Under the pieces are notes generated by a model. It ran no database searches, was not told the origin of the DNA, and saw nothing but the letters and a program-made list of their open reading frames with translations. The position numbers were made by a program, and so were the translations under genes. A DNA stretch of 64,000 nucleotides from Haloplanus salinus (lineage in GTDB: Archaea > Halobacteriota > Halobacteria > Halobacteriales > Haloferacaceae). How positions within the stretch are numbered: position 1 is the first letter of the stretch; each line of letters begins with the position of its first letter. This document shows positions 1-64,000 of this stretch, in pieces. The stretch lies in contig NZ_QPHM01000001.1 in NCBI RefSeq assembly GCF_003336245.1, positions 2,608,113 to 2,672,112 of the forward strand. The letters run 5' to 3'.

Positions 1-272
1 TGCGCTCGACGTCGAAAGTCCCCACGTCGACGAACGTCCCCCAGAACTTCACGCCGCTCGGGCTGGTGCTCGCACGCGTGTTCATCGGCAGCCTCTCGGC
101 GGTCGCGCTGTATTTCGGCCTCACCGCGGGCGTGATCGACGTGGCCGAAGGTGGGGCACTCACTCCGGCGCTCCTGTTGCTCGTGGCGTTTGCGGCGGGC
201 TACTCCGAGCGCCTGGCACCGCAGGCGGTCGAGCGGGTGTCCGGGATCACCGAGCGGACCACGCCGAACTGA
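1..272 (+). CDS. C-terminal part of a membrane protein, cut by the window edge
   Basis: The reading frame is already open at position 3 and runs to a TGA at 270-272, so this is the 3' end of a longer gene. A GTG at 66 is a possible internal start but the frame is equally coding-like before it. The visible part has two hydrophobic stretches, one around the GTG and one near the middle, followed by a short polar tail with the motif GYSERLAPQAVERVSG. No family could be assigned; the C-terminal tail pattern is common in haloarchaeal membrane proteins of unknown role. Confidence 0.55.
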   Translation, partial: RSTSKVPTSTNVPQNFTPLGLVLARVFIGSLSAVALYFGLTAGVIDVAEGGALTPALLLLVAFAAGYSERLAPQAVERVSGITERTTPN

Positions 273-390
273 TCCCGTCCCCGTTCGCCGGGACGGTCGG
301 GCCAGCCATCGGTACTGGCTTCCGAGAACCCGTACGACGCGCCACCCCGAAGCGCGGGTCTTAACAGCCCACGCCAGCAACGAAGCGGTA

Positions 391-1425
391 ATGAGTCAGG
401 ACGCGTCCACCGACGGCGACCTCCGGAACACGGGACTGTCCCTCAAGCACGACCGGGAGTGGGATTACGAACTCGACCGCATCGTCGACGCGGTCGAGGA
501 ACGGAACGCCACGAAGGTCGGCCTCCAGTTCCCCGAAGGGCTGAAACGCCGCGGCCCCGCCGTCGCCGACGACCTTCGCGCGCTCACCGACGACGACGTA
601 ACCTACATGCTCTCGGGGCAGCCGTGTTACGGCGCCTGCGACCTCGACACCTACCTCATGCGCCGGACGGACGTGTTCGTCCACTTCGGCCACTCGCCGA
701 TGAAGGAGTCGGACAAGATCATCTACGTCCCCCTGTTCTCGAACGTCGACCCATTCCCGATGATGGAGGACGCCCTCGACGAACTCCCCGAGGAGGACGT
801 GGGTCTCGTCACGACGGCCCAGCACATGAACCGGTTCGAGGAGATGAAAGAGTGGCTCGAATCGGAGGGCTACTCCGTCCACACCCGGAAGGGGGACGAC
901 CGCCTCACCCACGAGGGGCAGGTGCTCGGCTGTAACTACGCTTCGGCGGACATCGACGCCGATCAGGTGCTCTACGTCGGTGGCGGCAAGTTCCACCCGC
1001 TCGGCCTCGCCATGGAGCATCCGGACAAGAAAGTCGTCATCGCCGACCCGGTCAACAACGTCGTCACCGTCGCGGACACGGAGAAGTTCATGAAACAGCG
1101 CTACGGCGCCGTCCACCGCGCGATGGACGCCGAGAAGTGGGGCGTCATCTTCTGTACGAAGATCGGTCAAGGGCGCTGGGAGATGGCGGAGGAGATAGTC
1201 AACGAGAACGACGACGCCTACCTCATCACGATGGACGAGGTGACGCCGGATCGCCTCCGCAACTTCGACATGGACGCGTTCGTCAACACCGGCTGCCCCC
1301 GAATCACGACCGACGACGGCCCGCAGTTCCACAAGCCGATGCTCACGCCGGGCGAGTACCGCATCGCCGTCGGCGACGAACCCCTCGACTCGCTCTCGTT
1401 CGACACCTTCCACGGTACCTGGTAA
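391..1425 (+). CDS. dph2: Dph2, 2-(3-amino-3-carboxypropyl)histidine synthase (diphthamide biosynthesis)
   Basis: The 344-residue product is an archaeal Dph1/Dph2-family enzyme. It makes the first modification of the diphthamide histidine of elongation factor 2 using SAM and an unusual [4Fe-4S] cluster. The three expected cluster cysteines are visible: C83 in YGACDL, C181 in LGCNYAS and C302 in NTGCPRIT, one per repeated domain. The ATG at 391 is chosen because the frame upstream has non-haloarchaeal, basic composition, and the length fits the family. It is monocistronic; the next 480 bp downstream hold no gene. Confidence 0.93.
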   Translation: MSQDASTDGDLRNTGLSLKHDREWDYELDRIVDAVEERNATKVGLQFPEGLKRRGPAVADDLRALTDDDVTYMLSGQPCYGACDLDTYLMRRTDVFVHFGHSPMKESDKIIYVPLFSNVDPFPMMEDALDELPEEDVGLVTTAQHMNRFEEMKEWLESEGYSVHTRKGDDRLTHEGQVLGCNYASADIDADQVLYVGGGKFHPLGLAMEHPDKKVVIADPVNNVVTVADTEKFMKQRYGAVHRAMDAEKWGVIFCTKIGQGRWEMAEEIVNENDDAYLITMDEVTPDRLRNFDMDAFVNTGCPRITTDDGPQFHKPMLTPGEYRIAVGDEPLDSLSFDTFHGTW

Positions 1426-1460
1426 TGGTGCTGTTGCGATTAGTGCGATTGGATTAGGGA

Positions 1461-1826
1461 CACCTCGAAAGCCCCGACTCGCTGGAGTCGGGGCCTCGCT
1501 GCGCGCGCTCCCTGCGGTCGCGTGCTTGCGTCACCGGGAGAGCTCCGCTCTCCCGAGCTCACGGCGGCGGAGCCGCCGTGAACGGCCGCCTTCCTCCAGC
1601 GAGTCGCCCCTTTCAGTCCCGCCCGGCGGCGGCCGGTCGGCCAGCCGATGCGGGTGGGACTGAAAGGGGCCGGCGTCTCGGCGTGCCTGGACGACGCAAG
1701 CACCGCAACACAGTGAGGAGCGTGGTTCGAGAGAGCTTCGCTCTCTCGTCATCACGAAAGACGCCCCTGGCGTCTTTCGAACGACAGCGAGTCCTGGGAG
1801 CCGAGACGCCGGGGGCTTTCGAGGTG
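1461..1826. repeat. 366-bp nested inverted-repeat element
   Basis: The region between dph2 and trmO is bounded by a perfect 15-bp inverted repeat (1461-1475 with 1812-1826). Inside, 1476-1484 pairs with 1785-1793, 1522-1532 with 1693-1703, and the centre is a 15-bp perfect (about 20-bp imperfect) stem, 1606-1620 with 1656-1670. Extra hairpins branch off each arm: 1471-1494, 1535-1555, 1559-1581, 1728-1748 and 1755-1779, all perfect stems of 8 bp or more. No plausible protein is encoded. It could be a MITE-like mobile element, a repeated intergenic palindrome or a structured RNA; the function is unknown. Confidence 0.8.
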
Positions 1827-1907
1827 GTTACAGATTCGAATGCTTATCTCAACACTACCCCTGGTAATCGCGGCCACGCTTTTCCCCCCGCCTCCCCTCG
1901 CTCCGCC

Positions 1908-2282
1908 ATGGAGTGTGACCCTATCGGTACCGTCCACACCCCCTTCGAGACGACGAGCGAGGCGCCCCGGCAGGGTATCCACGACGACGCCGCGGGCGTC
2001 CTCGACCTCGACCCCGCCTACCGCGAGGGGTTGAGGGGCTTCGACGGCGACCGGATCGTGGTGGTCTGGTGGGCCGACCGCGCCGACCGGTCGGTGCTGG
2101 CGCTGGATCGCGACCCCGACCGCGGCGTCTTCACCTCGCGCTCGCCGGCGCGGCCGAACCCGGTCTGTGTCACCGCGTGTTCCGTCGCGTCGGTCGACAC
2201 GGCAGCCGGTCGCCTCCGCCTCCGCGGCGTCGACATGGCCGACGGCAGCCCGGTGATCGATCTGAAAGCGCCGCTCGATTAG
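1908..2282 (+). CDS. trmO: TrmO-type tRNA (N6-threonylcarbamoyladenosine37-N6)-methyltransferase
   Basis: The 124-residue product has the TsaA/YaeB (TrmO) beta-barrel fold signatures: SIGTVHTPF-like start (PIGTVHTPF), the SAM-binding motif RSPARPNP at residues 78-85 and the C-terminal DGSPVIDLK motif. The family methylates t6A37 in tRNAs using SAM. The ATG at 1908 is used because it begins directly at the conserved N terminus; the frame extends upstream through the inverted-repeat element but that part is not protein-like. It converges with and overlaps the next gene by 4 bp. Confidence 0.88.
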   Translation: MECDPIGTVHTPFETTSEAPRQGIHDDAAGVLDLDPAYREGLRGFDGDRIVVVWWADRADRSVLALDRDPDRGVFTSRSPARPNPVCVTACSVASVDTAAGRLRLRGVDMADGSPVIDLKAPLD

Positions 2283-2725
2283 TCGCCGACCGCGGCCTCC
2301 ACGTAGTCGACCGCCTCTTCGGGCGTGTCGACGGCCTCGACGCCGGCGACGTCGTGGGTGCCGAGACCGGCTACCGGCCGGTCGAAGACGCCCGCGAACC
2401 CGAGTTCGGAGAGCGTCCCGGCGCCGCCGTCGACGGCGACGACCGCGTCGCCGTTCATCACGACCATCGCGTTCCGGGCGTGCCCCAGCCCCGTCGCCAC
2501 GGCGGTGTCGACGTACTCGTTGGCGTCGCGGCGGTCGGCCGTCGGCAGGATGCCCACCGTTTCGCCGCCGGCCTCACCCGCACCGGCACAGACCGCCTCC
2601 ATGACCCCACCGAGGCCGCCACAGACGACGACGTGCCCTCGGCGTCCGAGGAGGCGACCGACCGCCCGGGCCCGCTCGGCCGTCCGTTCGTCGACGCTCC
2701 CGCCGCCGATGACGCTGACGCGCAT
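2279..2725 (-). CDS. LOG/TIGR00725-like Rossmann-fold protein
   Basis: The 148-residue protein starts with VSVIGGGSVDE and has the GGLGGVMEAVCAGA loop and a central GGAGTLSELGF motif. These match the SLOG/LOG superfamily (the PGGxGTxxE motif is here DGGAGTLSE). Relatives include cytokinin-activating phosphoribohydrolases and nucleotide-sensing proteins, but the TIGR00725 branch has no assigned reaction. The protein should be cytosolic. ATG start at 2725; converges with trmO with a 4-bp overlap of stop codons. Confidence 0.75.
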   Translation of the reverse strand: MRVSVIGGGSVDERTAERARAVGRLLGRRGHVVVCGGLGGVMEAVCAGAGEAGGETVGILPTADRRDANEYVDTAVATGLGHARNAMVVMNGDAVVAVDGGAGTLSELGFAGVFDRPVAGLGTHDVAGVEAVDTPEEAVDYVEAAVGD

Positions 2726-2815
2726 GGGTGCTCGTCGGCGAGCGGCGGGTTATAGTTGGCCCCGCCGTCCGGGCATCTCACCACTTTTATGTTCTCGGTG
2801 CGTCCCAACATGGGT

Positions 2816-3721
2816 ATGTCAGCGGTCCAGTCCCTCCGGACGGCGGTCGGCGCGCTCTCGCGGTCCCCGATCCTCCTTCTCGGCGGTGTCGCGTACGCGC
2901 TCGTCGTCCTCCCACAGCGCGCCCTCCGACTCGCATCCGTGCCGCTCGCCCCGGGGGTGCTCCAGTTGCTCACCTTCTTCGTCACGCCTTTCGTCGTCGC
3001 CGGCGTCGTCGGGATGGCCCGGGAGGCGCTCGACGGCGACGCGTCGGTCGGGGCGTTCACCGCGACCGGCACGGGTCGGTACGTCGACCTCCTACTCGCC
3101 ACGCTCGTCGAGTTCGGGATCCAACTGACGTTCGGCGTCGCCTTCCTCGTGCTCGCGCTCGTTGCCATCGTGGCGTCGGGCGGCGGCGGACCGGTCGCCA
3201 TCCTCGGTGCCGCGCTGGCGGTGGGCCTCGCGCTCGCGTACCTCGTCGTCCTCTTTCTCGTCCAGTTCTATCCCGTGGTCGTCGTCGTCGACGACGCCGG
3301 TCCGGTCGACGCCGTCACCGGGAGCGTCGAATTCATCCGGAGAAACGTCGTCAGCACGCTCGGCTACAGCGTCGTCACGGTCGTGCTGGGTGGGCTCGCC
3401 GCGCTCCCAGTCTCCGGGTTCGCCGTCTACCGTCTCCTGACGAGCGGACCCGGGACGGGGCCGACCCCCGGCGATGCGCCCGGCTCCATCGTCGGCGGGA
3501 CGAACCCCGGCGGTCCCGGCGCGGGTGGGACGCCGGCGGTGGGCGACCTGCTCGCCGGCGGCGGGGGACTCGGGCTCTCGACGCCGGAAGTGATCGCACT
3601 CTCGCTCGTCTCCGCGGCGACGACGGCACTCCTCTTTGCCTTCCGGCACACCTACGCCACGGCGTTCTACCAGCGGCACGAACGGTCGGTCGAGGAGCAG
3701 GTGTTGGACGACAACTGGTGA
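2816..3721 (+). CDS. Haloarchaeal multi-pass membrane protein (DUF7847-like)
   Basis: The 301-residue protein has about six hydrophobic segments, with a Gly/Pro-rich loop near residues 205-245 before the last helix and a cytosolic-looking tail HERSVEEQVLDDNW. It resembles a haloarchaeal family of unknown function with a Yip1/GlpG-like helix bundle; the DUF number is from memory. A TATA-like CTTTTAT at 2784-2790 lies about 25 bp before two in-frame ATGs (2810 and 2816), so a leaderless start is likely. I choose 2816, but 2810 is possible. Confidence 0.6.
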   Translation: MSAVQSLRTAVGALSRSPILLLGGVAYALVVLPQRALRLASVPLAPGVLQLLTFFVTPFVVAGVVGMAREALDGDASVGAFTATGTGRYVDLLLATLVEFGIQLTFGVAFLVLALVAIVASGGGGPVAILGAALAVGLALAYLVVLFLVQFYPVVVVVDDAGPVDAVTGSVEFIRRNVVSTLGYSVVTVVLGGLAALPVSGFAVYRLLTSGPGTGPTPGDAPGSIVGGTNPGGPGAGGTPAVGDLLAGGGGLGLSTPEVIALSLVSAATTALLFAFRHTYATAFYQRHERSVEEQVLDDNW

Positions 3722-3772
3722 CGGCCCCGGTCGTCGAACACGGCAGTGACCCTCGGCGACGTCGGATCGCGT

Positions 3773-4270
3773 CTACAGCAGAAACGTCTCCTCTCGCTCC
3801 GAGAGGTCGAGAAAGGAGTCCGCGGCGCCGACGAGTTCGTCGGCGGTGGAGGAGCCGAAGGCCATCACCTCGACGCGAACGCCCTCGTGGCGGAGATGCG
3901 AGCAGAGTCGGGAGAAGTCGCCGTCGCCGGTGCACAACACTACGACGTCGACGTGGTTGGCGAGGGTCACGGCGTCCAAGCTGATCCCGACGTCCCAGTC
4001 GGCCTTTTTGGTCCCGTCGCCGAAGGTTTTGATGTCCTTGATTTTGGTCTCGAAGCCGATATCCTGGAGCGCCTCGAAGAACCGTTCCTCTTCGGGCGAG
4101 TCGGCACGGATGACGTAGGCGATGGCGCGCACGAGTTCGCGCTCGGAGACGCCCTTCGAGAGGAGTGCCGAGTAGTCGATGTTCCGGGAGTAGAGGCTCT
4201 GGGCCGAGTGATAGAGGTTCTGCGCGTCCGCGAGCATCGCAACGCGCTGATTGGGGTGAATGTCAGTCAC
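3773..4270 (-). CDS. NYN-domain (LabA/PIN-like) putative ribonuclease
   Basis: The 165-residue protein carries the NYN/LabA signature: a first acidic motif in MLADAQNLYHSAQS, a middle KADWDVGISLDA motif and GDGDFSRLCSHLR, giving the acidic residues expected for metal-dependent RNA cleavage. Known relatives are PIN-like RNases, but the target here is unknown. The start is GTG at 4270, supported by an A/T-rich box (reverse complement of 4292-4299) about 26 bp upstream, consistent with a leaderless transcript. Stands alone between two small membrane-protein genes. Confidence 0.75.
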   Translation of the reverse strand: MTDIHPNQRVAMLADAQNLYHSAQSLYSRNIDYSALLSKGVSERELVRAIAYVIRADSPEEERFFEALQDIGFETKIKDIKTFGDGTKKADWDVGISLDAVTLANHVDVVVLCTGDGDFSRLCSHLRHEGVRVEVMAFGSSTADELVGAADSFLDLSEREETFLL

Positions 4271-4380
4271 GTTGGCTCAACTGGAGCGCGTGCGACTAAA
4301 TTCCTTGCTCATCGGCGCGCCGGGCCGGCGGCGAGACGCGATACGATCGATTTAACCCGCCGGCGGGGAGAATGTGGGGT

Positions 4381-4788
4381 ATGCGAACGGAGCAGGCCGC
4401 CCCCGCACTGGGCATCGCCGGCTGTCTCGCGGTCGTCGTCACGCTCGCTCTCCCCTATCTCGTCGCCACTGGCTGGGGGGCACAGCTCGGCCGGTACTAC
4501 GCTGCCGGTCCCCTCGGGGTCGGCGCCGTCCTCTTTCTCGCCCTCGTCGGCGCCGTCGTCTTCCTGGCGGGTGTCCGCGGCCGGACCGATCGGACGACGG
4601 CCGCCGGCATCTCCCTTGCCCTCGGGGTCGTCGCCCTCCTCGTCGCTCTCCTGTGGGCGGTTTCGGCGTCGCTCCAGCCACTCTTCGGCTTCCCGGCGTC
4701 GTGGATCGTCGGTCACCGGTGGTACGTCGTCGCCGTGACGGCGGTCATCCCCGCCGCCGCTGCGGCGTACGCCCGCGCGGTACTCTGA
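4381..4788 (+). CDS. Four-helix small membrane protein (DUF7548-like)
   Basis: The 135-residue product has four evenly spaced hydrophobic segments separated by short loops (for example RGRTDRTTA between helices 2 and 3), and little else. ATG at 4381 is used; a box GATTTAACC about 30 bp upstream (4348-4356) could be its TATA element. It resembles a haloarchaeal family of unknown function. It lies directly upstream of SRP RNA on the same strand, separated by 71 bp containing the SRP promoter. Confidence 0.55.
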   Translation: MRTEQAAPALGIAGCLAVVVTLALPYLVATGWGAQLGRYYAAGPLGVGAVLFLALVGAVVFLAGVRGRTDRTTAAGISLALGVVALLVALLWAVSASLQPLFGFPASWIVGHRWYVVAVTAVIPAAAAAYARAVL

Positions 4789-4827
4789 GGGTACGACGCG
4801 CCGCGACCGACGACCGGAGTCGAAAGG

Positions 4828-4837
4828 CCCTTAAGAG
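4828..4837 (+). promoter_or_regulatory. TATA-like promoter of SRP RNA
   Basis: CCCTTAAGAG at 4828-4837 is centred about 27 bp before the inferred 5' end of SRP RNA near 4860, the normal spacing for a haloarchaeal TATA box. A purine-rich CGAAAGG just upstream could be the BRE. Confidence 0.55.
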
Positions 4838-4859
4838 GAACCGGCATACGATGAAGTGG

Positions 4860-5163
4860 ACTAGGTCGGGCAGTTAGGCCCTGCTCTCCCACCCGCGCTA
4901 CGGTCTTGAGCGGGGACCGAACTCGGGGGCGTCCGGTCAGACCGGTTCGGGCCCCGGGAGCCAACGTGGAAGCCTCGTCCTTCGGGGACAGCGGTCCGCG
5001 GCGCGCGTCCGCAGGGACGCTCCGTCGCGGTTCGTCGGTGACACCGGGTCAGGCGCGGAAGCGAGCAGCCCACCGCTGGACGCCCGTCGCTCGAAGGATC
5101 GCGGGGTGGAGGAGGCGACCGGGACTCCCCGGATCGGAACGCCGGGCAATCCCGCCGTCCGCA
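4860..5163 (+). ncRNA. ffs: Signal recognition particle 7S RNA
   Basis: The roughly 304-nt RNA is recognised by the SRP helix-8 motif at 5044-5073: GGGTCAGG, a loop with GGAA, then AGCAGCC, which is the SRP54-binding site. The flanking arms pair: CTCTCCCACCCGC near 4886-4898 with GCGGGGTGGAGGAG near 5101-5114 (helix 5), and the CG-rich helix 6 arms lie around 4983-5030. The length matches the known haloarchaeal 7S RNA. It scaffolds SRP19 and SRP54 to target nascent membrane proteins to the translocon. The ends are estimated to within about 5 nt. Confidence 0.92.
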
Positions 5164-5181
5164 TTCGTACCGTTCTCCAGT

Positions 5182-5203
5182 GGACGAGCGACGCCGCTCG
5201 TCC
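5182..5203 (+). terminator. Hairpin downstream of SRP RNA
   Basis: GGACGAGC at 5182-5189 pairs perfectly with GCTCGTCC at 5196-5203, leaving a 6-nt loop. It lies 19 bp after the SRP RNA end. There is no strong T run behind it, so a terminator role is only suggested by position; it could also be a processing structure. Confidence 0.3.
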
Positions 5204-5292
5204 GCGGTAGCGGCCGAATCTCCTCGATCGATAACTATAGCGACGATAGCGAGTGTTATTACGCCCAGAGTTAACATATCGAGACAGAAGAC

Positions 5293-5775
5293 GTGGTTCC
5301 GTTGTGCGAGGAGTGCAGCGACGGCAACGACATGCTCTCGTCGTGGGAGGAGACCATCCACGAAGTGCGCTCGTTCAGCGACAGCGCCACGACCGCCAGC
5401 CAGTGGGCGAGCGACCACAGCACGGACGCCCCCGACGCGAGCGTCGAGGTGCACGAGACGACCGACGACATCGCAGCGGGGATGGCCGTTCAGAACCGCC
5501 ACGTCCAGTCGGCCACCGAGAAGTCGACCCGGTTTTCGGGGACCGTCGAGGAAGCCGTGTCGACCGCGGACGAAGTCGCCGACATCGCGAGCCGGGCCGC
5601 GGCCGTGACCGACCGCACCGACGGGGTGGCCGACGTGCTCTCGACCGTCGCCGAACGCGTCGACCGGCTGGAGACGGAGGCGCTCCGTCTCGACGACCGA
5701 CTCGGCGAGTTCGAGGCCGGCGCCGCCGAGGACCGCACGACGACGCCCGTCGACGACTGGCCGACCGCCAGAGGC
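5293..5775 (+). pseudogene. Transducer (MCP)-like C-terminal fragment
   Basis: This frame encodes a Ser/Thr/Ala/Glu-rich helical sequence with heptads such as VEEAVSTADEVADIASRA and VAERVDRLETEALRLDDRL. It looks like the C-terminal coiled coil of a haloarchaeal chemotaxis transducer. Possible starts are GTG 5293 or ATG 5332. There is no HAMP, no membrane segment and no stop codon before the frame runs into the antisense of ppk1 (it stays open to 7536). I read it as the truncated remains of a transducer gene. A short native helical protein with a sequence error is the alternative. Confidence 0.4.
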
Positions 5776-8184
5776 TCACTCGTACTCCCGTCGGAGACGC
5801 GCGGCGGCCCCCTCGCGCGTCTTGAAATATCGCCGCCCGCCGTCCGCGGTTCGCACCGCCCAGTCGTACGTCTCGCTGGCCGGCCGGTACCACCGCTCGG
5901 CGTGGGTCTCGAAGACCGAGCCGCCGACGCCGTCGCCCGCGGCGTCGTCGTCCCCGCCGACGTCCGGTGCCGGGTCGCCCGGCTCGTCCGGCGTCGCGCC
6001 GTCGGTCGACGCGGGAGCCGCGTCGGCGACCGGTTCGATCAACAGGTCGCTCTCGATCCCCTCCCGGTCGGCTACCATTCCGGGGCCGTGTCCGCGTTCG
6101 ACCGCCGCGTCGGTCGCCGCCATCAGCAGCTCCTGTGTGTCACGGACCGGCTCGTCGGCGTCCGGGGTGACCTGCTCGTAGCTGCCCTCGCCGTCCATCA
6201 CCCACCGCCGGCGGTTGTCCGCGAGCGTCGCCTCGAGGACGAACCGCAGCTGTTCGCGCAGGGAGACGTCCTCGACGGGGGTGACTGCCTCCACGCGGTT
6301 GTCGAGGTTACGGGTCATCCAGTCGGCCGAACCGGTGTACCACTCCGGATCGCCACCGTTCTCGAAGTAGAAGATCCGGGAGTGTTCGAGAAAGCGGCCG
6401 ACGACCGAGTGGACGGTGACGTTCTCGCTGACCCCCGCCAGCCCCGGTCGGAGCCGACAGATGTCCCGAACGACGAGGTCGATATCGACGCCGGCCATCG
6501 ACGCGCGGTACAGTTCCTCGACGATGGCAGGGTCCTCCAGTCCGTTCACCTTCACGACGATACGGGCGCGTCGCCCCGCCCGGGCGTGGTCCGCCTCGCG
6601 GCGAATGAACTCGGTGAAGCGGTCACGCATCGTCACGGGCGCGATGAGGAGCTTCCGGAACCGGTCGTCGAGGGTCGGTCCCGTAAAGAAGTTGAACACC
6701 TTCGCGAGGTCCTGTCCCACGTCCTCGTCCGCGGTCAGGACGCCGAGGTCGACGTAGCCTTTCGCCGTCTCGGAGTGGTAGTTCCCCGTGCCGACGTGGG
6801 AGTACAGGCGGACACCGTCCGCTTCCTGCCGGACCACCAGCGCCGTCTTGGTGTGCGTTTTCAGCCCCACGGTTCCGTACGCGACGTGGATTCCCTTCTC
6901 CTCGAGTTTGCGGACCCATTCGAGGTTGTTCTGCTCGTCGAAGCGGGCCTTCAACTCGACCATCACGGCCACCTGCTTGCCGTTGTCCGCGGCGTCGATG
7001 AGGCTCTGAATCACTTTCGAGTCGCTGGCCGTGCGGTAGATGGCCGCCTTGACCGCGAGCACGTCCGGGTCGGCGGCGGCCGCCTCGAGGAACCGCTGGG
7101 TCGTCCGCTCGAAGGAGTGATACGGGTGGTGGACGAGTACGTCGCCCTCTCTGATTTCGGCGAAGAGTTCGTCCCTGTCGAGCCGAGACCCGTCCGACTT
7201 GGCCGCCAGCCGTGGATGGGGCCGCGGCGACCACGACGGAAGGTTCAGGTCCGGCCGGTCCAACTCGACGAGGCTAAAGAAGTCCTCGAAGTCGATCGGT
7301 CCGTCCCGCCGGAACACCTCGCGGTCGCTCACGCCGAGTTGTTCCGTGAGGACGTCGACCGAGTGGTCGGGCATGTCGGCCGCCACCTCCAGCCGGACCA
7401 CCGTCGCGAACCGACGCTGTTCGAGGACCTCCTCGATCATGTCGATGAGGTCCTCCGCGACTTCCTCGTTCCGGCGCACTTCGGCGTTGCGCGTCACCTT
7501 GAACTTCGAGACGTCGACGATGTCGAGGTTCGGTAACAACAGGTCGAGGTTGGCCTCGATCAGGTCCTCGATGAGGACGTAACGGTCCGACCCGTCGGGC
7601 AGTTCGATCAGCCGGGGCTGGTTCTGCGGAATCTTGATCCGCGTGAACGTCACGTCGCCGTCGTCGCGCGTGTGGTCGCGAGAGAGCACCGCGAGCGACA
7701 TCGAGAGGTTGGAGATGAACGGAAACGGATGCGCCGGATCGAACGCGAGCGGCGTCAGCGTCGGGAGGATCGACCCCTCGAAGTACCTCCGCAGCGGCTT
7801 CCGTTCGGCCGCCGTCAACTCGTCGTGTTCGAGAACCTCGATACCCGCGTCCGCGAGCGCCGGTTTGAGCGCCTCCTCCCAGCACTCCGTCTGCCGGCGA
7901 AACAGGGGTCGTGCCGTCTCCAGCACCGCTTCCCACTGCTCCCGCGGCGTCCGGCCGTCGGGGGCCGGTTCGGTGATCCCGGCGTCCATCTGCTGTTTTA
8001 GGCCGCCGACCCGTTTCATGAAGAACTCGTCGGTGTTTTTTGTAAAATACGCCAAGAATCTGAGGCGTTCGAGCGGCGGATTGCGCTCGTCGAGCCCTTC
8101 GGCGAGCACGCGCTCTTGGAAGGCCAACTCGGAGAGTTCGCGGTTGAGATAGTACGTAGGATCGCTCAGGGGTGGCTCTGGCAT
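5776..8184 (-). CDS. ppk1: Polyphosphate kinase PPK1
   Basis: The 802-residue enzyme reversibly makes polyphosphate from ATP. It has the N-terminal PPK domain (YYLNRELSEL), the middle domain, and both PLD-like catalytic domains. The expected histidines are in LKTHTK (about residue 444, the autophosphorylated one) and RFLEHSRIF (about 601). A haloarchaeal tail follows residue 690: an acidic Asp/Pro/Gly linker then a folded-looking module ending TREGAAARLRREYE. The ATG at 8184 is chosen; a GTG at 8202, 28 bp from a TATA-like box at 8227-8234, would be a leaderless alternative adding six residues. Confidence 0.92.
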   Translation of the reverse strand: MPEPPLSDPTYYLNRELSELAFQERVLAEGLDERNPPLERLRFLAYFTKNTDEFFMKRVGGLKQQMDAGITEPAPDGRTPREQWEAVLETARPLFRRQTECWEEALKPALADAGIEVLEHDELTAAERKPLRRYFEGSILPTLTPLAFDPAHPFPFISNLSMSLAVLSRDHTRDDGDVTFTRIKIPQNQPRLIELPDGSDRYVLIEDLIEANLDLLLPNLDIVDVSKFKVTRNAEVRRNEEVAEDLIDMIEEVLEQRRFATVVRLEVAADMPDHSVDVLTEQLGVSDREVFRRDGPIDFEDFFSLVELDRPDLNLPSWSPRPHPRLAAKSDGSRLDRDELFAEIREGDVLVHHPYHSFERTTQRFLEAAAADPDVLAVKAAIYRTASDSKVIQSLIDAADNGKQVAVMVELKARFDEQNNLEWVRKLEEKGIHVAYGTVGLKTHTKTALVVRQEADGVRLYSHVGTGNYHSETAKGYVDLGVLTADEDVGQDLAKVFNFFTGPTLDDRFRKLLIAPVTMRDRFTEFIRREADHARAGRRARIVVKVNGLEDPAIVEELYRASMAGVDIDLVVRDICRLRPGLAGVSENVTVHSVVGRFLEHSRIFYFENGGDPEWYTGSADWMTRNLDNRVEAVTPVEDVSLREQLRFVLEATLADNRRRWVMDGEGSYEQVTPDADEPVRDTQELLMAATDAAVERGHGPGMVADREGIESDLLIEPVADAAPASTDGATPDEPGDPAPDVGGDDDAAGDGVGGSVFETHAERWYRPASETYDWAVRTADGGRRYFKTREGAAARLRREYE

Positions 8185-8293
8185 CGGTCGGATCGGTGCC
8201 ACTCCCTTCTCCGGTCGTGAGTAAAACCTTATCGTTGGCAGCTACCGGGACCGTGGCGGGGCGCGGCCGGTCCGGTCCCGGCTGGGCAAAAAG

Positions 8294-8320
8294 CTTTTTA
8301 TCTTTTAGGCTGGCCTAAAA
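8294..8320 (+). promoter_or_regulatory. TATA box with IdeR/DtxR-like palindromic operator
   Basis: A TATA-like CTTTTTA at 8294-8300 is followed at once by an 18-bp palindrome, TTTTAGGC-TG-GCCTAAAA at 8303-8320. The core TTAGGCTGGCCTAA resembles the inverted repeat bound by metal-dependent DtxR/IdeR-family repressors, which haloarchaea possess (SirR, Idr1/2). Its place between TATA and the expected start site (about 8323) suits repression by blocking transcription initiation. Iron or manganese control is an inference from the motif. Confidence 0.6.
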
Positions 8321-8322
8321 AT

Positions 8323-8406
8323 ATGAGCACGGAGCCGAGAGACGCCCGTTCGAGGCGATGGGGCGCGACGCGTCGTCGCGGGTCGGCCGGGGGCGCGGTC
8401 GCATGA
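8323..8406 (+). CDS. 27-codon leaderless ORF overlapping the next start by ATGA
   Basis: The ATG at 8323 lies just 3 bp after the palindrome and about 26 bp from the TATA centre, exactly where a leaderless transcript would begin. The frame encodes a basic, Arg-rich 27-residue peptide and ends in TGA at 8404-8406, overlapping the ATG of the downstream gene (8403). It is in a different frame from that gene. It could be a coupling leader ORF, or the first exon-like piece of a frame-disrupted gene; the sequence resembles no family I know. Confidence 0.35.
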   Translation: MSTEPRDARSRRWGATRRRGSAGGAVA

Positions 8407-9305
8407 TCGGCGGCACGCTCGCCGAACTCAGGGGTCGCATCGACGCCCTCGCGAGCGCCGACGGCGCGTACTACCTCGTCTGCGGGCGCACGGGTGACCG
8501 ACCGGTCCCGGCCGCGGGCTCGCGGTTCGCGGACCGGGAGTCCGCCCGCACCGCCGCCCGAACGGTCGAACGGTATCGCGCCGAACTCCGGCGGTACGAC
8601 CCGCGCTACCCGTACTACGACGTAATCGTCTGTCAGGACGCCGACGCGGAGCGCACGGCGGCGGCCCCCGATCCGGACGCGTGGACGCTCTCCGCGCCCG
8701 TCCTCGACGCGACGACCGTCCAGCCGTCGAACCGGGACCTGGTCGAGTTCTGCCACCGCGTCGCGGCCGCCGTGTTCGAGACGCTGTCGGACGCCGGCCA
8801 CGACGCCGCCGAACGCGCGGCCATGGGCGCCTACGCCGACATCGCCGAAACCGTCAGGGATCCCGATACCCTCTGTCTGTGCCTGCTCGAACGCATCGCG
8901 GCGACGCTCGATCGACGGCTGGCGCCGTCCGCACAGGCCGCGGTGCTCACCGACGCGGCGGCCCGTCTGGCGCCCGTCGACGTGGCCGACGACCCGCTCT
9001 CGGACACCCTCAGCTCCCTCCGACGGTGTGGGCTGGTCGAGGCGTATCGCCAGTCGCCGTGGGCGGCCGACCTCGACACCGGCGCCCGATCCGTCGACGT
9101 TCACCTGTCCGAGTACGCGCTCTCCCCGCGGCGCGGTCGGCTCCCCGTCCTCCCGCTCGTCGTCGGCCTGTATCGGCGGCGCCCGGACCGACCTCCCTCG
9201 TCGCTTCGCGCTGCCGACGACGGGGACGGTTGGCGGATCAGGCTCGCCCTCGATACCGACGTCGAACCGAACGGACTGGTCAGCGCTCCGATCTCCGACG
9301 CCTGA
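8403..9305 (+). CDS. Haloarchaeal conserved protein of unknown function (DUF7551-like)
   Basis: The 300-residue acidic protein has an N-terminal region with YYLVCGRTGDRPVP and YPYYDVIVCQD that looks like a small alpha/beta module. A helical middle (residues 95-200) follows, and then a basic PRRGRLPVLPLVVGLYRR segment. No catalytic motif is recognisable. ATG 8403 is preferred over ATG 8358 because homologous-looking sequence starts at MIGGTLAELR. It is followed after one base by the next gene, so the two are surely cotranscribed from the palindrome-controlled promoter. Confidence 0.6.
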   Translation: MIGGTLAELRGRIDALASADGAYYLVCGRTGDRPVPAAGSRFADRESARTAARTVERYRAELRRYDPRYPYYDVIVCQDADAERTAAAPDPDAWTLSAPVLDATTVQPSNRDLVEFCHRVAAAVFETLSDAGHDAAERAAMGAYADIAETVRDPDTLCLCLLERIAATLDRRLAPSAQAAVLTDAAARLAPVDVADDPLSDTLSSLRRCGLVEAYRQSPWAADLDTGARSVDVHLSEYALSPRRGRLPVLPLVVGLYRRRPDRPPSSLRAADDGDGWRIRLALDTDVEPNGLVSAPISDA

Positions 9306-9306
9306 G

Positions 9307-10095
9307 ATGACCGTCACCACCCACATCGAGTCGGCACAGTCCCGCGTCCGTGCGGAACGCGAGGCGGTCGAAGGAAAACGCGAGGCGATCGAGACGTTCG
9401 TCGAACGCGTCGCTACGCTGTCGACGGACCCGGCCCCGTCGGCCGCGGCCGGCGTCACCGCCACCGCCGGCCCGCGCCGACACGGCGACCCGACCGCAGC
9501 CGACCGTTGTCGGACCGTCCGGACTGCCTTCGCCGAGACGATCCGTCCACACAGCGTCGACGACACGGACGGCGCCGAACCACTCCTCTCGACCATCCGA
9601 ACCGAGTTGACCGACGACATCGCCGTCGCCCTCGCACCGACCACGGACGTGTCGTTCTCGGCGGAACTCAAGGGGGTCGTCGTCGCGGAGGCGCGCGCCC
9701 GACGGGTGGAAGCCGAGGCGCTGGTTGCCGCCCTCGACCGCGAACGCTCGGCCCTCGACGACGCGGCGTCGACCGTCGCGGACGTTACAGAGTGGCTCGC
9801 CGACGCGGACGGGACGCCGCTGACCGACCTCGGGTTCGACGCGCTTCGGGCGCGCCACGAGACGCTCGCCGCCCACCGCGACCGCTGTCGGGGCCTCGCC
9901 GAACGACGACAGGCGTTCCTCGACGAATCCACGGCGTCGCGCTCGCGGGCCGGGATCAGCCACCGGACGCTCGTACCGTATCTCTACGAGGACTTCCCCG
10001 TCGGCCACCCCGTCTTGTCGACGGTCGCCAGCCTCGACGCGACGTGTCTGAACTGCCAACGCGTCGTCCGGGACCACCTGGTTCGAAGGGCCTGA
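9307..10095 (+). CDS. Coiled-coil haloarchaeal protein with C-terminal CxxC (DUF7260-like)
   Basis: The 262-residue product is mostly charged alpha helix (for example residues 8-35 and 120-165), with a C-terminal SLDATCLNCQRVVRDHLVRR that contains a CxxC pair. The pair could bind zinc or be redox-active. Homologous haloarchaeal proteins are of unknown function. ATG 9307 follows the upstream stop by one base, indicating an operon of at least two genes under the TTAGG palindrome. Confidence 0.55.
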   Translation: MTVTTHIESAQSRVRAEREAVEGKREAIETFVERVATLSTDPAPSAAAGVTATAGPRRHGDPTAADRCRTVRTAFAETIRPHSVDDTDGAEPLLSTIRTELTDDIAVALAPTTDVSFSAELKGVVVAEARARRVEAEALVAALDRERSALDDAASTVADVTEWLADADGTPLTDLGFDALRARHETLAAHRDRCRGLAERRQAFLDESTASRSRAGISHRTLVPYLYEDFPVGHPVLSTVASLDATCLNCQRVVRDHLVRRA

Positions 10096-10288
10096 CGGCG
10101 CGTTGACCCGGCCGACGCCGACGAGGCCGCCCGTGGACGGGCGTCTACGCCGGCCTGACCGACGTGCCGGCGGACGACGCGACGACGGACGGCCCGCTGG
10201 AGGCTCCCACTTGCGTATATATTCTGGTGATCGCCGTCGGATGACTCTAAAAGCTAATATTTAATAATTATAATACCAACTGTGACGT

Positions 10289-11086
10289 ATGGTACAGTGT
10301 AACAGTCATAGACCGGTAAACCGGCTCTGGATTCGGCGCCGATACCTCGTAGCGACGGTCGGCCTCGCCGCGCTGGGCGGGTGCACTGGCGGCGATGGGG
10401 GCGGCGCCGACGGCGAGGATAGTACCGAACCCCCTACCGACGACGAAGGGGAAGAAGAGGAAGGCGAAGAACTCCCCGACCCCGTCTCGGAGGACGAGTT
10501 CGAGTCGGGCCCGGTACCCGACGTCTACGTTTCGGCGGCCTCGATCGGCGGCGAAAGGCGAAATCCGGACGAACTACACGCAAAGGCAGACGTCCAATTC
10601 GCGGAGTACGACGAGGCGGTCGAAAACCCGGCCCACCAGCCCGGCCGCTCGTGTGGGAACTGTCACGAGTATATCGCCGACAAGAACGGCGACGGGTTCG
10701 GTGCTTGTGTGGCGGTCGAGGGCTACATCGGCAGGGAAGACTGGTGTACCGCCTGGGAAGAACTGCCGGAGCCGCCGGTTCCGGATGGGATGTCGGAGGA
10801 AGACTTGGCAACCGCCGACGTTCCAAGGGTCTACCGAACCGCCGAGTCCCAGGCCGGTGAATCGCGAACGCCCGACGGCCTCCTGCCGCAGGCTGACGTG
10901 GCGTTCGGCGAATCTGTCGATCAGATCGCGGACGGCCCTGCGGGCCCGGGTCAGTCGTGTGCGACGTGTGCGGAGTACATCCCGGACAAAAACGGGGACG
11001 GCTGGGGCGCCTGTGCGAAGGTCGAGGGGTACATCGCCGTCGAAGATTGGTGTTCCGAGTGGGAGAGCATCGCCGAAGCGACGTGA
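10289..11086 (+). CDS. Tat lipoprotein with two HiPIP-like iron-sulfur modules
   Basis: The N terminus has a twin-arginine stretch (IRRRYL), a hydrophobic core and a lipobox ending ALGGC (Cys32). An acidic linker of about 40 residues follows. Two homologous modules come next: C122-x2-C125-x14-C140-x12-C153 and C224-x2-C227-x14-C242-x12-C255, each with a Gly/aromatic pattern. This matches the four-cysteine order of high-potential iron-sulfur proteins, slightly shorter in spacing. Each module also has a DKNGDG loop between its second and third cysteines. It is probably a membrane-anchored extracellular electron carrier. Partners are not visible nearby. Confidence 0.75.
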   Translation: MVQCNSHRPVNRLWIRRRYLVATVGLAALGGCTGGDGGGADGEDSTEPPTDDEGEEEEGEELPDPVSEDEFESGPVPDVYVSAASIGGERRNPDELHAKADVQFAEYDEAVENPAHQPGRSCGNCHEYIADKNGDGFGACVAVEGYIGREDWCTAWEELPEPPVPDGMSEEDLATADVPRVYRTAESQAGESRTPDGLLPQADVAFGESVDQIADGPAGPGQSCATCAEYIPDKNGDGWGACAKVEGYIAVEDWCSEWESIAEAT

Positions 11087-11173
11087 CTCCCCACCGTCAG
11101 GACGGTCGACTTTCCGGACTGCAGCGGGAAACGACACGCTAGCGGAGTTTGCCCTCGGTTCTCGGGGGAACTA

Positions 11174-11193
11174 CGCCGGCCGGGATTCGAACC
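11174..11193 (-). repeat. Duplicated 3' end of tRNA-Gly (possible att scar)
   Basis: CGCCGGCCGGGATTCGAACC at 11174-11193 matches 19 of 20 bases with the T-arm/acceptor 3' end of the intact tRNA-Gly at 11288-11307. The two copies are direct repeats 114 bp apart. Such duplications are left by integrases that insert at tRNA 3' ends. The intervening sequence has no gene, so any element is gone. A decayed tandem tRNA is the alternative, since 7 bp of acceptor-like pairing can also be drawn in this copy. Confidence 0.5.
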
Positions 11194-11286
11194 ACGGTCG
11201 TTTCGCCCACGCTCGTTCACGTCACTCCCTGATTCAAATCGCCGGCGTCACGCATACACGTCTCTCACGTTCGTTCGAGACGGTAT

Positions 11287-11356
11287 GCGCCGGCCGGGAT
11301 TTGAACCCGGGCCATGAGCTTGGAAGGCTCAGGTCCTACCACTAGACCACCGGCGC
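11287..11356 (-). tRNA. tRNA-Gly (anticodon TCC)
   Basis: The reverse complement folds as a 70-nt cloverleaf: acceptor GCGCCGG with CCGGCGC, D arm GTC/GAC, anticodon stem TGAGC/GCTCA around the loop CTTCCAA, 4-nt variable loop, and T arm CCGGG-TTCAAAT-CCCGG. The anticodon TCC reads GGA and GGG glycine codons. CCA is not encoded. No intron is seen. Confidence 0.95.
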
Positions 11357-11478
11357 GCACGCCCTACTTCCGGACGGTGGAATAAGGCCGTTTCCCTTCG
11401 TCCTCGCCATCGAGCGACGCGGCATCGCCCCACGCCCGCACGAAACGATTATTCGCCCGGCCGCCGACCGAACACGTC

Positions 11479-11862
11479 ATGGACCCCGTCACCACCGACG
11501 ACGCCCCATCGTTCACCGATCTCTACTCCCTGCCGATCGGTCAGGGGATGATCCACGGCGACACCCTACACGTCGCCCAGTTGCCCGGCGATCCGGAGAC
11601 GGGCGACATCGTCGGCGAGACGATGGCCGAACAGGCCGAGCGAACCCTAGAGAACGTCGGGGCGACCCTCGACGCCGGCGGCTCGTCGTTCGACGACGTG
11701 ATCAAGGTCACCGTCTACGTCACCGACTTGGGCGCTTTCGCGGAGTTCAACGCGGTGTACGAACGGTACGTCTCCGAGCCGTATCCGGTTCGATGTGCCG
11801 TCGAGGTGGCGGCTCTCTACGAGACGGCCGTGGTCGAACTCGACGTCGTCGCCGCCGTGTGA
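11479..11862 (+). CDS. RidA/YjgF-family enamine/imine deaminase
   Basis: The 127-residue protein has the Rid-family features: GQGMIHGDTLHVAQLPGD near the N terminus, QAERTLENVGATL and the signature YPVRCAVEVAALY with the conserved Arg for substrate carboxylate. RidA hydrolyses reactive enamine/imine intermediates released by PLP enzymes, for example from threonine dehydratase. The usual CAVEVA region is intact. ATG start at 11479. Convergent with the next gene, which ends 5 bp after it. Confidence 0.85.
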   Translation: MDPVTTDDAPSFTDLYSLPIGQGMIHGDTLHVAQLPGDPETGDIVGETMAEQAERTLENVGATLDAGGSSFDDVIKVTVYVTDLGAFAEFNAVYERYVSEPYPVRCAVEVAALYETAVVELDVVAAV

Positions 11863-11866
11863 GGGC

Positions 11867-12910
11867 TCAGTCGTCCGCCGGCGATTCGATGGCGTCCGCC
11901 TTCCGAAACGCCCGGGCCGTCTCCCGGAGCGACTCCGAGACGGCGGGTACCTCGTCGGGGTCGACGGGTCCCTGCGCCTCGATTTCCTCGACGCTCCGCG
12001 GGAACGCCCGGAGATCCATGTGGATGGCGATGCCGGCTTTCGCGCCCTGCCCCATCGCGACCGGAATCTGGTTGTGACCCTGTACGAGGTCGCCGACGGC
12101 GTGGACGCCGTCGACGCTCGTCCGGCCGTGGTCGTCGACGACGACGGTGCCGTCGTCGTTCAGTTCACAACCGAGGTCGGCCGCGAGGGCGTTGTTGTAC
12201 TTCGAGCCGTACATGGGGAAGCCACCGCGGTACTCGCGAACGCTGCCGTCCTCGAACTCGAAGTCCTCCAGCCAGCCGTCGGGGCCACGGTTCACACCCG
12301 TGATCTCCTCGTGGATCACGTCGATGGGGTGGGCCCGGAGCATCCGGTCGGTTTCGTCGCTCCAGGTTGGGTCGTCGCCCCGGGTGAGGATGTCGACCTC
12401 GTCGGTGAAGTTGAGCATAATCATGGCGACGTAGGCGGCGCTGTCGCCGTGGCCCATCACGTACACCGACTCGTCGACGAACATGTAGGCGTCACAGTGG
12501 AGACAGTAGTGGAGTCCACGACCCGTCGGTGGGAGCGGGGGGTCGGGTTTCACGTCGCTGAAGCCCGTGGCGAGGACGACCCGCCGGGTGACGATGTCGT
12601 CGCCGTCGTCGACGACGAGGTGGAAGCGGTCGTCGCTCCGGTGGTCGATGTCGTTCACGAAGCCGCGCCGGTAGGTGGCGCCGTACTCCTGGACCTGTCG
12701 TTGAGCGGTCTGCAGGAACTCGACGCCGGAGACGTCCTCGGTGACGCCGATAACGTTGTGCGTATCCTGCATCATCGCGGCGCGGCCGCCGCCGCGGTTG
12801 ACGATCACGGCGTCGTGGCCGAGGCGCGTGGCGTAGAGGGCGGCGGTCAGGCCGGCCGGCCCGCCGCCGACGACGGCGACGTCGTAGGTGGTCTGATCGC
12901 TGTCTGTCAT
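11867..12910 (-). CDS. Thioredoxin-reductase-like FAD/NAD(P) oxidoreductase
   Basis: The 347-residue protein has an FAD-binding VVGGGPAGLTAALYA motif at the N terminus, a CLHC pair at C136/C139 and an NAD(P)-binding GHGDSAAYVAM motif. The late FAD motif is VDGVHAVGDLVQGHNQ. The order matches low-molecular-weight thioredoxin reductases, although CLHC replaces the usual CATC-type redox pair, so the partner may differ from classic thioredoxin. ATG at 12910, with a TATA-like box (reverse complement of CACTTAA-type sequence near 12936-12943) about 28 bp upstream. Confidence 0.8.
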   Translation of the reverse strand: MTDSDQTTYDVAVVGGGPAGLTAALYATRLGHDAVIVNRGGGRAAMMQDTHNVIGVTEDVSGVEFLQTAQRQVQEYGATYRRGFVNDIDHRSDDRFHLVVDDGDDIVTRRVVLATGFSDVKPDPPLPPTGRGLHYCLHCDAYMFVDESVYVMGHGDSAAYVAMIMLNFTDEVDILTRGDDPTWSDETDRMLRAHPIDVIHEEITGVNRGPDGWLEDFEFEDGSVREYRGGFPMYGSKYNNALAADLGCELNDDGTVVVDDHGRTSVDGVHAVGDLVQGHNQIPVAMGQGAKAGIAIHMDLRAFPRSVEEIEAQGPVDPDEVPAVSESLRETARAFRKADAIESPADD

Positions 12911-12984
12911 CGGTGCGACCTAGTGGTTCCGTCGGGTTAAGTGTACCACGTCCGTGCGTCCAGCGCTCCGGACCGCGATGGCGT

Positions 12985-15084
12985 TTACAGCAGCACGAAC
13001 GCGAACGCGAGGTAGGTGAGCACCAGGAGGCCAGCGGCGTGTTTGACGCCGTCGGCGACGCCGCCCTCGGCGAGTTGTCCGGCGATGAGGCCGGAGCAGA
13101 CGGCCTGCACGGCGGAGATGTGGAAAAAGAGGAGTTCGTAGGCGCTGGTGTTCACGTCCGTCCCGGTGAACGCGCTCGTGACGCCGGTGCCAGGAGCGTT
13201 CGCCGGCGCGGCCCCCACCCCGCCCGCTTCCTGAACGGCGGGGATGAACGCGACGGTCAATGCGGCGATGATGCCGAGGAAGACGAACACCGAGATGTAG
13301 ATGACGAGGATGTAGGTGAGCATCTCCTGTTGGCGCTCGCGCCGGAGGCGACGGGTCTCTTGGGCCTCGTCCGCGGCGATCCGAAGCACGGGCGCGACGT
13401 CGCCGCTCGCACTCATGGCGTTCGTGATGAGCGTGACCGCCTGTGCCACCATCCGGACTCGGGTCCGGGTGGCGAACCGCCGGAACGCGGCGCTCACGTC
13501 GGCACCCCAGCGCACGTCCCGCCGGGTGCGCTCCACCTCGGCTTCGAGGCCGCCGAGGTCGGTGTCGGCCACCCGCTGGAGGCTCTCGACGACGCTCATG
13601 CCGGCTTCGTTGACGCTCGCGAGGCGAGAGAGGAAGTCGGGGACCGAACGCTCGATGCTCCGCACCCGACGTTTGTGCACCTCGTGGAGGACGGCGAAGA
13701 CGGCCATGACGAAGATGCTCGCCTCGATGACGGGGAGATCGAGCGTCTGGAGCGCCGAGGGACCGAGCGGAATCGGGACGGCGCGGTAGAGCACCCACGC
13801 GGCGCCGAGGGGGACCGTGACGACGAAGCTGATCCACGGGTGTTCGAGGACGCTCCGTAACGGCTCGTTCGCCCACGACCGAAGCGCACGCAGGCGGTCG
13901 TATGCCGCGAGGCGCTCCGCGTTCCGGCGCCACGTGTCGTCACTGGCGTAGCCGCCGACGTCGACGCCGCCGTCGGAACGGGCCGCGGCGCCGTCGTCCG
14001 GCGTGTCCAACACGTCGCCCACGTCGCGACTCACGTCCGTCAGCGCCGTCTCGTGTTGGGTCAGGCTGTCGATGTAGACGACGAACCCCGCGCTCGCGAG
14101 CGGGACGCCGATGTAGCCGACGAACCGGACGATGGCGATGGTGTCCTCGATGACGAGGCCGATGACGACGAGGACGGTAATGAAAAAGAGCGGGCCGGCG
14201 ACGAGGACGGTGACGTACACCTCGGCGAGCGTCGAGACGAGTTCGAGGTACTGCTCCTGCTGTGCTTCGGCCTCCTCCTGGTAGCGCTCGTACTGGTCGC
14301 GCAGGAACGAGGAGAGGTTACGGCCGCTCCCGAGGACGCTGGCGAGGTTATCGGCGAACTCCGACAGCCCCTCGCTCGGCGTCCGCTCCGCCGTCCGCTC
14401 GACGGCCGTCAGGATGTCCGTGGAGAAGGTGTCCATGTCGCGGACCGCGACGCCGACTTCGCGAGCCGCCTCGCCGTAGATGTCCTCGTTGCGGGCGAGC
14501 GTGTCAAGCACCTTCGGAAACGGCATCCCGCTCCGGGAGAGCGCGTAAATGAACGCGATGGTGCGCGGGAGCGTCGCCTCGATCTCGCTCGCGCGGGCGT
14601 TCGCCAACTGGTCGAGATACGCCCACCGTGCCCAGTAGGCCCCCAGCGCGAGGGCCGTCCCCACCGTCGCCCCGAAGAACAGAAAGAGGACGAACAGGCC
14701 GAGGAGGGTGAGATCCTGGAGACGGGTGAGGCCGGCGAGAAAGGAGAGCGCCGGGGGGACGACGGACAGGATCGAGTCCCGGCTGATCGAGAAGAGATCG
14801 ACCAGCCACGTCGCGACGTAGACGCCGAGAATGGCGCCACAGACGCCCGCGAGGCCGCTGATGAGCAGGGTTCGGGAGGCGAACACCCGGTGGGTCGTGC
14901 CGACGTGGGTCGCCCGGAGCCGCTCCAACTGCCACGAGCGCCGTGGGCTCCGCCCCACGTAGTCGCCGAAGATGGGGACGGCCAGCCGCGAGACGAGCAG
15001 GTTCGCACGGCGACTGATCGGCGAGAGCACGACCGGGAGTGCGAGGACGACGACCAGGACGAGCGGGAGGAGCGGCCCGATCAC
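12985..15084 (-). CDS. pilC: PilC: type IV pilus/secretion platform membrane protein, two GspF domains
   Basis: The 699-residue protein contains two T2SSF/GspF domains (about 140-260 and 465-585) flanked by membrane helices, the long form typical of haloarchaeal PilC. It would sit in the membrane as the platform on which PilB works. The GTG at 15084 is chosen because it overlaps the pilB stop as GTGA; sequence upstream in this frame is antisense-like and basic. Cotranscribed with pilB. No pilin gene lies next to the pair, so the pilins must be encoded elsewhere. Confidence 0.88.
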   Translation of the reverse strand: MIGPLLPLVLVVVLALPVVLSPISRRANLLVSRLAVPIFGDYVGRSPRRSWQLERLRATHVGTTHRVFASRTLLISGLAGVCGAILGVYVATWLVDLFSISRDSILSVVPPALSFLAGLTRLQDLTLLGLFVLFLFFGATVGTALALGAYWARWAYLDQLANARASEIEATLPRTIAFIYALSRSGMPFPKVLDTLARNEDIYGEAAREVGVAVRDMDTFSTDILTAVERTAERTPSEGLSEFADNLASVLGSGRNLSSFLRDQYERYQEEAEAQQEQYLELVSTLAEVYVTVLVAGPLFFITVLVVIGLVIEDTIAIVRFVGYIGVPLASAGFVVYIDSLTQHETALTDVSRDVGDVLDTPDDGAAARSDGGVDVGGYASDDTWRRNAERLAAYDRLRALRSWANEPLRSVLEHPWISFVVTVPLGAAWVLYRAVPIPLGPSALQTLDLPVIEASIFVMAVFAVLHEVHKRRVRSIERSVPDFLSRLASVNEAGMSVVESLQRVADTDLGGLEAEVERTRRDVRWGADVSAAFRRFATRTRVRMVAQAVTLITNAMSASGDVAPVLRIAADEAQETRRLRRERQQEMLTYILVIYISVFVFLGIIAALTVAFIPAVQEAGGVGAAPANAPGTGVTSAFTGTDVNTSAYELLFFHISAVQAVCSGLIAGQLAEGGVADGVKHAAGLLVLTYLAFAFVLL

Positions 15085-16700
15085 GGCGTCGCCCCGCCGG
15101 CGGTGATCCGTTCGAGGACGCGCTCCGGATCGGCGTAGTACTCGTTGACCAGCGCGGTGAACCGTCGGTAGTCGGTGATGCCGCGGTCCTGCAGGGCCGT
15201 CAGGAACTGCCGTCGGTTCCGCAGCTCCTCCAGCAACCGGGTCCGCGTCCACCCGCGGTCGTCCCGAATCTCGTCGAGTAAGGAGCTGTCCTGTCGGTCG
15301 AAGGTGTCGGTGTCGGCGTCCCAAGTGAAGGCGTTGGAGTAGTCGAGTTCGCCCGTCCGTTGGTCGATGCCGCCGATTTCGCTGATGGCGGCCGAGCGTC
15401 GCACCCGCTCGCCGTCGAGGCGGGTGAGTCGCTGGACCGAGAGCAGGTCGAGCGACTGGATCATCGCCCGCGGGACGTTGATCGGCTCGTTCTCCAGCCG
15501 GTTGATCACCGTCTCGATGCTGTCGGCGTGCATCGTCGAGAACGTGGTGTGGCCGGTGTTCATCGCCTGAAAGAGCGTCACCGCCTCGTCGCCGCGCACC
15601 TCACCGACGATGATGTACTCCGGACGGTGGCGAAGCGCCGACCGGAGGAGGTCGTACATGTCGATGTCGGCGCCCTCGTGGAGACGCTCGCGCGTGACGC
15701 TTGAGAGCCAGTTGTCGTGGTACAGGGAGAGTTCGCGGGTGTCCTCGATGGAGAGTACCTTCGAACGCGGGGGCACGAACATCGACACCGCGTTCATCGA
15801 GGTGGTCTTCCCCGAGGCGGTGCCGCCGGCGAAGATGAGCGATTTGTTGTGTTCGATGGCGAGCCACAGGTACGCCATCTGTTCGACGTTGAAAGTCCCG
15901 TAGTCGATGAGGTCGATGGGCGTGAACGGTTCGTCGGCGTACTGACGGATGGTGAAAGCCGACCCGCGTGGGGTCACCTCCTCGCCGAGGGCGAGTTCGA
16001 TTCGGGAGCCGTCGGGCAGGGTCGTCCCGATGACGGGGTCGCCGACGCTGATGTGGCGCCCGGACTGCTGGGCCAGTTGGACGACGTAGTTGTCGAGTTC
16101 GTCGGGGTCCTCGAAGACGATGTTCGTCTCGATGTCGGTGTACTCGTCGTGGTAGACGAAAAGCGGGAGGTCGTAACCGTCACACGACACGTCCTCGATG
16201 TGGGGGTCGTGCATCAGCGGGTCGATGCGGCCGAAGCCGCGAAACCCCCGGACGAGGTAGTAGAGGAGCTTATAGAAGGTATGCATGTCCACGTCGACGC
16301 CGTACTCCGCCAACAGGGACTCCAGTTCCGTGGCGAGCACCGACTCGTCGGCCGGGCCGCCGTCGTCCCGATAGAGCAGCGGGTCGCGGATATCCTCCAG
16401 CACCCGATCACGGAGCGTCGTCTCGACGGGGTTCAGGTCGGGCTCCACCGCGTGGTAGCGGTTCTCACTCTCCTCGTCGTCGCGGGTGATCACGACGTAC
16501 GCGAAGGGGGCGTTCACCCAGTAGCGGTCGAGTTCCTCGTGACCGGGTGGCACGTCGAAACTCGCGAGCGGTCCGTCCTCGCCCGGCCGGAACGGACGGA
16601 CGTCGAGAGTCGATCCCCGGAGCATCTCGTACGTCCGGACGAGCCGTCGACGGAGGCCGTCGAACGTCTCGTCGTACCCCGACGCCGCGTCCTCGGACAT
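15081..16700 (-). CDS. pilB: PilB: type II/IV secretion system ATPase
   Basis: The 539-residue cytosolic ATPase has Walker A AGGTASGKTT (291-300), an Asp box SIEDTRE (317-323), Walker B YIIVGEVRGDE (362-372) and a His box TGHTTFSTMHA (382-392). It powers assembly of archaeal type IV pili together with PilC. ATG at 16700; a TTTAAGTT-like box on the minus strand at 16727-16734 is about 28 bp upstream, indicating a leaderless bicistronic pilB-pilC transcript. Confidence 0.92.
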   Translation of the reverse strand: MSEDAASGYDETFDGLRRRLVRTYEMLRGSTLDVRPFRPGEDGPLASFDVPPGHEELDRYWVNAPFAYVVITRDDEESENRYHAVEPDLNPVETTLRDRVLEDIRDPLLYRDDGGPADESVLATELESLLAEYGVDVDMHTFYKLLYYLVRGFRGFGRIDPLMHDPHIEDVSCDGYDLPLFVYHDEYTDIETNIVFEDPDELDNYVVQLAQQSGRHISVGDPVIGTTLPDGSRIELALGEEVTPRGSAFTIRQYADEPFTPIDLIDYGTFNVEQMAYLWLAIEHNKSLIFAGGTASGKTTSMNAVSMFVPPRSKVLSIEDTRELSLYHDNWLSSVTRERLHEGADIDMYDLLRSALRHRPEYIIVGEVRGDEAVTLFQAMNTGHTTFSTMHADSIETVINRLENEPINVPRAMIQSLDLLSVQRLTRLDGERVRRSAAISEIGGIDQRTGELDYSNAFTWDADTDTFDRQDSSLLDEIRDDRGWTRTRLLEELRNRRQFLTALQDRGITDYRRFTALVNEYYADPERVLERITAGGATP

Positions 16701-16729
16701 CGTTCGTGGGCGCTATGCGAGGCGGTAAC

Positions 16730-17002
16730 TTAAACGTGCGCCCGAGGGCATCGAACGCGATAATCGCGGGCGCCGGAGGGGCGACTCCGCGACGACAGAG
16801 ACTCGCCACGGAGATAGCCTCCGACGGTGGCACACTCGGCCCCCGGCGCGTTCGCCGGCACCTCGCCGACGCCGTCGGTCACGCCTTCGCGGGCGTCCAC
16901 CACCTCGCGCTCGTCACCCCCGTACCGGATGGCCAGCCTGCGAACGTCCGGCATGATCGTTCGATACCGCTCGATGAGGGACTTGGCGACGCCTTCGATA
17001 CA
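16730..17002 (-). other. Coding-like fragment upstream of pilB, unrecognised
   Basis: A minus-strand frame is open from 17002 to 16730 and has strong G/C third-position bias and protein-like composition, for example AKSLIERYRTIMPDVRRLA and DAREGVTDGVGEVP. There is a TAG at its upstream edge and its end overlaps the pilB promoter. It may be a gene remnant; no family is recognised. The rest of the 16701-17273 gap shows nothing else except the operator near 17217. Confidence 0.25.
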
Positions 17003-17216
17003 CTACGCGAAACCGGTCGGCGCTCACACGTTCGTGCGGCGGCCGAGCGACGACTGTGTGAGCCGATCGCAATTCTGACAATTATCCAACACTGGTGCTG
17101 CGCGGACCGCTCCCCGGTGGCACGCGAATGACGGCGCTCGAGCCGTTCGCCACCCTCCTACGCCCCCCTCTACCTCGACGCGCTGCGAGGCGGGCGTCCC
17201 CTCGCCGCGGACGAAA

Positions 17217-17243
17217 TTGTGCGACATTCGCACAAATCTTTTA
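17217..17243 (+). promoter_or_regulatory. Operator-like palindrome and TATA box of the HTH regulator
   Basis: TTGTGCGA-CAT-TCGCACAA (17217-17235) is a perfect 8-bp inverted repeat with a 3-bp spacer. It abuts the TATA-like ATCTTTTAG at 17236-17244, occupying the BRE position, and lies 39 bp upstream of the regulator's ATG. The position suggests autoregulation by competition with TFB/TBP binding. Confidence 0.6.
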
Positions 17244-17273
17244 GTTGCGTGGCGCTTAGCTCACAACGATACA

Positions 17274-17675
17274 ATGCCGGATTCGATGTCCGAACAGCTC
17301 CAGCGGGACATGGAGTGTGAAGGACTTCTCGAGTGCTTCCACGGGCTCAAACAGCTCGACAAGGCGTGCTTTCGGGCGCTCGTCGAGGCCAACGAACCGC
17401 TGACCGTCGACGAAATCGCCGAGGCGGTGGACCGCGAACGGTCGACGGCCTACCGTGCCGTCCAGCGACTGCTCCAGACGGGGTTCATCGGGAAAGAACA
17501 GGTCAACTACGACCAGGGTGGTTACTACCACGTGTACTCCCCGACCGACCCCTCGAAGATCGCCGACGACATGCAGCGCATGCTCAACGACTGGTACGCG
17601 AAGATGGGGCAACTCATCGGCGAGTTCGAGGACAAGTACGAGAACGCCGACGCGGGCCAGCCGGTCGAGGGCTGA
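17274..17675 (+). CDS. TrmB-like winged-helix transcriptional regulator
   Basis: The 133-residue protein has a short N-terminal [15 protein letters not shown] segment and a winged helix (about 35-85) with [20 protein letters not shown] as the recognition helix region. A helical C-terminal tail that could dimerise follows. It lacks the sugar-binding domain of full-length TrmB. Cys14 and Cys20 in the N-terminal segment could sense redox state or metal, but this is speculation. ATG 17274 fits the TATA at 17236-17244; ATG 17286 is possible. An operator-like palindrome upstream suggests autoregulation. Confidence 0.75.
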
Positions 17676-17770
17676 CGGTCCACGCCGGCCGACCAGTCGC
17701 GTACCGTTGCTCACTCCGCCGTTCGCCCGACGGCGCCGATCCCGTGGTCCGCGAGGCGACACCGGCCAAA

Positions 17771-17780
17771 GTTTTAAATA
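17771..17780 (+). promoter_or_regulatory. TATA box of tfb
   Basis: GTTTTAAATA at 17771-17780 lies about 29 bp before the tfb ATG at 17804, matching a leaderless haloarchaeal promoter. Confidence 0.6.
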
Positions 17781-17803
17781 AGAGGTTCGCCACGACACTT
17801 ATA

Positions 17804-18757
17804 ATGGAACGTCCGAGCCGCCAACGCCAGCGGAGCCAGGAAACGGAACAGGAAGCGGACGAATCCGTTGATTGTCCCGAGTGCGGATCAGACAACATCG
17901 TCACCGACGCGGACCAGGGCGAACTCGTCTGTGACGACTGCGGACTGGTTATCGACGAACGGCAGATCGATCGCGGGCCGGAGTGGCGGGCGTTCAATCA
18001 CTCCGAGCGACAGAGCAAGTCCCGCGTCGGCGCGCCAATCACGGAGACGATGCACGACCGCGGACTGACGACGACCATCGACTGGAAGGACAAGGACGCT
18101 TACGGGCGGTCGCTCTCCTCCGAGAAGCGCTCGCAGATGCACCGCCTCCGAAAGTGGCAGGAGCGGATTCGGACGAAGGACGCGGGCGAGCGCAACCTTC
18201 AGTTCGCGCTGAGCGAGATCGACCGGATGGCCTCCGCGCTCGGCGTCCCCCGGTCCGTGCGGGAAGTGGCCTCCGTCATCTATCGGCGCGCGCTCAACGA
18301 GGACCTGATCCGCGGGCGCTCGATCGAGGGCGTCGCCACCGCCGCCCTCTACGCCGCCTGCCGACAGGAGGGCATCCCCCGCTCGCTCGACGAGGTGGCC
18401 GAAGTCTCCCGCGTCCCACAGAAGGAGATCGGCCGTACGTACCGCTACATCTCACAGGAGCTCGGACTGGAACTCAAGCCGGTCGACCCCAAGCAGTTCG
18501 TCCCCCGCTTCGCCTCGGCGCTCGACCTGAGCGAGGAGGTCCAGGCCAAGGCGACGGAGATCATCGACGTTTCCGCGGAACAGGGCCTGCTCTCGGGGAA
18601 GTCCCCGACCGGTTTCGCCGCCGCCGCCATCTACGCCGCATCCCTGCTCTGTAACGAGAAAAAGACCCAGCGCGAGGTGGCCGACGTGGCACAGGTAACC
18701 GAGGTGACCATCCGCAACCGGTATCAAGAACAGATCGAGGCGATGGGCTTCCGCTAG
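17804..18757 (+). CDS. tfb: Transcription initiation factor IIB (TFB)
   Basis: The 317-residue protein has an N-terminal zinc ribbon (C24, C27, C43, C46), a B-reader/linker region around residues 60-100 and two cyclin repeats (about 125-210 and 220-310). The second ends in a helix-turn-helix, [18 protein letters not shown], that contacts the BRE. It recruits RNA polymerase to TBP-bound promoters. Haloarchaea carry several TFBs; which paralogue this is cannot be told here. Ends overlap the convergent agl23-like gene by 4 bp. Confidence 0.95.
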
Positions 18758-20439
18758 CGGACGAAGACGACGACGTCCCGGTTCCACAGCGACAGGCGGT
18801 ACGTACTCGACTCGTAGCCCACCAGCCGCGCCGACAGCGCCGCACGCCGACTCGCGTCGGCGACGACCACCGGCGGCCGGGACTCCAGTGCGTCCAGTCC
18901 CGTCGGGTCGCGGACCCCGTCAGTCTCCGCGCCCATTCGCTCCAGATACCACGGCAACGGGAGCCGATTCCCCCACGCGTCGCTCACGGGCGGGCGATCC
19001 GGTCGATCGTCGTACGTCGGAACGAACTCGGGGCCGTAGAAGAGCACGTCGACGCCGTCGTTGCCCGCGATAGCCCGTGACACGTCGGCGACGAAGGGGT
19101 CGAGGTCGTCCGCCGGCTGGGCGTGGTGGGCGAGCGGGTTCTCGGGTGTCGTCGGCCCGTAGGCCGTCCCCACGGCCGCGACGCCGAGCTGTCCTGCGAC
19201 GGCCAGGGCGAGCAGCGCCGCGACGGCGACGCCGACGGCGTCGTCGCGGGAGAGCGACTCCGAGGCGTACCGCCCGAGCAACCCCACCGCCGCCGCGGCG
19301 GGGACGACGGCCGGGGCGACGGTGTGGACGGTCAGCCACGCCGCGCTCTCCTCGGTGATCACCGGGAACACGAGCAGCGACGCGCCGGCCCAGTAGGCGT
19401 GGAAGGCGAGCACCGGCCGGGTCTCGCCCCGACCGTACCGATCCGCGAGAAAGCCCACGGCCGCCAGGCCGACGACCACCGCCGACGCCGCGAGCAGCGT
19501 CTCGACGTGCGCGCTCAGATACGGGAGCAGTTGATGTTCGCCACCCTGCCGTCGGCCGACGACGCGTACCCCGTAGAACGAGCGGGTCGCGCCGAGAAAC
19601 GCCGCCTCGACCGTCGCCGGCGACGGACGGATCGAGCCGCCGACGCGCGGCGCGTAGAAGAACAGGTGGACGACGAGGAAGACGCCGACGGCCCCGAGCG
19701 CGGAGCGGGTGGTGCCACGCAGGCGCTCGACTGCCCACTCGAGGTGGTCACGGGCACCCTCCCCCGCGTCGACGAGACGGCGCTGATCGACGGTCAGCGC
19801 CGCGGCGGCCAGCCAGCAGAGCAAGTAGCCGACGACGAAGGCCGACGCCGCGACGGCGAGGCCGAGCGCCGCGGCGCCGAGGTAGCGGTAGGGGCGGGCG
19901 GCGGCCGCGTCCTCGGCGTCGAGGATGCGAACGACGCAGCCGACGACGACGAGGCCGAAGACGGCGAGGGGCAGGTCGCCACGGAGGAACCGGCCGTAGT
20001 AGAGGAGGGTGGGGCTGACGGCGAGCAAGCCGGCCATCGCCACCGTCTCGGCGTCGGTCAGCCGGTATCGCGGGGTCGCCGACGTATCCGCCGACCGACG
20101 CCGTCGAAAGAGCAGAGCGGCGAGCGGCGAGCACCCGCCGACGACGGCGACGACGGCACGGGCGGCCACGTCCGTCGTGCCGACGGCGCCGAGGACGTAC
20201 CGCTCGGCGAGATAGAGGAAGGGACCGCCCGCGACGGGGCGATACTCGAAGGTACCGGTGTCGAGGTAGCGGAGGCTCCAGTAGCCGACGCGAGCCTCGT
20301 CCCAGTGGAAGGGGCGGGCACCGAGGCCGACGACGCGGGCGGCGAGGGCGAGGAGGGTGACGGCGACGACGGCGAGGACGACGCGGTCGACGGGGACGGA
20401 CCGCGTCCTGAAGCCGTCTGACGGATCGGCCGCTGACAT
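18754..20439 (-). CDS. agl23: Agl23-like (TIGR03663) multi-pass membrane protein
   Basis: The 561-residue protein has roughly a dozen hydrophobic segments and a GT-C-type first luminal loop with the motif [12 protein letters not shown], matching TIGR03663, the flippase-associated Agl23 family tied to haloarchaeal N-glycosylation. A soluble C-terminal domain (about 440-561) contains [18 protein letters not shown]. The direct reaction is unproven; a lipid-linked-sugar transferase or flippase partner are options. Start ATG at 20439; divergent from the mutase gene with an 82-bp shared promoter region. Confidence 0.78.
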
Positions 20440-20521
20440 ACCGGCTCATCCGCCGGCGCCCCGGTGAAGCTTTCGATACCGCCACCGACCGATACAAACC
20501 GCTGGGCGCCGGAACCCCGGC

Positions 20522-21868
20522 ATGGATCTCTTCGGGACTGCGGGTATCCGCGGCGACGTACGGACGGCGGTGACGCCGGAACTCGCGGTGGCGGTCGGGC
20601 GGGCGACCGCTCGCGACGCAACCGAGGTGGTGATCGGACGCGACGGCCGAACCACGGGCGGGGCGCTCGCCGCCGCCGTCGAGGCCGGCGTCCGCTCCGG
20701 CGGCGCGTCGGTCCGCCGCCTCGGCGTCGTCCCCACCCCCGCCCTCGCTTTCGCCTCGCAGGGTCGGCACGGCGTGATGCTCACTGCCTCACACAACCCT
20801 CCCGGCGACAACGGCATCAAGTGTTTCGTCGACGGCGTCGAGTTCGACCGGGAGCGGGAGGCGGAGGTGGAGCGCCGCGTCGACGCCGCCGACCCCCCAG
20901 TCGACTGGGACGCGTGGGGCGAGGCGCGCGGGGCGTCGGTGCTCGACGCCTACCGCGTGGCCGTCGCCGACTACGCTCGCGGGTTCGGCGCGCCCCTCGA
21001 CGGCCTCCCGGTCGCCGTCGACTGCGGCAACGGAATGGGGGCGCTCGCGACGCCGACGGTCCTCCGCACACTCGGTGCGTCGGTCGAGACGCTGGAGGGC
21101 AACGTCGACGGCCACTTCCCCGGCCGCGAGAGCAAGCCCACGCCGGAGTCCCTGACCGCGCTCCGCCGGTTCGTCGCCGACGGCGAGGCGGCAGTCGGGG
21201 TCGGCCACGACGGCGACGCCGACCGCATCGTGATCGTCGACGGTTCGGGCGAGGTGGTCCACGAAGATACCGTCCTCGCCATCCTCGCGGAGCGATACGT
21301 CCGGGCGAGCGACGCCGCCGACCCCGTGGTCGTGACGACGCCCAACGCCTCCGCACGGATCGACGACCGGGTCCGCGAGGCCGGCGGCCGGGTCGAACGC
21401 GTCCGCCTCGGCGCCCTCCACGAGGGAGTGGCGCGGGTGCGAGCCGAGGTGGGCACCGTCGTCTTCGCCGCCGAACCGTGGAAACATCTCCACCCCGACT
21501 TCGGCGGGTGGATCGACGCCGTCGCCAGCGCGGCCGTCTTCGCCCGGCACGTCGCGAACGAGGGGTTGGACGGCCTTCGCGCGCCCGTCACCGAACGCCC
21601 CTATCGGAAGGTGAGCGTCCCCTGCCCCGACGGGGCGAAGGCAGCCGCGATGGCGCGGCTCCGCGACTCGCTCCCCGAGGCGTTCCCCGACGCGAGCGTC
21701 GACACCGAGCACGGCGTGCGCCTCGAACGTCCCGACGGGTCGTGGCTGCTCGTCCGCCCCAGCGGGACGGAGCCGTACGTCCGCCTGTACGCCGAGAGCG
21801 AGGCCGTCGACGAACTCGTGGCGACGGCCCGGGCGGACGCCGAACGGGCAGTCGAGGACGCGTCCTGA
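20522..21868 (+). CDS. glmM: Phosphohexomutase (phosphoglucosamine/phosphomannomutase family)
   Basis: The 448-residue enzyme has the four domains of the alpha-D-phosphohexomutase family. The catalytic serine is in TASHNPP, the metal loop is GHDGDADRIV, and the phosphate-binding loop is RPSGTEPYVRLYAE near the C terminus. The sugar-specificity loop reads AAEPWKH rather than the more usual GGEESGH, so the substrate (GlcN-1-P, mannose-1-P or glucose-1-P) is uncertain and the symbol is tentative. ATG 20522 gives the expected compact N terminus MDLFGTAGIRG. Confidence 0.8.
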   Translation: MDLFGTAGIRGDVRTAVTPELAVAVGRATARDATEVVIGRDGRTTGGALAAAVEAGVRSGGASVRRLGVVPTPALAFASQGRHGVMLTASHNPPGDNGIKCFVDGVEFDREREAEVERRVDAADPPVDWDAWGEARGASVLDAYRVAVADYARGFGAPLDGLPVAVDCGNGMGALATPTVLRTLGASVETLEGNVDGHFPGRESKPTPESLTALRRFVADGEAAVGVGHDGDADRIVIVDGSGEVVHEDTVLAILAERYVRASDAADPVVVTTPNASARIDDRVREAGGRVERVRLGALHEGVARVRAEVGTVVFAAEPWKHLHPDFGGWIDAVASAAVFARHVANEGLDGLRAPVTERPYRKVSVPCPDGAKAAAMARLRDSLPEAFPDASVDTEHGVRLERPDGSWLLVRPSGTEPYVRLYAESEAVDELVATARADAERAVEDAS

Positions 21869-21950
21869 CGGCGCGTCCTCGGCTTCCGTCGGCGCCCGGA
21901 GGACGAAACGGGAATAAAGAGTTTTCCCACCGCGGGAGCGACACCAACTA

Positions 21951-23312
21951 ATGACCACCCACGAGTACGACGTCGTCGTCGTCGGTGCGGGGACCGCGGG
22001 CTGTTACGCCGCGGCCAGCGCCGCTCGCGACGGCCTCAACGTCGTCGTCGTCGAACGAAAGGACGAGCAGGAAGCGGGCCACATCGCGTGTGGCGACGCG
22101 CTCAAGGGCGCGGACACGTTTCCCGAGGCCATCCCGAAATCGAGGATCGAGGACTCGTTTACCAACACCGGCGTCGACCACGGTCGATTCGAACTCCCTC
22201 AGCACGACACGGTACTCGACATTCCGGTGCCGGGCGAACTCGCCGTCATCGACCGCTACGCGTTCGGCCGTCGCATCATCGAAGGGGCCGAGGCTGCCGG
22301 CGCCGACTTCCACTACGACACCGTGGTACAGGACGTGTTACAGGACGGCGCCCGTATCACGGGCGTCCGTGGGACGCGGAAGGGCGACCCCGTCACCTAC
22401 GAGGCCGCGGTGACCGTCGACGCCGCCGGCGCCCTCTCCATCCTACAGGACAAAGCCGACTTCGACGACGCCACCTTCGACACCAACGTCTCCTACTCCC
22501 AGTTCTGCTCGGCCTACCGCGAAATCGTCGAGGTGCCCGAGGAAGTCGAGTGGGACGACGCCCTCGTGTTCAAGCCGACCCAGCGCGCCGCGGGCTATCT
22601 CTGGTACTTCCCGCGGACGAGCACGACGATCAACGCCGGCCTCGGCTTCCAGATGACGGAGGAGCCGATGAAGCTGGTGCAGGACCTGCAAGCCGACCTC
22701 CAGCGCCGGCCGGAGTTCGAGGGTGCCGAGGTCACGGACAAACTCGGCGCCGCGCTCCCGACCCGCCGTCCGTACGACTCGGCCGTCGCGCCGGGCTTCG
22801 TCGCCGTCGGCGACGCCGCCGGTCACGTCAACCCCACTACCGGTGGCGGCATCGCCGGTGCCGCCTACGCCGGCACCTACGCCGCCGAGGCCATCGCCGA
22901 CGCCGTCGACGACCCCACCGAGGCGGCGCTCTGGGAGTACAACGAGCGCGTGATGGACCACTTCGGCGGCCGGTACGCCGGCCTCGACGTGTACAACGTC
23001 CTCTCGACGGCCATCGACGTCGACGACCTGATGGGCCTGCTCGCGTCGCTCCCCGGCGAGAAGCTCGCGGAGGCCCTGTATTCCGGCTCGACCTCCATGG
23101 GGCTCGGCCTGAAGATCAAAAGCGCGATCAAGAGCTTCGGCTACTGGGGGACGATCCTCGATTTCTACCGGACCAAGCAGCTGGCCGAAGACCTGATGAA
23201 CCGGTACGAGGCGTACCCGTCCGATCCGTCGGGGCTCGCGGCGTGGCAAGGCGAGCGCGACGACCTGATGGAGCGGGTGTACGAGACGACGGGCGCCGAC
23301 CCGAAGTACTAG
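21951..23312 (+). CDS. Digeranylgeranylglycerophospholipid reductase (GGR family)
   Basis: The 453-residue flavoprotein has an N-terminal FAD motif VVVGAGTAGCYAAASAARDG, the family C-rich turn HIACGDALKG, the YLWYFPR motif of the substrate cavity and the late FAD motif GFVAVGDAAGHVNPTTGGG. GGR enzymes saturate the geranylgeranyl chains of archaeal ether lipids. Related GGR paralogues act on quinones or carotenoid precursors, so the exact lipid is inferred. ATG 21951 directly precedes the FAD strand. Confidence 0.85.
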   Translation: MTTHEYDVVVVGAGTAGCYAAASAARDGLNVVVVERKDEQEAGHIACGDALKGADTFPEAIPKSRIEDSFTNTGVDHGRFELPQHDTVLDIPVPGELAVIDRYAFGRRIIEGAEAAGADFHYDTVVQDVLQDGARITGVRGTRKGDPVTYEAAVTVDAAGALSILQDKADFDDATFDTNVSYSQFCSAYREIVEVPEEVEWDDALVFKPTQRAAGYLWYFPRTSTTINAGLGFQMTEEPMKLVQDLQADLQRRPEFEGAEVTDKLGAALPTRRPYDSAVAPGFVAVGDAAGHVNPTTGGGIAGAAYAGTYAAEAIADAVDDPTEAALWEYNERVMDHFGGRYAGLDVYNVLSTAIDVDDLMGLLASLPGEKLAEALYSGSTSMGLGLKIKSAIKSFGYWGTILDFYRTKQLAEDLMNRYEAYPSDPSGLAAWQGERDDLMERVYETTGADPKY

Positions 23313-23365
23313 CCTCCGAACGCCCCCGGCGGGCGTCCGCGCTCGCCGAGGGCGACTTCACCCGG

Positions 23366-24637
23366 TCACATCGCCTCCCGCCCGAGCCGCTCTATCGTCC
23401 CGCCGAACACGTCGACGGCGATGCGGATGGTCTCCTCGTCCACGTCGAAGGTCGGCGAGTGATGACCGCCGGGGTGGTCGGTGCCGACGCAGACGTAGGC
23501 GGCGAGCCCGCCCCGGTCCTGAACGTGTTGCATGAGGTACGTGGCGTCCTCGCTGCCACCGAGGTCGTCGCTGTCGAGGACGGAGTCGACGCCGGTCGTC
23601 TCGCCGGCTACCTCCGCGACGACGCCGGCCAGTTCGTCGTCGCTCTCGCCGCCCGGTGCCCGACCCCCGTACTCGACGTCGACCTCGCAGTCGTGCATCC
23701 CCGCGGCCGACCGGAGGATCCGCCGCGCGTGGGCGTCCATGTACTCCCGCAACTCGGTCGTCTCGCCGCGCACCTCGCCCTCGATGAACGCCTCATCGGG
23801 GACGATGTTCGAGGCGGTGCCGCCGCCGACGAGGCCGGCGTTGACCCGCGTCGCGCCCCCGTCGTGGCGTGGAATGGAGTAGAGGTTCCCGATCGCCGTC
23901 GCCATCGCCTGCACCGCGTTGCGGCCGCGTTCGGGGTGACCGCCGGCGTGCGAGGAGGCGCCCGAAAACTCCGCGCGGAAGTGCTGTTGGGCGAGGAAGC
24001 CGTCGACGCCCGCCACCACCTCGCCGGTCGGGTGGTCGAGGCCGACGTGGAGCGCGAGGAGGTACGCCACGTCGTCCAAGTGTCCCCCTTCGGCCATCGG
24101 CTCGCCGCCGGAGACGATCTCCTCGCTCGGCTGGAAGAGGACCTTGAGCGTGCCCGAGAAGTCGCTCTCGGCGACGGCGTCGAGGACGCCGACGCCGACG
24201 GTGGCGTGGGCGTCGTGGCCGCAGGCGTGCATGTAGCCCTCGTTCTCGGAGCGAAAACCCATGCTCGCGGGCTCGTGGTCGTCGGCGTCGGCCTCGGCGA
24301 TCGGCAGGGCGTCGATGTCGACCCGGAGGCCGACGGTCGGGCCCTCACCCCGTTTCAGAACGGCGACGAGACCGGTGTAGCCGCCGGCCAGACGCTCGAC
24401 CACGTCCTCGCGAGCGCCGGCTTCGACCGCCCGGCGCGCCCACTCGTCGAGTTCGTCGTCGTCGGGGACGCCCCGGCGGTCGGCGGCGAGGACTTCCGGG
24501 CCGACGTGGAGTTCGTCGAGCGGGCGTTTCTCGAGTTCGTCGACGAGGCGGGCGGTGGTGTAGAACTCCCGCCACGCGGGTTCGGGGTGGCGGTGCAGGT
24601 CGCGGCGCAGGTCGAGTAGGTCGTCGCTCACGCTCAT
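23366..24637 (-). CDS. M20-family amidohydrolase/aminoacylase
   Basis: The 423-residue hydrolase has the M20D features: DLRRDLHRHPEPAWREF at the N terminus, metal-binding ACGHDAHATVGVG, LFQPSEEI and the GGHPERGRNAVQA dimerisation-domain motif. The C-terminal metal histidine is probably in TDHPGGHHSPTFDVDEE. The family cleaves N-acyl amino acids or aminobenzoyl-glutamate; the substrate here is unknown. ATG at 24637 is preferred over 24754 because the intervening sequence is not protein-like and GCATAAGTTG near 24660 is a minus-strand promoter match. Confidence 0.85.
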   Translation of the reverse strand: MSVSDDLLDLRRDLHRHPEPAWREFYTTARLVDELEKRPLDELHVGPEVLAADRRGVPDDDELDEWARRAVEAGAREDVVERLAGGYTGLVAVLKRGEGPTVGLRVDIDALPIAEADADDHEPASMGFRSENEGYMHACGHDAHATVGVGVLDAVAESDFSGTLKVLFQPSEEIVSGGEPMAEGGHLDDVAYLLALHVGLDHPTGEVVAGVDGFLAQQHFRAEFSGASSHAGGHPERGRNAVQAMATAIGNLYSIPRHDGGATRVNAGLVGGGTASNIVPDEAFIEGEVRGETTELREYMDAHARRILRSAAGMHDCEVDVEYGGRAPGGESDDELAGVVAEVAGETTGVDSVLDSDDLGGSEDATYLMQHVQDRGGLAAYVCVGTDHPGGHHSPTFDVDEETIRIAVDVFGGTIERLGREAM

Positions 24638-24766
24638 ACACTGCCAAGGCGCGGCGGGGGGCATAAGTTGTCGCCCCGCCTCGTCCCGTTCGGCGGCGCC
24701 GGCGCCACCGCGCGGTATCGGAACGCCCATCACGGCGTTCCGAGTAGGGGGCATCGCTTCGCATCG

Positions 24767-25954
24767 ATGACTACCACGACCCGGCGGACGTGGGGGCTCG
24801 TCGCCGGTGCCAGCCTCGTCTCGACGGGACTGGCCGCCTACGAGATCGTGCCCGCGAGCGTGACGCCGCTCGTCCGCGAATCGTTACGGATCGACTCGAC
24901 CGCCGCCGGACTCCTAGTCGGCGTCATGTTCGGTACGGCGGTGGTGGCGAGCCTCCCGGCCGGCGCGGCCCTCGACCGCGCCGACTCCCGGACCGCGATG
25001 GCCGTCGCGACGCTGGCGCTGTTCGTCGCCGGCGGCTGGGGGTGGGTCGCGGGACGGAACGGTAACTACCGGTCGTTACTCGCCTCGCGGGCGCTCGGCG
25101 GCGTCGCGTACGTCGTCGTCTGGAACGCCGGCATCGACATGGTGAGTCGGGCGGTCGACGGCGACAACCGGGCGACGGCCGTGGGCGTCTTCACCGCCAG
25201 CGGCCCGGTCGGGTTCGCGCTCGGACAGGGGACGGGGCCGCTCGTCGCCGGCGCGTTCGGCTGGCCCGCCATCTTCCCCGCGTTCACCGGGGTGGCGCTC
25301 GTCGGCCTCCTCGTGTTCTGGCCGACGAGTCGGGGACTCGGACGGAGTCCGGACGGCGCGCCCTCCGCCGGCGAATTCGGCGCCGTCCTCCGCGACGGAA
25401 CCGTCTGGACCGTCGGGGCGCTCGGCTTCCTCGGCTACGCGCTGTATCTCTTCGTGAACAGTTGGGGGGCGTCGTATCTCTCCGCGGAGGTGGGCCTCTC
25501 GCTGGCGTTGAGCGGGCTCCTCGTCGCCGCGTTCCCCGCCATCGGCGTCGTCGCTCGCGTCAGTAGCGGGCTGCTCTCGGACCGGTTGTTCGGCGGCCGT
25601 CGCCGGCCGGTCGTCCTCGCCTCGTTCGGCTTCGCAGCCCCGCTCGTGTTGGTGTTCACCCGCCTCGACTCGATCCCGCTGCTCCTCGCAGTCCTGTTGC
25701 TCGCCGGGTTCGCGATCCAGCTTACACTGGGGCTGTCGTTCACGTACGTCCGGGAACTGGTCGACGCTCGCGTCGCCGCAACCGCCGTCGCCTTCCAGAC
25801 GAGCGTCGGACTGGCCGGAGCCTTCGTCGCCCCGACCGCGGGCGGTGCAGTCGTCGACGCGGCCGGCTTCGACGCGGCGTTCGCACTCGCCGGACTCCTC
25901 GCCGTCTGCGGCGTCGTGTTGGCGTGGTGGGCACCCGAGCCCGCGAACCGATGA
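24767..25954 (+). CDS. MFS transporter
   Basis: The 395-residue protein has twelve predicted hydrophobic segments. A loop-2/3 motif GAALDRADSRTAMAVA and a central loop SSGLLSDRLFGGRRRP correspond to the MFS motif-A positions in both halves. It resembles nitrate/cyanate or multidrug-type major facilitator carriers, but the substrate cannot be read. ATG 24767 is used; the region upstream belongs to the divergent promoter shared with the M20 gene. Confidence 0.8.
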   Translation: MTTTTRRTWGLVAGASLVSTGLAAYEIVPASVTPLVRESLRIDSTAAGLLVGVMFGTAVVASLPAGAALDRADSRTAMAVATLALFVAGGWGWVAGRNGNYRSLLASRALGGVAYVVVWNAGIDMVSRAVDGDNRATAVGVFTASGPVGFALGQGTGPLVAGAFGWPAIFPAFTGVALVGLLVFWPTSRGLGRSPDGAPSAGEFGAVLRDGTVWTVGALGFLGYALYLFVNSWGASYLSAEVGLSLALSGLLVAAFPAIGVVARVSSGLLSDRLFGGRRRPVVLASFGFAAPLVLVFTRLDSIPLLLAVLLLAGFAIQLTLGLSFTYVRELVDARVAATAVAFQTSVGLAGAFVAPTAGGAVVDAAGFDAAFALAGLLAVCGVVLAWWAPEPANR

Positions 25955-26011
25955 CCGCCGCCGGATCGGTTCCGGACCACTTTAATCGGTCCGTCAAGGA
26001 CGTGCGCCTGT

Positions 26012-27550
26012 ATGAGCGACCACGACTTACCCGACGACCCGCCGGATGCGTCGCGCATCAAATTCTACGGCGGCCGGGGGATGAGTGCCCTCCCGCTCGC
26101 CGTCTTCATCGTCTGGGCCATCGTTCAAAGTGGCCTCCTCGGTATCGGCGATACGTCCGGCCTCGTCATCGGCATGCTCGTCGGCCTCATCGTCGGCATG
26201 CTGTTCGTAAAGGGGAACTGGAAGGGCTATGCGGACACCATCTTCGAGGGGATGACCCAGCGCGTGGCTGCCACGGCGGTCGTGGCCTGGCTCTGGGCCG
26301 GCATGTTCGCCGACACCATCCAGGCCGGCGGCTTCGTCGACGGCCTCGTCTGGGCCTCTTCGGCGGCGAACGTCGGCGCGGCGCTGTTTCCGGCGCTGAC
26401 GTTCATCTTCGCCGCCTTGCTGGCGACGGGCATCGGCACCGGCTACGGCACCGCCGTCGCCTTCACGAGCCTCGTCTTCCCCGCGGGCGTCCTGCTGGGG
26501 GCCGATCCGGTCCTCATGTTCGGTGCCATCCTCTCCGGCGCCGTCTTCGGCGACAACCTCGCGCCCGTCTCGGACACCACCATCGTGAGCGCGGTGACCC
26601 AGGACGCCGACATCGGCGGCGTCGTCGCCTCGCGGTTCAAGTACGCCCTCGTCGCTGCCGTTCTCGCGCTGGCGAGCTACGTCGTCGCCGGCGGGGCGAT
26701 GGCGGGCGAACCGCTCGACGTGGGCGCTACCGCCGCCGCGGGCGCCGGTCCCCTCGGTCTCGTCCACCTCGCCTCCATCGCGCTCGTCATCGGTACGGCG
26801 GTGCAGGGGCGCCACATCATCGAGGCCATCTCGTGGGGGCTGATCGCGTCCGTCGCGCTCAACCTCGCGCTCGGCCTCGCGCCCGCGTCGGCCATGCTCG
26901 TCTTCCGCTCCGCGTCCGAGTCGGGGATCGCGGCGACGCTCGACGGCCTCCCCGTCCTCGGTGCCGTGATCGAGGTGTCGCCCGACGCCTCGGCGGCCGT
27001 CGGCGGGAGCCTCTACACCGGCGCGCTCGGCTTCTTCCCGCTGATCGTGCTCGTTCTCCTCATCGTCGGCGCGGCGCAGGTGATGCGCGCCGGCGGCGGC
27101 TTCGCCGCCATCGAGGGGTGGCTGCTCGAGAACGTCGCGACCACCGTCCGCCGCGCCGAGACGACGATGGTCATCGGCACCGCCATCGTCAACGCGACGA
27201 TCACGATCAACACGGCGGCGGAAATCGCCATCGCACCCTTCATCCGGACGCTCGGCCAGCGGTTCAACATCAACGGCTACCGCCGCGCCAACATCCTCGA
27301 CGCCAACACGTCCGCGCTCGGCTACATCTTCCCGTGGGGCGGCGGCGTCCTCGCCGGCTACGCGGCGATGATCCAACTCCCCCAGCAGTTCGACTGGTTC
27401 ACCGAGGCGATGCTCGCGAACCCCGCCGCGGTGTGGCCGTACGTCTTCCACGGCTGGTTCCTCGTCGCCGTCTTCCTCGTCGCGGCGTGGACCGGCTACG
27501 GGCTGGAGTACGTTCCCGACCGGCAGAGCGAGGAGGTGGCGCGCGTATGA
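26012..27550 (+). CDS. nhaC: NhaC-family Na+/H+ antiporter
   Basis: The 512-residue protein has 11-12 membrane segments and the NhaC motifs GTGYGTAVAF and GAVFGDNLAPVSDTTIVSA (the Asp and Ser/Thr-rich ion site). A second conserved NATITINTAAEIAIAP stretch follows. It would export Na+ in exchange for H+, a core function in a halophile. ATG 26012 sits about 28 bp after ACTTTAATC (25980-25988), a likely TATA element. It overlaps the next gene by ATGA and is surely cotranscribed with it. Confidence 0.87.
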   Translation: MSDHDLPDDPPDASRIKFYGGRGMSALPLAVFIVWAIVQSGLLGIGDTSGLVIGMLVGLIVGMLFVKGNWKGYADTIFEGMTQRVAATAVVAWLWAGMFADTIQAGGFVDGLVWASSAANVGAALFPALTFIFAALLATGIGTGYGTAVAFTSLVFPAGVLLGADPVLMFGAILSGAVFGDNLAPVSDTTIVSAVTQDADIGGVVASRFKYALVAAVLALASYVVAGGAMAGEPLDVGATAAAGAGPLGLVHLASIALVIGTAVQGRHIIEAISWGLIASVALNLALGLAPASAMLVFRSASESGIAATLDGLPVLGAVIEVSPDASAAVGGSLYTGALGFFPLIVLVLLIVGAAQVMRAGGGFAAIEGWLLENVATTVRRAETTMVIGTAIVNATITINTAAEIAIAPFIRTLGQRFNINGYRRANILDANTSALGYIFPWGGGVLAGYAAMIQLPQQFDWFTEAMLANPAAVWPYVFHGWFLVAVFLVAAWTGYGLEYVPDRQSEEVARV

Positions 27551-27804
27551 ATCTCGACAAACTGTTCGCTGGCTGGACCTTCCGGACGAACCGGCCGTCG
27601 TACGGCGCCGGCGACGAACTCACCGCCTTCGTCACGGGCTACGACAACGGCGCCGCGCAGGTTCGGATCGGCGACACGATCATCACCCTCGCCGACGCCG
27701 ACCGGGGACTCGACGATAGACTCGTCCGCCTCCGCGTCGTCGAGTTCGACGCCGACGACGCGACGGGCAGCGGCGAACTGCTCGACGTCGTCGAGGACGC
27801 GTAG
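27547..27804 (+). CDS. Small TRAM/OB-like protein coupled to nhaC (DUF7513-like)
   Basis: The 85-residue acidic protein has the look of a TRAM/OB-fold domain: YGAGDELTAFVTGYDNGAA, then VRIGDTIITLADAD and a C-terminal VRLRVVEFDADD. TRAM domains bind RNA, but here there is no enzymatic partner domain. The ATGA overlap with nhaC suggests coordinated expression with the antiporter. Function unknown; the DUF assignment is from memory. Confidence 0.6.
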   Translation: MNLDKLFAGWTFRTNRPSYGAGDELTAFVTGYDNGAAQVRIGDTIITLADADRGLDDRLVRLRVVEFDADDATGSGELLDVVEDA

Positions 27805-27863
27805 GGGGACGGCGTCGCAGACGTCAGTACCGGTGGGTCGCCGGCCCGTCTCGGCGATCGGTG

Positions 27864-28196
27864 TCAGTCCCGCCCCTGTCCGAGCGGTTTCTTGCGATCG
27901 ACTTCGATCTCGACGTGGACGTGCTCCGGGAAGTCCATGTGGCCGACCTGGCGGGCTACCTCGTCGTTGCCGTGGATCTCCAGCCGCCGGGAGTAGGTGG
28001 TGTAGTCCCACGCGGGGAATCGGCCGCCGGGGCCGAGGGTGCGATACTGCGGGACGGTGAGTCGCTCCGGCGGCGCGGAGTGAGGGCCCTTGCACTCGGC
28101 GCCCTTGCGCTCGACCAGCTCCTTGATGTCGGTGACGAGCCCCTCGAGGGCGTCCCGGTCGCCGCTCTGGAAGCTGAGTTTGGTGACGAAGGCCAT
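27864..28196 (-). CDS. uS10-like ribosomal-fold protein
   Basis: The 110-residue product MAFVTKLSFQSGDR... resembles the uS10/mL48 fold: an alternating beta-alpha pattern with GPHSAPPERLTVPQYRTLG like the uS10 region that contacts the ribosome or Nus factors, ending HVHVEIEVDRKKPL. It is distinct from canonical S10, which in archaea is encoded beside EF-1alpha. A paralogue with a non-ribosomal role is possible. ATG at 28196 gives the expected start; the sequence before it is not conserved-looking. Confidence 0.65.
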   Translation of the reverse strand: MAFVTKLSFQSGDRDALEGLVTDIKELVERKGAECKGPHSAPPERLTVPQYRTLGPGGRFPAWDYTTYSRRLEIHGNDEVARQVGHMDFPEHVHVEIEVDRKKPLGQGRD

Positions 28197-28297
28197 CGTA
28201 TGCTCCCTCTGCGCGCTCGACACGCAAAAGCGCACTCGTCCGGCCGGCCGCCACGGAGCTTGAAATCTTTATACGTTGTGACCGTTTACTGCCGGCA

Positions 28298-28762
28298 ATG
28301 ACGGTCGAAGCGACCAGTGCTGGAGCTATCCTCTTCCGCGACACCCGCGGCCACCGGGAGTACCTCCTCCTGAAGAGCCGTCCCGGGGACTGGGAGTTCC
28401 CGAAAGGCGGGGTCGAAGGCGACGAGGAGCTCCAGCAGACTGCGATCAGGGAGGTTAGCGAGGAAGCCGGCATCGAGGACTTTCGCCTCGTCGATGGGTT
28501 CCGCGAGGAGTACGACTACGTCTTCGAGGCCGGCGGCAACACCATCCACAAGACGGTCCACCTGTTCATCGCCCGCTCGTTCGAGGCGAGCGCCGAACTC
28601 TCGAACGAACACCGCGACCTGCAGTGGCGGGACTACGAGCAGGCGATCAACACCATCACGCAGGACGGTCCCCGCGAAATCCTCGAAGAAGCCCACGAGT
28701 ATCTCGACGAACTCGTCAACGAGGCCGACGCCAGCGAGGGCGAGCGGACGTACCTCGGGTAG
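28298..28762 (+). CDS. Nudix hydrolase, diadenosine-tetraphosphatase-like
   Basis: The 154-residue protein has a complete Nudix box from GGVEGDEELQQTA to REVSEEAGI, preceded by WEFPKGGVEGDE, typical of Ap4A/bis(5'-nucleosyl)-tetraphosphatases. It cleaves dinucleoside polyphosphates or related nucleotides using Mg2+. ATG 28298 follows a TATA-like ATCTTTATAC at 28265-28274, about 29 bp upstream. It is followed after 3 bp by the DUF5787 gene, so the two probably form an operon. Confidence 0.85.
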   Translation: MTVEATSAGAILFRDTRGHREYLLLKSRPGDWEFPKGGVEGDEELQQTAIREVSEEAGIEDFRLVDGFREEYDYVFEAGGNTIHKTVHLFIARSFEASAELSNEHRDLQWRDYEQAINTITQDGPREILEEAHEYLDELVNEADASEGERTYLG

Positions 28763-28765
28763 CCC

Positions 28766-29743
28766 GTGACCTATCCCGGCGACGCCGAGTTCGGCTTCGA
28801 ACTCGTCACCTGCCGGTGGGCCGAGGACGCGTGGCCCCCCGACCGCGACACCGACGCCGTCCCCGTCGTCGCCCGCCAACTCGGCACCCAGCGGCGGCGC
28901 TGGGACACCGTCGTCGTCGAGGCGGCCCCCGACGCCCTCGACGCCCGCGCGGCCTTCGGCGAGCGGCCGCTCGATTCGGATCTCCTGCACGTCGTCCGGA
29001 ACGCCCCCGCGGAGTGGGCGTGGTACCGCGACGCCCTCCCCGACCCCGGCTACCCGTGGCGCTACGTCCGCGCCGCGGTTCACCGCGCCGACGCGCGCGG
29101 GGTCGTCGAGACGCGGCACAGAGGGAACCGGATCGAGATTCGACGCGTCGCCCCTTACCCCGACTGGGTGCGTCGGATCGTCGCTATCGAAAACAAGCCC
29201 GACCTAGACGCGAGCGCGGCGCGGGCGCTCGCCGACCAACTCGACCACGACGTGCGCACCGCGCTCGCGGACGAGGTGTGGGTCGCGACCGCGACCACGG
29301 ACGCGACGGTCGAACCCGCCCTGCTGGAGGACCTACCGGTCGAGGCGGGCGTGTTGGCGCTCGATTTCTCCGGGGCTCCCGCGGCCACGGTGGCGTGGCA
29401 CCCCGCGACGCTCGATCCGACGGCGGAGACGTCGATGGCGGCCGACCAGAAGGCCGACAAGCGCCTCGAAATCGCCGAGCGGGCGTACGGCTCGGGGTGG
29501 CGATCCTACGTCGAGACGATGCGCTCGGACTGTCGGTGGTTCGAACTCCGCGACCGCGCCGGGGCGTTCGTTCCGTGGTGTGCGGCGAAGTCCTGTCACC
29601 AGACGGCCGCGGCGTGTTCGGGGTCGTGTCCCGACTTCCAGCCGGAGCCGCCGGGATGGCGCACCCGTGGCTGGCCGATCGACGGCGGACCGGGCAAGGG
29701 AATCGAGCGGTTGTTGGCGGACCGGCGACGACGGCGGCGCTAA
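28766..29743 (+). CDS. DUF5787 haloarchaeal protein
   Basis: The 325-residue protein begins at GTG 28766, three bases after the Nudix stop. It has an acidic/basic mixed composition, with IVAIENKPDLDASAARALADQ resembling the D-(x)n-ENK core of restriction-endonuclease-like (PD-D/ExK) folds, and a C-terminal Cys-rich CAAKSCHQTAAACSGSC cluster that could bind a metal or an Fe-S cluster. The nuclease-fold suggestion is mine. Function unknown. It converges with and overlaps the DUF5797 gene by 4 bp. Confidence 0.7.
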   Translation: MTYPGDAEFGFELVTCRWAEDAWPPDRDTDAVPVVARQLGTQRRRWDTVVVEAAPDALDARAAFGERPLDSDLLHVVRNAPAEWAWYRDALPDPGYPWRYVRAAVHRADARGVVETRHRGNRIEIRRVAPYPDWVRRIVAIENKPDLDASAARALADQLDHDVRTALADEVWVATATTDATVEPALLEDLPVEAGVLALDFSGAPAATVAWHPATLDPTAETSMAADQKADKRLEIAERAYGSGWRSYVETMRSDCRWFELRDRAGAFVPWCAAKSCHQTAAACSGSCPDFQPEPPGWRTRGWPIDGGPGKGIERLLADRRRRRR

Positions 29744-30231
29744 ACGACTTCGACCCGCACGTCGTCGCGTTCGACGGTTAGCTTGAACGTCGGGACGGTC
29801 CGATAGACGACGTCTACGACTCCTTTGCGCCGGAGGCTCTGGAGCGCTTCGCGCACGGCGTCCACGTCGGGGTCGGCGTCGAACGCCTCGCGTACCTTGT
29901 GGAGGACGCTCACGACGCTCTCGGAACGGTCGTCGGGACCGGCGACCACGTCGAACACCTGTGCTTCGAGTTCGGGGACGCGGATGACGTCGACGCCCTC
30001 CTCGTCGCCCTCGACGCCGGGTTCGACGCCAGCGAGTTCGGCCGCCTCCGGCGTCGCACAGATGTAGCTGTCCTCGTTGCGGTAGTAGTAGTCGCCGAGA
30101 TGCTCCTCCAGGTAGCCGTGGACCTCGCTGCCACTCTCCATTCCCCACCGCTCCTGCAGTTCCTTGTTCTTCGTCGGCTGGAGGCGGACGACGTCCGCCA
30201 GCCGCTCGCGTTCCGCTGCCGACAGTGTCAT
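29740..30231 (-). CDS. DUF5797 haloarchaeal protein with N-terminal HTH
   Basis: The 163-residue acidic protein starts with an HTH-like SAAERERLADVVRLQPTKNK and a YYYRNEDSYICATPEAA wing. A C-terminal domain with VREALQSLRRKGVVDVVYRT resembles a second winged-helix. It is likely a DNA-binding or chromatin-associated protein, but no target is known. ATG 30231 overlaps the stop of the upstream RND exporter gene as ATGA, so it is the second gene of that operon. Confidence 0.65.
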   Translation of the reverse strand: MTLSAAERERLADVVRLQPTKNKELQERWGMESGSEVHGYLEEHLGDYYYRNEDSYICATPEAAELAGVEPGVEGDEEGVDVIRVPELEAQVFDVVAGPDDRSESVVSVLHKVREAFDADPDVDAVREALQSLRRKGVVDVVYRTVPTFKLTVERDDVRVEVV

Positions 30232-32714
30232 CGGCCGTCGATTCGGGTGTCCCCCATATCGGTGTTCCGCTCTCGCACCCCGTCGACGTATCGCGCCCAG
30301 AGAACCAGAATCGACGGCAAGACGAGAATGGAGGTGAGGTAGGCGTACAGCACGCTCAACGCGATCAACACCCCGAATACGCCGACGGCGGGGTTGAGCG
30401 CGAGCGCCAGGACGCCGACGCCGAACACCGTCGTCAGCATGCTCCCGGTGAGCGCGCCGCCGGTGCCGACGACCGTTCGACGGAGCGCCGGTGAGAGGTC
30501 GCGTTCGGCGTACTCGTCGACGAACCGGTGGACGACGTGGACCGAGTAGTCGATACCGAGGCCGACGGCGATGGCGAGGATGGTCCCGTTGATGGCGTTG
30601 AAACTGATTCCGAACGCGCGCATCGACGCGACGAGCGCGACGACGGTGACCAGAATCGGGACGACGTTGGCGACGCCGAGCGAGGGCCGTCCCTCGACGA
30701 TCCAGTAGACGACGACCAAGAACAGCGCCGCTCCGAGTAGCGTCAGGGCGAGACTCTGGAGCACCGTCTCCAGCACCAGCGCCAGCGCCTCGTCGAAGAT
30801 GACGGCGTTGCCGGTCGGCTGCGCCTCGTACTCCAGATTCGACGCCACGCGGTACGCGTCGACGGTGATGACGTCGTTCGGTTCGTCGCCGTCGACGGTG
30901 TAGACGACGAGCGCGCTCCGTCGGTCCTCGCTCAGGAACCCGGAGAGGTCGTCCTCGCCGGTCGACTCCTCCATCGCCGCGTACACCTCCGATAAGTCGT
31001 CGTCCGGAATGCCGTCGTCGTCGCGGTCGTTGCGCTCGACGACCCGCCGCACGTCCGGGTCCGTCCGCGCCCGCGTCCGGGTCAGCGTCGCGATGCTCTG
31101 GGAGTCGGCGTACCGTCCCTCGCGGACGAACGTCGGCGGCGGATTACGCCCAGCCCGGTGGAGACGCTCCAGGGCCGTATCCTCCCGCATCGGTCCCTCG
31201 ACGTACAGCAAGAGTCGGTCCTCCTGTTCGAAGTTCTCCTCCCGAAAGTCGTCGATTTTCACGTACTCGAACTCGGCGGGCGGGCGGATCGGTTCGGGAA
31301 GGACCTGGAGATACTCCGGCGTCTCCGCCGCCGGCTGGAAGTCGTCCGGGCTGAACCCGGTGTCGACGCCCGTCGCGTAGACGCCGGCGCCCGCCGTCGT
31401 GAGGAGGACGCAGATCACGAACAGCGCCGGCGCCCGTTCGGCGACGGTGACGCCGCCGGCGAGGATCCGCCCCAGCGGCGACGACTCCGACCCGAACGGC
31501 GTCTGCGTGATCGTGGGGATCGGGTACCGTTCCCGGAGGCGGTCGACGGACACTTTCGTCGCGGGGACGAAGACGCCGAAGATGAGGAAGGTGAAGACGA
31601 TGCCGGCCGCGGCGGTGACCCCGAAATCCCGCGTCGGCGGGAAGGCGCTGACGACGTTCGAGAGGAAGCCGATGGCGGAGGTGCCCATCACGATGAAGAA
31701 GGCGACGCTCACCTGGTCGGTCGTCAGCCGCATCGACTCCTCGACGCCCCGGCCCGCGACCCGTTCCTCGCGGTAGCGGTTGATCGCGTGGATGCCGAAG
31801 TCGATGCCGACGGCGATCAGGATGGGGGGGACGGCGATGAGGAGGACGGCGAACGGAATCCCGACGAAGCCGATGAACCCGAACGTCCAGATCAGGGTCA
31901 TGACGATGCCCGCGAGGCCGATCAGAAGGTCGACGAGGTCACGGTAGGCGACGGCCAGCATGAGCACGATCAGGGCGAGTGCGATTGGCAACACCACCGT
32001 CAGCGTCGTCGTCGTCGTGTCGGGGGGCGTCCCCTGCACGCGGATGGTCGAAGTCGTCGCCGTCGCGTCGACCAGCCGTTTCGCCCGCTCCTCCTTGTTC
32101 GGGGGGAACTCGGAGGCGCCGCCGGGGCCGCCGTCGCTTCCCGCGCCCGGCCCGGCCCGGTGGGTGACCGTCGCCTCCATGGCCGACGCGGACGCCGACC
32201 GTCGGTTGAAGTCAGTGCTCAGCCGGGACCGGAAGGTTCCGCGGTCGTCGCCGGTCGCAGCCCGGCGAACGGCGGCGTCGATGTCGCCCGGCGTCGACCG
32301 TTCGACCGCCCGAATCTGTGCGTCCAGGGTCGTCGCGTCCGGGTCGAGCGTCCGGGCGATCCGGCGTGCCGGACTCTCCGTGTCCTCGGCCCGGAGCGGG
32401 TCGCTCTCGGCGATGCGTTCCTGGGTGCGCAGCATGTCGAGCAGTGCGGGCTTCGAGAGGACGTTCTGGTCGCTCTGGACGAGCGTCGTCGTCGTGTTCA
32501 CCTGTGAAAAGCTGCGGTCGAAGTCCTGCTGGACCCGTTCCAGCGCCTGAAACGACGGGAGTTCCTCGACGAACTGCTGCTGGCCGCTCTCGGTTTCGAT
32601 GTTGCCGAGGCCGCCGACGAAGGCCATCGTCGCGACCAGAAACAGGATGATGACGGTACGCGAGTGGTCGACGATGTACGCGTCGACCCGGTCGATCAGC
32701 CACTGGTAGTTCAT
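30228..32714 (-). CDS. RND-superfamily (MmpL-like) membrane exporter
   Basis: The 828-residue protein has the RND layout: a first helix (about 20-38), a large extracellular domain, a bundle of six helices with sterol-sensing-like features (residues 225-370), a second extracellular domain, and a final bundle near 665-810. Motifs include VGIDFGIHAINRYREER and VGLGIDYSVHVVHRF, the paired GxxxDY/F-type proton-relay sequences of both halves. The substrate may be lipids or pigments; it cannot be read. Start ATG 32714; upstream sequence in frame is basic and antisense. Confidence 0.85.
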   Translation of the reverse strand: MNYQWLIDRVDAYIVDHSRTVIILFLVATMAFVGGLGNIETESGQQQFVEELPSFQALERVQQDFDRSFSQVNTTTTLVQSDQNVLSKPALLDMLRTQERIAESDPLRAEDTESPARRIARTLDPDATTLDAQIRAVERSTPGDIDAAVRRAATGDDRGTFRSRLSTDFNRRSASASAMEATVTHRAGPGAGSDGGPGGASEFPPNKEERAKRLVDATATTSTIRVQGTPPDTTTTTLTVVLPIALALIVLMLAVAYRDLVDLLIGLAGIVMTLIWTFGFIGFVGIPFAVLLIAVPPILIAVGIDFGIHAINRYREERVAGRGVEESMRLTTDQVSVAFFIVMGTSAIGFLSNVVSAFPPTRDFGVTAAAGIVFTFLIFGVFVPATKVSVDRLRERYPIPTITQTPFGSESSPLGRILAGGVTVAERAPALFVICVLLTTAGAGVYATGVDTGFSPDDFQPAAETPEYLQVLPEPIRPPAEFEYVKIDDFREENFEQEDRLLLYVEGPMREDTALERLHRAGRNPPPTFVREGRYADSQSIATLTRTRARTDPDVRRVVERNDRDDDGIPDDDLSEVYAAMEESTGEDDLSGFLSEDRRSALVVYTVDGDEPNDVITVDAYRVASNLEYEAQPTGNAVIFDEALALVLETVLQSLALTLLGAALFLVVVYWIVEGRPSLGVANVVPILVTVVALVASMRAFGISFNAINGTILAIAVGLGIDYSVHVVHRFVDEYAERDLSPALRRTVVGTGGALTGSMLTTVFGVGVLALALNPAVGVFGVLIALSVLYAYLTSILVLPSILVLWARYVDGVRERNTDMGDTRIDGR

Positions 32715-32868
32715 CGGTGTCTGGAGGTTCGTGCCCGTGAGTCGCGGCGCGACGACGGGGCGTCGGGTGAGCGTTCCCGTTGCTGCCTTCCTCCGTCTCG
32801 AACGGTTAAAACTGCGACGACATCCGCCACCCCGAACGTTTAGGACCGTGGCCGTCCTCGGGGTGGGC

Positions 32869-33642
32869 GTGTCTTGGAACACCGTTACGCTCGACGTTGC
32901 GGACGGCGTCGCCCGGCTCACGGTCGACCGTCCCGACGCGCTGAACGCCATGAACAGCGAGACGCTCGACGAAATCGGCGACGCCATCGCCGAGGCCGAG
33001 CGTGAGGAGGCGCGCGTCCTCGTCCTCACGGGCGCGGGCGACGACGCGTTCATCGCCGGCGCCGACATCGACTACATGAAGGAGTTCTCGACGCCGGAGG
33101 CACTCGCCTACGCCGAGCGTGGCCAACAGGTCGTCCGCGACCTGCTCTCCTATCCCGGCGTCACCATCGCGGCCATCAACGGCTACGCCTTCGGCGGCGG
33201 CTGCGAGTTCGCGCTCGCCTGTGACCTCCGGGTGGCGAGCGAGCGGGCCATGATCGGACAGACCGAAATCGACCTCGGGATCATCCCCGGCTGGGGTGGG
33301 ACGCAGCTGCTCCAGCGACTCGTCCCCGACGAGACGGCGCGCCGGCTGATCCTCTTCGGCGAGCGCCTCGACGCGAGCGACGCCCACGAGCGGGGACTCG
33401 TCGGCGACGTAGTCGCCCACGACGAACTCTACGACCACGTCGACGAGATGGCCGCGGAGCTAGCCGTGAAGCCCCGACACGCCCTCTACGCCGCGACGGA
33501 GGCGCTCAACGCATTCCACGAGGGCGGCGTCGAGTCGGGGCTGAACGTGGAGCGGCGGGCCTGGAGCGGCCTGTTCGGCACGCCCGACCAGCGCGAGGGG
33601 ATGGCGGCGTTCGTCGAGAAGCGCGACCCGGAGTTCGAGTAA
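32869..33642 (+). CDS. Enoyl-CoA hydratase/isomerase family protein
   Basis: The 257-residue crotonase-fold protein has RPDALNAMNSETLDE, the oxyanion-hole loops GDDAFIAGADI and NGYAFGGGCEFALACD, and the catalytic region IGQTEIDLGIIPGWGGTQ with both glutamates (E in GCEF and E in TEID) in place. It hydrates trans-2-enoyl-CoA in beta-oxidation-like routes. GTG 32869 is selected since it gives the family length; a TATA-like CGTTTAGG at 32837-32844 lies about 28 bp upstream, with GTG 32863 an alternative. Confidence 0.88.
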   Translation: MSWNTVTLDVADGVARLTVDRPDALNAMNSETLDEIGDAIAEAEREEARVLVLTGAGDDAFIAGADIDYMKEFSTPEALAYAERGQQVVRDLLSYPGVTIAAINGYAFGGGCEFALACDLRVASERAMIGQTEIDLGIIPGWGGTQLLQRLVPDETARRLILFGERLDASDAHERGLVGDVVAHDELYDHVDEMAAELAVKPRHALYAATEALNAFHEGGVESGLNVERRAWSGLFGTPDQREGMAAFVEKRDPEFE

Positions 33643-33929
33643 TCCCCTCCACCCTGTGGCAACGACCCCACCACCCACGTTCAATCGCTCATCCGCCCAA
33701 CTGCCGGCGCTCCGACCCTCGGACCGGGGACGTAATCGTCACATCCGCCTCCGGAGTAGGTCGACCCATCCGAACGACGCTATGACCCGCAGACGCCAGT
33801 GGGTGACGCTTGCGGCCGGTGGGAGTGACGATCCGTCTCGTCCGGAGTCCGACGGAGGTGGACGATGACGGGGCTGGCGGCCGGGAGCGAACTCGTCGGC
33901 GAAGACGCCCACGTCCTGCTGCGGTTTAC
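33643..33929 (+). other. Gap with two tiny overlapping ORFs, interrupted by the element
   Basis: Before the mobile element lie ATG 33782-TGA 33868 (28 codons, starting MTRRRQWVTL) and, overlapping by ATGA, ATG 33865 (starting MTGLAAGSELVGED). The second runs into the element and stops at 33931-33933. If the element is removed at TTAC, this frame would read LLRFTIR and stop, so the insertion altered its end. Neither peptide is recognised and no TATA box is obvious; they may be gene remnants. Confidence 0.3.
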
Positions 33930-34379
<450 letters not shown>

Positions 34380-34514
34380 CATCCGCTGAGGGGGCTTCCG
34401 TCGTGCCGTCGCCGACGTGGCGACCGCGAGAGGGTCGGCGGTTGCGACGGTTCGTACACGCCGCCAGTACGTCTTATGCCCACCTCTAAGTGTCGAGGGG
34501 TCGTACGTCGTGAT

Positions 34515-34772
34515 ATGACTGAACGCGTGAAGCTAAGCCGGGCCGAGTCGCTGTTCGAAGACCTCGACTACCCGGTCACCCGGGACGACGCGGCGGCCGA
34601 GTACGCCGACGTGGCCGTCATCTTCGCCGACGGGGAAGCGAACCTCGGCGAACTCGTCTCGGAAGTCGGGAGCGACGCCTTCCACGGGCCGGACGAACTG
34701 TTCGCCGAACTCCAGAACGTCCTCCCGATCGAGGCGGTGGGCGAGCCCGGACAGTCCGAGGGCGACGCGTAG
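34515..34772 (+). CDS. DUF5789 small haloarchaeal protein
   Basis: The 85-residue acidic protein, MTERVKLSRAES..., has the family pattern FPVTRDDAAAEYADVAV-like (here YPVTRDDAAAEYADVAVI) followed by GELVSEVGSDAFHGPDEL. DUF5789 proteins occur widely in haloarchaea, and the fold resembles DUF2795; the role is unknown. A paralogue lies at 50497-50823. ATG at 34515; a CTTATG box at 34467-34472 may be part of its promoter, which would leave a leader of about 20 nt. Confidence 0.65.
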   Translation: MTERVKLSRAESLFEDLDYPVTRDDAAAEYADVAVIFADGEANLGELVSEVGSDAFHGPDELFAELQNVLPIEAVGEPGQSEGDA

Positions 34773-34904
34773 CCGTCGGCACCGAGTATCGCTCCCGCGT
34801 ACCGGTGCGCCGCCGGGACGGGCCGGCGACCGATCGGGAACGATGCACGACGAACCGGCGTATCCGTGGGTTAAAGACCGTCGGGCGTCAGACTCCGAGC
34901 CACC

Positions 34905-35222
34905 ATGAAGTTCTGCGACGAATGCGGGTCGATGATGCAGACGGAGGGAGACAAGTGGGTCTGCACCCAGTGTGGACACGAGACGTTGCGCGACGAGGCC
35001 GCGGAGGCCGAGATGGTCACCACGCAGGCCCAAGAGGAGTCGGAGATCATCGAGTCCGGCGGCGGTTCGAGCGGCCTGCCGACGACGAGCGCCGACTGCC
35101 CCAACTGTGACAACGACGAAGCCTACTGGTACATGCAACAGATCCGCGCGGCCGACGAGTCCGAGACGCGCTTTTTCGTCTGTACCGAGTGCGAGCACAA
35201 GTGGCGCGAGGACGACCACTGA
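34905..35222 (+). CDS. tfs: Transcription elongation factor TFS
   Basis: The 105-residue protein has two zinc ribbons: C4/C7/C20/C23 and C65/C68/C93/C96. The C-terminal ribbon carries the hairpin QIRAADESETRF, whose Asp-Glu pair stimulates RNA cleavage in backtracked polymerase, as in TFIIS and RPB9/TFS. ATG 34905; GGGTTAAAG at 34868-34876 is a suitable TATA-like element about 33 bp upstream. Confidence 0.93.
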   Translation: MKFCDECGSMMQTEGDKWVCTQCGHETLRDEAAEAEMVTTQAQEESEIIESGGGSSGLPTTSADCPNCDNDEAYWYMQQIRAADESETRFFVCTECEHKWREDDH

Positions 35223-35270
35223 CGACGCGGGACGAAGTTATATGCCGGTCGCCACCGTGCCGTAAACGAG

Positions 35271-35849
35271 ATGGTCGCGCCGCCGCCCATCCCCGAGGAC
35301 CGACTCGCCGACTGGCGACGGACGGACGATCTGACCGACACGCCCTTCTCCGCTCCCGGTCTCACCGTCACGGCGCGCAGCCTGCTCTACGAGGACGACC
35401 GACTCCGCACGGCCGTCCGGGAGCGGACGGGCGTCGACCGGAGCTGGCGCTTCTTCCTCGCTACGCGCCTCGAACTCACGCCTTCGCCGCCGGTAACCGG
35501 CGCGCTCCGGGGGCTGGTCGCGTCGCGGGCTGGCCGCGGCTTCGCCGACCGGCTCGAAGACCGCGGATTCACCGCCGTCGAACGCTCCGACCGCCGCTCC
35601 CTCCGGGTCGGCGACGACGACGCCCGCCTGTTCGGCTACGACGCCCGTTGTCGGATCGACGGCCTCACCCTCTCGGTCGACGGCTGGCTGGCGGTCTGGG
35701 CGCCGGACGGGACGTTCCGGCTCGCCGGCGGCGCCTACCCCATCGCCGTCGTCGACGGCGACGGGAAGACGGCCGACGCGCTCGCCGACTGCCTCGATCC
35801 GTCGGCGTTCCGGGGGGAGCTGTTCGAATTGATCCGTGGCGTCGGCTGA
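35271..35849 (+). CDS. Haloarchaeal conserved hypothetical protein
   Basis: The 192-residue soluble protein begins MVAPPPIPEDRLADWRRTDD and has SWRFFLATRLELTPSPP in the middle and FGYDARCRIDGLTLSVDGWL late. No signal peptide is present. No catalytic motif or DUF is recognised with certainty. ATG at 35271, 48 bp after tfs in the same direction; a possible box GTTATATGCC (35237-35246) about 30 bp upstream suggests its own leaderless promoter. Confidence 0.55.
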   Translation: MVAPPPIPEDRLADWRRTDDLTDTPFSAPGLTVTARSLLYEDDRLRTAVRERTGVDRSWRFFLATRLELTPSPPVTGALRGLVASRAGRGFADRLEDRGFTAVERSDRRSLRVGDDDARLFGYDARCRIDGLTLSVDGWLAVWAPDGTFRLAGGAYPIAVVDGDGKTADALADCLDPSAFRGELFELIRGVG

Positions 35850-35968
35850 GACGACCGCTCGCCGGCACGCGTGGGTCTACGCGACGCTACGTCACGGTAC
35901 GGACGATACCCCCGACGGAGCGTGACGGCGGCGGCGGGATGGGAAGCGCCGCGGCGTCGACGTCCGAC

Positions 35969-36316
35969 TCACCGCCGCCACTCGCCCAGCGCGGTGAGGA
36001 GGAGGCCACCGAGGCTGACGCGGGCCGGATCGACGCCGAGCGCACGGGAGAGGGGACCGGGGTCGACGCCCGCTCCCAGCCGAGCGACGCTCCGGCCGCG
36101 GACCCGCACGTCGAGGGTCACGTCGGCGTCTCGCAGACGATCGAGGCGCTCCGTGCCGAGGTGTGACGCCCCCGTCCGGGCGAGCGTTCTGAGGGCGGCA
36201 AGCGAGGGTGCGGACACGACGACGAGGTCGCCGTAGCCCCGGATCGACACCGCCGCACCGTCGACGGTGAGGGTCAGATCGGCGTCGACGTCGAGCGGTC
36301 GATCGAAGTCGGTCAC
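35969..36316 (-). CDS. Haloarchaeal hypothetical protein, second of a GTGA-coupled pair
   Basis: The 115-residue protein starts at GTG 36316, overlapping the stop of the preceding gene as GTGA. It has a beta-rich start (DADLTLTVDGAAVSIRGYGD) and helices around SLAALRTLARTGASH. No family is recognised. Coupling implies a shared function with the 75-residue neighbour. Confidence 0.5.
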   Translation of the reverse strand: MTDFDRPLDVDADLTLTVDGAAVSIRGYGDLVVVSAPSLAALRTLARTGASHLGTERLDRLRDADVTLDVRVRGRSVARLGAGVDPGPLSRALGVDPARVSLGGLLLTALGEWRR

Positions 36317-36540
36317 TCCTCGTCGCGACCGTAGTTACGGGTCCGGATGCGAACCGTGCCGTCGAGACGCCAGCGGGCGTGCTCGGCGTTCGGACCCATC
36401 CGGTCCGGAACGCGTATCTCCAAGTCGTCGAACTCGTAGGTAATCTCGGCTCCCCGACCCGTGAGCCGTTCGTAGAGGCCGACGGCCAGTTCGGGCCACG
36501 TTTGCACGTCGTCCACGTCCGCACCGCGCTCCCGACTCAT
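36313..36540 (-). CDS. Small haloarchaeal hypothetical protein
   Basis: The 75-residue protein reads MSRERGADVDDVQTWPEL..., with YEFDDLEIRVPDRMGP and RWRLDGTVRIRTRNYGR, a compact beta-strand pattern. ATG 36540 is chosen over 36561 because a minus-strand TATA (complement of ACTTATACC at 36565-36573) lies about 28 bp upstream. It heads the two-gene transcript with the 115-residue gene. Confidence 0.55.
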   Translation of the reverse strand: MSRERGADVDDVQTWPELAVGLYERLTGRGAEITYEFDDLEIRVPDRMGPNAEHARWRLDGTVRIRTRNYGRDEE

Positions 36541-36603
36541 GGCCGGCGATTCGGCGGCCACCCACTTATACCGTCGGACGGATTCCAGTGCGTGGGAGTC
36601 GAC

Positions 36604-37326
36604 TTACTCCCACCGCGCGACGGTGAGATACCCCGTGTGGCCGACGCCGCGGGTGTCGGGTCGCGACCCACGGTCGTCGAACTGCATCGACCGCTGGATC
36701 GTCTCGTGGGTCGTCACGTCGGTCAGGTCGGCCGCCGCCGCGGCCTCGACGGCCGCTCGCGACCCTTCGACGAACGGCGAGTAGACGACGACGAACCCCC
36801 CGCTCACGAGGACGTCGGGCGCCCGGCGAACGACCGTCGGCGCGTCCTCGGTGTCGAGGGTGAGGAGGTCGAACCCGGCGAGCGTGTCGAGGTCGTCGGT
36901 CACGTCGCCGGTCCGCACGTCCACGGTCGTCTCGACGCCCGCGAGGCGCATGTTCTCGCGGGCCACCGCGGCGAACTCGGCGTCGCGCTCGTAGGTCACT
37001 ACGTCGGCGCCGATCCGACCGAGGTAGGCCGCGAGGACGCCCGTCCCGGTGCCGGCGTCGAGGACGCGGTCCCCCGCCGCGGCGCCGGTGAAGCCGACGA
37101 CCAACCCAACGTCGCGGGGCATCATCGGCGCGCCCGTCCGTTCGAAGTGATCGAACAGGTCCGGGCCGCGCGGCTCGCGGACGACGAACTCGTCGCCGAG
37201 ATGCGTCTCCAGCCGGTCGCCCGGCTCGGCGTCGTCGGGAACCGTCAACACGCCGAGGTCGGTCTGGAGTTCCTCGCCCGGTGCGCGGAGGTACTCTCGG
37301 TCGCCGTGGACCAGTAAGAACGTCAC
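36604..37326 (-). CDS. trmI: TrmI-type tRNA (adenine-N1)-methyltransferase
   Basis: The 240-residue SAM-dependent enzyme has an N-terminal small domain and a Rossmann core with [17 protein letters not shown] (motif I) and [18 protein letters not shown] (motif II). The family [15 protein letters not shown] region (the QxxYP-like position reads PMMPRD) precedes them. Archaeal TrmI makes m1A57/58 in the T loop. GTG 37326 overlaps the NAC stop as GTGA, so it is cotranscribed and translationally coupled to NAC. Confidence 0.85.
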
Positions 37327-37727
37327 TCCAGTCGGGCGATGGCCGCCGCCAGGTCGCCGTCCTCGGCTTCGAGCGCTTCGCGCGCGTCGGCCGTGTTCAC
37401 GCCGGCGCGGGTCGCGACGAGTTCCACGTCGTCTTCGGGGATGGTCGCGTCGCCACCGGCGTCGGCGTCGGCGTCGGCCGTCGCTTCGTCACCGGCCTCG
37501 ACGGCACCGGCCGCCTCGCCGGCCTCGTGCACCTCGGGCTCGCCGACGACTTGGTAGGTTTCCTGGCCTTGGGCGTCCATGCGCGTCACCTGGACGTCGG
37601 AGAAGACGAGTTCCTCGTCGGCCGTCCGGATGACGACCTCCTCGGCATCGAGTTCGGTCACGTCGATCCCCATCTGTTTCATCATCTGTTTCATCTTTCG
37701 CGGGTTCATGCCGCCGCCACCAAACAT
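37323..37727 (-). CDS. nac: Nascent polypeptide-associated complex protein (archaeal NAC)
   Basis: The 134-residue protein has the NAC domain starting [20 protein letters not shown] and a C-terminal UBA domain with [18 protein letters not shown]. The two are joined by an unusually long Ala/Asp/Glu linker (roughly residues 65-95). Archaeal NAC binds the ribosome exit and nascent chains as a homodimer. ATG 37727 gives the conserved start; the frame before it is not related to the family. First gene of the NAC-trmI pair. Confidence 0.9.
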
Positions 37728-37783
37728 AGCTCGTGGGTGGGTGTGCGTGGGCAAAAGGGTGGCGAAGGGAAGCGGTTGGCCGG

Positions 37784-38299
37784 CTAATTCAACACCCAGA
37801 AGCGGTAGTTGAGGTACGCGGCGAACGCCGTCCACAGCAGGTACGGCACCAACAGGATCGCCGCGCGCCGGTCCACGCGGTCGAACGTCCGCATCGTGAG
37901 CGCGATTAGTGCGAGGAGGACGAGAATGACCGCCAGACCCAAGATCACGGACTGTAGCCCGAAGAAGGCCGCCGACCACCCGAGGTTGGCGAGGAAGTGG
38001 ACGGCGAAGACGGCGAGGGCGACGCGGGCACTGCGCGCTGTTCGCGGCGAATCGAGTCGCCGCCACACCAGCCAGACGGCGACGCCCATGAGGGCAAACA
38101 GCGTCGTCCACACCGGACCGAACACCCAGTTCGGCGGCGCGAGAGCCGGACGCTGGAGGGTGCCGTACCACGACGCGAGGCCCTGTGCGGTGAAGACGGC
38201 GCCCGCGGCACCGACGAGTTCGACGGCGAGGATGGTGAGAACGAGCGAGAGGCGGGGGCGCTCGTGGGGCAGACGGTGGGTTCGCTGGCGGAGGGACAT
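37784..38299 (-). CDS. tspO: TspO/MBR-family membrane protein
   Basis: The 171-residue protein has five membrane segments and the TspO signature: [24 protein letters not shown]-type sequence (in pieces: [15 protein letters not shown] and [13 protein letters not shown]) and a C-terminal [13 protein letters not shown]. TspO binds porphyrins or other hydrophobic ligands and acts in stress regulation; its exact role in haloarchaea is unknown. ATG at 38299 is used since the longer frame adds basic, uncharacteristic sequence. Confidence 0.88.
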
Positions 38300-38350
38300 A
38301 CGCTTCGATAGGGCCGCCGGGGGCAAAGGCGTACTGTAGGCGAGAGCCCT

Positions 38351-39121
38351 CTAGACGTGCGCTTTCGGCAGCAGATCCTCGAACCGTTGGTCGTCCAGCC
38401 AGTCACAGAGCTGACAGAGTTGGTCGGTCGCCGCCTCGAACAGGCGTTCGCCCTTCTCGGGCGTCGCGTCCGTTTGATCGCCGAGGACGCCGTTGCCGGT
38501 GTTGTCGGCGGCGTCGTAGAAGGTGCGCGAGCCGTGTTTGACCGTCTCCGCGGCCTCCACGTCGGGGACGCCACCGTCGCGGGCCGCCTCCAGTTGGTCG
38601 CCGTGGACGAGGTGGCCGTGGAGGTGCTGGATCATCGCCGTCTCCTTCGGGCCGCCGTGGGGGCCGTTCTGTTCGAACAGGTCGTCGACGAGTTCGGGGA
38701 TGCTCTCGTCCCACATCCACTCGATGGCGTACATGACCTCGTCGTCGCGGAGGCGACGCCCCACCTCGCGCAGGTGGCCGACGTTGCCGCCGTGGGCGTT
38801 GACGTAGATCACGCGGTCGATGCCGTGGTACGCGAGGTTGCGGGTGAACGACTCGACGTAGTCGCGGAACTCGGGGGCGTCGACCCACATCGTCCCGTGG
38901 AACTGTCGGTGGTGTGGACTGACGCCGACGTTGATGGTCGGGGTGCAGAGGTAGCCGGTTCGGTCGGCGGTCTCACGGGCGAAGGCCTCGGCGATCAAGT
39001 GGTCGGTCGCCAGGGGGAGGTGGGGACCGTGCTGTTCGGTGGAGCCGAGCGGAACGAGCGCTAGCGACTCGTCGGCGAAGTAGTCGCCGAGTTCGGGCCA
39101 CGTCTCGTCTGCGAGGTACAT
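38351..39121 (-). CDS. Creatininase-family amidohydrolase (ArfB-like deformylase candidate)
   Basis: The 256-residue protein has the family metal-binding motifs [17 protein letters not shown] (Glu-x-His and Asp) and [12 protein letters not shown], plus the late [11 protein letters not shown], giving the Zn/Fe/Mn site of creatininases. In archaea the family member ArfB removes formate from a riboflavin/F420 precursor, so that is a reasonable candidate. Creatininase itself is not implied. ATG at 39121 begins with the expected [10 protein letters not shown]. Confidence 0.82.
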
Positions 39122-39183
39122 GTAGCGAATAGGGGACGGGCGAACCCTTGAATCGTGCGTTTCGGCGGGTCCGGTGCCCGCGC

Positions 39184-39558
39184 TCACCCCGTAAGTCGCT
39201 CGCGGCGGCGCTCGAACTCCGCTTCGTCCACGTCGCCGGCGGCGTAGCGCCTGCGGAGGACGGCGAGGGCGCCGTCGTCGGCGTCGACCTCGGCTCCGGC
39301 CTCGGTCCCGGCGCCACGGGACTGCATGGAGAGTGCCGCGGCGACGACGCCGACGACGAGGAGGGCCAACAGGAGTAGGAGCACGACCCACCAGCCACCG
39401 ACCATCCCGAGGCCGACGCCACCCGCACCGGGGTCCATCGGTCCCATCGGACCGCCGCCCCAGTGTGGGCCGTGCGGGCCGGGTCCAGGCCCGGGACCGT
39501 GGGGTCCCGGACCCCACTGTGCGACGGGCAGTTCCGCGAGTGTAGTTGGGGGGTGCAT
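39184..39558 (-). CDS. SHOCT-domain single-pass membrane protein with Gly/Pro/His-rich tail
   Basis: The 124-residue protein has an extended Gly/Pro/His/Trp-rich N terminus ([20 protein letters not shown]), one hydrophobic helix near residues 58-80, a short linker and a SHOCT-like C terminus ([20 protein letters not shown]). SHOCT domains are small oligomerisation or binding modules. The His-rich tail might bind metal. ATG at 39558; a divergent promoter separates it from the mutase gene. Confidence 0.65.
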
Positions 39559-39678
39559 CGTGTTCACCTCGTTCGAAACGTGGTTCCCTCGGAGCATAAC
39601 CGGGCCCGCCGATTCCCCGCCTCCGGGAATCGGCGCCACCGTCGAAGGCTTAAGTCCGCGGCGCTCCTCCGACCGTCC

Positions 39679-41355
39679 ATGTTCGACCCCGAGGACCTCG
39701 ACGCGATCCGAGAGGCCAAGGCCGAGTGGGAGGCCGAGACGCACGGGCCGACGGTGGATCGGTTCGGGGAGCGAAAGGAGACGTTCACCACCGACACGGG
39801 GGGCCAGGAGGTCGACCCGCTCTACACCCCCGCGGACGTGGCCGACCTGGACTACCGCGAGGACGTGGGTTTCCCGGGCGAGAAGCCGTACACCCGCGGC
39901 GTCTACTCGACGATGCATCGCGGGCGGCTGTGGACCATGCGCCAGTACGCGGGCATGGGGACGGCCGCGGAGACCAACGAGCGGTTCAACTACCTGCTCG
40001 ATCAGGGACAGACGGGGCTCTCGATGGCGTTCGACCTGCCGACGCAGATGGGCTACGACTCCGACGCGGCGATGGCCGCGGGCGAGGTGGGGAAGTCCGG
40101 GGTCGCTATCGACTCCCTGCGCGACATGGAGACGGTGTTCGACGGCATCCCGCTGGACGAGGTGTCGACGAGCATGACGATCAACGCCCCCGCGGCCGTC
40201 CTCCTCGCGATGTACGTCGCCATCGGCGACCGGCAGGGCGTCCCTCGCTCCGAACTCCGCGGCACCATCCAGAACGACATCATGAAGGAGTACATCGCGC
40301 GCAACCTCTACATCTATCCGCCGGAGCCTTCGATGCGGCTGATCACTGATATCTTCGAGTTCTGTGCCGAGGAGACGCCGAAGTTCAACACCATCTCCAT
40401 CTCGGGCTACCACATCCGCGAAGCCGGCTCCACGGCGGCCCAGGAGATCGCGTTCACCCTCGGCAACGGCATCGAGTACGTGAACGCCGCCCTTGACGCC
40501 GGCCTCGACGTCGACGAGTTCGCGCCACAGCTCTCGTTTTTCTTCAACGCACACAACAACATCTTCGAGGAGGTGGCGAAGTTCCGGGCGGCCCGGCGGA
40601 TGTGGGCGACGATCATGGAGGAACGGTTCGGCGCCGAGAACCCAAAATCCAAGCAGTTGAAGTTCCACACCCAGACCGGTGGGTCGACGCTCACCGCCCA
40701 ACAGATCGACAACAACGTCGTCCGGGTGGCGTACCAGGCGCTGGCCGCCGTCCTCGGCGGTACGCAGAGCCTCCACACCAACGGCAAGGACGAGGCGCTC
40801 TCCCTGCCGACCGAAAAGAGCGTCCGGACCGCCCTCCGGACCCAACAAATCCTCGCCCACGAGTCCGGCGCGGCCGACACCATCGACCCCCTCGCGGGCA
40901 GTTACTACGTCGAGTCGTTGACCGACGAGCTAGAACGGGAGGCGTTCGACATCCTCGACGAAGTCGGCGGGCGTGGTGGGATGCTCGACGCCGTGAAGTC
41001 CCAGTGGGTGCAGGGGCAGATTCAGGACGTGGCGTTCGACCGTCAACAGGAGATCGAGGCCGGCGAACGGATCATCGTCGGCGTCAACGAGTACCAGGTC
41101 GAGGAGGACCCGGAAGTCGACCTAGAAGAGGTAACCGAGGAGGACGAGCGCCGGCAGATCGACCGACTGGAGACGGTTCGTGCGGAGCGAGAGGACGAGG
41201 CCGTCGACGCCGCGCTGGCGGCGCTCCGGGAGACGGCCCGCGGCGACGACAACCTGTTGCCCCCAATCGTCGACGCCGTCAAGGCATACGCGACGGTGGG
41301 CGAGGTATCGAACGTTCTCCGCGACGAGTTCGGGGAGTACCAACCGGGGCGCTGA
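39679..41355 (+). CDS. mcmA: Methylmalonyl-CoA mutase, large (catalytic) subunit
   Basis: The 558-residue protein is the TIM-barrel part of the B12-dependent mutase that interconverts methylmalonyl-CoA and succinyl-CoA. Family motifs are [21 protein letters not shown] (in parts: [11 protein letters not shown] and [10 protein letters not shown]), [12 protein letters not shown] and [12 protein letters not shown]. It ends near residue 558 without the B12-binding DxHxxG domain. As in other archaea, that domain is a separate small subunit, not present in this window. ATG 39679. The epimerase lies 4 kb downstream. Confidence 0.92.
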
Positions 41356-41511
41356 TCAGGGCGAGACGACGACCGACCGGTCGAGACGGTCGACGTACTC
41401 GTCGATGACCGTACTCTTCCGGTGCTCGACCATCAGATGAACCCGGAGTTCCGTCCGGCAGTCGAGGGGCCGGGCACACAACGGGCAGTTCCCCTTCGCG
41501 TATTCCTTCAT
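41356..41511 (-). CDS. 51-residue zinc-finger-like microprotein
   Basis: A short minus-strand frame reads MKEYAKGNCPLCARPLDCRT, then ELRVHLMVEHRKSTVIDEYV and ends with VVVSP. It has two Cys (CPLC), a third Cys and two His spaced like a C2H2/treble-clef finger (HLMVEH). Codon bias agrees with coding. It begins its stop immediately after the mutase stop (convergent). Small CPxCG/C2H2 zinc-finger proteins are frequent regulators in haloarchaea; this one is a likely DNA- or RNA-binding factor. Confidence 0.7.
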   Translation of the reverse strand: MKEYAKGNCPLCARPLDCRTELRVHLMVEHRKSTVIDEYVDRLDRSVVVSP

Positions 41512-41673
41512 TGTCTTTCATTAACCTTTTCTCGCCGTCGTCTCTTATAGATTGTGGTGACCGACCGCTGCCCTCGAATCGAACGACGGGGCGCCGTCGC
41601 CGGCCGTCACGTTTCCGCCGCGTGAGAGCGATACGACGTTTTATTCGCCCGCCGTTCGAGTTGGACGAGTGAA

Positions 41674-42507
41674 ATGTACGACACCATCCTCGTGCCGACC
41701 GACGGGAGCGACGTGGCGGCAGTCGCGGCCGACGCGGCAGTAGCCCTCGCGCGGCGGTTCGGCGCCGACGTTCGCGCGGTGTACGTCCGCGACGACGACG
41801 GGGACGACCGGGGTGAGCGCGCCACGGCCACCGTCGCGGGTCGGGCGACCACGGCCGGCGTCGACGCGACCACGGCCGTCGTCGACGCCGACGGATCGAT
41901 CCACCGACGCATCCTCGCCGACGCCGACGAACACGGCGCCGACTGTATCGTCATGGGAACCCACGGCCGGACCGGGCTCGATCGGTTCGTCCTCGGTAGC
42001 GTGGCCGAACGGACCCTTCGCGAGTCGTCGGTGCCGGTGTTCACCGTCCACGAGGACACCGTCGTCGACCGGGACCTCGACGCCGTCCTCGTACCGACTG
42101 ACGGGAGCGCGTGCTCCGAAGCGGCAGCAGCCCACGCCATCGATCTGGCCCTCTCGGCCGACGCGGCACTGCACGTCGTCCACGTCGTCGACGCCAGCGT
42201 CGTCCCCATGGACGGGTCGGGTGCCGTCCTCGACGAACTCCAGCGGGCTGGCGAGCGGGCGCTCGACTCGGTCGTCGAACGCGCGGAGCGGGCGGGCGTC
42301 TCGACCATCCGAGCGTCGGTGCTGAGCGGGACGCCGTACCGCGCGATCACCGACTACGCGGACGCGGAGGACGTGGCTCTCGTCGTGATGGGGACCCATG
42401 GCCGTACGGGCTTCGACCGTTACCTCCTCGGTAGCGTCGCCGAACGCGTCGTCCGCCTCAGTGGCTGCCCCGTTCTCACCGTCGACGACGATGACGACGA
42501 CCGCTGA
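41674..42507 (+). CDS. Tandem universal stress protein (two UspA domains)
   Basis: The 277-residue protein has two USP domains (1-130 and 140-270). Each ends with the ATP-binding motif: GTHGRTGLDRFVLGSVAER and GTHGRTGFDRYLLGSVAER, preceded by ILVPTDGS and VLVPTDGS. It is expected to bind ATP and respond to stress. ATG 41674; GTTTTATTC at 41638-41646 is a TATA candidate, about 32 bp upstream. Acidic tail DDDDDDR. Confidence 0.88.
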   Translation: MYDTILVPTDGSDVAAVAADAAVALARRFGADVRAVYVRDDDGDDRGERATATVAGRATTAGVDATTAVVDADGSIHRRILADADEHGADCIVMGTHGRTGLDRFVLGSVAERTLRESSVPVFTVHEDTVVDRDLDAVLVPTDGSACSEAAAAHAIDLALSADAALHVVHVVDASVVPMDGSGAVLDELQRAGERALDSVVERAERAGVSTIRASVLSGTPYRAITDYADAEDVALVVMGTHGRTGFDRYLLGSVAERVVRLSGCPVLTVDDDDDDR

Positions 42508-42574
42508 GGCGCCCGTTCCGACGCCGCAGGAACCGCCGCCGGCATTGATGATTCTCGATCGATACGTCGGCCGT

Positions 42575-42981
42575 ATGGATTTCGACGAGTTCACCGGAAC
42601 GATCCAGCACCGACTCGAACTCCCCAGCACCGACGAGACGGTCCGGGCGGTCCGTGCGACGCTCACGACGCTCGGACGGCGGACCTCGCGGCGTCGCTCC
42701 CGATTGAGATTCGCTGGTACCCGACCGGTGTCGTCGACGAACACGGCCAGCGACTCGACTGGCCCGAGTTCGTCGCCCGCGTCAGCGGCGTCGAGAACGC
42801 CGGGCGGTCGAACGCCGCGTACCACGCCCCGGTGATCGTGGACCTCGTGGAGACACAGGTGCCCGCCTCCGACTTCCGGCAGCTCCGCGACCAGCTCCCC
42901 GAGAGCGAGGCCGACGAGAACTGGGGCAAGCTCTTCGAACTCGTCGACGCCGGCGGGTGGGAGGGTACGTGGGGGCCGTGA
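42575..42981 (+). pseudogene. DUF2267 gene broken by a frameshift
   Basis: The first frame encodes MDFDEFTGTIQHRLELPSTD and on to RATLTTLG. At 42676-42679 the frame changes, and the +2-shifted frame continues with ADLAASLPIEIRWYPTGVVD and later FRQLRDQLPESEADENWGKL, ending TGA 42979-42981. Both halves match DUF2267 proteins, which normally have about seven residues more between TLG and ADLA. A short deletion not divisible by three explains it. Either a real pseudogene or a sequencing error. It follows the tandem USP gene, a common neighbour. Confidence 0.8.
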
Positions 42982-43080
42982 GCCACGCTCCCGCCCGGCT
43001 CATACGGGTTATGATGCCGTTCATTCGTGGTCGCCGAGACGGTCCAGCGACCCACCGAGGATGACCTACGGTAACCCGTA

Positions 43081-43230
43081 TCACTCCGAGTAGCCTTCCT
43101 GCAGGAACGCGCCCTCCGTCTCGTACATCGAGACGAGTTCCTCGATAAACTCCTCGTGGGTCTCGTCTTCCTCGAGGTGCTTGTCCAGTCGTTCCTTGAG
43201 TTCGTCGCTGATTTCGAGCGTGTGGGACAT
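43081..43230 (-). CDS. 49-residue antitoxin-like protein (DUF7557-like)
   Basis: The protein reads MSHTLEISDELKERLDKHLE..., ending EEFIEELVSMYETEGAFL plus a short tail. It resembles a VapB/RHH-type small antitoxin that lacks a clear DNA-binding strand. A similar 49-residue protein occurs at 63214-63363. No toxin lies next to it, so it could be a stand-alone small regulator. ATG 43230 is chosen from conservation-like sequence; the longer frame is basic and unlikely. Confidence 0.6.
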   Translation of the reverse strand: MSHTLEISDELKERLDKHLEEDETHEEFIEELVSMYETEGAFLQEGYSE

Positions 43231-43390
43231 CGTGGGGGGGCTCCGTCGTCCCCACACACGTCGGCACGGGGCAAATAACCTCGTGTCGTGAGCGGTTCCC
43301 GCCCGCCCCCCACGGAGCGTCGTCCCCGCGTGCCGGTGGTCGGCCACGGCGGTCCGACGAACCGTCGGCACTGGCTTCCGCACCCCCGTC

Positions 43391-43825
43391 TCACGCCGAG
43401 CCGGGATGAACCGTGAGAACCGGCACGTCGAGCGTCCGGACGACCCGCTCGGTGACGCTTCCGACGAGGGCGTGCTCGACCCCCGTGCGGCCGTGGGTGC
43501 CCATCACGACGAGGTCGACGCCTTCGTCGTCGGCGTACTCCCGGATGACCCGGTGTGGAACGCCGAGACGGATCACCTCGACCGCCTCGACGCCCGCCTG
43601 CTCGGCCCGGTCGAGCACTGCGGCAGTCGGCCGGTCGCCCGACTCGTCGACCAGTTCGACCACGTCGTCGTGGTCCATGTTCGCGCTGATCGGACTCATC
43701 CGAACGTCGACCACGTAGAGTGCGTGGACGGTCGCGCCGTGTACCGCCGCGAGGTCGACGGCGTGGGCGACGGCGGCCGCGCCACCGTCGCTCCCGTCGG
43801 TCGGCACGAGGATGGTGTCGTACAT
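43391..43825 (-). CDS. Universal stress protein (single UspA domain)
   Basis: The 144-residue protein has ILVPTDGSDGG at the N terminus and the ATP-binding loop GTHGRTGVEHALVGSVTER near the C terminus. It is closely related to the tandem protein at 41674-42507, suggesting local duplication. ATG at 43825. Confidence 0.87.
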   Translation of the reverse strand: MYDTILVPTDGSDGGAAAVAHAVDLAAVHGATVHALYVVDVRMSPISANMDHDDVVELVDESGDRPTAAVLDRAEQAGVEAVEVIRLGVPHRVIREYADDEGVDLVVMGTHGRTGVEHALVGSVTERVVRTLDVPVLTVHPGSA

Positions 43826-43902
43826 GGTTCGTGTCCACGGGGGCGCCCCTCTTGAACATACGCCGGGCGAACGCTCATGTGGGTGGCCTGCATCCTCCCC
43901 CC

Positions 43903-45138
43903 ATGCCGAACTACCGAACCCTCCACGATCCGAACGCCGAATACACGATGCGGGACCTCTCGGGGGAGACCATGGGTCTCTCGGCCGACCGCGGCCCTCG
44001 GAACGTCGAGATCACCGACGTGCAGACGACGATGGTCGACGGCAACTACCCGTGGCTCCTCGTCCGCGTCTACACCGACGCCGGCCTCGCTGGCACCGGC
44101 GAGGCCTACTGGGGCGGCGGCGACGCCGAAATCGTCGACCGGATGGCGCCCTTCCTGATCGGTGAGAACCCGCTCGATATCGACCGCCTGTACGAACACC
44201 TGCTACAGAAGCTGTCCGGCGAGGGATCGATTTCGGGCAAGGTGGTCTCGGCCATCTCCGGCGTCGAAATCGCTCTACACGACGTGGCCGGCAAGATCCT
44301 CGACCTCCCCGCGTACCAACTGCTCGGCGGGAAGTACCGCGACGCGGTACGGATCTACTGTGACTGCCACGCTGGCGACGAGTCCGAGCCCGAATCGAAC
44401 GCTCGCGAGGCCGAACGCGTCGTCTCGGAACTGGGCTACGACGCGCTGAAGTTCGACCTCGACGTGCCCTCGGGCCACGAGGTGGACCGCGCCAACCGTC
44501 ACATGCGCGGCCCCGAGATCGAACACAAGGTCGACATCGTCCGCGAGGTGTGCGAGACCGTCGGCGATCGTGCCGACGTGGCCTTCGACTGTCACTGGTC
44601 GTACACCGCCGGCAGCGCGAAGCAGCTGCTCGACGCGGTCGAGGACTACGACGTGTGGTGGATCGAGGACCCCGTCCCGCCGGAGAACCACGACGTGCAA
44701 CGGGAAGTCACCCAGTCGTCGACGACGCCCGTCACCGTCGGCGAGAACGTCTATCGAACGCACGGCCAGCGCCGCCTGATCGAGGAGCAGGCGGTCGACA
44801 TCCTCGCGCCCGACCTCCCGAAGGTCGGCGGGATGCGCGAGACGCGGAAGATCGCCGCCCACGCGGACCTCTACTACATCCCTCTCGCGATGCACAACGT
44901 CTCCTCCCCCATCGGCACGATGGCGAGCGCGCAGGTCGCGGCCGCCATACCCAACAGTCTCGCGGTCGAGTTCCACAGCTACCAACTCGACTGGTGGGCG
45001 GACCTCGTCGAGGAGGACGACCTGATCGAGGCGGGTCGCATGGCGGTCCCCGAGACGCCGGGGCTCGGCCTGACGCTCGACCTCGACGCCGTCGCGGAAC
45101 ACGCGGTCGACGGCGAGACGGTCTTCGATCCGGCGTAG
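43903..45138 (+). CDS. Enolase-superfamily sugar-acid dehydratase (mandelate racemase group)
   Basis: The 411-residue enzyme has an N-terminal capping domain and a TIM barrel with metal ligands visible in VAFDCHWSYTAGSA, YDVWWIEDPVPPENH and VTVGENVYRT. It belongs to the dehydratase branch that converts sugar acids such as gluconate, galactonate or xylonate to 2-keto-3-deoxy acids. The exact substrate is undecided. ATG 43903. No other sugar-catabolic gene is adjacent, so the pathway context is missing here. Confidence 0.82.
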   Translation: MPNYRTLHDPNAEYTMRDLSGETMGLSADRGPRNVEITDVQTTMVDGNYPWLLVRVYTDAGLAGTGEAYWGGGDAEIVDRMAPFLIGENPLDIDRLYEHLLQKLSGEGSISGKVVSAISGVEIALHDVAGKILDLPAYQLLGGKYRDAVRIYCDCHAGDESEPESNAREAERVVSELGYDALKFDLDVPSGHEVDRANRHMRGPEIEHKVDIVREVCETVGDRADVAFDCHWSYTAGSAKQLLDAVEDYDVWWIEDPVPPENHDVQREVTQSSTTPVTVGENVYRTHGQRRLIEEQAVDILAPDLPKVGGMRETRKIAAHADLYYIPLAMHNVSSPIGTMASAQVAAAIPNSLAVEFHSYQLDWWADLVEEDDLIEAGRMAVPETPGLGLTLDLDAVAEHAVDGETVFDPA

Positions 45139-45399
45139 CCGCCGGCCTCCCCGGACGACGGGTCGGATCGACCCTGCCGGCGACGAGCTAGATCGGGGCA
45201 CCGTCATCGACGGGACGCCGGCGGGGCAGCCGAACGGGTACGGCCCGGGGGAGGCCCTCGGGATCGAACCACGAGTGGAGATACCGAGCGTCCCGGCTTC
45301 GCGGTCGGGCGGTTCGAGGCCCCGGACTTCGTCCCCGTCGAGGAGCCGCCGTTCGCGACGACGAACAGGCTATTTGTCCCCGCACCCCGGACTCAGGGT
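45139..45399 (+). other. Non-coding gap with coding-like remnants before the epimerase
   Basis: Two pieces read like protein in different frames: VIDGTPAGQPNGYGPGEALG (frame of 45182) and FEAPDFVPVEEPPFATTNRL (frame of 45400). They look like the C-terminal part of one decayed gene with a single frameshift; the family is unknown. Alternatively they are chance GC-biased frames. A TATA-like GGCTATTTG box at 45369-45377 near the epimerase start may be its promoter. Confidence 0.3.
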
Positions 45400-45786
45400 A
45401 TGCGCTTCGATCACGTCGGCGTCGCCACGCGCGACGCCGCCACCTCGGCCGACCTGTTCGGTACCCTCCTTGACGCCCCGGTAGCGCACCGAGAGACGCT
45501 CGACGGCCTGGACGTAACCTTCCTCGATCTGGGCAACGGCTACGTCGAACTGCTCGAACCGCTCGATGCCGAGGGGCCGATCCGGCGGTATCTCGACCGT
45601 GAGGGGCCGGGTATCCACCACGTCGCGCTGGCGACGCCGGACGTGGCGGCGGCGCTGGAGCGGGCGCGGGACCACGGCGTCGAACTCGTCGACGAGACCC
45701 CGCGTCCGGGCGCGTGGGGCCACGACGTGGCCTTCCTGCATCCCGGATCGACCGGCGGCGTCCTCGTCGAGTTCGTCGAGCGATGA
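45400..45786 (+). CDS. mce: Methylmalonyl-CoA epimerase
   Basis: The 128-residue VOC-fold protein interconverts (S)- and (R)-methylmalonyl-CoA. Metal ligands fit: His in MRFDHVGVAT, the second His in GPGIHHVALAT and the Glu in VLVEFVE. Its partner mutase large subunit is at 39679-41355. ATG 45400; the stop overlaps the menE ATG as ATGA, so the two form an operon despite their different pathways. Confidence 0.9.
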   Translation: MRFDHVGVATRDAATSADLFGTLLDAPVAHRETLDGLDVTFLDLGNGYVELLEPLDAEGPIRRYLDREGPGIHHVALATPDVAAALERARDHGVELVDETPRPGAWGHDVAFLHPGSTGGVLVEFVER

Positions 45787-47291
45787 GGGGGCCGCTCGCC
45801 GACCGCGCGGCCGTAACGCCCGACGCGACGGCGCTGATCGACGCCAACCGGGACGAGCGGTGGTCGGTCGCCGACCTCGACTCGGCCGTCGGACGGACCG
45901 CGGGCCGACTCGCGACTCTCGGCGTCCGCCCCGGGGATCGTCTCGGCAGCCTCCTCCCGACGTGCCCGGCAGCCGTCCGGGTGATCCACGCCGCCGTCCG
46001 CCTGGGCGCCACGCTGGTTCCGCTCGGCCCAAGGCTGACGCCCGACGAACTCGCGGTCCGGATCGCGCGGGCGGACGTGACGACGCTCGTCTGCGACGCG
46101 ACGACCGAGGCGGAGGCGGTGGCGGCCGTGGACGCGGCGTCCGGCGACGGGGGTGCGAACGACGTACCCGTCCCGGTCGTCTCGGTCGACGACGCCGACG
46201 CCGGGCGGGTGACCGCGCTCGACGCTCACTCGCCCGAATCGGTCGTCCCCCACGACTGGGCGCTCGATTCGACGCTTCTCGTTCCGTTCACTTCGGGGAC
46301 GACCGGGCGGCCGAAGGGCGTGCGGCTGACGCTCCGGAACGTCCTCGCCAGCGCCGTCGCCTCCGTCTTCCGCCTCGGCCTGCGGCGGGACGAGACGTGG
46401 CACGTCGCGCTCCCGCTTCACCACGTCGGCGGCCTCACGCCCGTGCTCCGGATGCCCCTCTACGGCATGACGGTCGTCCTGCGGGACTCGTTCGACGCCG
46501 GAGCGGTCGCGGCCGACCTCGAGCGCTACGACGTGACGGCGACGTCGCTGGTGCCGACGACGCTCTCCCGCCTCCTCGACGCGACGGACGGCGACGTTTC
46601 CCCTGCCCTCCGGGCAGTTCTCCTCGGCGGCGCGCCCGCCACCGGCACCCTCCTCGACCGGTGTATCGAGCGTTCGGTGCCCGTCTTCCCCACCTACGGC
46701 ATGACCGAGACGGCCTCCCAGATCGCGACGGCGACGCCGGGTGAGGCGGCGTCGCATCCGGGCACCGTCGGTCGGTCGCTGTTCTGGACCGACCTCTCCG
46801 TCCGCGACGACGGGGGGACCGAGCGCCCGCCGGGTGAGACGGGCGAACTCGTCGTCTCGGGGCCGACGGTGTCGCCGGGCTATCTCGACGCCGAAGCGAC
46901 GGCCGCGGCATTCGACGACGACGGCCTCCGCACCGGCGACGTGGGCTACCGCGAGGACGGCCTGTTCTGGGTGGTCGGCCGCACGGACGACCTGATCGTC
47001 ACCGGCGGGGAGAACGTCGCGCCGGCGGAGGTCGCCGACGCCCTCCGCGACCATCCCGACGTGGCGGACGCGGCGGTCGTCGGCGTCCCGGACGCGGAGT
47101 GGGGCGAACGCGTGGCCGCGTTGGTCGTCCCCCGGGCGGGCACGGACCCCACGGCGTCGGCGCTCGACGACCACTGTCGGGCGCGGCTGGCGGGGTACAA
47201 GGTGCCGCGGACGATCGGCTTCGGGGACGAACTTCCACGGACCGCGTCGGGGACGGTCGATCGGGCGGCGGTGCGTGACCGCCTTTCCTAG
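45783..47291 (+). CDS. menE: O-succinylbenzoate-CoA ligase-like acyl-CoA synthetase (MenE)
   Basis: The 502-residue ANL-superfamily enzyme has the P-loop FTSGTTGRPKGVRLT, the A5 motif PTYGMTETASQ and the A7/A8 region GDVGYREDGLFWVVGRTDDL. The A10 position reads LPRTASGTVDR: the usual catalytic lysine (GK) is replaced by Thr. It would activate o-succinylbenzoate for menaquinone synthesis, though the lysine loss leaves the reaction uncertain. ATG 45783 overlaps mce by 4 bp. Ends overlap the convergent MFS gene by 4 bp. Confidence 0.8.
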   Translation: MRGPLADRAAVTPDATALIDANRDERWSVADLDSAVGRTAGRLATLGVRPGDRLGSLLPTCPAAVRVIHAAVRLGATLVPLGPRLTPDELAVRIARADVTTLVCDATTEAEAVAAVDAASGDGGANDVPVPVVSVDDADAGRVTALDAHSPESVVPHDWALDSTLLVPFTSGTTGRPKGVRLTLRNVLASAVASVFRLGLRRDETWHVALPLHHVGGLTPVLRMPLYGMTVVLRDSFDAGAVAADLERYDVTATSLVPTTLSRLLDATDGDVSPALRAVLLGGAPATGTLLDRCIERSVPVFPTYGMTETASQIATATPGEAASHPGTVGRSLFWTDLSVRDDGGTERPPGETGELVVSGPTVSPGYLDAEATAAAFDDDGLRTGDVGYREDGLFWVVGRTDDLIVTGGENVAPAEVADALRDHPDVADAAVVGVPDAEWGERVAALVVPRAGTDPTASALDDHCRARLAGYKVPRTIGFGDELPRTASGTVDRAAVRDRLS

Positions 47292-48517
47292 CCGTTCACG
47301 CCGTTCTCCGCGGGCGACACCCGGCGTTCGAGTGCTAGTAAGCCGACCGCGAGGCCGATACAGCCGAGTATCAGCGCCGGCCAGAGCAGGGCCGCGAACC
47401 CGTAGTCGAAGAAGGCGCCGCCGAGGGCGGCGCCGAGGCCCATCCCGAGGCGCTTCGCGATTTCGATCAGGGAGAGCCGTGAGCCGCGTTCGTCGGCGTG
47501 GCCGAGGTCGCTCGCCAGCGACGTGACCAGCGGCGAGTGGAGCACCTCGCCGACCGTACGGAGGACCAGGAAGGCGCCGACGAAACCCACGCCGACGACG
47601 GCCGGCACGAAATCGACCAGCAGGACGGCGAGGAAACTCACGCCCCAGAACGCCGTCGAGGCGACGAGGCCGCGGGTGCGACGCCAGTCGCCGACGGCGC
47701 TCAACACGGGCATCTGGAAGACGACGAGGACGAGGGGGTTGAGGACGTAGAGCGTACCGATCTCGGCGGAGTCGAGGCCGAGCGTCTCGCTGGCGACGAC
47801 GGGCACCGTCGCCTGCATCTGGGCGTACATGACCGCGAAGCCGACGTTGAGGCAGGCGAGAGCGACGAGTCGGCGCTGGGTGATGGCCCGACCCCAGTCA
47901 CCGACGCTCTCGGAGAGCGTGGCGGCGGCGCGGCCATCGTGGACGCGCGGCAGGGCGACGAGGAGGACGGCCGCGACGACGGCGGAGGTGAGACCGTCGG
48001 CGACGAAGACGGCGGTGTTGGCGAACTCGTAGAGGACGCCACCGACGACGAAGCCGGAGCCGAAGCCGACGTTGCTGGCGACTTTCAGCAGGCCGTAGCC
48101 GCGTTCGCGCTCGCCGGGGTCGGTCAGGTCGGCGATCATGGCCTGACTCGCCGGCGCGTACAGTCCCGTCGTCAGCCCCGCGGCGGTCGCGACGGCAATA
48201 AAGCCCGCGCCGGTGGTGACGAGGGCGTAGGCGGCGAGGGTCAGGGCGGACAGCGCCATCGACCCCACCATCACCGGGCGCCGACCGTAGCGGTCGGCGA
48301 GGTAGCCGCCGACCGCCGTCCCTGTGGCCGTGGCGACGTTGTTGGCCAACAGGCCGAGGCCGACGACGGCGAGCGGAATGCCGACCTGGAGGTGGAAGTG
48401 AATGGTCGCGAAGGGGTAGACCAACCCGGAGCCGAAGACGTTGATGAGGCGGCCGCCGGCGACGGCGTAGACGGGCCGGCGAAACCCCTGAACGGCGTCG
48501 ACTGTCGATCCGAACAC
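47288..48517 (-). CDS. MFS transporter (multidrug-type)
   Basis: The 409-residue protein has twelve membrane segments and the motif-A loop GGYLADRYGRRPVMVG after helix 2, diagnostic of the major facilitator superfamily. It resembles drug/H+ antiporters; the substrate is unknown. ATG at 48517. It converges with menE by 4 bp. Confidence 0.82.
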   Translation of the reverse strand: MFGSTVDAVQGFRRPVYAVAGGRLINVFGSGLVYPFATIHFHLQVGIPLAVVGLGLLANNVATATGTAVGGYLADRYGRRPVMVGSMALSALTLAAYALVTTGAGFIAVATAAGLTTGLYAPASQAMIADLTDPGERERGYGLLKVASNVGFGSGFVVGGVLYEFANTAVFVADGLTSAVVAAVLLVALPRVHDGRAAATLSESVGDWGRAITQRRLVALACLNVGFAVMYAQMQATVPVVASETLGLDSAEIGTLYVLNPLVLVVFQMPVLSAVGDWRRTRGLVASTAFWGVSFLAVLLVDFVPAVVGVGFVGAFLVLRTVGEVLHSPLVTSLASDLGHADERGSRLSLIEIAKRLGMGLGAALGGAFFDYGFAALLWPALILGCIGLAVGLLALERRVSPAENGVNG

Positions 48518-48613
48518 GTCCCGTGGTCGGGGGTGCCCCTACCTGAACGGTTCGTTTCCGAGTCGGTCGTGACCACCGCACAAATTTATTAGATAGGTGA
48601 CAGTAGTGTCGGT

Positions 48614-49717
48614 ATGGCTTCCGATGCAGCCGTCCGGCGTCGCCGCCTCACGCTCGTTCTCGTTGGCGTCCTGCTGTGTTCGCTGGCGACGGGCGTCGCC
48701 GCGGCAGAGTCGGTGCGCGCCGCCAACGGGACGGTCGTCGTCGGCGCCGACGAGACGGTCGAGAGCGTGGAGGCGGTTGCGGGCTCCGTCCTGATCCACG
48801 GGACTGTGCGGGGCGACGTATCCGCCGCGGCCGGGACCGTCCACGTCACGCAGACGGGACGCGTCGGCGGTGACGTCGAAGTCGCGGCGGGGGCCGTCAG
48901 AATCGACGGCCAAGTCGACGGCGACGTGAGTGCCGGCGCCGGAACGCTCGACGTGACCGAGACGGCGCGGATCGGGGGGAACGTCGAGGCGGGTGCCGGC
49001 TACGCCTCCTTCGACGGACGGGTCGGCGGCGACGTGACTGTGGGCGCGGAGACGGTCGTTCTCGGGCCGAACGCGCAGGTCGGTGGCGACGTCCGGTACG
49101 AGGCCGAGACGCTGACCCGCGATCCGGGGGCGACCGTCGAAGGACGGGTCATCAGGGAAACTGTGGAGCAACCCGGCGGCGTGGCCGTCGTCGGAAACGC
49201 CCTCGGCGCCGTCTACGGGCTGCTGGCCAATCTGCTGTTCGGAGCCACCCTGCTGTTCGCGTTCCCGAACTTCTCCGCGGGCGTGGCGTCGCGGGTCGGG
49301 TCGGCACCCGCGCGGACCGGCGGCGTCGGGCTACTGGCGCTCGTCGGCGTGCCGGTGGTCCTCGTGCTTCTCGTGATAACGCTCGTGGGGATTCCGCTCG
49401 CCGTCGTCGGTGCCGTGGTCTTCGCGGGCGCCGTCTGGGCCGGCCTCGTCTACGGACAGTACGCCGTCGGCGTTCGCGCCCTCGCCGCCGTCGACAGGGA
49501 GGGTCGTTTGCTGGCGCTTGTCGTCGGTCTCGTGGGCTTTGCCCTCCTCGGCGCGGTGCCGATTCTCGGCGGGCTGCTGGAACTCGGGGCGCTCCTGTTG
49601 GGACTCGGAGCGCTCGCCCTCGGCCTTCGAGATGCGTATCGTCGCCGCTCGGGCGACCGCCCGTCGGATGGGCAGTCGACGCTCGACGAGTCGTTCGACG
49701 GGGGCGCCTCGTCGTAG
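48614..49717 (+). CDS. Membrane-anchored bactofilin-like polymer-forming protein
   Basis: The 367-residue protein has an N-terminal signal/anchor (residues 10-32). A right-handed beta-helical bactofilin-like repeat domain (about 40-180) follows, with recurring GxVxGDVxxxAG patterns such as VRGDVSAAAGTV and VDGDVSAGAGTL. A C-terminal block has four to five membrane helices. Haloarchaeal bactofilin homologues (halofilins) act in cell shape. Here the repeat domain would face the exterior if the first helix is a cleaved signal. ATG 48614; ATTTATTAG (48583-48591) is a TATA match. Confidence 0.78.
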   Translation: MASDAAVRRRRLTLVLVGVLLCSLATGVAAAESVRAANGTVVVGADETVESVEAVAGSVLIHGTVRGDVSAAAGTVHVTQTGRVGGDVEVAAGAVRIDGQVDGDVSAGAGTLDVTETARIGGNVEAGAGYASFDGRVGGDVTVGAETVVLGPNAQVGGDVRYEAETLTRDPGATVEGRVIRETVEQPGGVAVVGNALGAVYGLLANLLFGATLLFAFPNFSAGVASRVGSAPARTGGVGLLALVGVPVVLVLLVITLVGIPLAVVGAVVFAGAVWAGLVYGQYAVGVRALAAVDREGRLLALVVGLVGFALLGAVPILGGLLELGALLLGLGALALGLRDAYRRRSGDRPSDGQSTLDESFDGGASS

Positions 49718-49960
49718 CCGAAGGCGTCGGCTGCCGGTCGGTCGTCCCCCGGCAAGACGCGACTCGAGACGACGCTCGAGTCGGGGCTATCCGGGGCGCG
49801 CGAACCGCTGTCACACCGTGTCGTAGGCGAACGGGGCCGCTCCGGCGGTGAGCGGCGTGTCGCCGGGCAGGCGAGCCCAGAACAGCAGTTGGACCGGGTC
49901 GCTGTCGCGCGAGTGTCCGTCGACGAGGTTTCGCGTGCTCTCGTCGGTTCCGTCCGACGA
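49718..49960 (-). other. Gap with a possible minus-strand C-terminal remnant
   Basis: The minus strand from about 49960 to 49811 reads VDGHSRDSDPVQLLFWARLP and then GDTPLTAGAAPFAYDTV followed by a stop. It looks like the C terminus of an otherwise missing protein. It overlaps the start of the broken HTH_10 gene on the other strand. No family is recognised; confidence is low. Confidence 0.25.
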
Positions 49961-50496
49961 CGCGGGGTTCGGCCTGCTCGAAATCGAGAGCGAGGTGATG
50001 CCGACCGTTCTCGACGCCATCGAGGGTCGCGCGGGCGTCTCCGCCGTCGAACTGATGCAGCGCACCGAGGACACCGCAGTCGTCCAGTTCGAGACGAGCG
50101 AGCCGCTGTTGTTGCCGTCGGTTCAGGAGCCGGGCACACCCGTCGAACGCCCACCGACCATCCGGGACGGGGCGGCGGTGATCGAACTCACGGCGTCGCG
50201 TGATCGTCTCGCTGAGTTCGGCCGGCAACTGGAGGCGTTCGACATGTCGTACACGCTCGACCGGGCGTACGACGCGGTCGATTCGCCGACGCTACTCACC
50301 GATCAGCAGCGGCGGCTGCTCGTGACGGTCGTCGGACTCGGCTACTACGACACGCCGCGGGAGTGTACCCTGACCGAACTGGCCGAGGAGGGCGAAGTCG
50401 ACGGCGAGCGTCACGCTCCACCGCACGGAGGAGACGGTCGTCACGGAGTTCGTGGCCGAGCGCCCCGACGTGACGCTCGACGAACAGTCATCGGTG
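49961..50496 (+). pseudogene. HTH_10 (bacterio-opsin activator-like) regulator, 5' end lost and frameshifted
   Basis: The frame encodes GFGLLEIESEVMPTVLDAIE, then LLTDQQRRLLVTVVGLGYYD and PRECTLTELAEE, the start of an HTH_10 domain. At about 50390 the frame shifts and the DNA continues in the other frame with AKSTASVTLHRTEETVVTEF. About five bases (GV in the protein) seem missing. No convincing N-terminal start precedes 49961, and the second frame is open to 50790, overlapping the minus-strand DUF5789 gene. It is read as a decayed regulator of the Bat family. Confidence 0.7.
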
Positions 50497-50823
50497 TTAG
50501 AAAGGCAACATCGACCGGAGACGGCCGAGAATACTTCCGCCCGAAGAGACGCGGTACTCCTCGAACACCGGGTGAAGCAGGTCGAGAAGCTCCGATTCGG
50601 ACTCGAAGGTCCGCTTCGGGAGCGCGTCCATGGCCTCCGACAGCGCGACGCTCCCTCCCGAGCCGTCGTAAGGGATGTCGGGATCGCCGAGCGCCCGGAC
50701 GATTTCGTCGCTGGTCGCCGGATACTCGAGGTCGGCGTGATCGAGATGGCCGACCAGTGCGGCGATGCCGAATTCGACCGCGTCCGGTGACGACGTGTCC
50801 TGTTGTGGCGGCCTGGCTGCCAT
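50497..50823 (-). CDS. DUF5789-family protein, second paralogue
   Basis: The 108-residue acidic protein has VEFGIAALVGHLDHADLEYP, GDPDIPYDGSGGSVALSEAM and the ending SELLDLLHPVFEEYRVSSG, matching DUF5789 proteins. It is a distant paralogue of 34515-34772. ATG at 50823. The role is unknown; the fold resembles DUF2795. Confidence 0.65.
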   Translation of the reverse strand: MAARPPQQDTSSPDAVEFGIAALVGHLDHADLEYPATSDEIVRALGDPDIPYDGSGGSVALSEAMDALPKRTFESESELLDLLHPVFEEYRVSSGGSILGRLRSMLPF

Positions 50824-50907
50824 TACCGGGCGTTGTCACCGAGCCACTAAAAACGACCGCCATTCGGTCGCGACGGGTATTTCCCGTCGGCCCCCGTCCG
50901 ACCCACC

Positions 50908-51117
50908 ATGACGGAGTATACGACGGTTTCCATTCCGAAGGAACTCGGCGACCGCGTCGAGGAGACCATCGAAGGGACCAGTTTCTCCAGCACGAGCGAC
51001 CTCGTTCGCTTCCTTCTGCGGAGTATCGTCATCCAGTACCAGCGCCGCGGCGAGTTGACCGAGGCGGAGTTCGAGGAGATCACCGACCAACTGGCCGACC
51101 TCGGCTATCTCGACTGA
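50908..51117 (+). CDS. Ribbon-helix-helix (CopG-like) protein
   Basis: The 69-residue protein starts MTEYTTVSIPKELGDRVEET, the beta-strand and first helix of a ribbon-helix-helix DNA-binding dimer, followed by SSTSDLVRFLLRSIVIQY (second helix). No toxin gene is next to it, so it is more likely a small regulator than half of a toxin-antitoxin pair. ATG 50908. It converges with folD, overlapping its end by 13 bp. Confidence 0.78.
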   Translation: MTEYTTVSIPKELGDRVEETIEGTSFSSTSDLVRFLLRSIVIQYQRRGELTEAEFEEITDQLADLGYLD

Positions 51118-51968
51118 GCGGCGTCGGCGCTCACCGTCGCGACGTTGTGGAGCAGGCACGTCACCGTCAACGGGCCGACGCTGCCGGGGACCGGCGTCAT
51201 CGCCGCCGCCTTCCCGCCGACGCTCGCGGCGTCCACGTCGCCGACGACGGCCGTCTCGCCCTCCACCCGGTTCGCGCTCACGTCGACGACGACCACTCTC
51301 TCCGAGACCATCGACCCGTCGATCAGCCCCGGCGTCCCCGCCGCGGTGACCAACAGGTCCGCAGCCCGCGTCTTCGCCCCCAAGTCACGGGTCCGTGAGT
51401 GACAGACTGTCACCGTCGCGTCGCGCCGGCACAGGAGACGTGCGATGGGCGCCCCGATTGCGGTCGTTCGCCCGACGACGACGGCGTCCCGCCCCGCCAC
51501 CGCGACGCCGTATGCCGAGAGCAGTCGGTCGACCGCGAGGGCGGGAACCGGGCGCACCCGCGGGTCGCCAGCCACGAGTCGCCCGACGTTCGCGTGGGCG
51601 AAGCAGTCCACGTCCCTCTCCGGCGGCACCCGCGCCCGGACGGCCGCCTCGTCGACGTGGCTCGGGAGCGGCACCTGCACGAACACCGCGGTGACCGTCG
51701 GGTCCGCGCCGACCCCTCCGACCGCTCGATACACCCGTTCGGCGGGCGCGTCCGCCGGCAGGTCGATCCGACGGGTGTCGATCCCCACCTCCGCACACAG
51801 GTCGTGCTTGCGATCCATGAACGCCCGCGCGCCGGCGTCGTCGCTCACCAGGAGCGTCGCGAGGCGGGGGTCGACGCCGGCCTCGCGGCAGCCGTCGAGG
51901 CGGGCGCGGGTGTCGTCGCGGACGGCGGCCGCAGGGTCGGCGCCGCCCAATCGTCGGGGCCCGGACAC
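51105..51968 (-). CDS. folD: FolD-like methylenetetrahydrofolate dehydrogenase/cyclohydrolase, divergent active site
   Basis: The 287-residue protein keeps the NADP-binding part of FolD: VVVGRTTAIGAPIARLL, TVCHSRT, and AMTPVPGSVGPLTV. The catalytic domain is changed. The Tyr-x3-Lys pair reads AFMDRK (Tyr to Phe, Lys kept), DVDGFHPxN reads DVDCFAHAN, and PCTPxG reads PVPALA; QVPLP is retained. Cyclohydrolase activity may be altered or lost. GTG 51968 is preferred to 51995. It is the last gene of a three-gene minus-strand cluster with 52012-52491 and 52488-53165. Confidence 0.75.
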   Translation of the reverse strand: MSGPRRLGGADPAAAVRDDTRARLDGCREAGVDPRLATLLVSDDAGARAFMDRKHDLCAEVGIDTRRIDLPADAPAERVYRAVGGVGADPTVTAVFVQVPLPSHVDEAAVRARVPPERDVDCFAHANVGRLVAGDPRVRPVPALAVDRLLSAYGVAVAGRDAVVVGRTTAIGAPIARLLCRRDATVTVCHSRTRDLGAKTRAADLLVTAAGTPGLIDGSMVSERVVVVDVSANRVEGETAVVGDVDAASVGGKAAAMTPVPGSVGPLTVTCLLHNVATVSADAAQSR

Positions 51969-52011
51969 GGATCCCTGCAGGGGCGGCGGGCGCAAAACGG
52001 TTCGGACCCGA

Positions 52012-52491
52012 TCACTCGGGAAGCGACTCGACCGGGGGTTCCGCGTCGACGACGGTCAGCGGGAGACGCCGGCCGCGGCGGTCGAACGCGAGGCAGTCCT
52101 CCCACGGCGGTACTGCGAGGAGGACGACCCCCGCCAAGTCGTCGCGGCGGGTGAGTTCGGCCGGCCCCTGCGGATGGCTGAGAAAGCGGGCGCGCCCCCG
52201 GCCCGCGGGCGTCCCGAGGTCGATGCCAAACACGTCGTTGACGGCGCGTCCGGCCATCGGGAAGTAGACGTGGCTCAGCACGGGCGTCGATGGATCGACG
52301 TCGAGGTTCGCCTCGAAGTCGGCGGCCGGCGTCGTGTCGAGGACGATGTTCACCGACGACGGTTCGGCCTCCGACGCGCGTTCGAGAAGCATCTCGACGA
52401 GGCCCCGGGTGGCGTGGATGGGCCGCTCGACCGCGGCCACGCCGTCGTCCGTCTCCGATTCCCGTGCCATCGAGCGCTCCTCCCGGCTCAC
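52012..52491 (-). CDS. Haloarchaeal hypothetical protein coupled to the upstream gene
   Basis: The 159-residue acidic protein starts at GTG 52491, overlapping the preceding stop as GTGA (ATG 52470 is an alternative). It has a central DTTPAADFEANLDVDPSTPV and LAGVVLLAVPPWEDCLAFDR late. No motif identifies a function. It is translationally coupled to the MBL-like neighbour and 43 bp ahead of folD. Confidence 0.5.
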   Translation of the reverse strand: MSREERSMARESETDDGVAAVERPIHATRGLVEMLLERASEAEPSSVNIVLDTTPAADFEANLDVDPSTPVLSHVYFPMAGRAVNDVFGIDLGTPAGRGRARFLSHPQGPAELTRRDDLAGVVLLAVPPWEDCLAFDRRGRRLPLTVVDAEPPVESLPE

Positions 52492-53165
52492 CCGACGACC
52501 ATCTCGCGAACCATCTTCGCGTACGCGGCGGGGAGGCGCCGCCGGGCGCCGTCGAGGGCGTCCCGGAGCGCCGCCGTCGCGCCGTCGAAGACGCCCTCAC
52601 CGTGGCCGACGAGCACCCGTTCGGGCGTCAAATCGCCCAGCGCGCCCCGCGGCGGGACGGGGCGGAGCATGGGGTGGACGCCGAGGCGTTCGTCGCCGGC
52701 ACGGAAGAAAGAGGCCGCCCCGACCGCCTCGGCCACGAGCAGGGTCTCGCCGTCGTAGAGCGCGGCCTCCTGCCACGGCGGGAGCGAAGCGTCGCGCACC
52801 CGCCGAACGTGGTAGTCCGTGTCGCCGAGCTCGCGGCCGAAACGCTCGACCGGCGCGTCGAGTTTCGACGCCACGCCGTCCATCCACTCGGGGATGGAGA
52901 CGGCAACGTCGTGGCGGCGGGCGACGGCCGCGGCGTCACGCTTGTGACGGTCGAGACAGAGCGCGACGCCGACCACCTCGCCCATCCCGTCGAGCAAGTC
53001 GTCGACGCCCGGCGCGTCCACCGGGTCGACGACCCAGACGCCCTCGTCGGTGTCGAGGGCGTGACTCGCCCGTTCCATCCGTTCGTCCGGATAGGCGATC
53101 CAGCCGACGCCGCCGTCCCAGCGGTCGATCTCGCGCAGGTTCGCGCGACCGCCCTTTAGTGGCAT
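52488..53165 (-). CDS. Haloarchaeal MBL-fold-like protein of unknown function
   Basis: The 225-residue protein resembles haloarchaeal proteins with a reduced metallo-beta-lactamase-like fold: VGVALCLDRHKRDAAAVARR and VLVGHGEGVFDGA match the beta-strand-plus-GHG positions, but the canonical HxHxDH motif is absent (DRHKRD instead). It may be a non-catalytic or atypical hydrolase. ATG 53165 starts MPLKGGRANLREIDRWDG. First gene of the three-gene cluster. Confidence 0.55.
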   Translation of the reverse strand: MPLKGGRANLREIDRWDGGVGWIAYPDERMERASHALDTDEGVWVVDPVDAPGVDDLLDGMGEVVGVALCLDRHKRDAAAVARRHDVAVSIPEWMDGVASKLDAPVERFGRELGDTDYHVRRVRDASLPPWQEAALYDGETLLVAEAVGAASFFRAGDERLGVHPMLRPVPPRGALGDLTPERVLVGHGEGVFDGATAALRDALDGARRRLPAAYAKMVREMVVG

Positions 53166-53266
53166 ACCGATCAATGGGTGCGGGACGCGCATAAACCCTC
53201 GACTCGCTCGGCCGCAGGCGGGCGATCCGGCGGGAGGGTTACCTCCGTACGATCCGTAGAAGCCCC

Positions 53267-53439
53267 GTGCTCGTCCGTCTCTCTCACCTGGCCCTCGAAG
53301 CGAAGGACCTCGACGCCGTGCGGGCGTTCTACGAGGACCACTTCGGCCCGTCCCCGTGGCGGGGGACGGACGCGGAGGTGCTCCTCCCGGTCGGGTCCGC
53401 GACGGCGACGGCCACTGGGTGACGTTCGGGCGGGCGTAG
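53267..53439 (+). pseudogene. VOC (glyoxalase-fold) gene with internal deletion
   Basis: GTG 53267 opens a typical VOC start, LVRLSHLALEAKDLDAVRAF, followed by TDAEVLLPVGSA. The frame ends early at TGA. In the next frame the DNA continues with VRDGDGHWVTFGRA and TAG 53437-53439, a typical VOC C terminus. The central part of the gene, about 60-70 residues, is deleted with a frame change. It is a non-functional remnant. Confidence 0.75.
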
Positions 53440-53449
53440 GCGACGGCGT

Positions 53450-53743
53450 TCAGGAGAGTCGGTCGGTGTCGATGCCGACGCCGGGCGGCGCGACGACGAG
53501 GAACCCCCGGAAGCGCATGAGGGTGCCGCCGGCGTCGCGAACCTCGCGGGCGAAGCCGGCCGCGAGACGGTTCAGGTCGCCCTCGACGTGCAGCACCAGT
53601 ATCTTGCCGTCGTCGACGGCGGCGACCCACTCGTCGGGGTCGGTGCCGCCGTCCAAGATGCCGAGGACGACCTCCGACCCGCCGTCCTCGCCCTCCGCCA
53701 GCTGTTCCTCCGCGTTCCGGAGGTCGAGGTCGAACTCGCTCAT
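53450..53743 (-). CDS. DUF5779 haloarchaeal protein
   Basis: The 97-residue acidic protein starts MSEFDLDLRNAEEQLAEGED and has VVLGILDGGTDPDEWVAAVD, DGKILVLHVEGDLNRLAAGF and a C-terminal RFRGFLVVAPPGVGIDTDRL. It is compact alpha/beta with no known activity. ATG at 53743. It lies 11 bp after the VOC remnant on the other strand. Confidence 0.65.
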   Translation of the reverse strand: MSEFDLDLRNAEEQLAEGEDGGSEVVLGILDGGTDPDEWVAAVDDGKILVLHVEGDLNRLAAGFAREVRDAGGTLMRFRGFLVVAPPGVGIDTDRLS

Positions 53744-54032
53744 GCCAGTAGGGTCGCTCGGCCGAGAGAAAAGCGTTCGGGCGCGTCGACGCGTTCGCGA
53801 TTCGCCGAGGTATCGACGCCGTCGGGACGGTCTCCCGCCTCGATACCCCGACCCGGGCCGACTCGCGTCTCCTCTGCGGCGGGGCCGCGAGCTACGGTCG
53901 CGCGTCCGTTCGCACGCCCGCTTGCAAGACTGCCCGTACCCCGACGTGCAACGACCGACAGCGGCACTCCGTCCGACCGCCATCGGTAGCCGAGTTAGCC
54001 ACCCGCCGACGCCGCGGGTGTACGGCTGTTAC
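53744..54032. other. Gap before the second mobile element, nothing recognised
   Basis: This 289-bp stretch has no coding-like frame, tRNA or clear promoter. It ends with the TTAC target tetranucleotide (54029-54032) of the element. Confidence 0.5.
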
Positions 54033-54478
<446 letters not shown>

Positions 54479-54482
<4 letters not shown>

Positions 54483-54667
54483 TCCGGTTCGGCGGACATC
54501 ACCGTCCCCATCCCGAGGTAGAAGCCCGCGGCGAGTCCGGCAGTCAGCAACAGACCGGCGAGTATCGGAACGATGCCGACCGGGTCCGGACTGAGCACGA
54601 ACGCGACGGGAAGGCCGACGAACGAGCCGAGCGCGGTGGCGATACTGCCTCGGACGAGCCGATACAT
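54479..54667 (-). CDS. Small two-helix membrane protein ending inside the element
   Basis: The 62-residue protein has two hydrophobic helices (about 7-27 and 31-54) and a short tail MSAEPD. Its TGA stop is formed by the last bases of the mobile element: at an empty TTAC site it would read MSAEPE followed by TAA, so only the final residue changed. ATG 54667; a TATA-like box (complement of AATAAGG near 54690-54696) lies 26 bp upstream. It should be functional. Function unknown. Confidence 0.6.
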
Positions 54668-54906
54668 GGCCGCCGATCGCATCGAACGCAGAATAAGGCC
54701 GTTGGAACGCCGTCGACCGTCGGTGCCCGACCCTCGACTGCGGTGAGCGATCGCAACGGCGGACGCACCGACCATGCGTGCCGCGTAGCACGGACGCAGG
54801 CCGCCGATCCGTTCGGATCCGTCCGACGGTCGATACTGAAAAATTCCCTGACGTGACCGTGGGCCGTGTGAACGCATCAGCGTGCTGACGGCGGCGACAG
54901 GGACAG

Positions 54907-54915
54907 TTTTATATA
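54907..54915 (+). promoter_or_regulatory. TATA box of leuA
   Basis: TTTTATATA at 54907-54915 is a strong TATA element. Transcription would start near 54938, just before ATG 54942, which supports that ATG as a leaderless start. Confidence 0.7.
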
Positions 54916-54941
54916 CGAAGCCCATCCTCCCATAGGATACA

Positions 54942-55025
54942 ATGTCTAACGACATGGAGGATTCGTCGGATACCCCGGCGGATCGAGTTCTTCCAGGGCA
55001 CGTTGGCCCGCACCGGCGAAATTGA
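54942..55025 (+). other. 27-codon ORF at the leuA transcript start; probable displaced leuA N terminus
   Basis: ATG 54942 opens a 27-codon frame starting MSNDMEDSSDTPADRV and stopping at TGA 55023-55025, which is inside leuA. The leuA frame already reads RIEFFQGTLARTGEIDG upstream of its first possible start (TTG 55003), and that looks like LeuA N-terminal sequence. The simplest view is that the gene begins at ATG 54942 and a one-base shift near 54985 separates the halves. A genuine regulatory upstream ORF with TTG start of leuA is the alternative. Confidence 0.45.
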
Positions 55026-56163
55026 CGGTGTACGAATTTTCGACACGACGCTCCGAGATGGCGAGCAGTCACCGCGCACCTCGTTCAGTTACGACGAGAA
55101 GCGTGACATCGCCGCAGTCCTTGACGAGATGGGAACCCACGTCATCGAGGCGGGGTTCCCGGTCAACTCCGACGCGGAGTTCGAGGCCGTTCGAGACATC
55201 TCGAACGCCACCGACACGACGGTGTGTGGCCTCGCCCGCGTCGTCGACAAGGACGTGGAGGCGGCGCTCGACTCCGGCGTGGAGCTGGTCCACGTCTTCG
55301 TGAGTACGAGCGACGTACAGCTACAGGACTCCATGCACGCCTCGCGGGAGGAGGCGGTCGACCGCGCGGTCAGCTGCGTCGAGCGCATCAAGGAGGCGGG
55401 CGTGGAGTGTATGTTCTCGCCGATGGACGCCACCCGTACCGACGACGACTTCCTCGTCGAGGTGGTGGAGGCGGTCAGCGACGCGGGGACGGACTGGATC
55501 AACATTCCGGACACCTGCGGGGTAGCGACGCCCACGCGCTTCATGGACCTCGTACGCATGGTCCGCGAGAACACCGACGCGGAGGTGGACGTCCACGCCC
55601 ACGACGACTTCGGGCTGGCGGCGGCGAACGCCATCGCCGGCTTCGAGGCCGGGGCCGCACAGGCTCAGGTGTCGGTCAACGGCATCGGCGAACGCGCCGG
55701 CAACGCCGCTTTCGAGGAGGTCGTGATGGCCTCGGAGGCGCTGTACGACGTGGACACCGGCATCGACACCACCCGGATCACGGAGCTGTCTCGGATGGTC
55801 GAGGACTACAGCGACATCCCCAACCCGCCGAACAAGCCCGTCGTGGGGCGTAACGCCTTCTCCCACGAGAGCGGCATCCACGCCGCGGGCGTCATCGAGA
55901 ACTCGGACACGTTCGAGCCGGGCGTGATGACGCCGGAGATGGTCGGTGCGACCCGCGAGTTCGTCCTCGGCAAGCACACGGGGACTCACTCGGTGCGCAA
56001 GCGCCTGAAAGAGATCGGCTACGACCCGACCGACTCGGAAGTTCGGGCGGTCACGCGGCTGGTCAAGGATTACGGCGCCGACAAACAGCGTGTGACGATG
56101 GCCGATCTTCGGCGTTTCGCCCGCGAGGAGAACGTCACCCGGGAGGAGGAGGTCCGGGCCTGA
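55003..56163 (+). CDS. leuA: 2-isopropylmalate synthase (LeuA)
   Basis: The 386-residue body has the DRE-TIM metallolyase motifs: FDTTLRDGEQSPRTSFSY, HAHDDFGLAAANA (metal His-x-His) and NGIGERAGNAAFEEVV. The family condenses acetyl-CoA with 2-oxoisovalerate; citramalate synthase relatives are close, so operon context decides. Here it heads leu-ilv genes. A TTG at 55003 is the first in-frame start, but conserved-looking residues precede it (see the 54942 entry). No C-terminal leucine-regulatory (LeuA dimer) domain is present: it stops soon after KDYGADKQRVTMADLRRFA. Confidence 0.88.
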   Translation: MARTGEIDGVRIFDTTLRDGEQSPRTSFSYDEKRDIAAVLDEMGTHVIEAGFPVNSDAEFEAVRDISNATDTTVCGLARVVDKDVEAALDSGVELVHVFVSTSDVQLQDSMHASREEAVDRAVSCVERIKEAGVECMFSPMDATRTDDDFLVEVVEAVSDAGTDWINIPDTCGVATPTRFMDLVRMVRENTDAEVDVHAHDDFGLAAANAIAGFEAGAAQAQVSVNGIGERAGNAAFEEVVMASEALYDVDTGIDTTRITELSRMVEDYSDIPNPPNKPVVGRNAFSHESGIHAAGVIENSDTFEPGVMTPEMVGATREFVLGKHTGTHSVRKRLKEIGYDPTDSEVRAVTRLVKDYGADKQRVTMADLRRFAREENVTREEEVRA

Positions 56164-56238
56164 TGGGGCCGTCCCCGTCCGCTCCACCCGTGGAGCGACG
56201 GGTGGCTCCCACGGCACGGCCGCCCCGCGACGGAAACA

Positions 56239-56246
56239 GTTATATC
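56239..56246 (+). promoter_or_regulatory. TATA box upstream of the ilvB leader ORF
   Basis: GTTATATC at 56239-56246, preceded by a BRE-like CGGAAACA, would start transcription near 56268, right at ATG 56272. It gives ilvB-leuB a promoter of their own in addition to read-through from leuA. Confidence 0.6.
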
Positions 56247-56271
56247 GGCGGAGCGGCACTCACCGGATACG

Positions 56272-56376
56272 ATGCGAGGGTCCGATCCCGCCCGCAGTCC
56301 GACCGCGAGTGCCGACCCAGCGGGCCGGCTGCGCGCCGTCGACGACTCGATCGACCCGATTGTAGGGGCTGTATAG
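56272..56376 (+). CDS. 34-codon leader ORF with Ile/Val cluster upstream of ilvB
   Basis: ATG 56272 begins a leaderless ORF of 34 codons starting MRGSDPARSPTASADPAG and ending DDSIDPIVGAV, then TAG 56374-56376. The last ten residues hold two Ile and two Val codons: ATC, ATT, GTA, GTA, of which ATT and GTA are rare in this GC-rich genome. The stop codon falls inside the 56364-56381 hairpin. This layout is like bacterial ilv leader peptides. Its role is inferred; no homologue is known to me. Confidence 0.55.
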   Translation: MRGSDPARSPTASADPAGRLRAVDDSIDPIVGAV

Positions 56377-56381
56377 CCCCT
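56364..56381 (+). terminator. Hairpin with downstream T run, possible attenuator
   Basis: AGGGGCT (56364-56370) pairs perfectly with AGCCCCT (56375-56381) around the loop GTAT, and TTTT follows at 56394-56397. The arms overlap the Ile/Val codons and stop codon of the leader ORF. It could end leuA transcripts, end leader transcripts in an attenuation mechanism, or regulate RNA stability. Confidence 0.5.
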
Positions 56382-56444
56382 CACACACCACCCTTTTCGG
56401 ACGCGGCCGTACCGTACGCAGGGAACGCAGACGGCGATACGATC

Positions 56445-56492
56445 ATGAATCACTCACATCGACAGTCACTGACCGACCGCTTACGAACATGA
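56445..56492 (+). CDS. 15-codon ORF overlapping the ilvB start by ATGA
   Basis: ATG 56445 encodes MNHSHRQSLTDRLRT and its TGA (56490-56492) overlaps the ilvB ATG (56489). The overlap would couple ilvB translation to ribosomes finishing this peptide. It contains a rare TTA leucine codon. The sequence before its ATG (GATACGATC) resembles that before the 34-codon ORF (GATACGATG). Whether it is translated is unknown. Confidence 0.4.
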   Translation: MNHSHRQSLTDRLRT

Positions 56493-58279
56493 GCGAACGA
56501 ACGACCACACAACCCGAGGCGGAAGAATCGACCGACACCGGCGATCCGAAACGCTCGAACACGGGCGCCGCGCCGGACTCGACGCCGACGCGAGTGACTT
56601 CCGGCGCTACCTCGACGGTGCGCGCCCTCGAGAACGCCGGCATCGAGGTGATGTTCGGCGTGCAGGGCGGAGCGATCATGCCGGTGTACGACGCCCTCTG
56701 GGACTCCGACATCCGGCACGTGATGATGGCCCACGAACAGGGCGCGGCCCACGCCGCCGACGCGTTCAGCGTGGTGTCCGGGGAGCCGGGCGTCTGTCTG
56801 GCCACGTCGGGCCCCGGCGCGACCAACCTGGTGACGGGGCTTGCCGACGCGAACATGGACTCCGACGCCGTGGTGGCGCTGACCGGGCAGGTGCCCCAGC
56901 ACATGGTCGGGAGCGACGCCTTCCAGGAGACGGACACGACGGGCATCACCGCACCGATCACGAAGAACAACTACTTCGCGAGCGACGCGGACACGGTGGG
57001 CGACACCGTCGGCGAGGCGGTGGCGCTCGCGTCGTCCGGCCGCCCGGGACCGACGCTGGTCGACCTCCCCAAGGACGTGACGAGCGGCGAGACGGACCGT
57101 GAACCGGGGATGCCCCAGACGCCGGAGACGTACACGCCACAGAACGAGGCGGCCGAGGCGGCCGTCGCGGAGGCGGCTCACAGTATCGAGGCGGCCGAGC
57201 GACCGCTCCTCCTGTTCGGCGGCGGCGTGGTGAAAGCCGACGCGGCCGACGTGGCTCGGCAGTTCGCCGCCGACTACGAGATTCCGGTCGTGACGACGAT
57301 GCCCGGCATCGGCACGATGCCGGAGGATCACGACCTCTGTCTGTCGTGGGCGGGTATGCACGGCACCGGCTACGCCAACATGGCGATCAACCACGCGGAC
57401 CTGTTGATCGCCGTGGGCACCCGCTTCGACGACCGCCTGACGGGCGGCATCGAGACGTTCGCGCCGAGCGCGGAGGTCGTCCACGTCGACATCGACCCCG
57501 CGGAGATCAGCAAGAACATCCACGCCGACTACCCGCTGATCGGCGACGCGGGGCGCGTCCTCGAACAGCTCGACGACGCGCTGACCGCCGCGCCCGACGC
57601 GGAGGAGTGGCGCGAGCAGTGTCAGACGTGGAAGACGGAGTACCCGATGGACTACGCGGCGCCGGAGGACGAGCCGCTCAAACCGCAGTTCGTCGTCGAG
57701 GCGCTCGACGAGGCCACGAGCGACGAGGCCATCGTCACCTCGGGCGTCGGCCAACACCAGATGTGGGCGTCCCAGTACTGGACGTTCCGCGATCCGCGGA
57801 AGTGGATCTCCTCGCACGGCCTCGGGACGATGGGTTACGGCCTGCCCGCGGCCATCGGGGCGCGGCTGGCGGCCGACAGCGAGGAAGAGGTCGTCTGCAT
57901 CGACGGCGACGGCTCCTTCCTGATGACCGTCGAGGAACTGTCGGTCGCCGTGCGCGAGAACCTCGACATCACCGTCGCCATCCTGAACAACGAGTACATC
58001 GGGATGGTGCGCCAGTGGCAGGACGCCTTCTTCGAAGGCCGTCATATGGCCGCCGGCTACAGCTGGATTCCGGAGTTCGACAAGCTCGCGGAGGCCTTCG
58101 GCGCCCGCGGCTGGCGCGTCGACGACTACGACGAGGTGGCCGACGTCATCGAGGAGGCGCTCGACTACGACGGTCCATCCGTGATCGACTTCCACATCGA
58201 CCCCGCGGAGAACGTCTACCCGATGGTGCCAAGCGGCGGCGCGAACGACAAGTTCGCCCTCTCGGAGGAGCAGCTATGA
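56489..58279 (+). CDS. ilvB: Acetolactate synthase, large (catalytic) subunit
   Basis: The 596-residue ThDP enzyme has an acidic N-terminal extension of about 35 residues. The catalytic Glu region HEQGAAHAADAF, the FAD-binding middle domain and the ThDP/Mg motif IDGDGSFLMTVEEL...ILNN follow. It makes acetolactate and acetohydroxybutyrate, the first common step to Val, Leu and Ile. ATG 56489 is chosen for the ATGA overlap with the 15-codon ORF. ATGA overlap with ilvN follows. Confidence 0.94.
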   Translation: MSERTTTQPEAEESTDTGDPKRSNTGAAPDSTPTRVTSGATSTVRALENAGIEVMFGVQGGAIMPVYDALWDSDIRHVMMAHEQGAAHAADAFSVVSGEPGVCLATSGPGATNLVTGLADANMDSDAVVALTGQVPQHMVGSDAFQETDTTGITAPITKNNYFASDADTVGDTVGEAVALASSGRPGPTLVDLPKDVTSGETDREPGMPQTPETYTPQNEAAEAAVAEAAHSIEAAERPLLLFGGGVVKADAADVARQFAADYEIPVVTTMPGIGTMPEDHDLCLSWAGMHGTGYANMAINHADLLIAVGTRFDDRLTGGIETFAPSAEVVHVDIDPAEISKNIHADYPLIGDAGRVLEQLDDALTAAPDAEEWREQCQTWKTEYPMDYAAPEDEPLKPQFVVEALDEATSDEAIVTSGVGQHQMWASQYWTFRDPRKWISSHGLGTMGYGLPAAIGARLAADSEEEVVCIDGDGSFLMTVEELSVAVRENLDITVAILNNEYIGMVRQWQDAFFEGRHMAAGYSWIPEFDKLAEAFGARGWRVDDYDEVADVIEEALDYDGPSVIDFHIDPAENVYPMVPSGGANDKFALSEEQL

Positions 58280-58866
58280 GCGGCGGACTGGAGGGCCCCG
58301 CACCGGACGAGCGCTCGACCCCCGCGGGGCGGCGCAACTCGCAGGGTATCCGCATCGACCCCGAAGTCGAGGCGGAGCCGGAGGCCCGGCGGGCCGTCCT
58401 CTCGGCGCTCGTGAAACACGAGCCCGGCGTGCTGGCGAACATCTCCGGCCTCTTCCGGCGTCGGCAGTTCAACATCGAAAGCCTCACGGTGGGTCCGACC
58501 ACCGATCCGGATCGAGCGCGGATCACGCTCGAAATCGAGGAGCCCGAACCGGGCATCGAACAGGCGAAAAAACAGCTCCAGAAGCTCGTCCCGGTCATCG
58601 CGGTGACCGAACTCGAACCCGAGGCCATTCGGCGCGAACTCGCCTTGATCAAGGTGGACGGGAGCGCCCCCGACCAGGTCGGGGCCGTGGCGGAGATGTA
58701 CGACGGCAAGACCGTCGACGTCTCCCAGAAGTCGGTCACCGTCGAGATCACGGGCAGCGAGCAGAAAATCGACGCGGCGGTCGAGACGTTCGGCCGGTTC
58801 GGCATCCACGAGATCGTCCGCACCGGTACGGCGGCGCTCGAACGCGGCACACGCAAGACGACATAA
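58276..58866 (+). CDS. ilvN: Acetolactate synthase, small (regulatory) subunit
   Basis: The 196-residue protein has an N-terminal Pro/Arg-rich extension, an ACT domain starting [19 protein letters not shown], and a C-terminal ferredoxin-like domain ([20 protein letters not shown]). It stimulates IlvB and gives it feedback inhibition by valine. ATG 58276 overlaps ilvB by 4 bp; ilvC begins 7 bp after it. Confidence 0.92.
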
Positions 58867-58873
58867 CACGACC

Positions 58874-59914
58874 ATGACAGACGAATTCACCGTTCCGGTA
58901 TACTACGACGACGACGCTGACAGTGACGCAATCGCCGGTAAGACCGTAGCCGTCCTCGGCTACGGCAGCCAGGGCCACGCTCACGCCCAGAACCTCGACG
59001 ACAGCGGGATCGACGTGATCGTCGGGCTCCGGAAGGACTCGGACTCGTGGGCCCAAGCCGAGAACGACGGTCTGCGGGTCGCGACGCCCGACGACGCCGC
59101 CGCGGAGGCGGACATCGTCTCGATGCTCGTCCCCGACACCGTCCAGCCGGCGGTGTTCGAAGCCATCAGCGACGGGCTGGAGGAGGGCGACACTCTCCAG
59201 TTCGCCCACGGCTTCAACATCCACTACAACCAGATCCACCCCCCGGAGGGCGTCGACGTGACGATGATCGCCCCCAAGACGCCGGGGCACCTCCTCCGGC
59301 GCAACTACGTCGAGGATACGGGCACGCCGGCGCTGCTTGCGGTCTACCAGAACGAGACGGGCGGGGCCAAGGCGGAGGCGCTGGCGTACGCTCAGGCGAT
59401 CGGCTGTACCCGCGCGGGCGTCGTCGAGACGACGTTCCGGGAGGAGGTCGAGACGGACCTCTTCGGCGAGCAAGCGGTCCTCTGTGGCGGCATCACGTCG
59501 CTGATCAAGAAGGGCTACGAGACGCTGGTCGACGCGGGCTACAGCCCGGAGATGGCCTACTTCGAGTGTCTCAACGAGATGAAGCTGATCGTCGACCTGA
59601 TGTACGAGGGTGGGATGGCCGAGATGTGGAACTCGGTTTCCGACACCGCCGAGTACGGCGGCCTCGCGGTGGGGCCGGAGATCGTCGGCGAGGGCGTTCG
59701 CGAGAACATGGACGAGGCGCTCGAGGCCGTCCAGAACGGCGAGTTCGCACGCGAGTGGATCGCCGAGAATCAGGCGGGGCGACCCTCCTACACGCAGCTT
59801 CACGCGGCCGACCGGAACCACGACATCGAGGAGGTCGGGTCCCGACTGCGTGCGCTGTTCTCTTGGGCCGACGAGGAGCCCACGGAGGAGGCAGAGGCCC
59901 CGGCCGATGACTGA
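58874..59914 (+). CDS. ilvC: Ketol-acid reductoisomerase
   Basis: The 346-residue class I KARI has the Rossmann motif [17 protein letters not shown], then [15 protein letters not shown] where charged and Ser residues set the cofactor preference (probably NADPH). The metal-binding acids lie in [14 protein letters not shown] and [20 protein letters not shown]. It reduces and rearranges acetolactate to dihydroxyisovalerate. The C-terminal tail is acidic ([13 protein letters not shown]). The next small gene overlaps it by 8 bp. Confidence 0.94.
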
Positions 59915-60131
59915 CCGGATGGACGCGGTGGATCACACGCATCCGGCCCAGGACGCCGTGACCGGTGCGTACCGGCGCGGGCGGACGGGGCTGCGGGCCG
60001 ACGGCTCGGGCGAGGACCCGGCGACGGACGCCCGTATGGGCGACGTGTCCCACACGCCCGCCGACGGCGAGGGGACGAACGACGTCTGGTCGCGCGGCAC
60101 CGAGAGCGCGGACCCCGCCGACGATGAGTGA
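59907..60131 (+). CDS. 74-residue protein between ilvC and leuC
   Basis: The product reads [20 protein letters not shown], then [13 protein letters not shown] and [18 protein letters not shown]. It is acidic and low in hydrophobic residues, so probably disordered. It overlaps ilvC by 8 bp at its start and leuC by 8 bp at its end, so it must be translated with the operon. No family with known activity is recognised. It may help LeuCD or IlvC, or tune coupling; unknown. Confidence 0.6.
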
Positions 60132-61542
60132 GCGCACGCTCTACGACAAGGTGTGGGACCGCCACAGGGTGGCCGACCTGCCGAACGGGCAGGACCAGTT
60201 GTTCATCGGCCTCCACCTGATCCACGAGGTGACGAGTCCGCAGCCGTTCTCGGAACTCCGGGAACGGGGCATCGAGGTGCCCTACCCGGAGCGCAACGTC
60301 GCCACGGTGGATCACATCGTGCCGACGCGCCCCGAGGGTCGCGAGCGCCCGCTGGCCGACGAGTCCGCGGAGGGGATGCTCACGGCGCTGGAGCGCAACA
60401 CGTCGGAGACGGGCATCCAGTTCTACGGACTGGATTCGGAGAAGCAGGGCATCACGCACGTCGTCGCGCCCGAGTTGGGGCTGACCCAGCCCGGGATGAC
60501 GGTCGTCTGTGGCGACTCCCACACCGCGACCCACGGCGCCTTCGGATCCATCGCCTTCGGCATCGGCACGAGCCAGGTGCGGGACGTGCTGGCATCGCAG
60601 TGTGTCGCCGCGGACAAGGCCGACGTGCGGCGGATCGAGGTCGACGGTCGGCTCGGCGACGGGGTCCACTCGAAGGACCTCGTCCTGCAGATCATCGCCG
60701 AACTCGGCGTCGACGGCGGCGTCGGCTACGTCTACGAGTACGGCGGCGAGGCGGTCCACGATCTCTCGATGGAGGAACGGCTCGCGGTCTGCAATATGTC
60801 AATCGAGGGTGGCGCCCGCGCGGGCTATATCAACCCCGACGAGACCACCTACGAGTTCCTGCGCGGCCGCGAGTTCGCCCCCCAAGGCGACGCCTTCGAG
60901 GAACGCAAGGCGTACTGGGAGTCCATCGCGAGCGACGACGACGCCGAGTACGACGACGTGGTGCATCTGGACGCCGACGACTTGGAGCCGATGGTCACCT
61001 GGGGGACGAACCCCGGACAGGCCGTCGGCATACGCGAGCCGGTCCCGGCGCCCGACGACCTGCCCGAGGGCGAACGCGAGGCCGCTCGCGTCGCCCAGAA
61101 CCACACGGGCGTCACGCCCGGCGAGCCGATGGCGGGCTACCCCGTCGACGTGGCCTTCCTCGGCACCTGTACGAACGGCCGCGCCAGCGACTTCCGCGAG
61201 GCTGCCGCCGTGCTGGAGGGTCGAGAGGTCCACCCGAGCGTGCGCGCGCTCGCGGTGCCCGGCTCTGGGACGGTGAAGTCGACGCTCGAAGCGGAGGGCG
61301 TCGCCGACATCTTCCGCGAGGCGGGCTTCGAGTGGCGCGAGGCGGGCTGTTCGATGTGTCTGGCGATGAACGACGACTCGCTTTCGGGTGACGAGCGGTG
61401 TGCCTCCTCCTCGAACCGCAACTACGTGGGCCGACAGGGGAGCAAGGACGGCCGGACCGTGCTGATGAGTCCGGCGATGGTCGCCGCCGCGGCGGTCGAG
61501 GGCGAAGTCACCGACGTGCGGGAGCTGGAGGTGGACGCATGA
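60124..61542 (+). CDS. leuC: 3-isopropylmalate dehydratase, large subunit
   Basis: The 472-residue aconitase-family subunit has the substrate motif GDSHTATHGAFGSIAFGIG and the [4Fe-4S] ligands in FLGTCTNGRASDF and GCSMCLAMNDD. With LeuD it isomerises 2- to 3-isopropylmalate. ATG 60124 lies inside the end of the preceding small gene; the stop overlaps leuD as ATGA. Confidence 0.94.
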   Translation: MSERTLYDKVWDRHRVADLPNGQDQLFIGLHLIHEVTSPQPFSELRERGIEVPYPERNVATVDHIVPTRPEGRERPLADESAEGMLTALERNTSETGIQFYGLDSEKQGITHVVAPELGLTQPGMTVVCGDSHTATHGAFGSIAFGIGTSQVRDVLASQCVAADKADVRRIEVDGRLGDGVHSKDLVLQIIAELGVDGGVGYVYEYGGEAVHDLSMEERLAVCNMSIEGGARAGYINPDETTYEFLRGREFAPQGDAFEERKAYWESIASDDDAEYDDVVHLDADDLEPMVTWGTNPGQAVGIREPVPAPDDLPEGEREAARVAQNHTGVTPGEPMAGYPVDVAFLGTCTNGRASDFREAAAVLEGREVHPSVRALAVPGSGTVKSTLEAEGVADIFREAGFEWREAGCSMCLAMNDDSLSGDERCASSSNRNYVGRQGSKDGRTVLMSPAMVAAAAVEGEVTDVRELEVDA

Positions 61543-62189
61543 GCAGCGAGGGGCCGAAGGGCCCTCGGGACGACGGCGCCGGCGTCGAGGAGATGAAAGT
61601 CCGGCGCGTCGCCGGCACCGGCGTCCCCGTCCGCGGCGACGACATCGACACTGACCAGATCATCCCCGCTCGCTTCCTCAAGACGACGACGTGGGAGGGG
61701 ATGGACCAGTACGCCTTCTACGACGCGCGTCGCGACGACGACGGCGACCGCAACGACCACCCCTTCAACGAGTACAAGGGCGCGAACGTCCTCGTCGTCA
61801 ACGACAATTTCGGCTGTGGCTCCTCCCGGGAGCACGCACCGCGGGCGCTCGCCCGCTGGGGCGTCGAGGCCATCGTCGGCGAGTCGTTCGCGGAGATCTT
61901 CGCGGACAACTGCAAGTCGTTGGGCATCCCGGCGGCGACGACGGACCCGGAGACGGTCGACGAGCTGCAGTCGTTCGTCGAGGAGCATCCCGAGGCGGGG
62001 ATCGAACTCGACGTGGTCGACGAGACGGTCACCTACGACGGCAACACGGTCGGCGTCGACATCGACGAGGCGATGCACGGGGCCTTGGTCCAGGGCATCT
62101 GGGACACGGTTGCCCTGCTTCGGTCGAACATGGACACCATCGACGAGACGGCGACGAACCTGCCGTACGTCGACTCGCGGTCGCGATGA
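61539..62189 (+). CDS. leuD: 3-isopropylmalate dehydratase, small subunit
   Basis: The 216-residue subunit has [40 protein letters not shown] (the aconitase swivelling-domain signature) and a C-terminal [14 protein letters not shown]. It closes the active site of LeuC. ATGA overlaps join it to leuC upstream and leuB downstream. Confidence 0.93.
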
Positions 62190-63166
62190 GCGAGACCATC
62201 GCGGTCGTCCCCGGCGACGGCATCGGCCACGAAGTCGTGCCCGCCACGCTGCGCGTCCTCGACGCCGTCGCGGACTTCGAGTACGACCACGTCGAGGCGG
62301 GCGACGCCGTGGCGGAGCGGACGGGCGAGCCGCTGCCCGAGGAGACGCTCGCGGCCGTGACGAACGCCGACGCGACGCTGTTCGGCGCGACGGGCGAAAC
62401 CTCGGCGGACGTCATCCTGCCGCTGCGGGACGCGGTGGACTCCTTTGTCAACATCCGCCCGGCGCGGACGTATCCGGGCGTCGACGCGGTGCAACCGGAG
62501 ACGGACCTCGTCATCCTGCGGGAGAACACGGAGGGCGTCTACGCGGGGATCGAGGATCGTCTGACCGAGGACGTGTCGACGTTGACGCGGCTAATCACGC
62601 GGTCGGCGTCCAGACGCCTCGGCGAATTCGCCTGCGAGTACGTCGCGGAGCAGGGGCTAGATGGGTTCACGATCGCCCACAAGAGCAACGTGATGCGCGT
62701 GACCGACGGCCTGTTCGTCGATACTATCCACGAGGTGGCCGACGAACGCGGCGTCGCCGCCGACGAGGCGTACATGGACGCCATGGCGACGGGCTTAGCC
62801 ATGGACCCGACGGGGTACGACGTGATCGTCTGTCCCAATCTGGCGGGCGACGTGCTGTCCGACCTCGCGGCGGGCCTGGTCGGTGGCCTGGGCCTCCTGC
62901 CGAGCGCGAACGTCGGCTCCGAGCGGGGCATCTTCGAGCCAGTCCACGGCTGTGCGCCGGACATCGCGGGCGAGGGCGTCGCCAACCCGGCGGCGACGAT
63001 CCTCTCGGCGGCGATGCTGCTCGACTTCCTCGACCACGACGACGAGGCGGCGGCCGTGCGGACGGCCGTCGAAACGACGCTGGCCGAGGGGCCGCGGACG
63101 CCCGACCTCGGCGGGGAGGCGACGACCGACGCGGTCGCGGACGCGGTCGTCGACCGCCTGCCGTAG
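62186..63166 (+). CDS. leuB: 3-isopropylmalate dehydrogenase
   Basis: The 326-residue beta-decarboxylating dehydrogenase has [29 protein letters not shown], the active-site [17 protein letters not shown] and the metal Asp region [22 protein letters not shown]-binding residues follow in [17 protein letters not shown]. It oxidises and decarboxylates 3-isopropylmalate to 2-oxoisocaproate. Last gene of the operon; isocitrate or homoisocitrate dehydrogenase is unlikely given the context. Confidence 0.93.
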
Positions 63167-63213
63167 CGGGCACGGGACGACGATTTAGGTCGGGGCTGCC
63201 TCGTTCCCCACCC

Positions 63214-63363
63214 ATGCCCCAGGTTCACCCCGACGACGAGACGGCCGAACGGCTCGACGGACTGCGACAGGCGGACGAGGAGTACGACGAGACCGTCACC
63301 GAGCTCATCGACATCTACGAGGCGGAGGAGCTGACGTCGTTCCGGACCGGCGACGAGATTTAA
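63214..63363 (+). CDS. 49-residue antitoxin-like protein, paralogue of 43081-43230
   Basis: The protein starts MPQVHPDDETAERLDGLR and continues with EYDETVTELIDIYEAEELTS. It has the same length, acidic helical pattern and EFIEELV/TVTELI-type region as the product at 43081-43230. ATG 63214; a GATTTAGG box at 63182-63189, about 28 bp upstream, fits a leaderless promoter. No toxin is adjacent. It converges with the DUF5799 gene, overlapping by 4 bp. Confidence 0.6.
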   Translation: MPQVHPDDETAERLDGLRQADEEYDETVTELIDIYEAEELTSFRTGDEI

Positions 63364-63797
63364 CTTTCGGCGTACGCCTCGCGAACGTCTTCCCACTTCC
63401 CCCTCTCCTCTAGCCGCGCCTGCAGCGCGTCGGCGTACTCGTCGACGAGTCGTTCGGCGGCGTCGAGGCGTTCCTCGCCGTCGTCGTCGTCCATCCCCAG
63501 AGCGCCGCGGATGGCGTCGAGGACGCCGGTGCCGCTGTCAGCCCGTTGCCCCCCGTCCGCCCCGCCGGGCATCCCCTGTTGCACCTTCTCCAGCTCCGGG
63601 AGCATCTGTGGGAGGCGCTCGGTGTCGGCGACGACCCGCGCCCGCTCCGGGTCGCCGGCGCGTTCGATGTCGAACTCGACGGCGGTCATGATCAACCCCC
63701 ACTCTTGATTCGAGAACTCCGACTCGCGGACCCGGTCGTTGAACTCCCGGTCGACGGCCATGCGGTCGCCGACGATCCGGTCGGTCCAGTCAGACAT
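63360..63797 (-). CDS. DUF5799 haloarchaeal protein
   Basis: The 145-residue acidic helical protein starts MSDWTDRIVGDRMAVDREFN and has SEFSNQEWGLIMTAVEFDIE and a C-terminal DAAERLVDEYADALQARLEE. No catalytic or binding motif stands out; the helices could form a bundle. ATG 63797 is selected as the first Met with family-like sequence; upstream frame is basic. Overlaps the small protein end by 4 bp. Confidence 0.65.
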   Translation of the reverse strand: MSDWTDRIVGDRMAVDREFNDRVRESEFSNQEWGLIMTAVEFDIERAGDPERARVVADTERLPQMLPELEKVQQGMPGGADGGQRADSGTGVLDAIRGALGMDDDDGEERLDAAERLVDEYADALQARLEERGKWEDVREAYAES

Positions 63798-64000
63798 GGC
63801 TGGTGGTACGGCGAGCCGGCGTATCAGGGTTTCCCACCGCGTACGCCGCCTCGATGACACGCATAACTTACGCGTGAGACGGCGGTACCACACGCGGGTT
63901 ATCGCGGCGTCCGGGCGGCCGGCACCGTTCACGCCGGCCGCCCGTCGTCGCCCGGCATAATCGAGGGACAGCGTCGGGGTCGCGCTGCCGACGGAGCCGG
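63798..64000. other. Right edge of window, no gene seen
   Basis: About 200 bp upstream of the DUF5799 gene contain no coding-like frame or RNA. An A/T-rich GCATAACTTACG at 63862-63873 could be a promoter element for the DUF5799 gene or for a gene beyond the window. Confidence 0.35.

What the first reader, a model, noticed from the sequence alone, without database searches (positions are those of the whole stretch)
1461..1826. Large nested inverted-repeat element between dph2 and trmO
A 366-bp region has a perfect 15-bp terminal inverted repeat, further nested arm pairings and a 15-bp (about 20-bp with a G-T pair) central stem, with five extra perfect hairpins branching from the arms. The overall fold is a branched cruciform. 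It has no coding capacity. It could be a MITE-like element, a structured RNA or a nucleoid/replication-associated palindrome.
Basis: seen in the sequence. Interest (0 to 1): 0.65.

Follow-up and report, generated by a model that had tools for sequence, protein, structure and literature searches.

The report
Non-autonomous transposon carrying paired structured motifs
The big nested palindrome is a small gene-less jumping element of salt-loving archaea, and its inside is two mirror-image copies of a folding motif that is scattered through most haloarchaeal genomes and that I could not find described anywhere.

Summary
The palindromic structure is real and far beyond chance (RNA-fold z = -16). 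The true unit is 1427-1859 (433 bp). Its ends match those of IS6-family insertion sequences in the same genus. It is flanked by a 9-bp duplication (CCTGGTAAT), and a related genome has the empty site between dph2 and trmO. Seven copies lie in this genome and others throughout the genus. It is therefore a MITE moved in trans by an IS6-type transposase.

The inside is two head-to-head copies of one motif, "M": GTGGGACTGAAAGGGGC - stem - GACGCAAGCACCGCA...GAGGAGCGCAGCGAG - stem' - GGGGCTTTC. M has strong compensatory covariation: 26 of 31 pairs change on both sides and 96.8% of cells pair, while shifted controls give 33-49%. It also occurs singly, in other mobile backbones and on plasmids. It is absent from Rfam and from the papers searched. 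What M does is not shown. I favour a fold recognised on one strand, probably as RNA, over a purely DNA-level palindrome.

The parts
1418..1426 (.). left copy of the target-site duplication CCTGGTAAT (contains the dph2 stop codon TAA)
   Evidence: direct reading; empty site in L159; TSD script
1427..1859 (.). complete MITE, 433 bp
   Evidence: ends match other copies and IS6-family termini
1427..1460 (+). left outer end, GGTGCTGTTGCGATTAG..., 'alpha' type
   Evidence: alignment of copies; same first ~17 bp as full IS6 elements of the genus
   Evidence: the repeat finder I6
1467..1622 (-). M motif, copy on the minus strand (54.9 bits)
   Evidence: covariance model R1
1535..1555 (.). small perfect hairpin nested in the left M
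1559..1581 (.). small perfect hairpin nested in the left M
   Evidence: the repeat finder I14
1606..1670 (.). central hairpin formed by the facing 5' ends of the two M motifs
   Evidence: the repeat finder I3; fold
1654..1820 (+). M motif, copy on the plus strand (84.8 bits)
   Evidence: covariance model R1
1728..1748 (.). small perfect hairpin (first of a two-hairpin module)
   Evidence: module stands alone at G000:C3:259975
1755..1779 (.). small perfect hairpin (second of the two-hairpin module)
   Evidence: the repeat finder I10
1812..1826 (-). right arm GGGGCTTTCGAGGTG
   Evidence: the repeat finder I6
1827..1859 (-). right outer end, reverse complement GGTAGTGTTGAGATAAG..., 'beta' type
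1860..1868 (.). right copy of the target-site duplication CCTGGTAAT

Best explanation
The feature is a 433-bp non-autonomous element (MITE) of the IS6 (IS240) insertion-sequence family, inserted at the 3' end of dph2 just before trmO. Shown: its ends match those of full IS6-family elements in the same genus; it is flanked by a 9-bp duplication; a related genome has the uninterrupted site; and there are about seven copies in this genome and many in the genus. Inferred: an IS6-type transposase supplied in trans moved it. Shown: the cargo between the ends is two head-to-head copies of a haloarchaea-wide motif M, whose helices change sequence from copy to copy while staying paired, around conserved unpaired blocks; this head-to-head arrangement produces the nested cruciform. 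Inferred, less certain: M is kept by recognition of its single-strand fold, most likely as an RNA read on the GGGACTGAAAGGGGC strand, and the MITE is one of several vehicles that spread it.
For: Copies: 26 partial matches at about seven places in the own genome and in 125 of 148 family genomes. Ends and duplications: 14 of 31 copies with recognisable ends have a repeat of 7 bp or more at the junction, against 13 of 930 mismatched flank pairs; examples GTCCTAGG (L029), GTGACCGT (L069), GAAGCCAG (L072), CTTCGAGT (L085). Full IS6-family elements (691-698 bp, PF13610; 211-aa open frame in L178) with GGTRCTGTTCAGATTAGCTG / GGTAGTGTTCAGATAAGGAT ends and 8-bp duplications in six loci. Empty site in L159: CACCTGGTGAGCGCGGCCACGC. 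Flanking genes Diphthamide_syn and TrmO_N. M: RNAalifold 31 pairs, 19 double-changed; covariation score 0.488 against shuffles 0.130 +- 0.011, 0/500; on 123 further copies 0.561 against 0.141 +- 0.006, 96.8% paired against 33-49% when slid. Test not biased by a model: 83 interiors chosen only by their flanking bases pair 10.4 of 11 terminal positions, 6.1 when partners are swapped. Strand: G-U 104 against A-C 21 cells; 27 against 13 in the unbiased set.
Against: In this genome the only IS6 element with matching ends is broken (L035/L067), so present mobility here is not shown. The TSD is 9 bp here, while the full IS6 elements show 8; other copies vary 8-10. Not all copies have a TSD. No transcription evidence for M. 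The G-U excess falls away when the few pairs richest in G-U are dropped, A2 was fitted to the model, and cell counts are not independent events. M shows no clear orientation relative to neighbouring genes, which an RNA acting in transcripts might show. DNA-level palindrome correction could also make stems covary.
Confidence: 0.8

Rival explanations
1. M is only a DNA palindrome: a selfish hairpin kept perfect by template switching or gene conversion between its arms during replication, with no recognised RNA or protein-bound fold.
For: Stems are nearly perfect and differ in almost every copy (79 distinct arm sequences among 83). Smaller perfect hairpins with 3-base loops are nested inside. Interiors are lost exactly between short direct repeats, as expected of replication slippage. 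No orientation bias to genes.
Against: Template switching would also erase the internal loops, yet GGG/GGG and AAGCACC/GAGGAGC are conserved across the class. The G-U over A-C excess suggests one strand matters. Orthologous M copies at the Natrinema endA locus keep pairing while the stem changes.
Confidence: 0.35
2. The element is a functional nucleoid-, replication- or regulation-associated palindrome specific to the dph2-trmO locus.
For: Extreme predicted stability; it lies between two housekeeping genes.
Against: Other genomes of the genus lack it at this site (61-66 bp between dph2 and trmO) and copies lie at unrelated sites.
Confidence: 0.03
3. M is a guide-RNA scaffold (omega-RNA) of IS200/IS605-TnpB elements or their PATE remnants.
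For: It is structured and its 3' end is followed by less conserved sequence.
Against: No TnpB or TnpA match at E 1e-6 in 80 loci of up to 8 kb around M (only one query of each was used). Flanks show IS6-type ends with duplications, which IS605 elements and PATEs do not make.
Confidence: 0.04

Closest known systems
Haloarchaeal MITEs as defined for Haloquadratum walsbyi (PMC3119063)
   Same: Non-coding, under 500 bp, inverted terminal repeats and target duplication matching a known transposon, sometimes without an intact transposase in the genome.
   Different: The core here is two inverted copies of a class-wide structured motif; the paper does not describe such a core in the passages read.
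IS6/IS240-family insertion sequences of the same genus (PF13610)
   Same: First ~17 bp of both ends (GGTACTGTTYAGATTAG / GGTAGTGTTYAGATAAG) and 8-bp-class target duplications.
   Different: The MITE has no transposase; its interior is unrelated to the IS.
SMR-A short mobile repeats and PATEs (PMC3119063)
   Same: M is short (about 100 bp), imperfectly inverted-repeat-ended, often nested in other mobile elements, and loses its core by deletion between short repeats.
   Different: SMR-A copies are nearly identical in sequence, while M stems differ in almost every copy; PATEs lack terminal inverted repeats and target duplications.
Integron attC sites (from general knowledge, not tested)
   Same: Conserved short ends and a conserved single-strand fold with a variable stem.
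   Different: No integrase link was looked for or seen; M has conserved internal loop sequences.

Membership tests
MITE | multicopy, short, no transposase gene | tested here: met
   433 bp; about seven copies in the own genome, many in the genus
MITE | terminal inverted repeats shared with a known transposon | tested here: met
   ends match IS6-family elements of the genus
MITE | target-site duplication of the partner transposon's length | tested here: met
   9 bp here, 8-10 bp elsewhere; IS6 partners 8 bp; 14/31 against 13/930 null
MITE | empty site in relatives | tested here: met
   L159, also L166 and L167
MITE | mobilisation in trans by the partner transposase | not testable with these tools
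   needs an experiment
PATE / IS605 derivative | no terminal inverted repeats, no target duplication | tested here: not met
   TIR and TSD present
SMR-A | terminal repeats unrelated to transposons and no target duplication | tested here: not met
   for the whole element; M alone was not tested for target duplications
known Rfam RNA family | match above gathering score | tested here: not met
   only sub-threshold hits for the window (best E 0.005), none for five related loci
structured RNA (new) | compensatory covariation around conserved loops | tested here: met
structured RNA (new) | transcription | not testable with these tools
   no expression data available
TnpB omega-RNA | tnpB next to the scaffold | tested here: not met
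   no match in 80 loci at E 1e-6

The most novel reading that the evidence does not exclude
M is a previously undescribed class of structured nucleic acid (probably RNA), found in most Halobacteria at up to dozens of copies per genome, which travels both alone and as inverted pairs inside several unrelated mobile backbones and sits beside a conserved plasmid noncoding region and an OB-fold protein gene.
Probability: 0.45. Interest if true: 0.75.

Novelty: new variant of a known kind. Interest (0 to 1): 0.58.

Why it matters
As a MITE the element is ordinary. Its cargo is not: a covarying motif present in most sampled Halobacteria, absent from Rfam and from the papers searched, and repeatedly re-packaged in different mobile elements. 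If M is an RNA it would be one of the commonest structured RNAs of the haloarchaea with no known function. If it is only DNA it is a clear natural case of palindromes kept paired while their sequence turns over. Either way the covariance model and the exact loss events make it testable.

Tried and rejected
Rfam search of the window region and of related loci: nothing. Literature search for the motif's own letters: no paper; searches for haloarchaeal IS6 MITEs and interspersed palindromes gave nothing closer than PMC3119063. Virus link: no match in the phage records nor in 2.9 million viral contigs for the full or closed form of M (exact patterns only). TnpB guide scaffold: no TnpB/TnpA near M. 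3'-UTR or terminator role: orientation to upstream genes about even (23: 18 among those called), to downstream genes 31: 18, not decisive. M as one domain of the conserved plasmid noncoding region: most plasmids carry that region without M, so M is an optional neighbour.

Full report
OBSERVATION. The repeat finder gives the 15-bp perfect arms 1461-1475/1812-1826, the central stem 1606-1625/1651-1670, the two arm stems and the small hairpins. As RNA, 1440-1850 folds at -271.9 kcal/mol against -188.1 +- 5.1 for shuffles, z = -16.3. The fold is a four-way junction: outer arms, left-arm stem, central hairpin, right-arm stem, with small perfect hairpins on the side arms.

IT IS A MITE, LARGER THAN REPORTED. 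A search of the own genome found further copies at about seven places, two of them identical to each other over 354 bp. Aligning copies shows that similarity continues outside 1461-1826 to GGTGCTGTTGCGATTAG... on the left and ...CTTATCTCAACACTACC on the right. The element is therefore 1427-1859. CCTGGTAAT stands on both sides (1418-1426, 1860-1868). In the related genome of L159 the dph2 stop is followed directly by GCGCGGCCACGC, the uninterrupted site, and L166 and L167 also lack the insert; 61-66 bp separate dph2 and trmO there. The genes are Diphthamide_syn and TrmO_N. Over 31 copies with recognisable ends, 14 have a junction repeat of 7 bp or more, against 13 of 930 pairs made from different copies.

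PARTNER. PF13610 (DDE_Tnp_IS240) elements of 691-698 bp in the same genus have ends GGTRCTGTTCAGATTAGCTG and GGTAGTGTTCAGATAAGGAT and 8-bp duplications in six loci. These are the same two kinds of end (alpha ...GATTAG, beta ...GATAAG) that the MITE carries, in alpha/beta, alpha/alpha (L070, L078) and beta/beta (L079) combinations. In the own genome the element with matching ends is broken, a situation also reported for a Haloquadratum MITE (PMC3119063). Mobilisation in trans is inferred, not shown.

THE CARGO IS TWO COPIES OF ONE MOTIF. The right half of the element and the reverse complement of the left half follow one plan: GTGGGACTGAAAGGGGC, stem, GACGCAAGCACCGCA, variable loop, GAGGAGCGCAGCGAG, stem', GGGGCTTTC. 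I call it M. A covariance model (R1) built from 35 M sequences, mostly from other genomes, finds both copies in the window: 1654-1820 (+), 84.8 bits, and 1467-1622 (-), 54.9 bits, and nothing else in 64 kb.

M IS UNDER A PAIRING CONSTRAINT. On the MAFFT alignment, 19 of 31 predicted pairs have changes on both sides, 96.5% of cells pair, and the covariation score is 0.488 against 0.130 +- 0.011 for shuffles. On 123 further matches it is 0.561 against 0.141 +- 0.006, with 26 of 31 pairs double-changed; sliding the partners drops pairing from 96.8% to 33-49%. That alignment is fitted to the model, so I also took 83 distinct interiors selected only by their flanking bases: their first and last 11 bases pair at 10.4 of 11 positions on average, against 6.1 when partners are swapped (maximum 6.5 in 200 swaps), with 79 different arm sequences. 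Internal loops (GGG/GGG; AAGCACC/GAGGAGC) stay conserved. Among non-Watson-Crick cells, G-U exceeds A-C by 104 to 21 and by 27 to 13 in the unbiased set, which points to the GGGACTGAAAGGGGC strand. A few pairs carry most of that excess, so I treat it as a hint.

DISTRIBUTION. In a phylum-wide sample the 29 genomes with matches (of 197) are all of the window's own order. Pattern hits in named genomes are all haloarchaeal. M occurs as inverted pairs (20 of 75) or singly; in a second IS6-like MITE in Halorhabdus (L246, duplication ATTCTTTC); in ~300-bp repeats of Halorubrum and Halolamina; and next to genes in Halobacterium. Names of unlabelled genomes are inferred from identical plasmid coordinates. 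Rfam and literature searches found no description.

LOSS EVENTS. At the Natrinema endA locus some species carry M and close relatives carry ...GGGACTGAAAGGGGCTTTC..., the same site with the interior removed between the two GGGGC (or longer) direct repeats (L310 against L420, L421, L425, L432). The closed 19-mer occurs 27 times in 23 of 391 Halobacteria genomes; the reversed control pattern never. Slippage between short repeats flanking a hairpin explains this without an enzyme. It resembles the repeat-mediated core deletions described for PATEs (PMC3119063).

MECHANISM, COMMITTED. Shown: MITE anatomy, partner family, empty site, two M copies, class-wide covariation. Inferred: movement by an IS6 transposase in trans (about 0.9); M kept as a recognised single-strand fold rather than as plain DNA palindromes (about 0.55-0.6), more likely as RNA than as single-stranded DNA. 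The function of M remains open.

LIMITS. No transcription data, no tree-aware covariation test, copy numbers are lower bounds, model E-values are rough, and the phage/virus negatives rest on one distant search and exact patterns. An earlier count said the OB-fold gene is next door in every annotated record opened; the correct count is 11 of 12 (L108 is the exception).

Noticed in passing
L116:2530-2950, L463:3501-3905 and 25 loci of alignment A3: A ~420-bp strongly conserved noncoding region lies divergently next to an RPA-like OB-fold 'DNA-binding protein' gene on haloarchaeal plasmids: 164 plasmid records match (includes partial matches); the gene is adjacent in 11 of 12 annotated records opened (L108 is the exception; in L463 it is called hypothetical). 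RNAalifold: 111 pairs, G-U 178 against A-C 9, 14 pairs double-changed; nothing in Rfam. Possibly an undescribed plasmid RNA or origin; M sits 3' of it in a minority.
   Followed up: partly
L310, L420, L421, L425, L432 (Natrinema endA locus); L082, L098; L436-L462: The interior of M is lost exactly between its GGGGC direct repeats in several lineages, including short copies of the window's own MITE family.
   Followed up: partly
G000:C1:1058720 and G000:C1:1782056 (L028, L027): Two copies of the MITE are identical over 354 bp, suggesting recent movement or gene conversion.
   Followed up: no
window 1728-1779; G000:C3:259975-260015 (L033): A two-hairpin module (GTGGTTCGAGAG..CTCTCGTCATCACG..CGAACGAC) is nested in M here and stands alone elsewhere; stems differ but stay perfect. 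Small hairpins seem to be inserted into larger ones.
   Followed up: no
L105, L106, L266-L275 (Halorubrum-type genomes), L262-L265 (Halolamina): M forms the 3' part of a ~300-bp repeat with its own conserved 5' part (GGTGGCGCG..GGCTGGGGAGGYGTGAGGTGCGG); in L105/L106 a TTATAAAAGG box precedes it. Thirty or more copies per genome in Halorubrum-type genomes.
   Followed up: no

Follow-up and report, generated by a model that had tools for sequence, protein, structure and literature searches.

The window, a 64,000-nucleotide stretch of the Haloplanus salinus genome, contains at 10289-11086 on the + strand a gene for a 265-residue lipoprotein composed of a twin-arginine (Tat) signal and two modules of the high-potential iron-sulfur protein (HiPIP) type. 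The parts of the gene listed next lie on the same strand. A candidate TATA-like promoter, an A+T-rich segment recognised by eye, is located roughly 10 to 40 bases 5' of the ATG (10249-10277). The signal peptide (10289-10381) carries the twin-arginine motif RRRYL at residues 16-20, and its end overlaps the lipobox LGGC (residues 29-32, 10373-10384), in which Cys32 is the predicted lipid-bearing residue. An acidic tether, whose length varies among the relatives, leads from the lipid anchor to the first module (10385-10510). The first HiPIP module comprises residues 75-157 (10511-10759; cysteines 122, 125, 140 and 153) and the second one residues 177-259 (10817-11065; cysteines 224, 227, 242 and 255). 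Between them lies a joint of 19 residues (10760-10816), which is fixed in length and belongs to a repeat unit of 102 amino acids. The mature protein contains 58 Asp and Glu residues and 11 Lys and Arg residues. The gene is flanked in the window by a gene of the DUF7260 family and by a tRNA-Gly gene, beyond which a RidA-like gene and then a gene for a pyridine-nucleotide-disulphide oxidoreductase follow. One end of the tRNA-Gly gene recurs about 100 bases away as a 19-base copy with one mismatch by eye (11175-11193 versus 11286-11356), possibly an old integration scar.

The preliminary description had read the protein as a Tat-exported lipoprotein with two C-X2-C-X14-C-X12-C modules in tandem, and the sequence features behind both elements were confirmed. 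The eight cysteines occur at the predicted spacing in the ORF 10289-11086, with a Trp three places past the last cysteine of each module. Across all six frames of the window (126,331 residues) the cysteine pattern was matched only twice, both times in this ORF, and in 100,000 shuffles of the protein at least one match was seen in 23 and two matches in none. In an alignment of 11 tandem proteins all eight cluster cysteines were invariant, as were the key residues of the signal and the lipobox (R16, R17, G31 and C32). A pattern search detected a twin arginine followed by a lipobox in 30 of the 31 tandems and picked up an earlier RR in several proteins. By motif the ORF would thus encode a Tat-type lipoprotein, for which export is predicted. 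No in-frame RR-lipobox start was found for the tandem ORF of Halolamina pelagica CDK2 (loci L030 and L068), where a frameshift or an assembly error may be responsible.

Membership in the HiPIP family, the other part of the original assignment, was borne out by agreeing evidence from Pfam, a PDB profile search and the homologues. The Pfam HIPIP profile (PF01355) matched the whole protein in two stretches with 42.7 bits (E 6.7e-11), and the modules taken singly with 28.9 (first) and 25.9 bits (second), all above the cut-off of 22. In a phmmer search of the PDB the HiPIPs 1hpi (E 1.4e-5) and 3h31 (E 6.4e-5) were found. A profile built from 48 modules retrieved 14 PDB chains at E<=0.1, 13 of which were HiPIPs; the best of them was 3h31 (E 8.2e-7), which we take to be the Rhodothermus protein. 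Structure prediction was less informative. AlphaFold2 gave a mean pLDDT of 35 for the tandem (18-row alignment) and, for the second module alone (48-row alignment), 61 in one model and about 40-44 in the other four, and Foldseek returned neither a HiPIP match nor any match at E<=0.001 with this low-confidence model of pLDDT 61. As there is no confident predicted fold, HiPIP membership rests on the sequence, and on that basis the protein is a real and conserved two-module HiPIP lipoprotein. It shares the cysteine order and the profile with the HiPIPs of PF01355 and, like them, is predicted to be exported; the haloarchaeal tandem differs from them in having two modules on one lipid-anchored chain and a 102-residue repeat unit. 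An assignment as a redox-inactive protein, whose cysteines on the outside of the cell bind zinc or form disulfides, is very improbable in view of the HiPIP profile match and the invariance of the eight cysteines in the 11 aligned tandems, even if no work demonstrating a cluster in a haloarchaeal HiPIP was found among the titles and abstract openings searched.

A further claim, that the DKNGDG loop present in both modules resembles a calcium-binding turn, did not survive comparison with the relatives. The EF-hand consensus is DxNxDGxxxxxE. In 157 modules Asp was found at position 1 in 153 and at position 5 in 154, and Asn at position 3 in 139. Within the tandems, Gly occupied position 6 in only 9 of 34 first and 16 of 34 second modules, and position 12 was acidic in 23 of 34 first modules and in none of the 34 second modules, 31 of which have Lys or Arg there. 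Both loops of the window protein have Gly at position 6, followed at position 12 by Ala in the first and Lys in the second. With positions 6 and 12 not kept, an EF-hand-like calcium loop was rejected; the DxNGD loop may still form an Asx turn or a metal site of a different kind.

In the family 42 of 170 genomes, and in the class 84 of 391, had a match to the Pfam HIPIP profile. The ORFs were read in 80 of these 84 genomes (G024, G034, G037 and G419 being the other four). The tandem with the 102-residue repeat was found in at least 21 of the 391 genomes, in one copy per genome, a distribution too sparse for a carrier generally needed by haloarchaea. The 80 genomes fell into overlapping categories: a differently spaced tandem in 3, a HiPIP-NosL fusion in 8 (by motif), another long C-terminal part on the HiPIP in 1 and a single-module form in 61. 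Among named records the tandem occurs in Halolamina, Salinigranum, Natronomonas, Haloarchaeobius, Halalkalirubrum, Salinibaculum, Halobellus, Natrinema and Haloterrigena, and on this comparison it is an old haloarchaeal form common to many relatives. Named Haloferax loci carry a single-module form of the tandem's own class in 11 of 12 cases. In all, 124 distinct HiPIP ORFs were collected, 90 with one module and 34 with two. The contig search depended on the query: the bare window protein gave no loci and an alignment gave 32. On plasmids, 12 records matched, none over more than 80% of the query, hence no tandem was found there; 8 of the 12, which are single-module forms, carry the NCBI annotation 'high-potential iron-sulfur protein'. 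A phage origin was considered and dropped, the phage collection containing no match.

The starts of the two modules are exactly 102 residues apart in 31 of the 34 tandems. In the same 31 proteins the joint is always 19 residues long, with 8 of its 19 positions invariant, and the distance from the lipid-bearing cysteine to the first module ranges from about 34 to 56 residues. A fixed joint combined with a variable tether would fit two domains held stiffly together and carried by a flexible anchor segment. By eye, the joint resembles the sequence ahead of the first module (GVSxEEF..GPVP and GMSExEL.TA.VP), suggesting that it is part of the repeat unit. A tree was built from 89 modules and 83 columns, with the long-branch module of L046 and those of L029, L050 and L126 excluded; in it, the first modules of the 31 tandems formed one clade (support 99/91) and the second modules another (98/96). 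This separation points to one old duplication. An earlier tree of 93 rows, which included the very long branch of L046, split the second-module group in two.

The remaining three tandems, all from Haloferax, have module spacings of 114, 119 and 119 residues. The 93-row tree grouped their modules with the Haloferax single modules and the single module of L035 (92/81). In the 89-module tree the Haloferax rows were not monophyletic and appeared as one clade in 6% of the bootstrap trees. Constraining the Haloferax modules to join the main first or second modules cost 26 and 28 log units, respectively, with AU p values of 0.106 for the first modules and 0.035 for the second. Because of these p values, and because the Haloferax rows do not form one clade, a second, independent duplication in Haloferax is favoured but not proven. 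The Haloferax proteins also bear on the idea that there is no wire at all, and that the tandem is a dosage duplication, in which a single tether holds two carriers that work independently. Their modules are far more alike than those of the main class (69, 78 and 70 of 83 residues identical) and their acidic joint is longer and variable, as dosage predicts. In the main class, in contrast, all 31 proteins have the same repeat length and the divergence between the halves is old, with 45 of 83 residues identical in the window protein, 39 in L053 and 46 in L063. For the tandem in general we therefore consider the dosage explanation rather unlikely.

The two halves differ at individual positions. 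Tandem modules differ from 1hpi in carrying Phe or Leu where 1hpi has a Tyr, presumably the cluster-covering Tyr of bacterial HiPIPs (Tyr19 in Allochromatium). In the window protein this residue is Phe in both modules, as read for the first module from the phmmer alignment; a Tyr three residues further on in that module makes the assignment less sure. Among the 31 tandems, Phe was found in all first modules, and the second modules had Leu (25), Phe (5) or Val (1); the 90 single-module forms had Tyr in 65, Phe in 13 and Val in 1, and 11 were not read by the pattern. Three places past the last cysteine, 23 of the 31 first modules have Tyr, and 30 of the 31 second modules have Trp. Of the first modules, 29 carry an extra cysteine immediately ahead of the first cluster cysteine; no second module does. 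This cysteine is seen, for example, in L053, L056 and L063; the window protein, one of the two exceptions, does not have it. On these alignments the two sites are non-equivalent in most relatives, which makes a difference between them in potential or stability probable. Since it has Phe and Trp at the two compared positions in both modules, the window protein is less asymmetric than most of its relatives.

The fixed 102-residue repeat and the differentiated halves fit a two-cluster unit, and the electron wire that had been proposed for this protein is a plausible mechanism and, by inference, the most likely one. The protein would be a Tat-exported lipoprotein at the outer face of the cytoplasmic membrane, in which each HiPIP module holds one [4Fe-4S] cluster and the two modules act as one unit, at a fixed distance from each other, on a flexible acidic tether. 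Single electrons would be taken from a membrane quinol-oxidising enzyme and passed through both clusters to an acceptor on the outer face, for example a copper protein or a haem-copper oxidase. Taken as a whole, with export, cluster content, potentials, direction of flow and partners all as predicted, this mechanism is somewhat more probable than its negation. Counting against it are the low-confidence structure models, the sparse distribution, the finding of no conserved neighbour gene, and the Phe in both modules of the window protein, where the asymmetry is weaker. A precedent for its first half is the HiPIP of Rhodothermus marinus, which reportedly accepts electrons from alternative complex III and is named among the periplasmic proteins reduced by that complex (PMC5928083). 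By analogy, the haloarchaeal tandem may likewise be an outer-face carrier fed by a membrane quinol oxidoreductase. Were this confirmed, the protein, with its two clusters and a joint of fixed length, would offer a simple natural system for measuring electron transfer between HiPIP clusters.

The genome of the window contains two COX1 and nine Copper-bind matches, which are possible acceptors, and a conserved neighbour gene was not found. No Pfam family occurred in more than 4 of the 90 neighbour proteins of tandem-class loci, a set that includes a few single-module loci and for L076 was anchored on the wrong ORF. The commonest neighbour families were general ones (aminotransferase class V, Usp, HTH). 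N2O reductase was rejected as a partner in Haloplanus salinus, whose genome has no nosZ match.

Single-module haloarchaeal HiPIPs resemble the tandem in their Tat-type lipoprotein start, cysteine spacing and a similar DxNGD loop. They differ in having one module, to which NosL is fused in some of them and a cupredoxin-like domain in one. Fusions with a C-terminal NosL-like part (ORFs of L085, L088, L091, L093, L097, L098, L117 and L132) were identified by motif in 8 of the 84 HiPIP genomes, of which 80 were read, and Pfam recognised both domains in all four that were scanned (L085, L093, L097 and L132; NosL at 5e-15 to 4e-12). The fusion gene of Haloarcula halophila adjoins an SCO gene and a gene of the TauE/SafE family. 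In the ORF at L128:837-1610 the HiPIP is followed by a C-terminal cupredoxin-like domain, for which the Copper-bind score (21.0 bits) was just below the cut-off of 21.2. The genome of the window encodes a second, single-module HiPIP (G000:C1:2837742; L148:9352-14558). On its 3' side lie a gene for a fused NosL and NosD protein, an ABC ATPase gene and, beyond this, an ORF that by eye resembles a membrane protein; an HTH-like ORF (by eye) and a NosL gene are on the opposite strand. In Haloferax mediterranei a single-module HiPIP gene is located on pHME505 directly 3' of a heavy-metal P-type ATPase gene (L162:5002-8243). At the locus of the Salinigranum marinum plasmid HiPIP no copper-type neighbour gene was found.

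In G068, a genome of the window's own genus, a divergent single-module HiPIP gene (L046, 9711-10178) stops 6 bases upstream of nosZ (10185-12212), which is followed downstream by nosD, an ABC permease gene and nosL. This HiPIP is a candidate electron donor to the haloarchaeal N2O reductase. HiPIP and nosZ matches were both present in 15 of the 391 genomes, and by coordinates they are side by side only in G068. The NosL fusions and the links to SCO, the metal ATPase and nosZ make single-module HiPIPs candidate partners of haloarchaeal copper enzymes, and point to a tie with these enzymes or with the way they are assembled. Evidence of this kind was not found for the tandem.

The same associations of its single-module relatives, including the NosL/NosD neighbours, would suit a role of the tandem itself at copper sites, either reducing Cu(II) or cysteines during assembly or feeding outer-face copper enzymes. 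We regard this as unlikely: the tandem class lacks linkage to copper genes, the window genome lacks a nosZ match, the copper-linked single-module class and the tandem modules are on separate branches of the tree, and adjacency to nosZ is limited to 1 of the 15 genomes. A wider, tentative proposal, possible but doubtful, is that haloarchaeal HiPIPs are unrecognised outer-face electron carriers that serve copper enzymes as well as the assembly of these (N2O reductase, CuA sites), and that the tandem would be a membrane-tethered two-potential wire among them, fixed by a single old duplication and kept under selection for an unchanging distance between the clusters.

Such carriers would be of interest for haloarchaeal denitrification. 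According to a 2021 article on that subject, the electron donors to NarH and NirK were not known, halocyanin was suggested as the donor to NirK, and intermediate donors and acceptors were still to be identified (PMC8301774); its main text does not use the term 'HiPIP'. In the openly readable literature that was searched, no paper was found that joins HiPIP with haloarchaea, halocyanin or NosL, and within the same scope no title or abstract opening was found to deal with the tandem or with a haloarchaeal HiPIP. The terms 'high potential iron-sulfur protein' and 'Haloferax' both occur in PMC5852612. Single-module haloarchaeal HiPIPs are already known as such from NCBI annotation; a HiPIP-NosL fusion protein is annotated there as NosL only.
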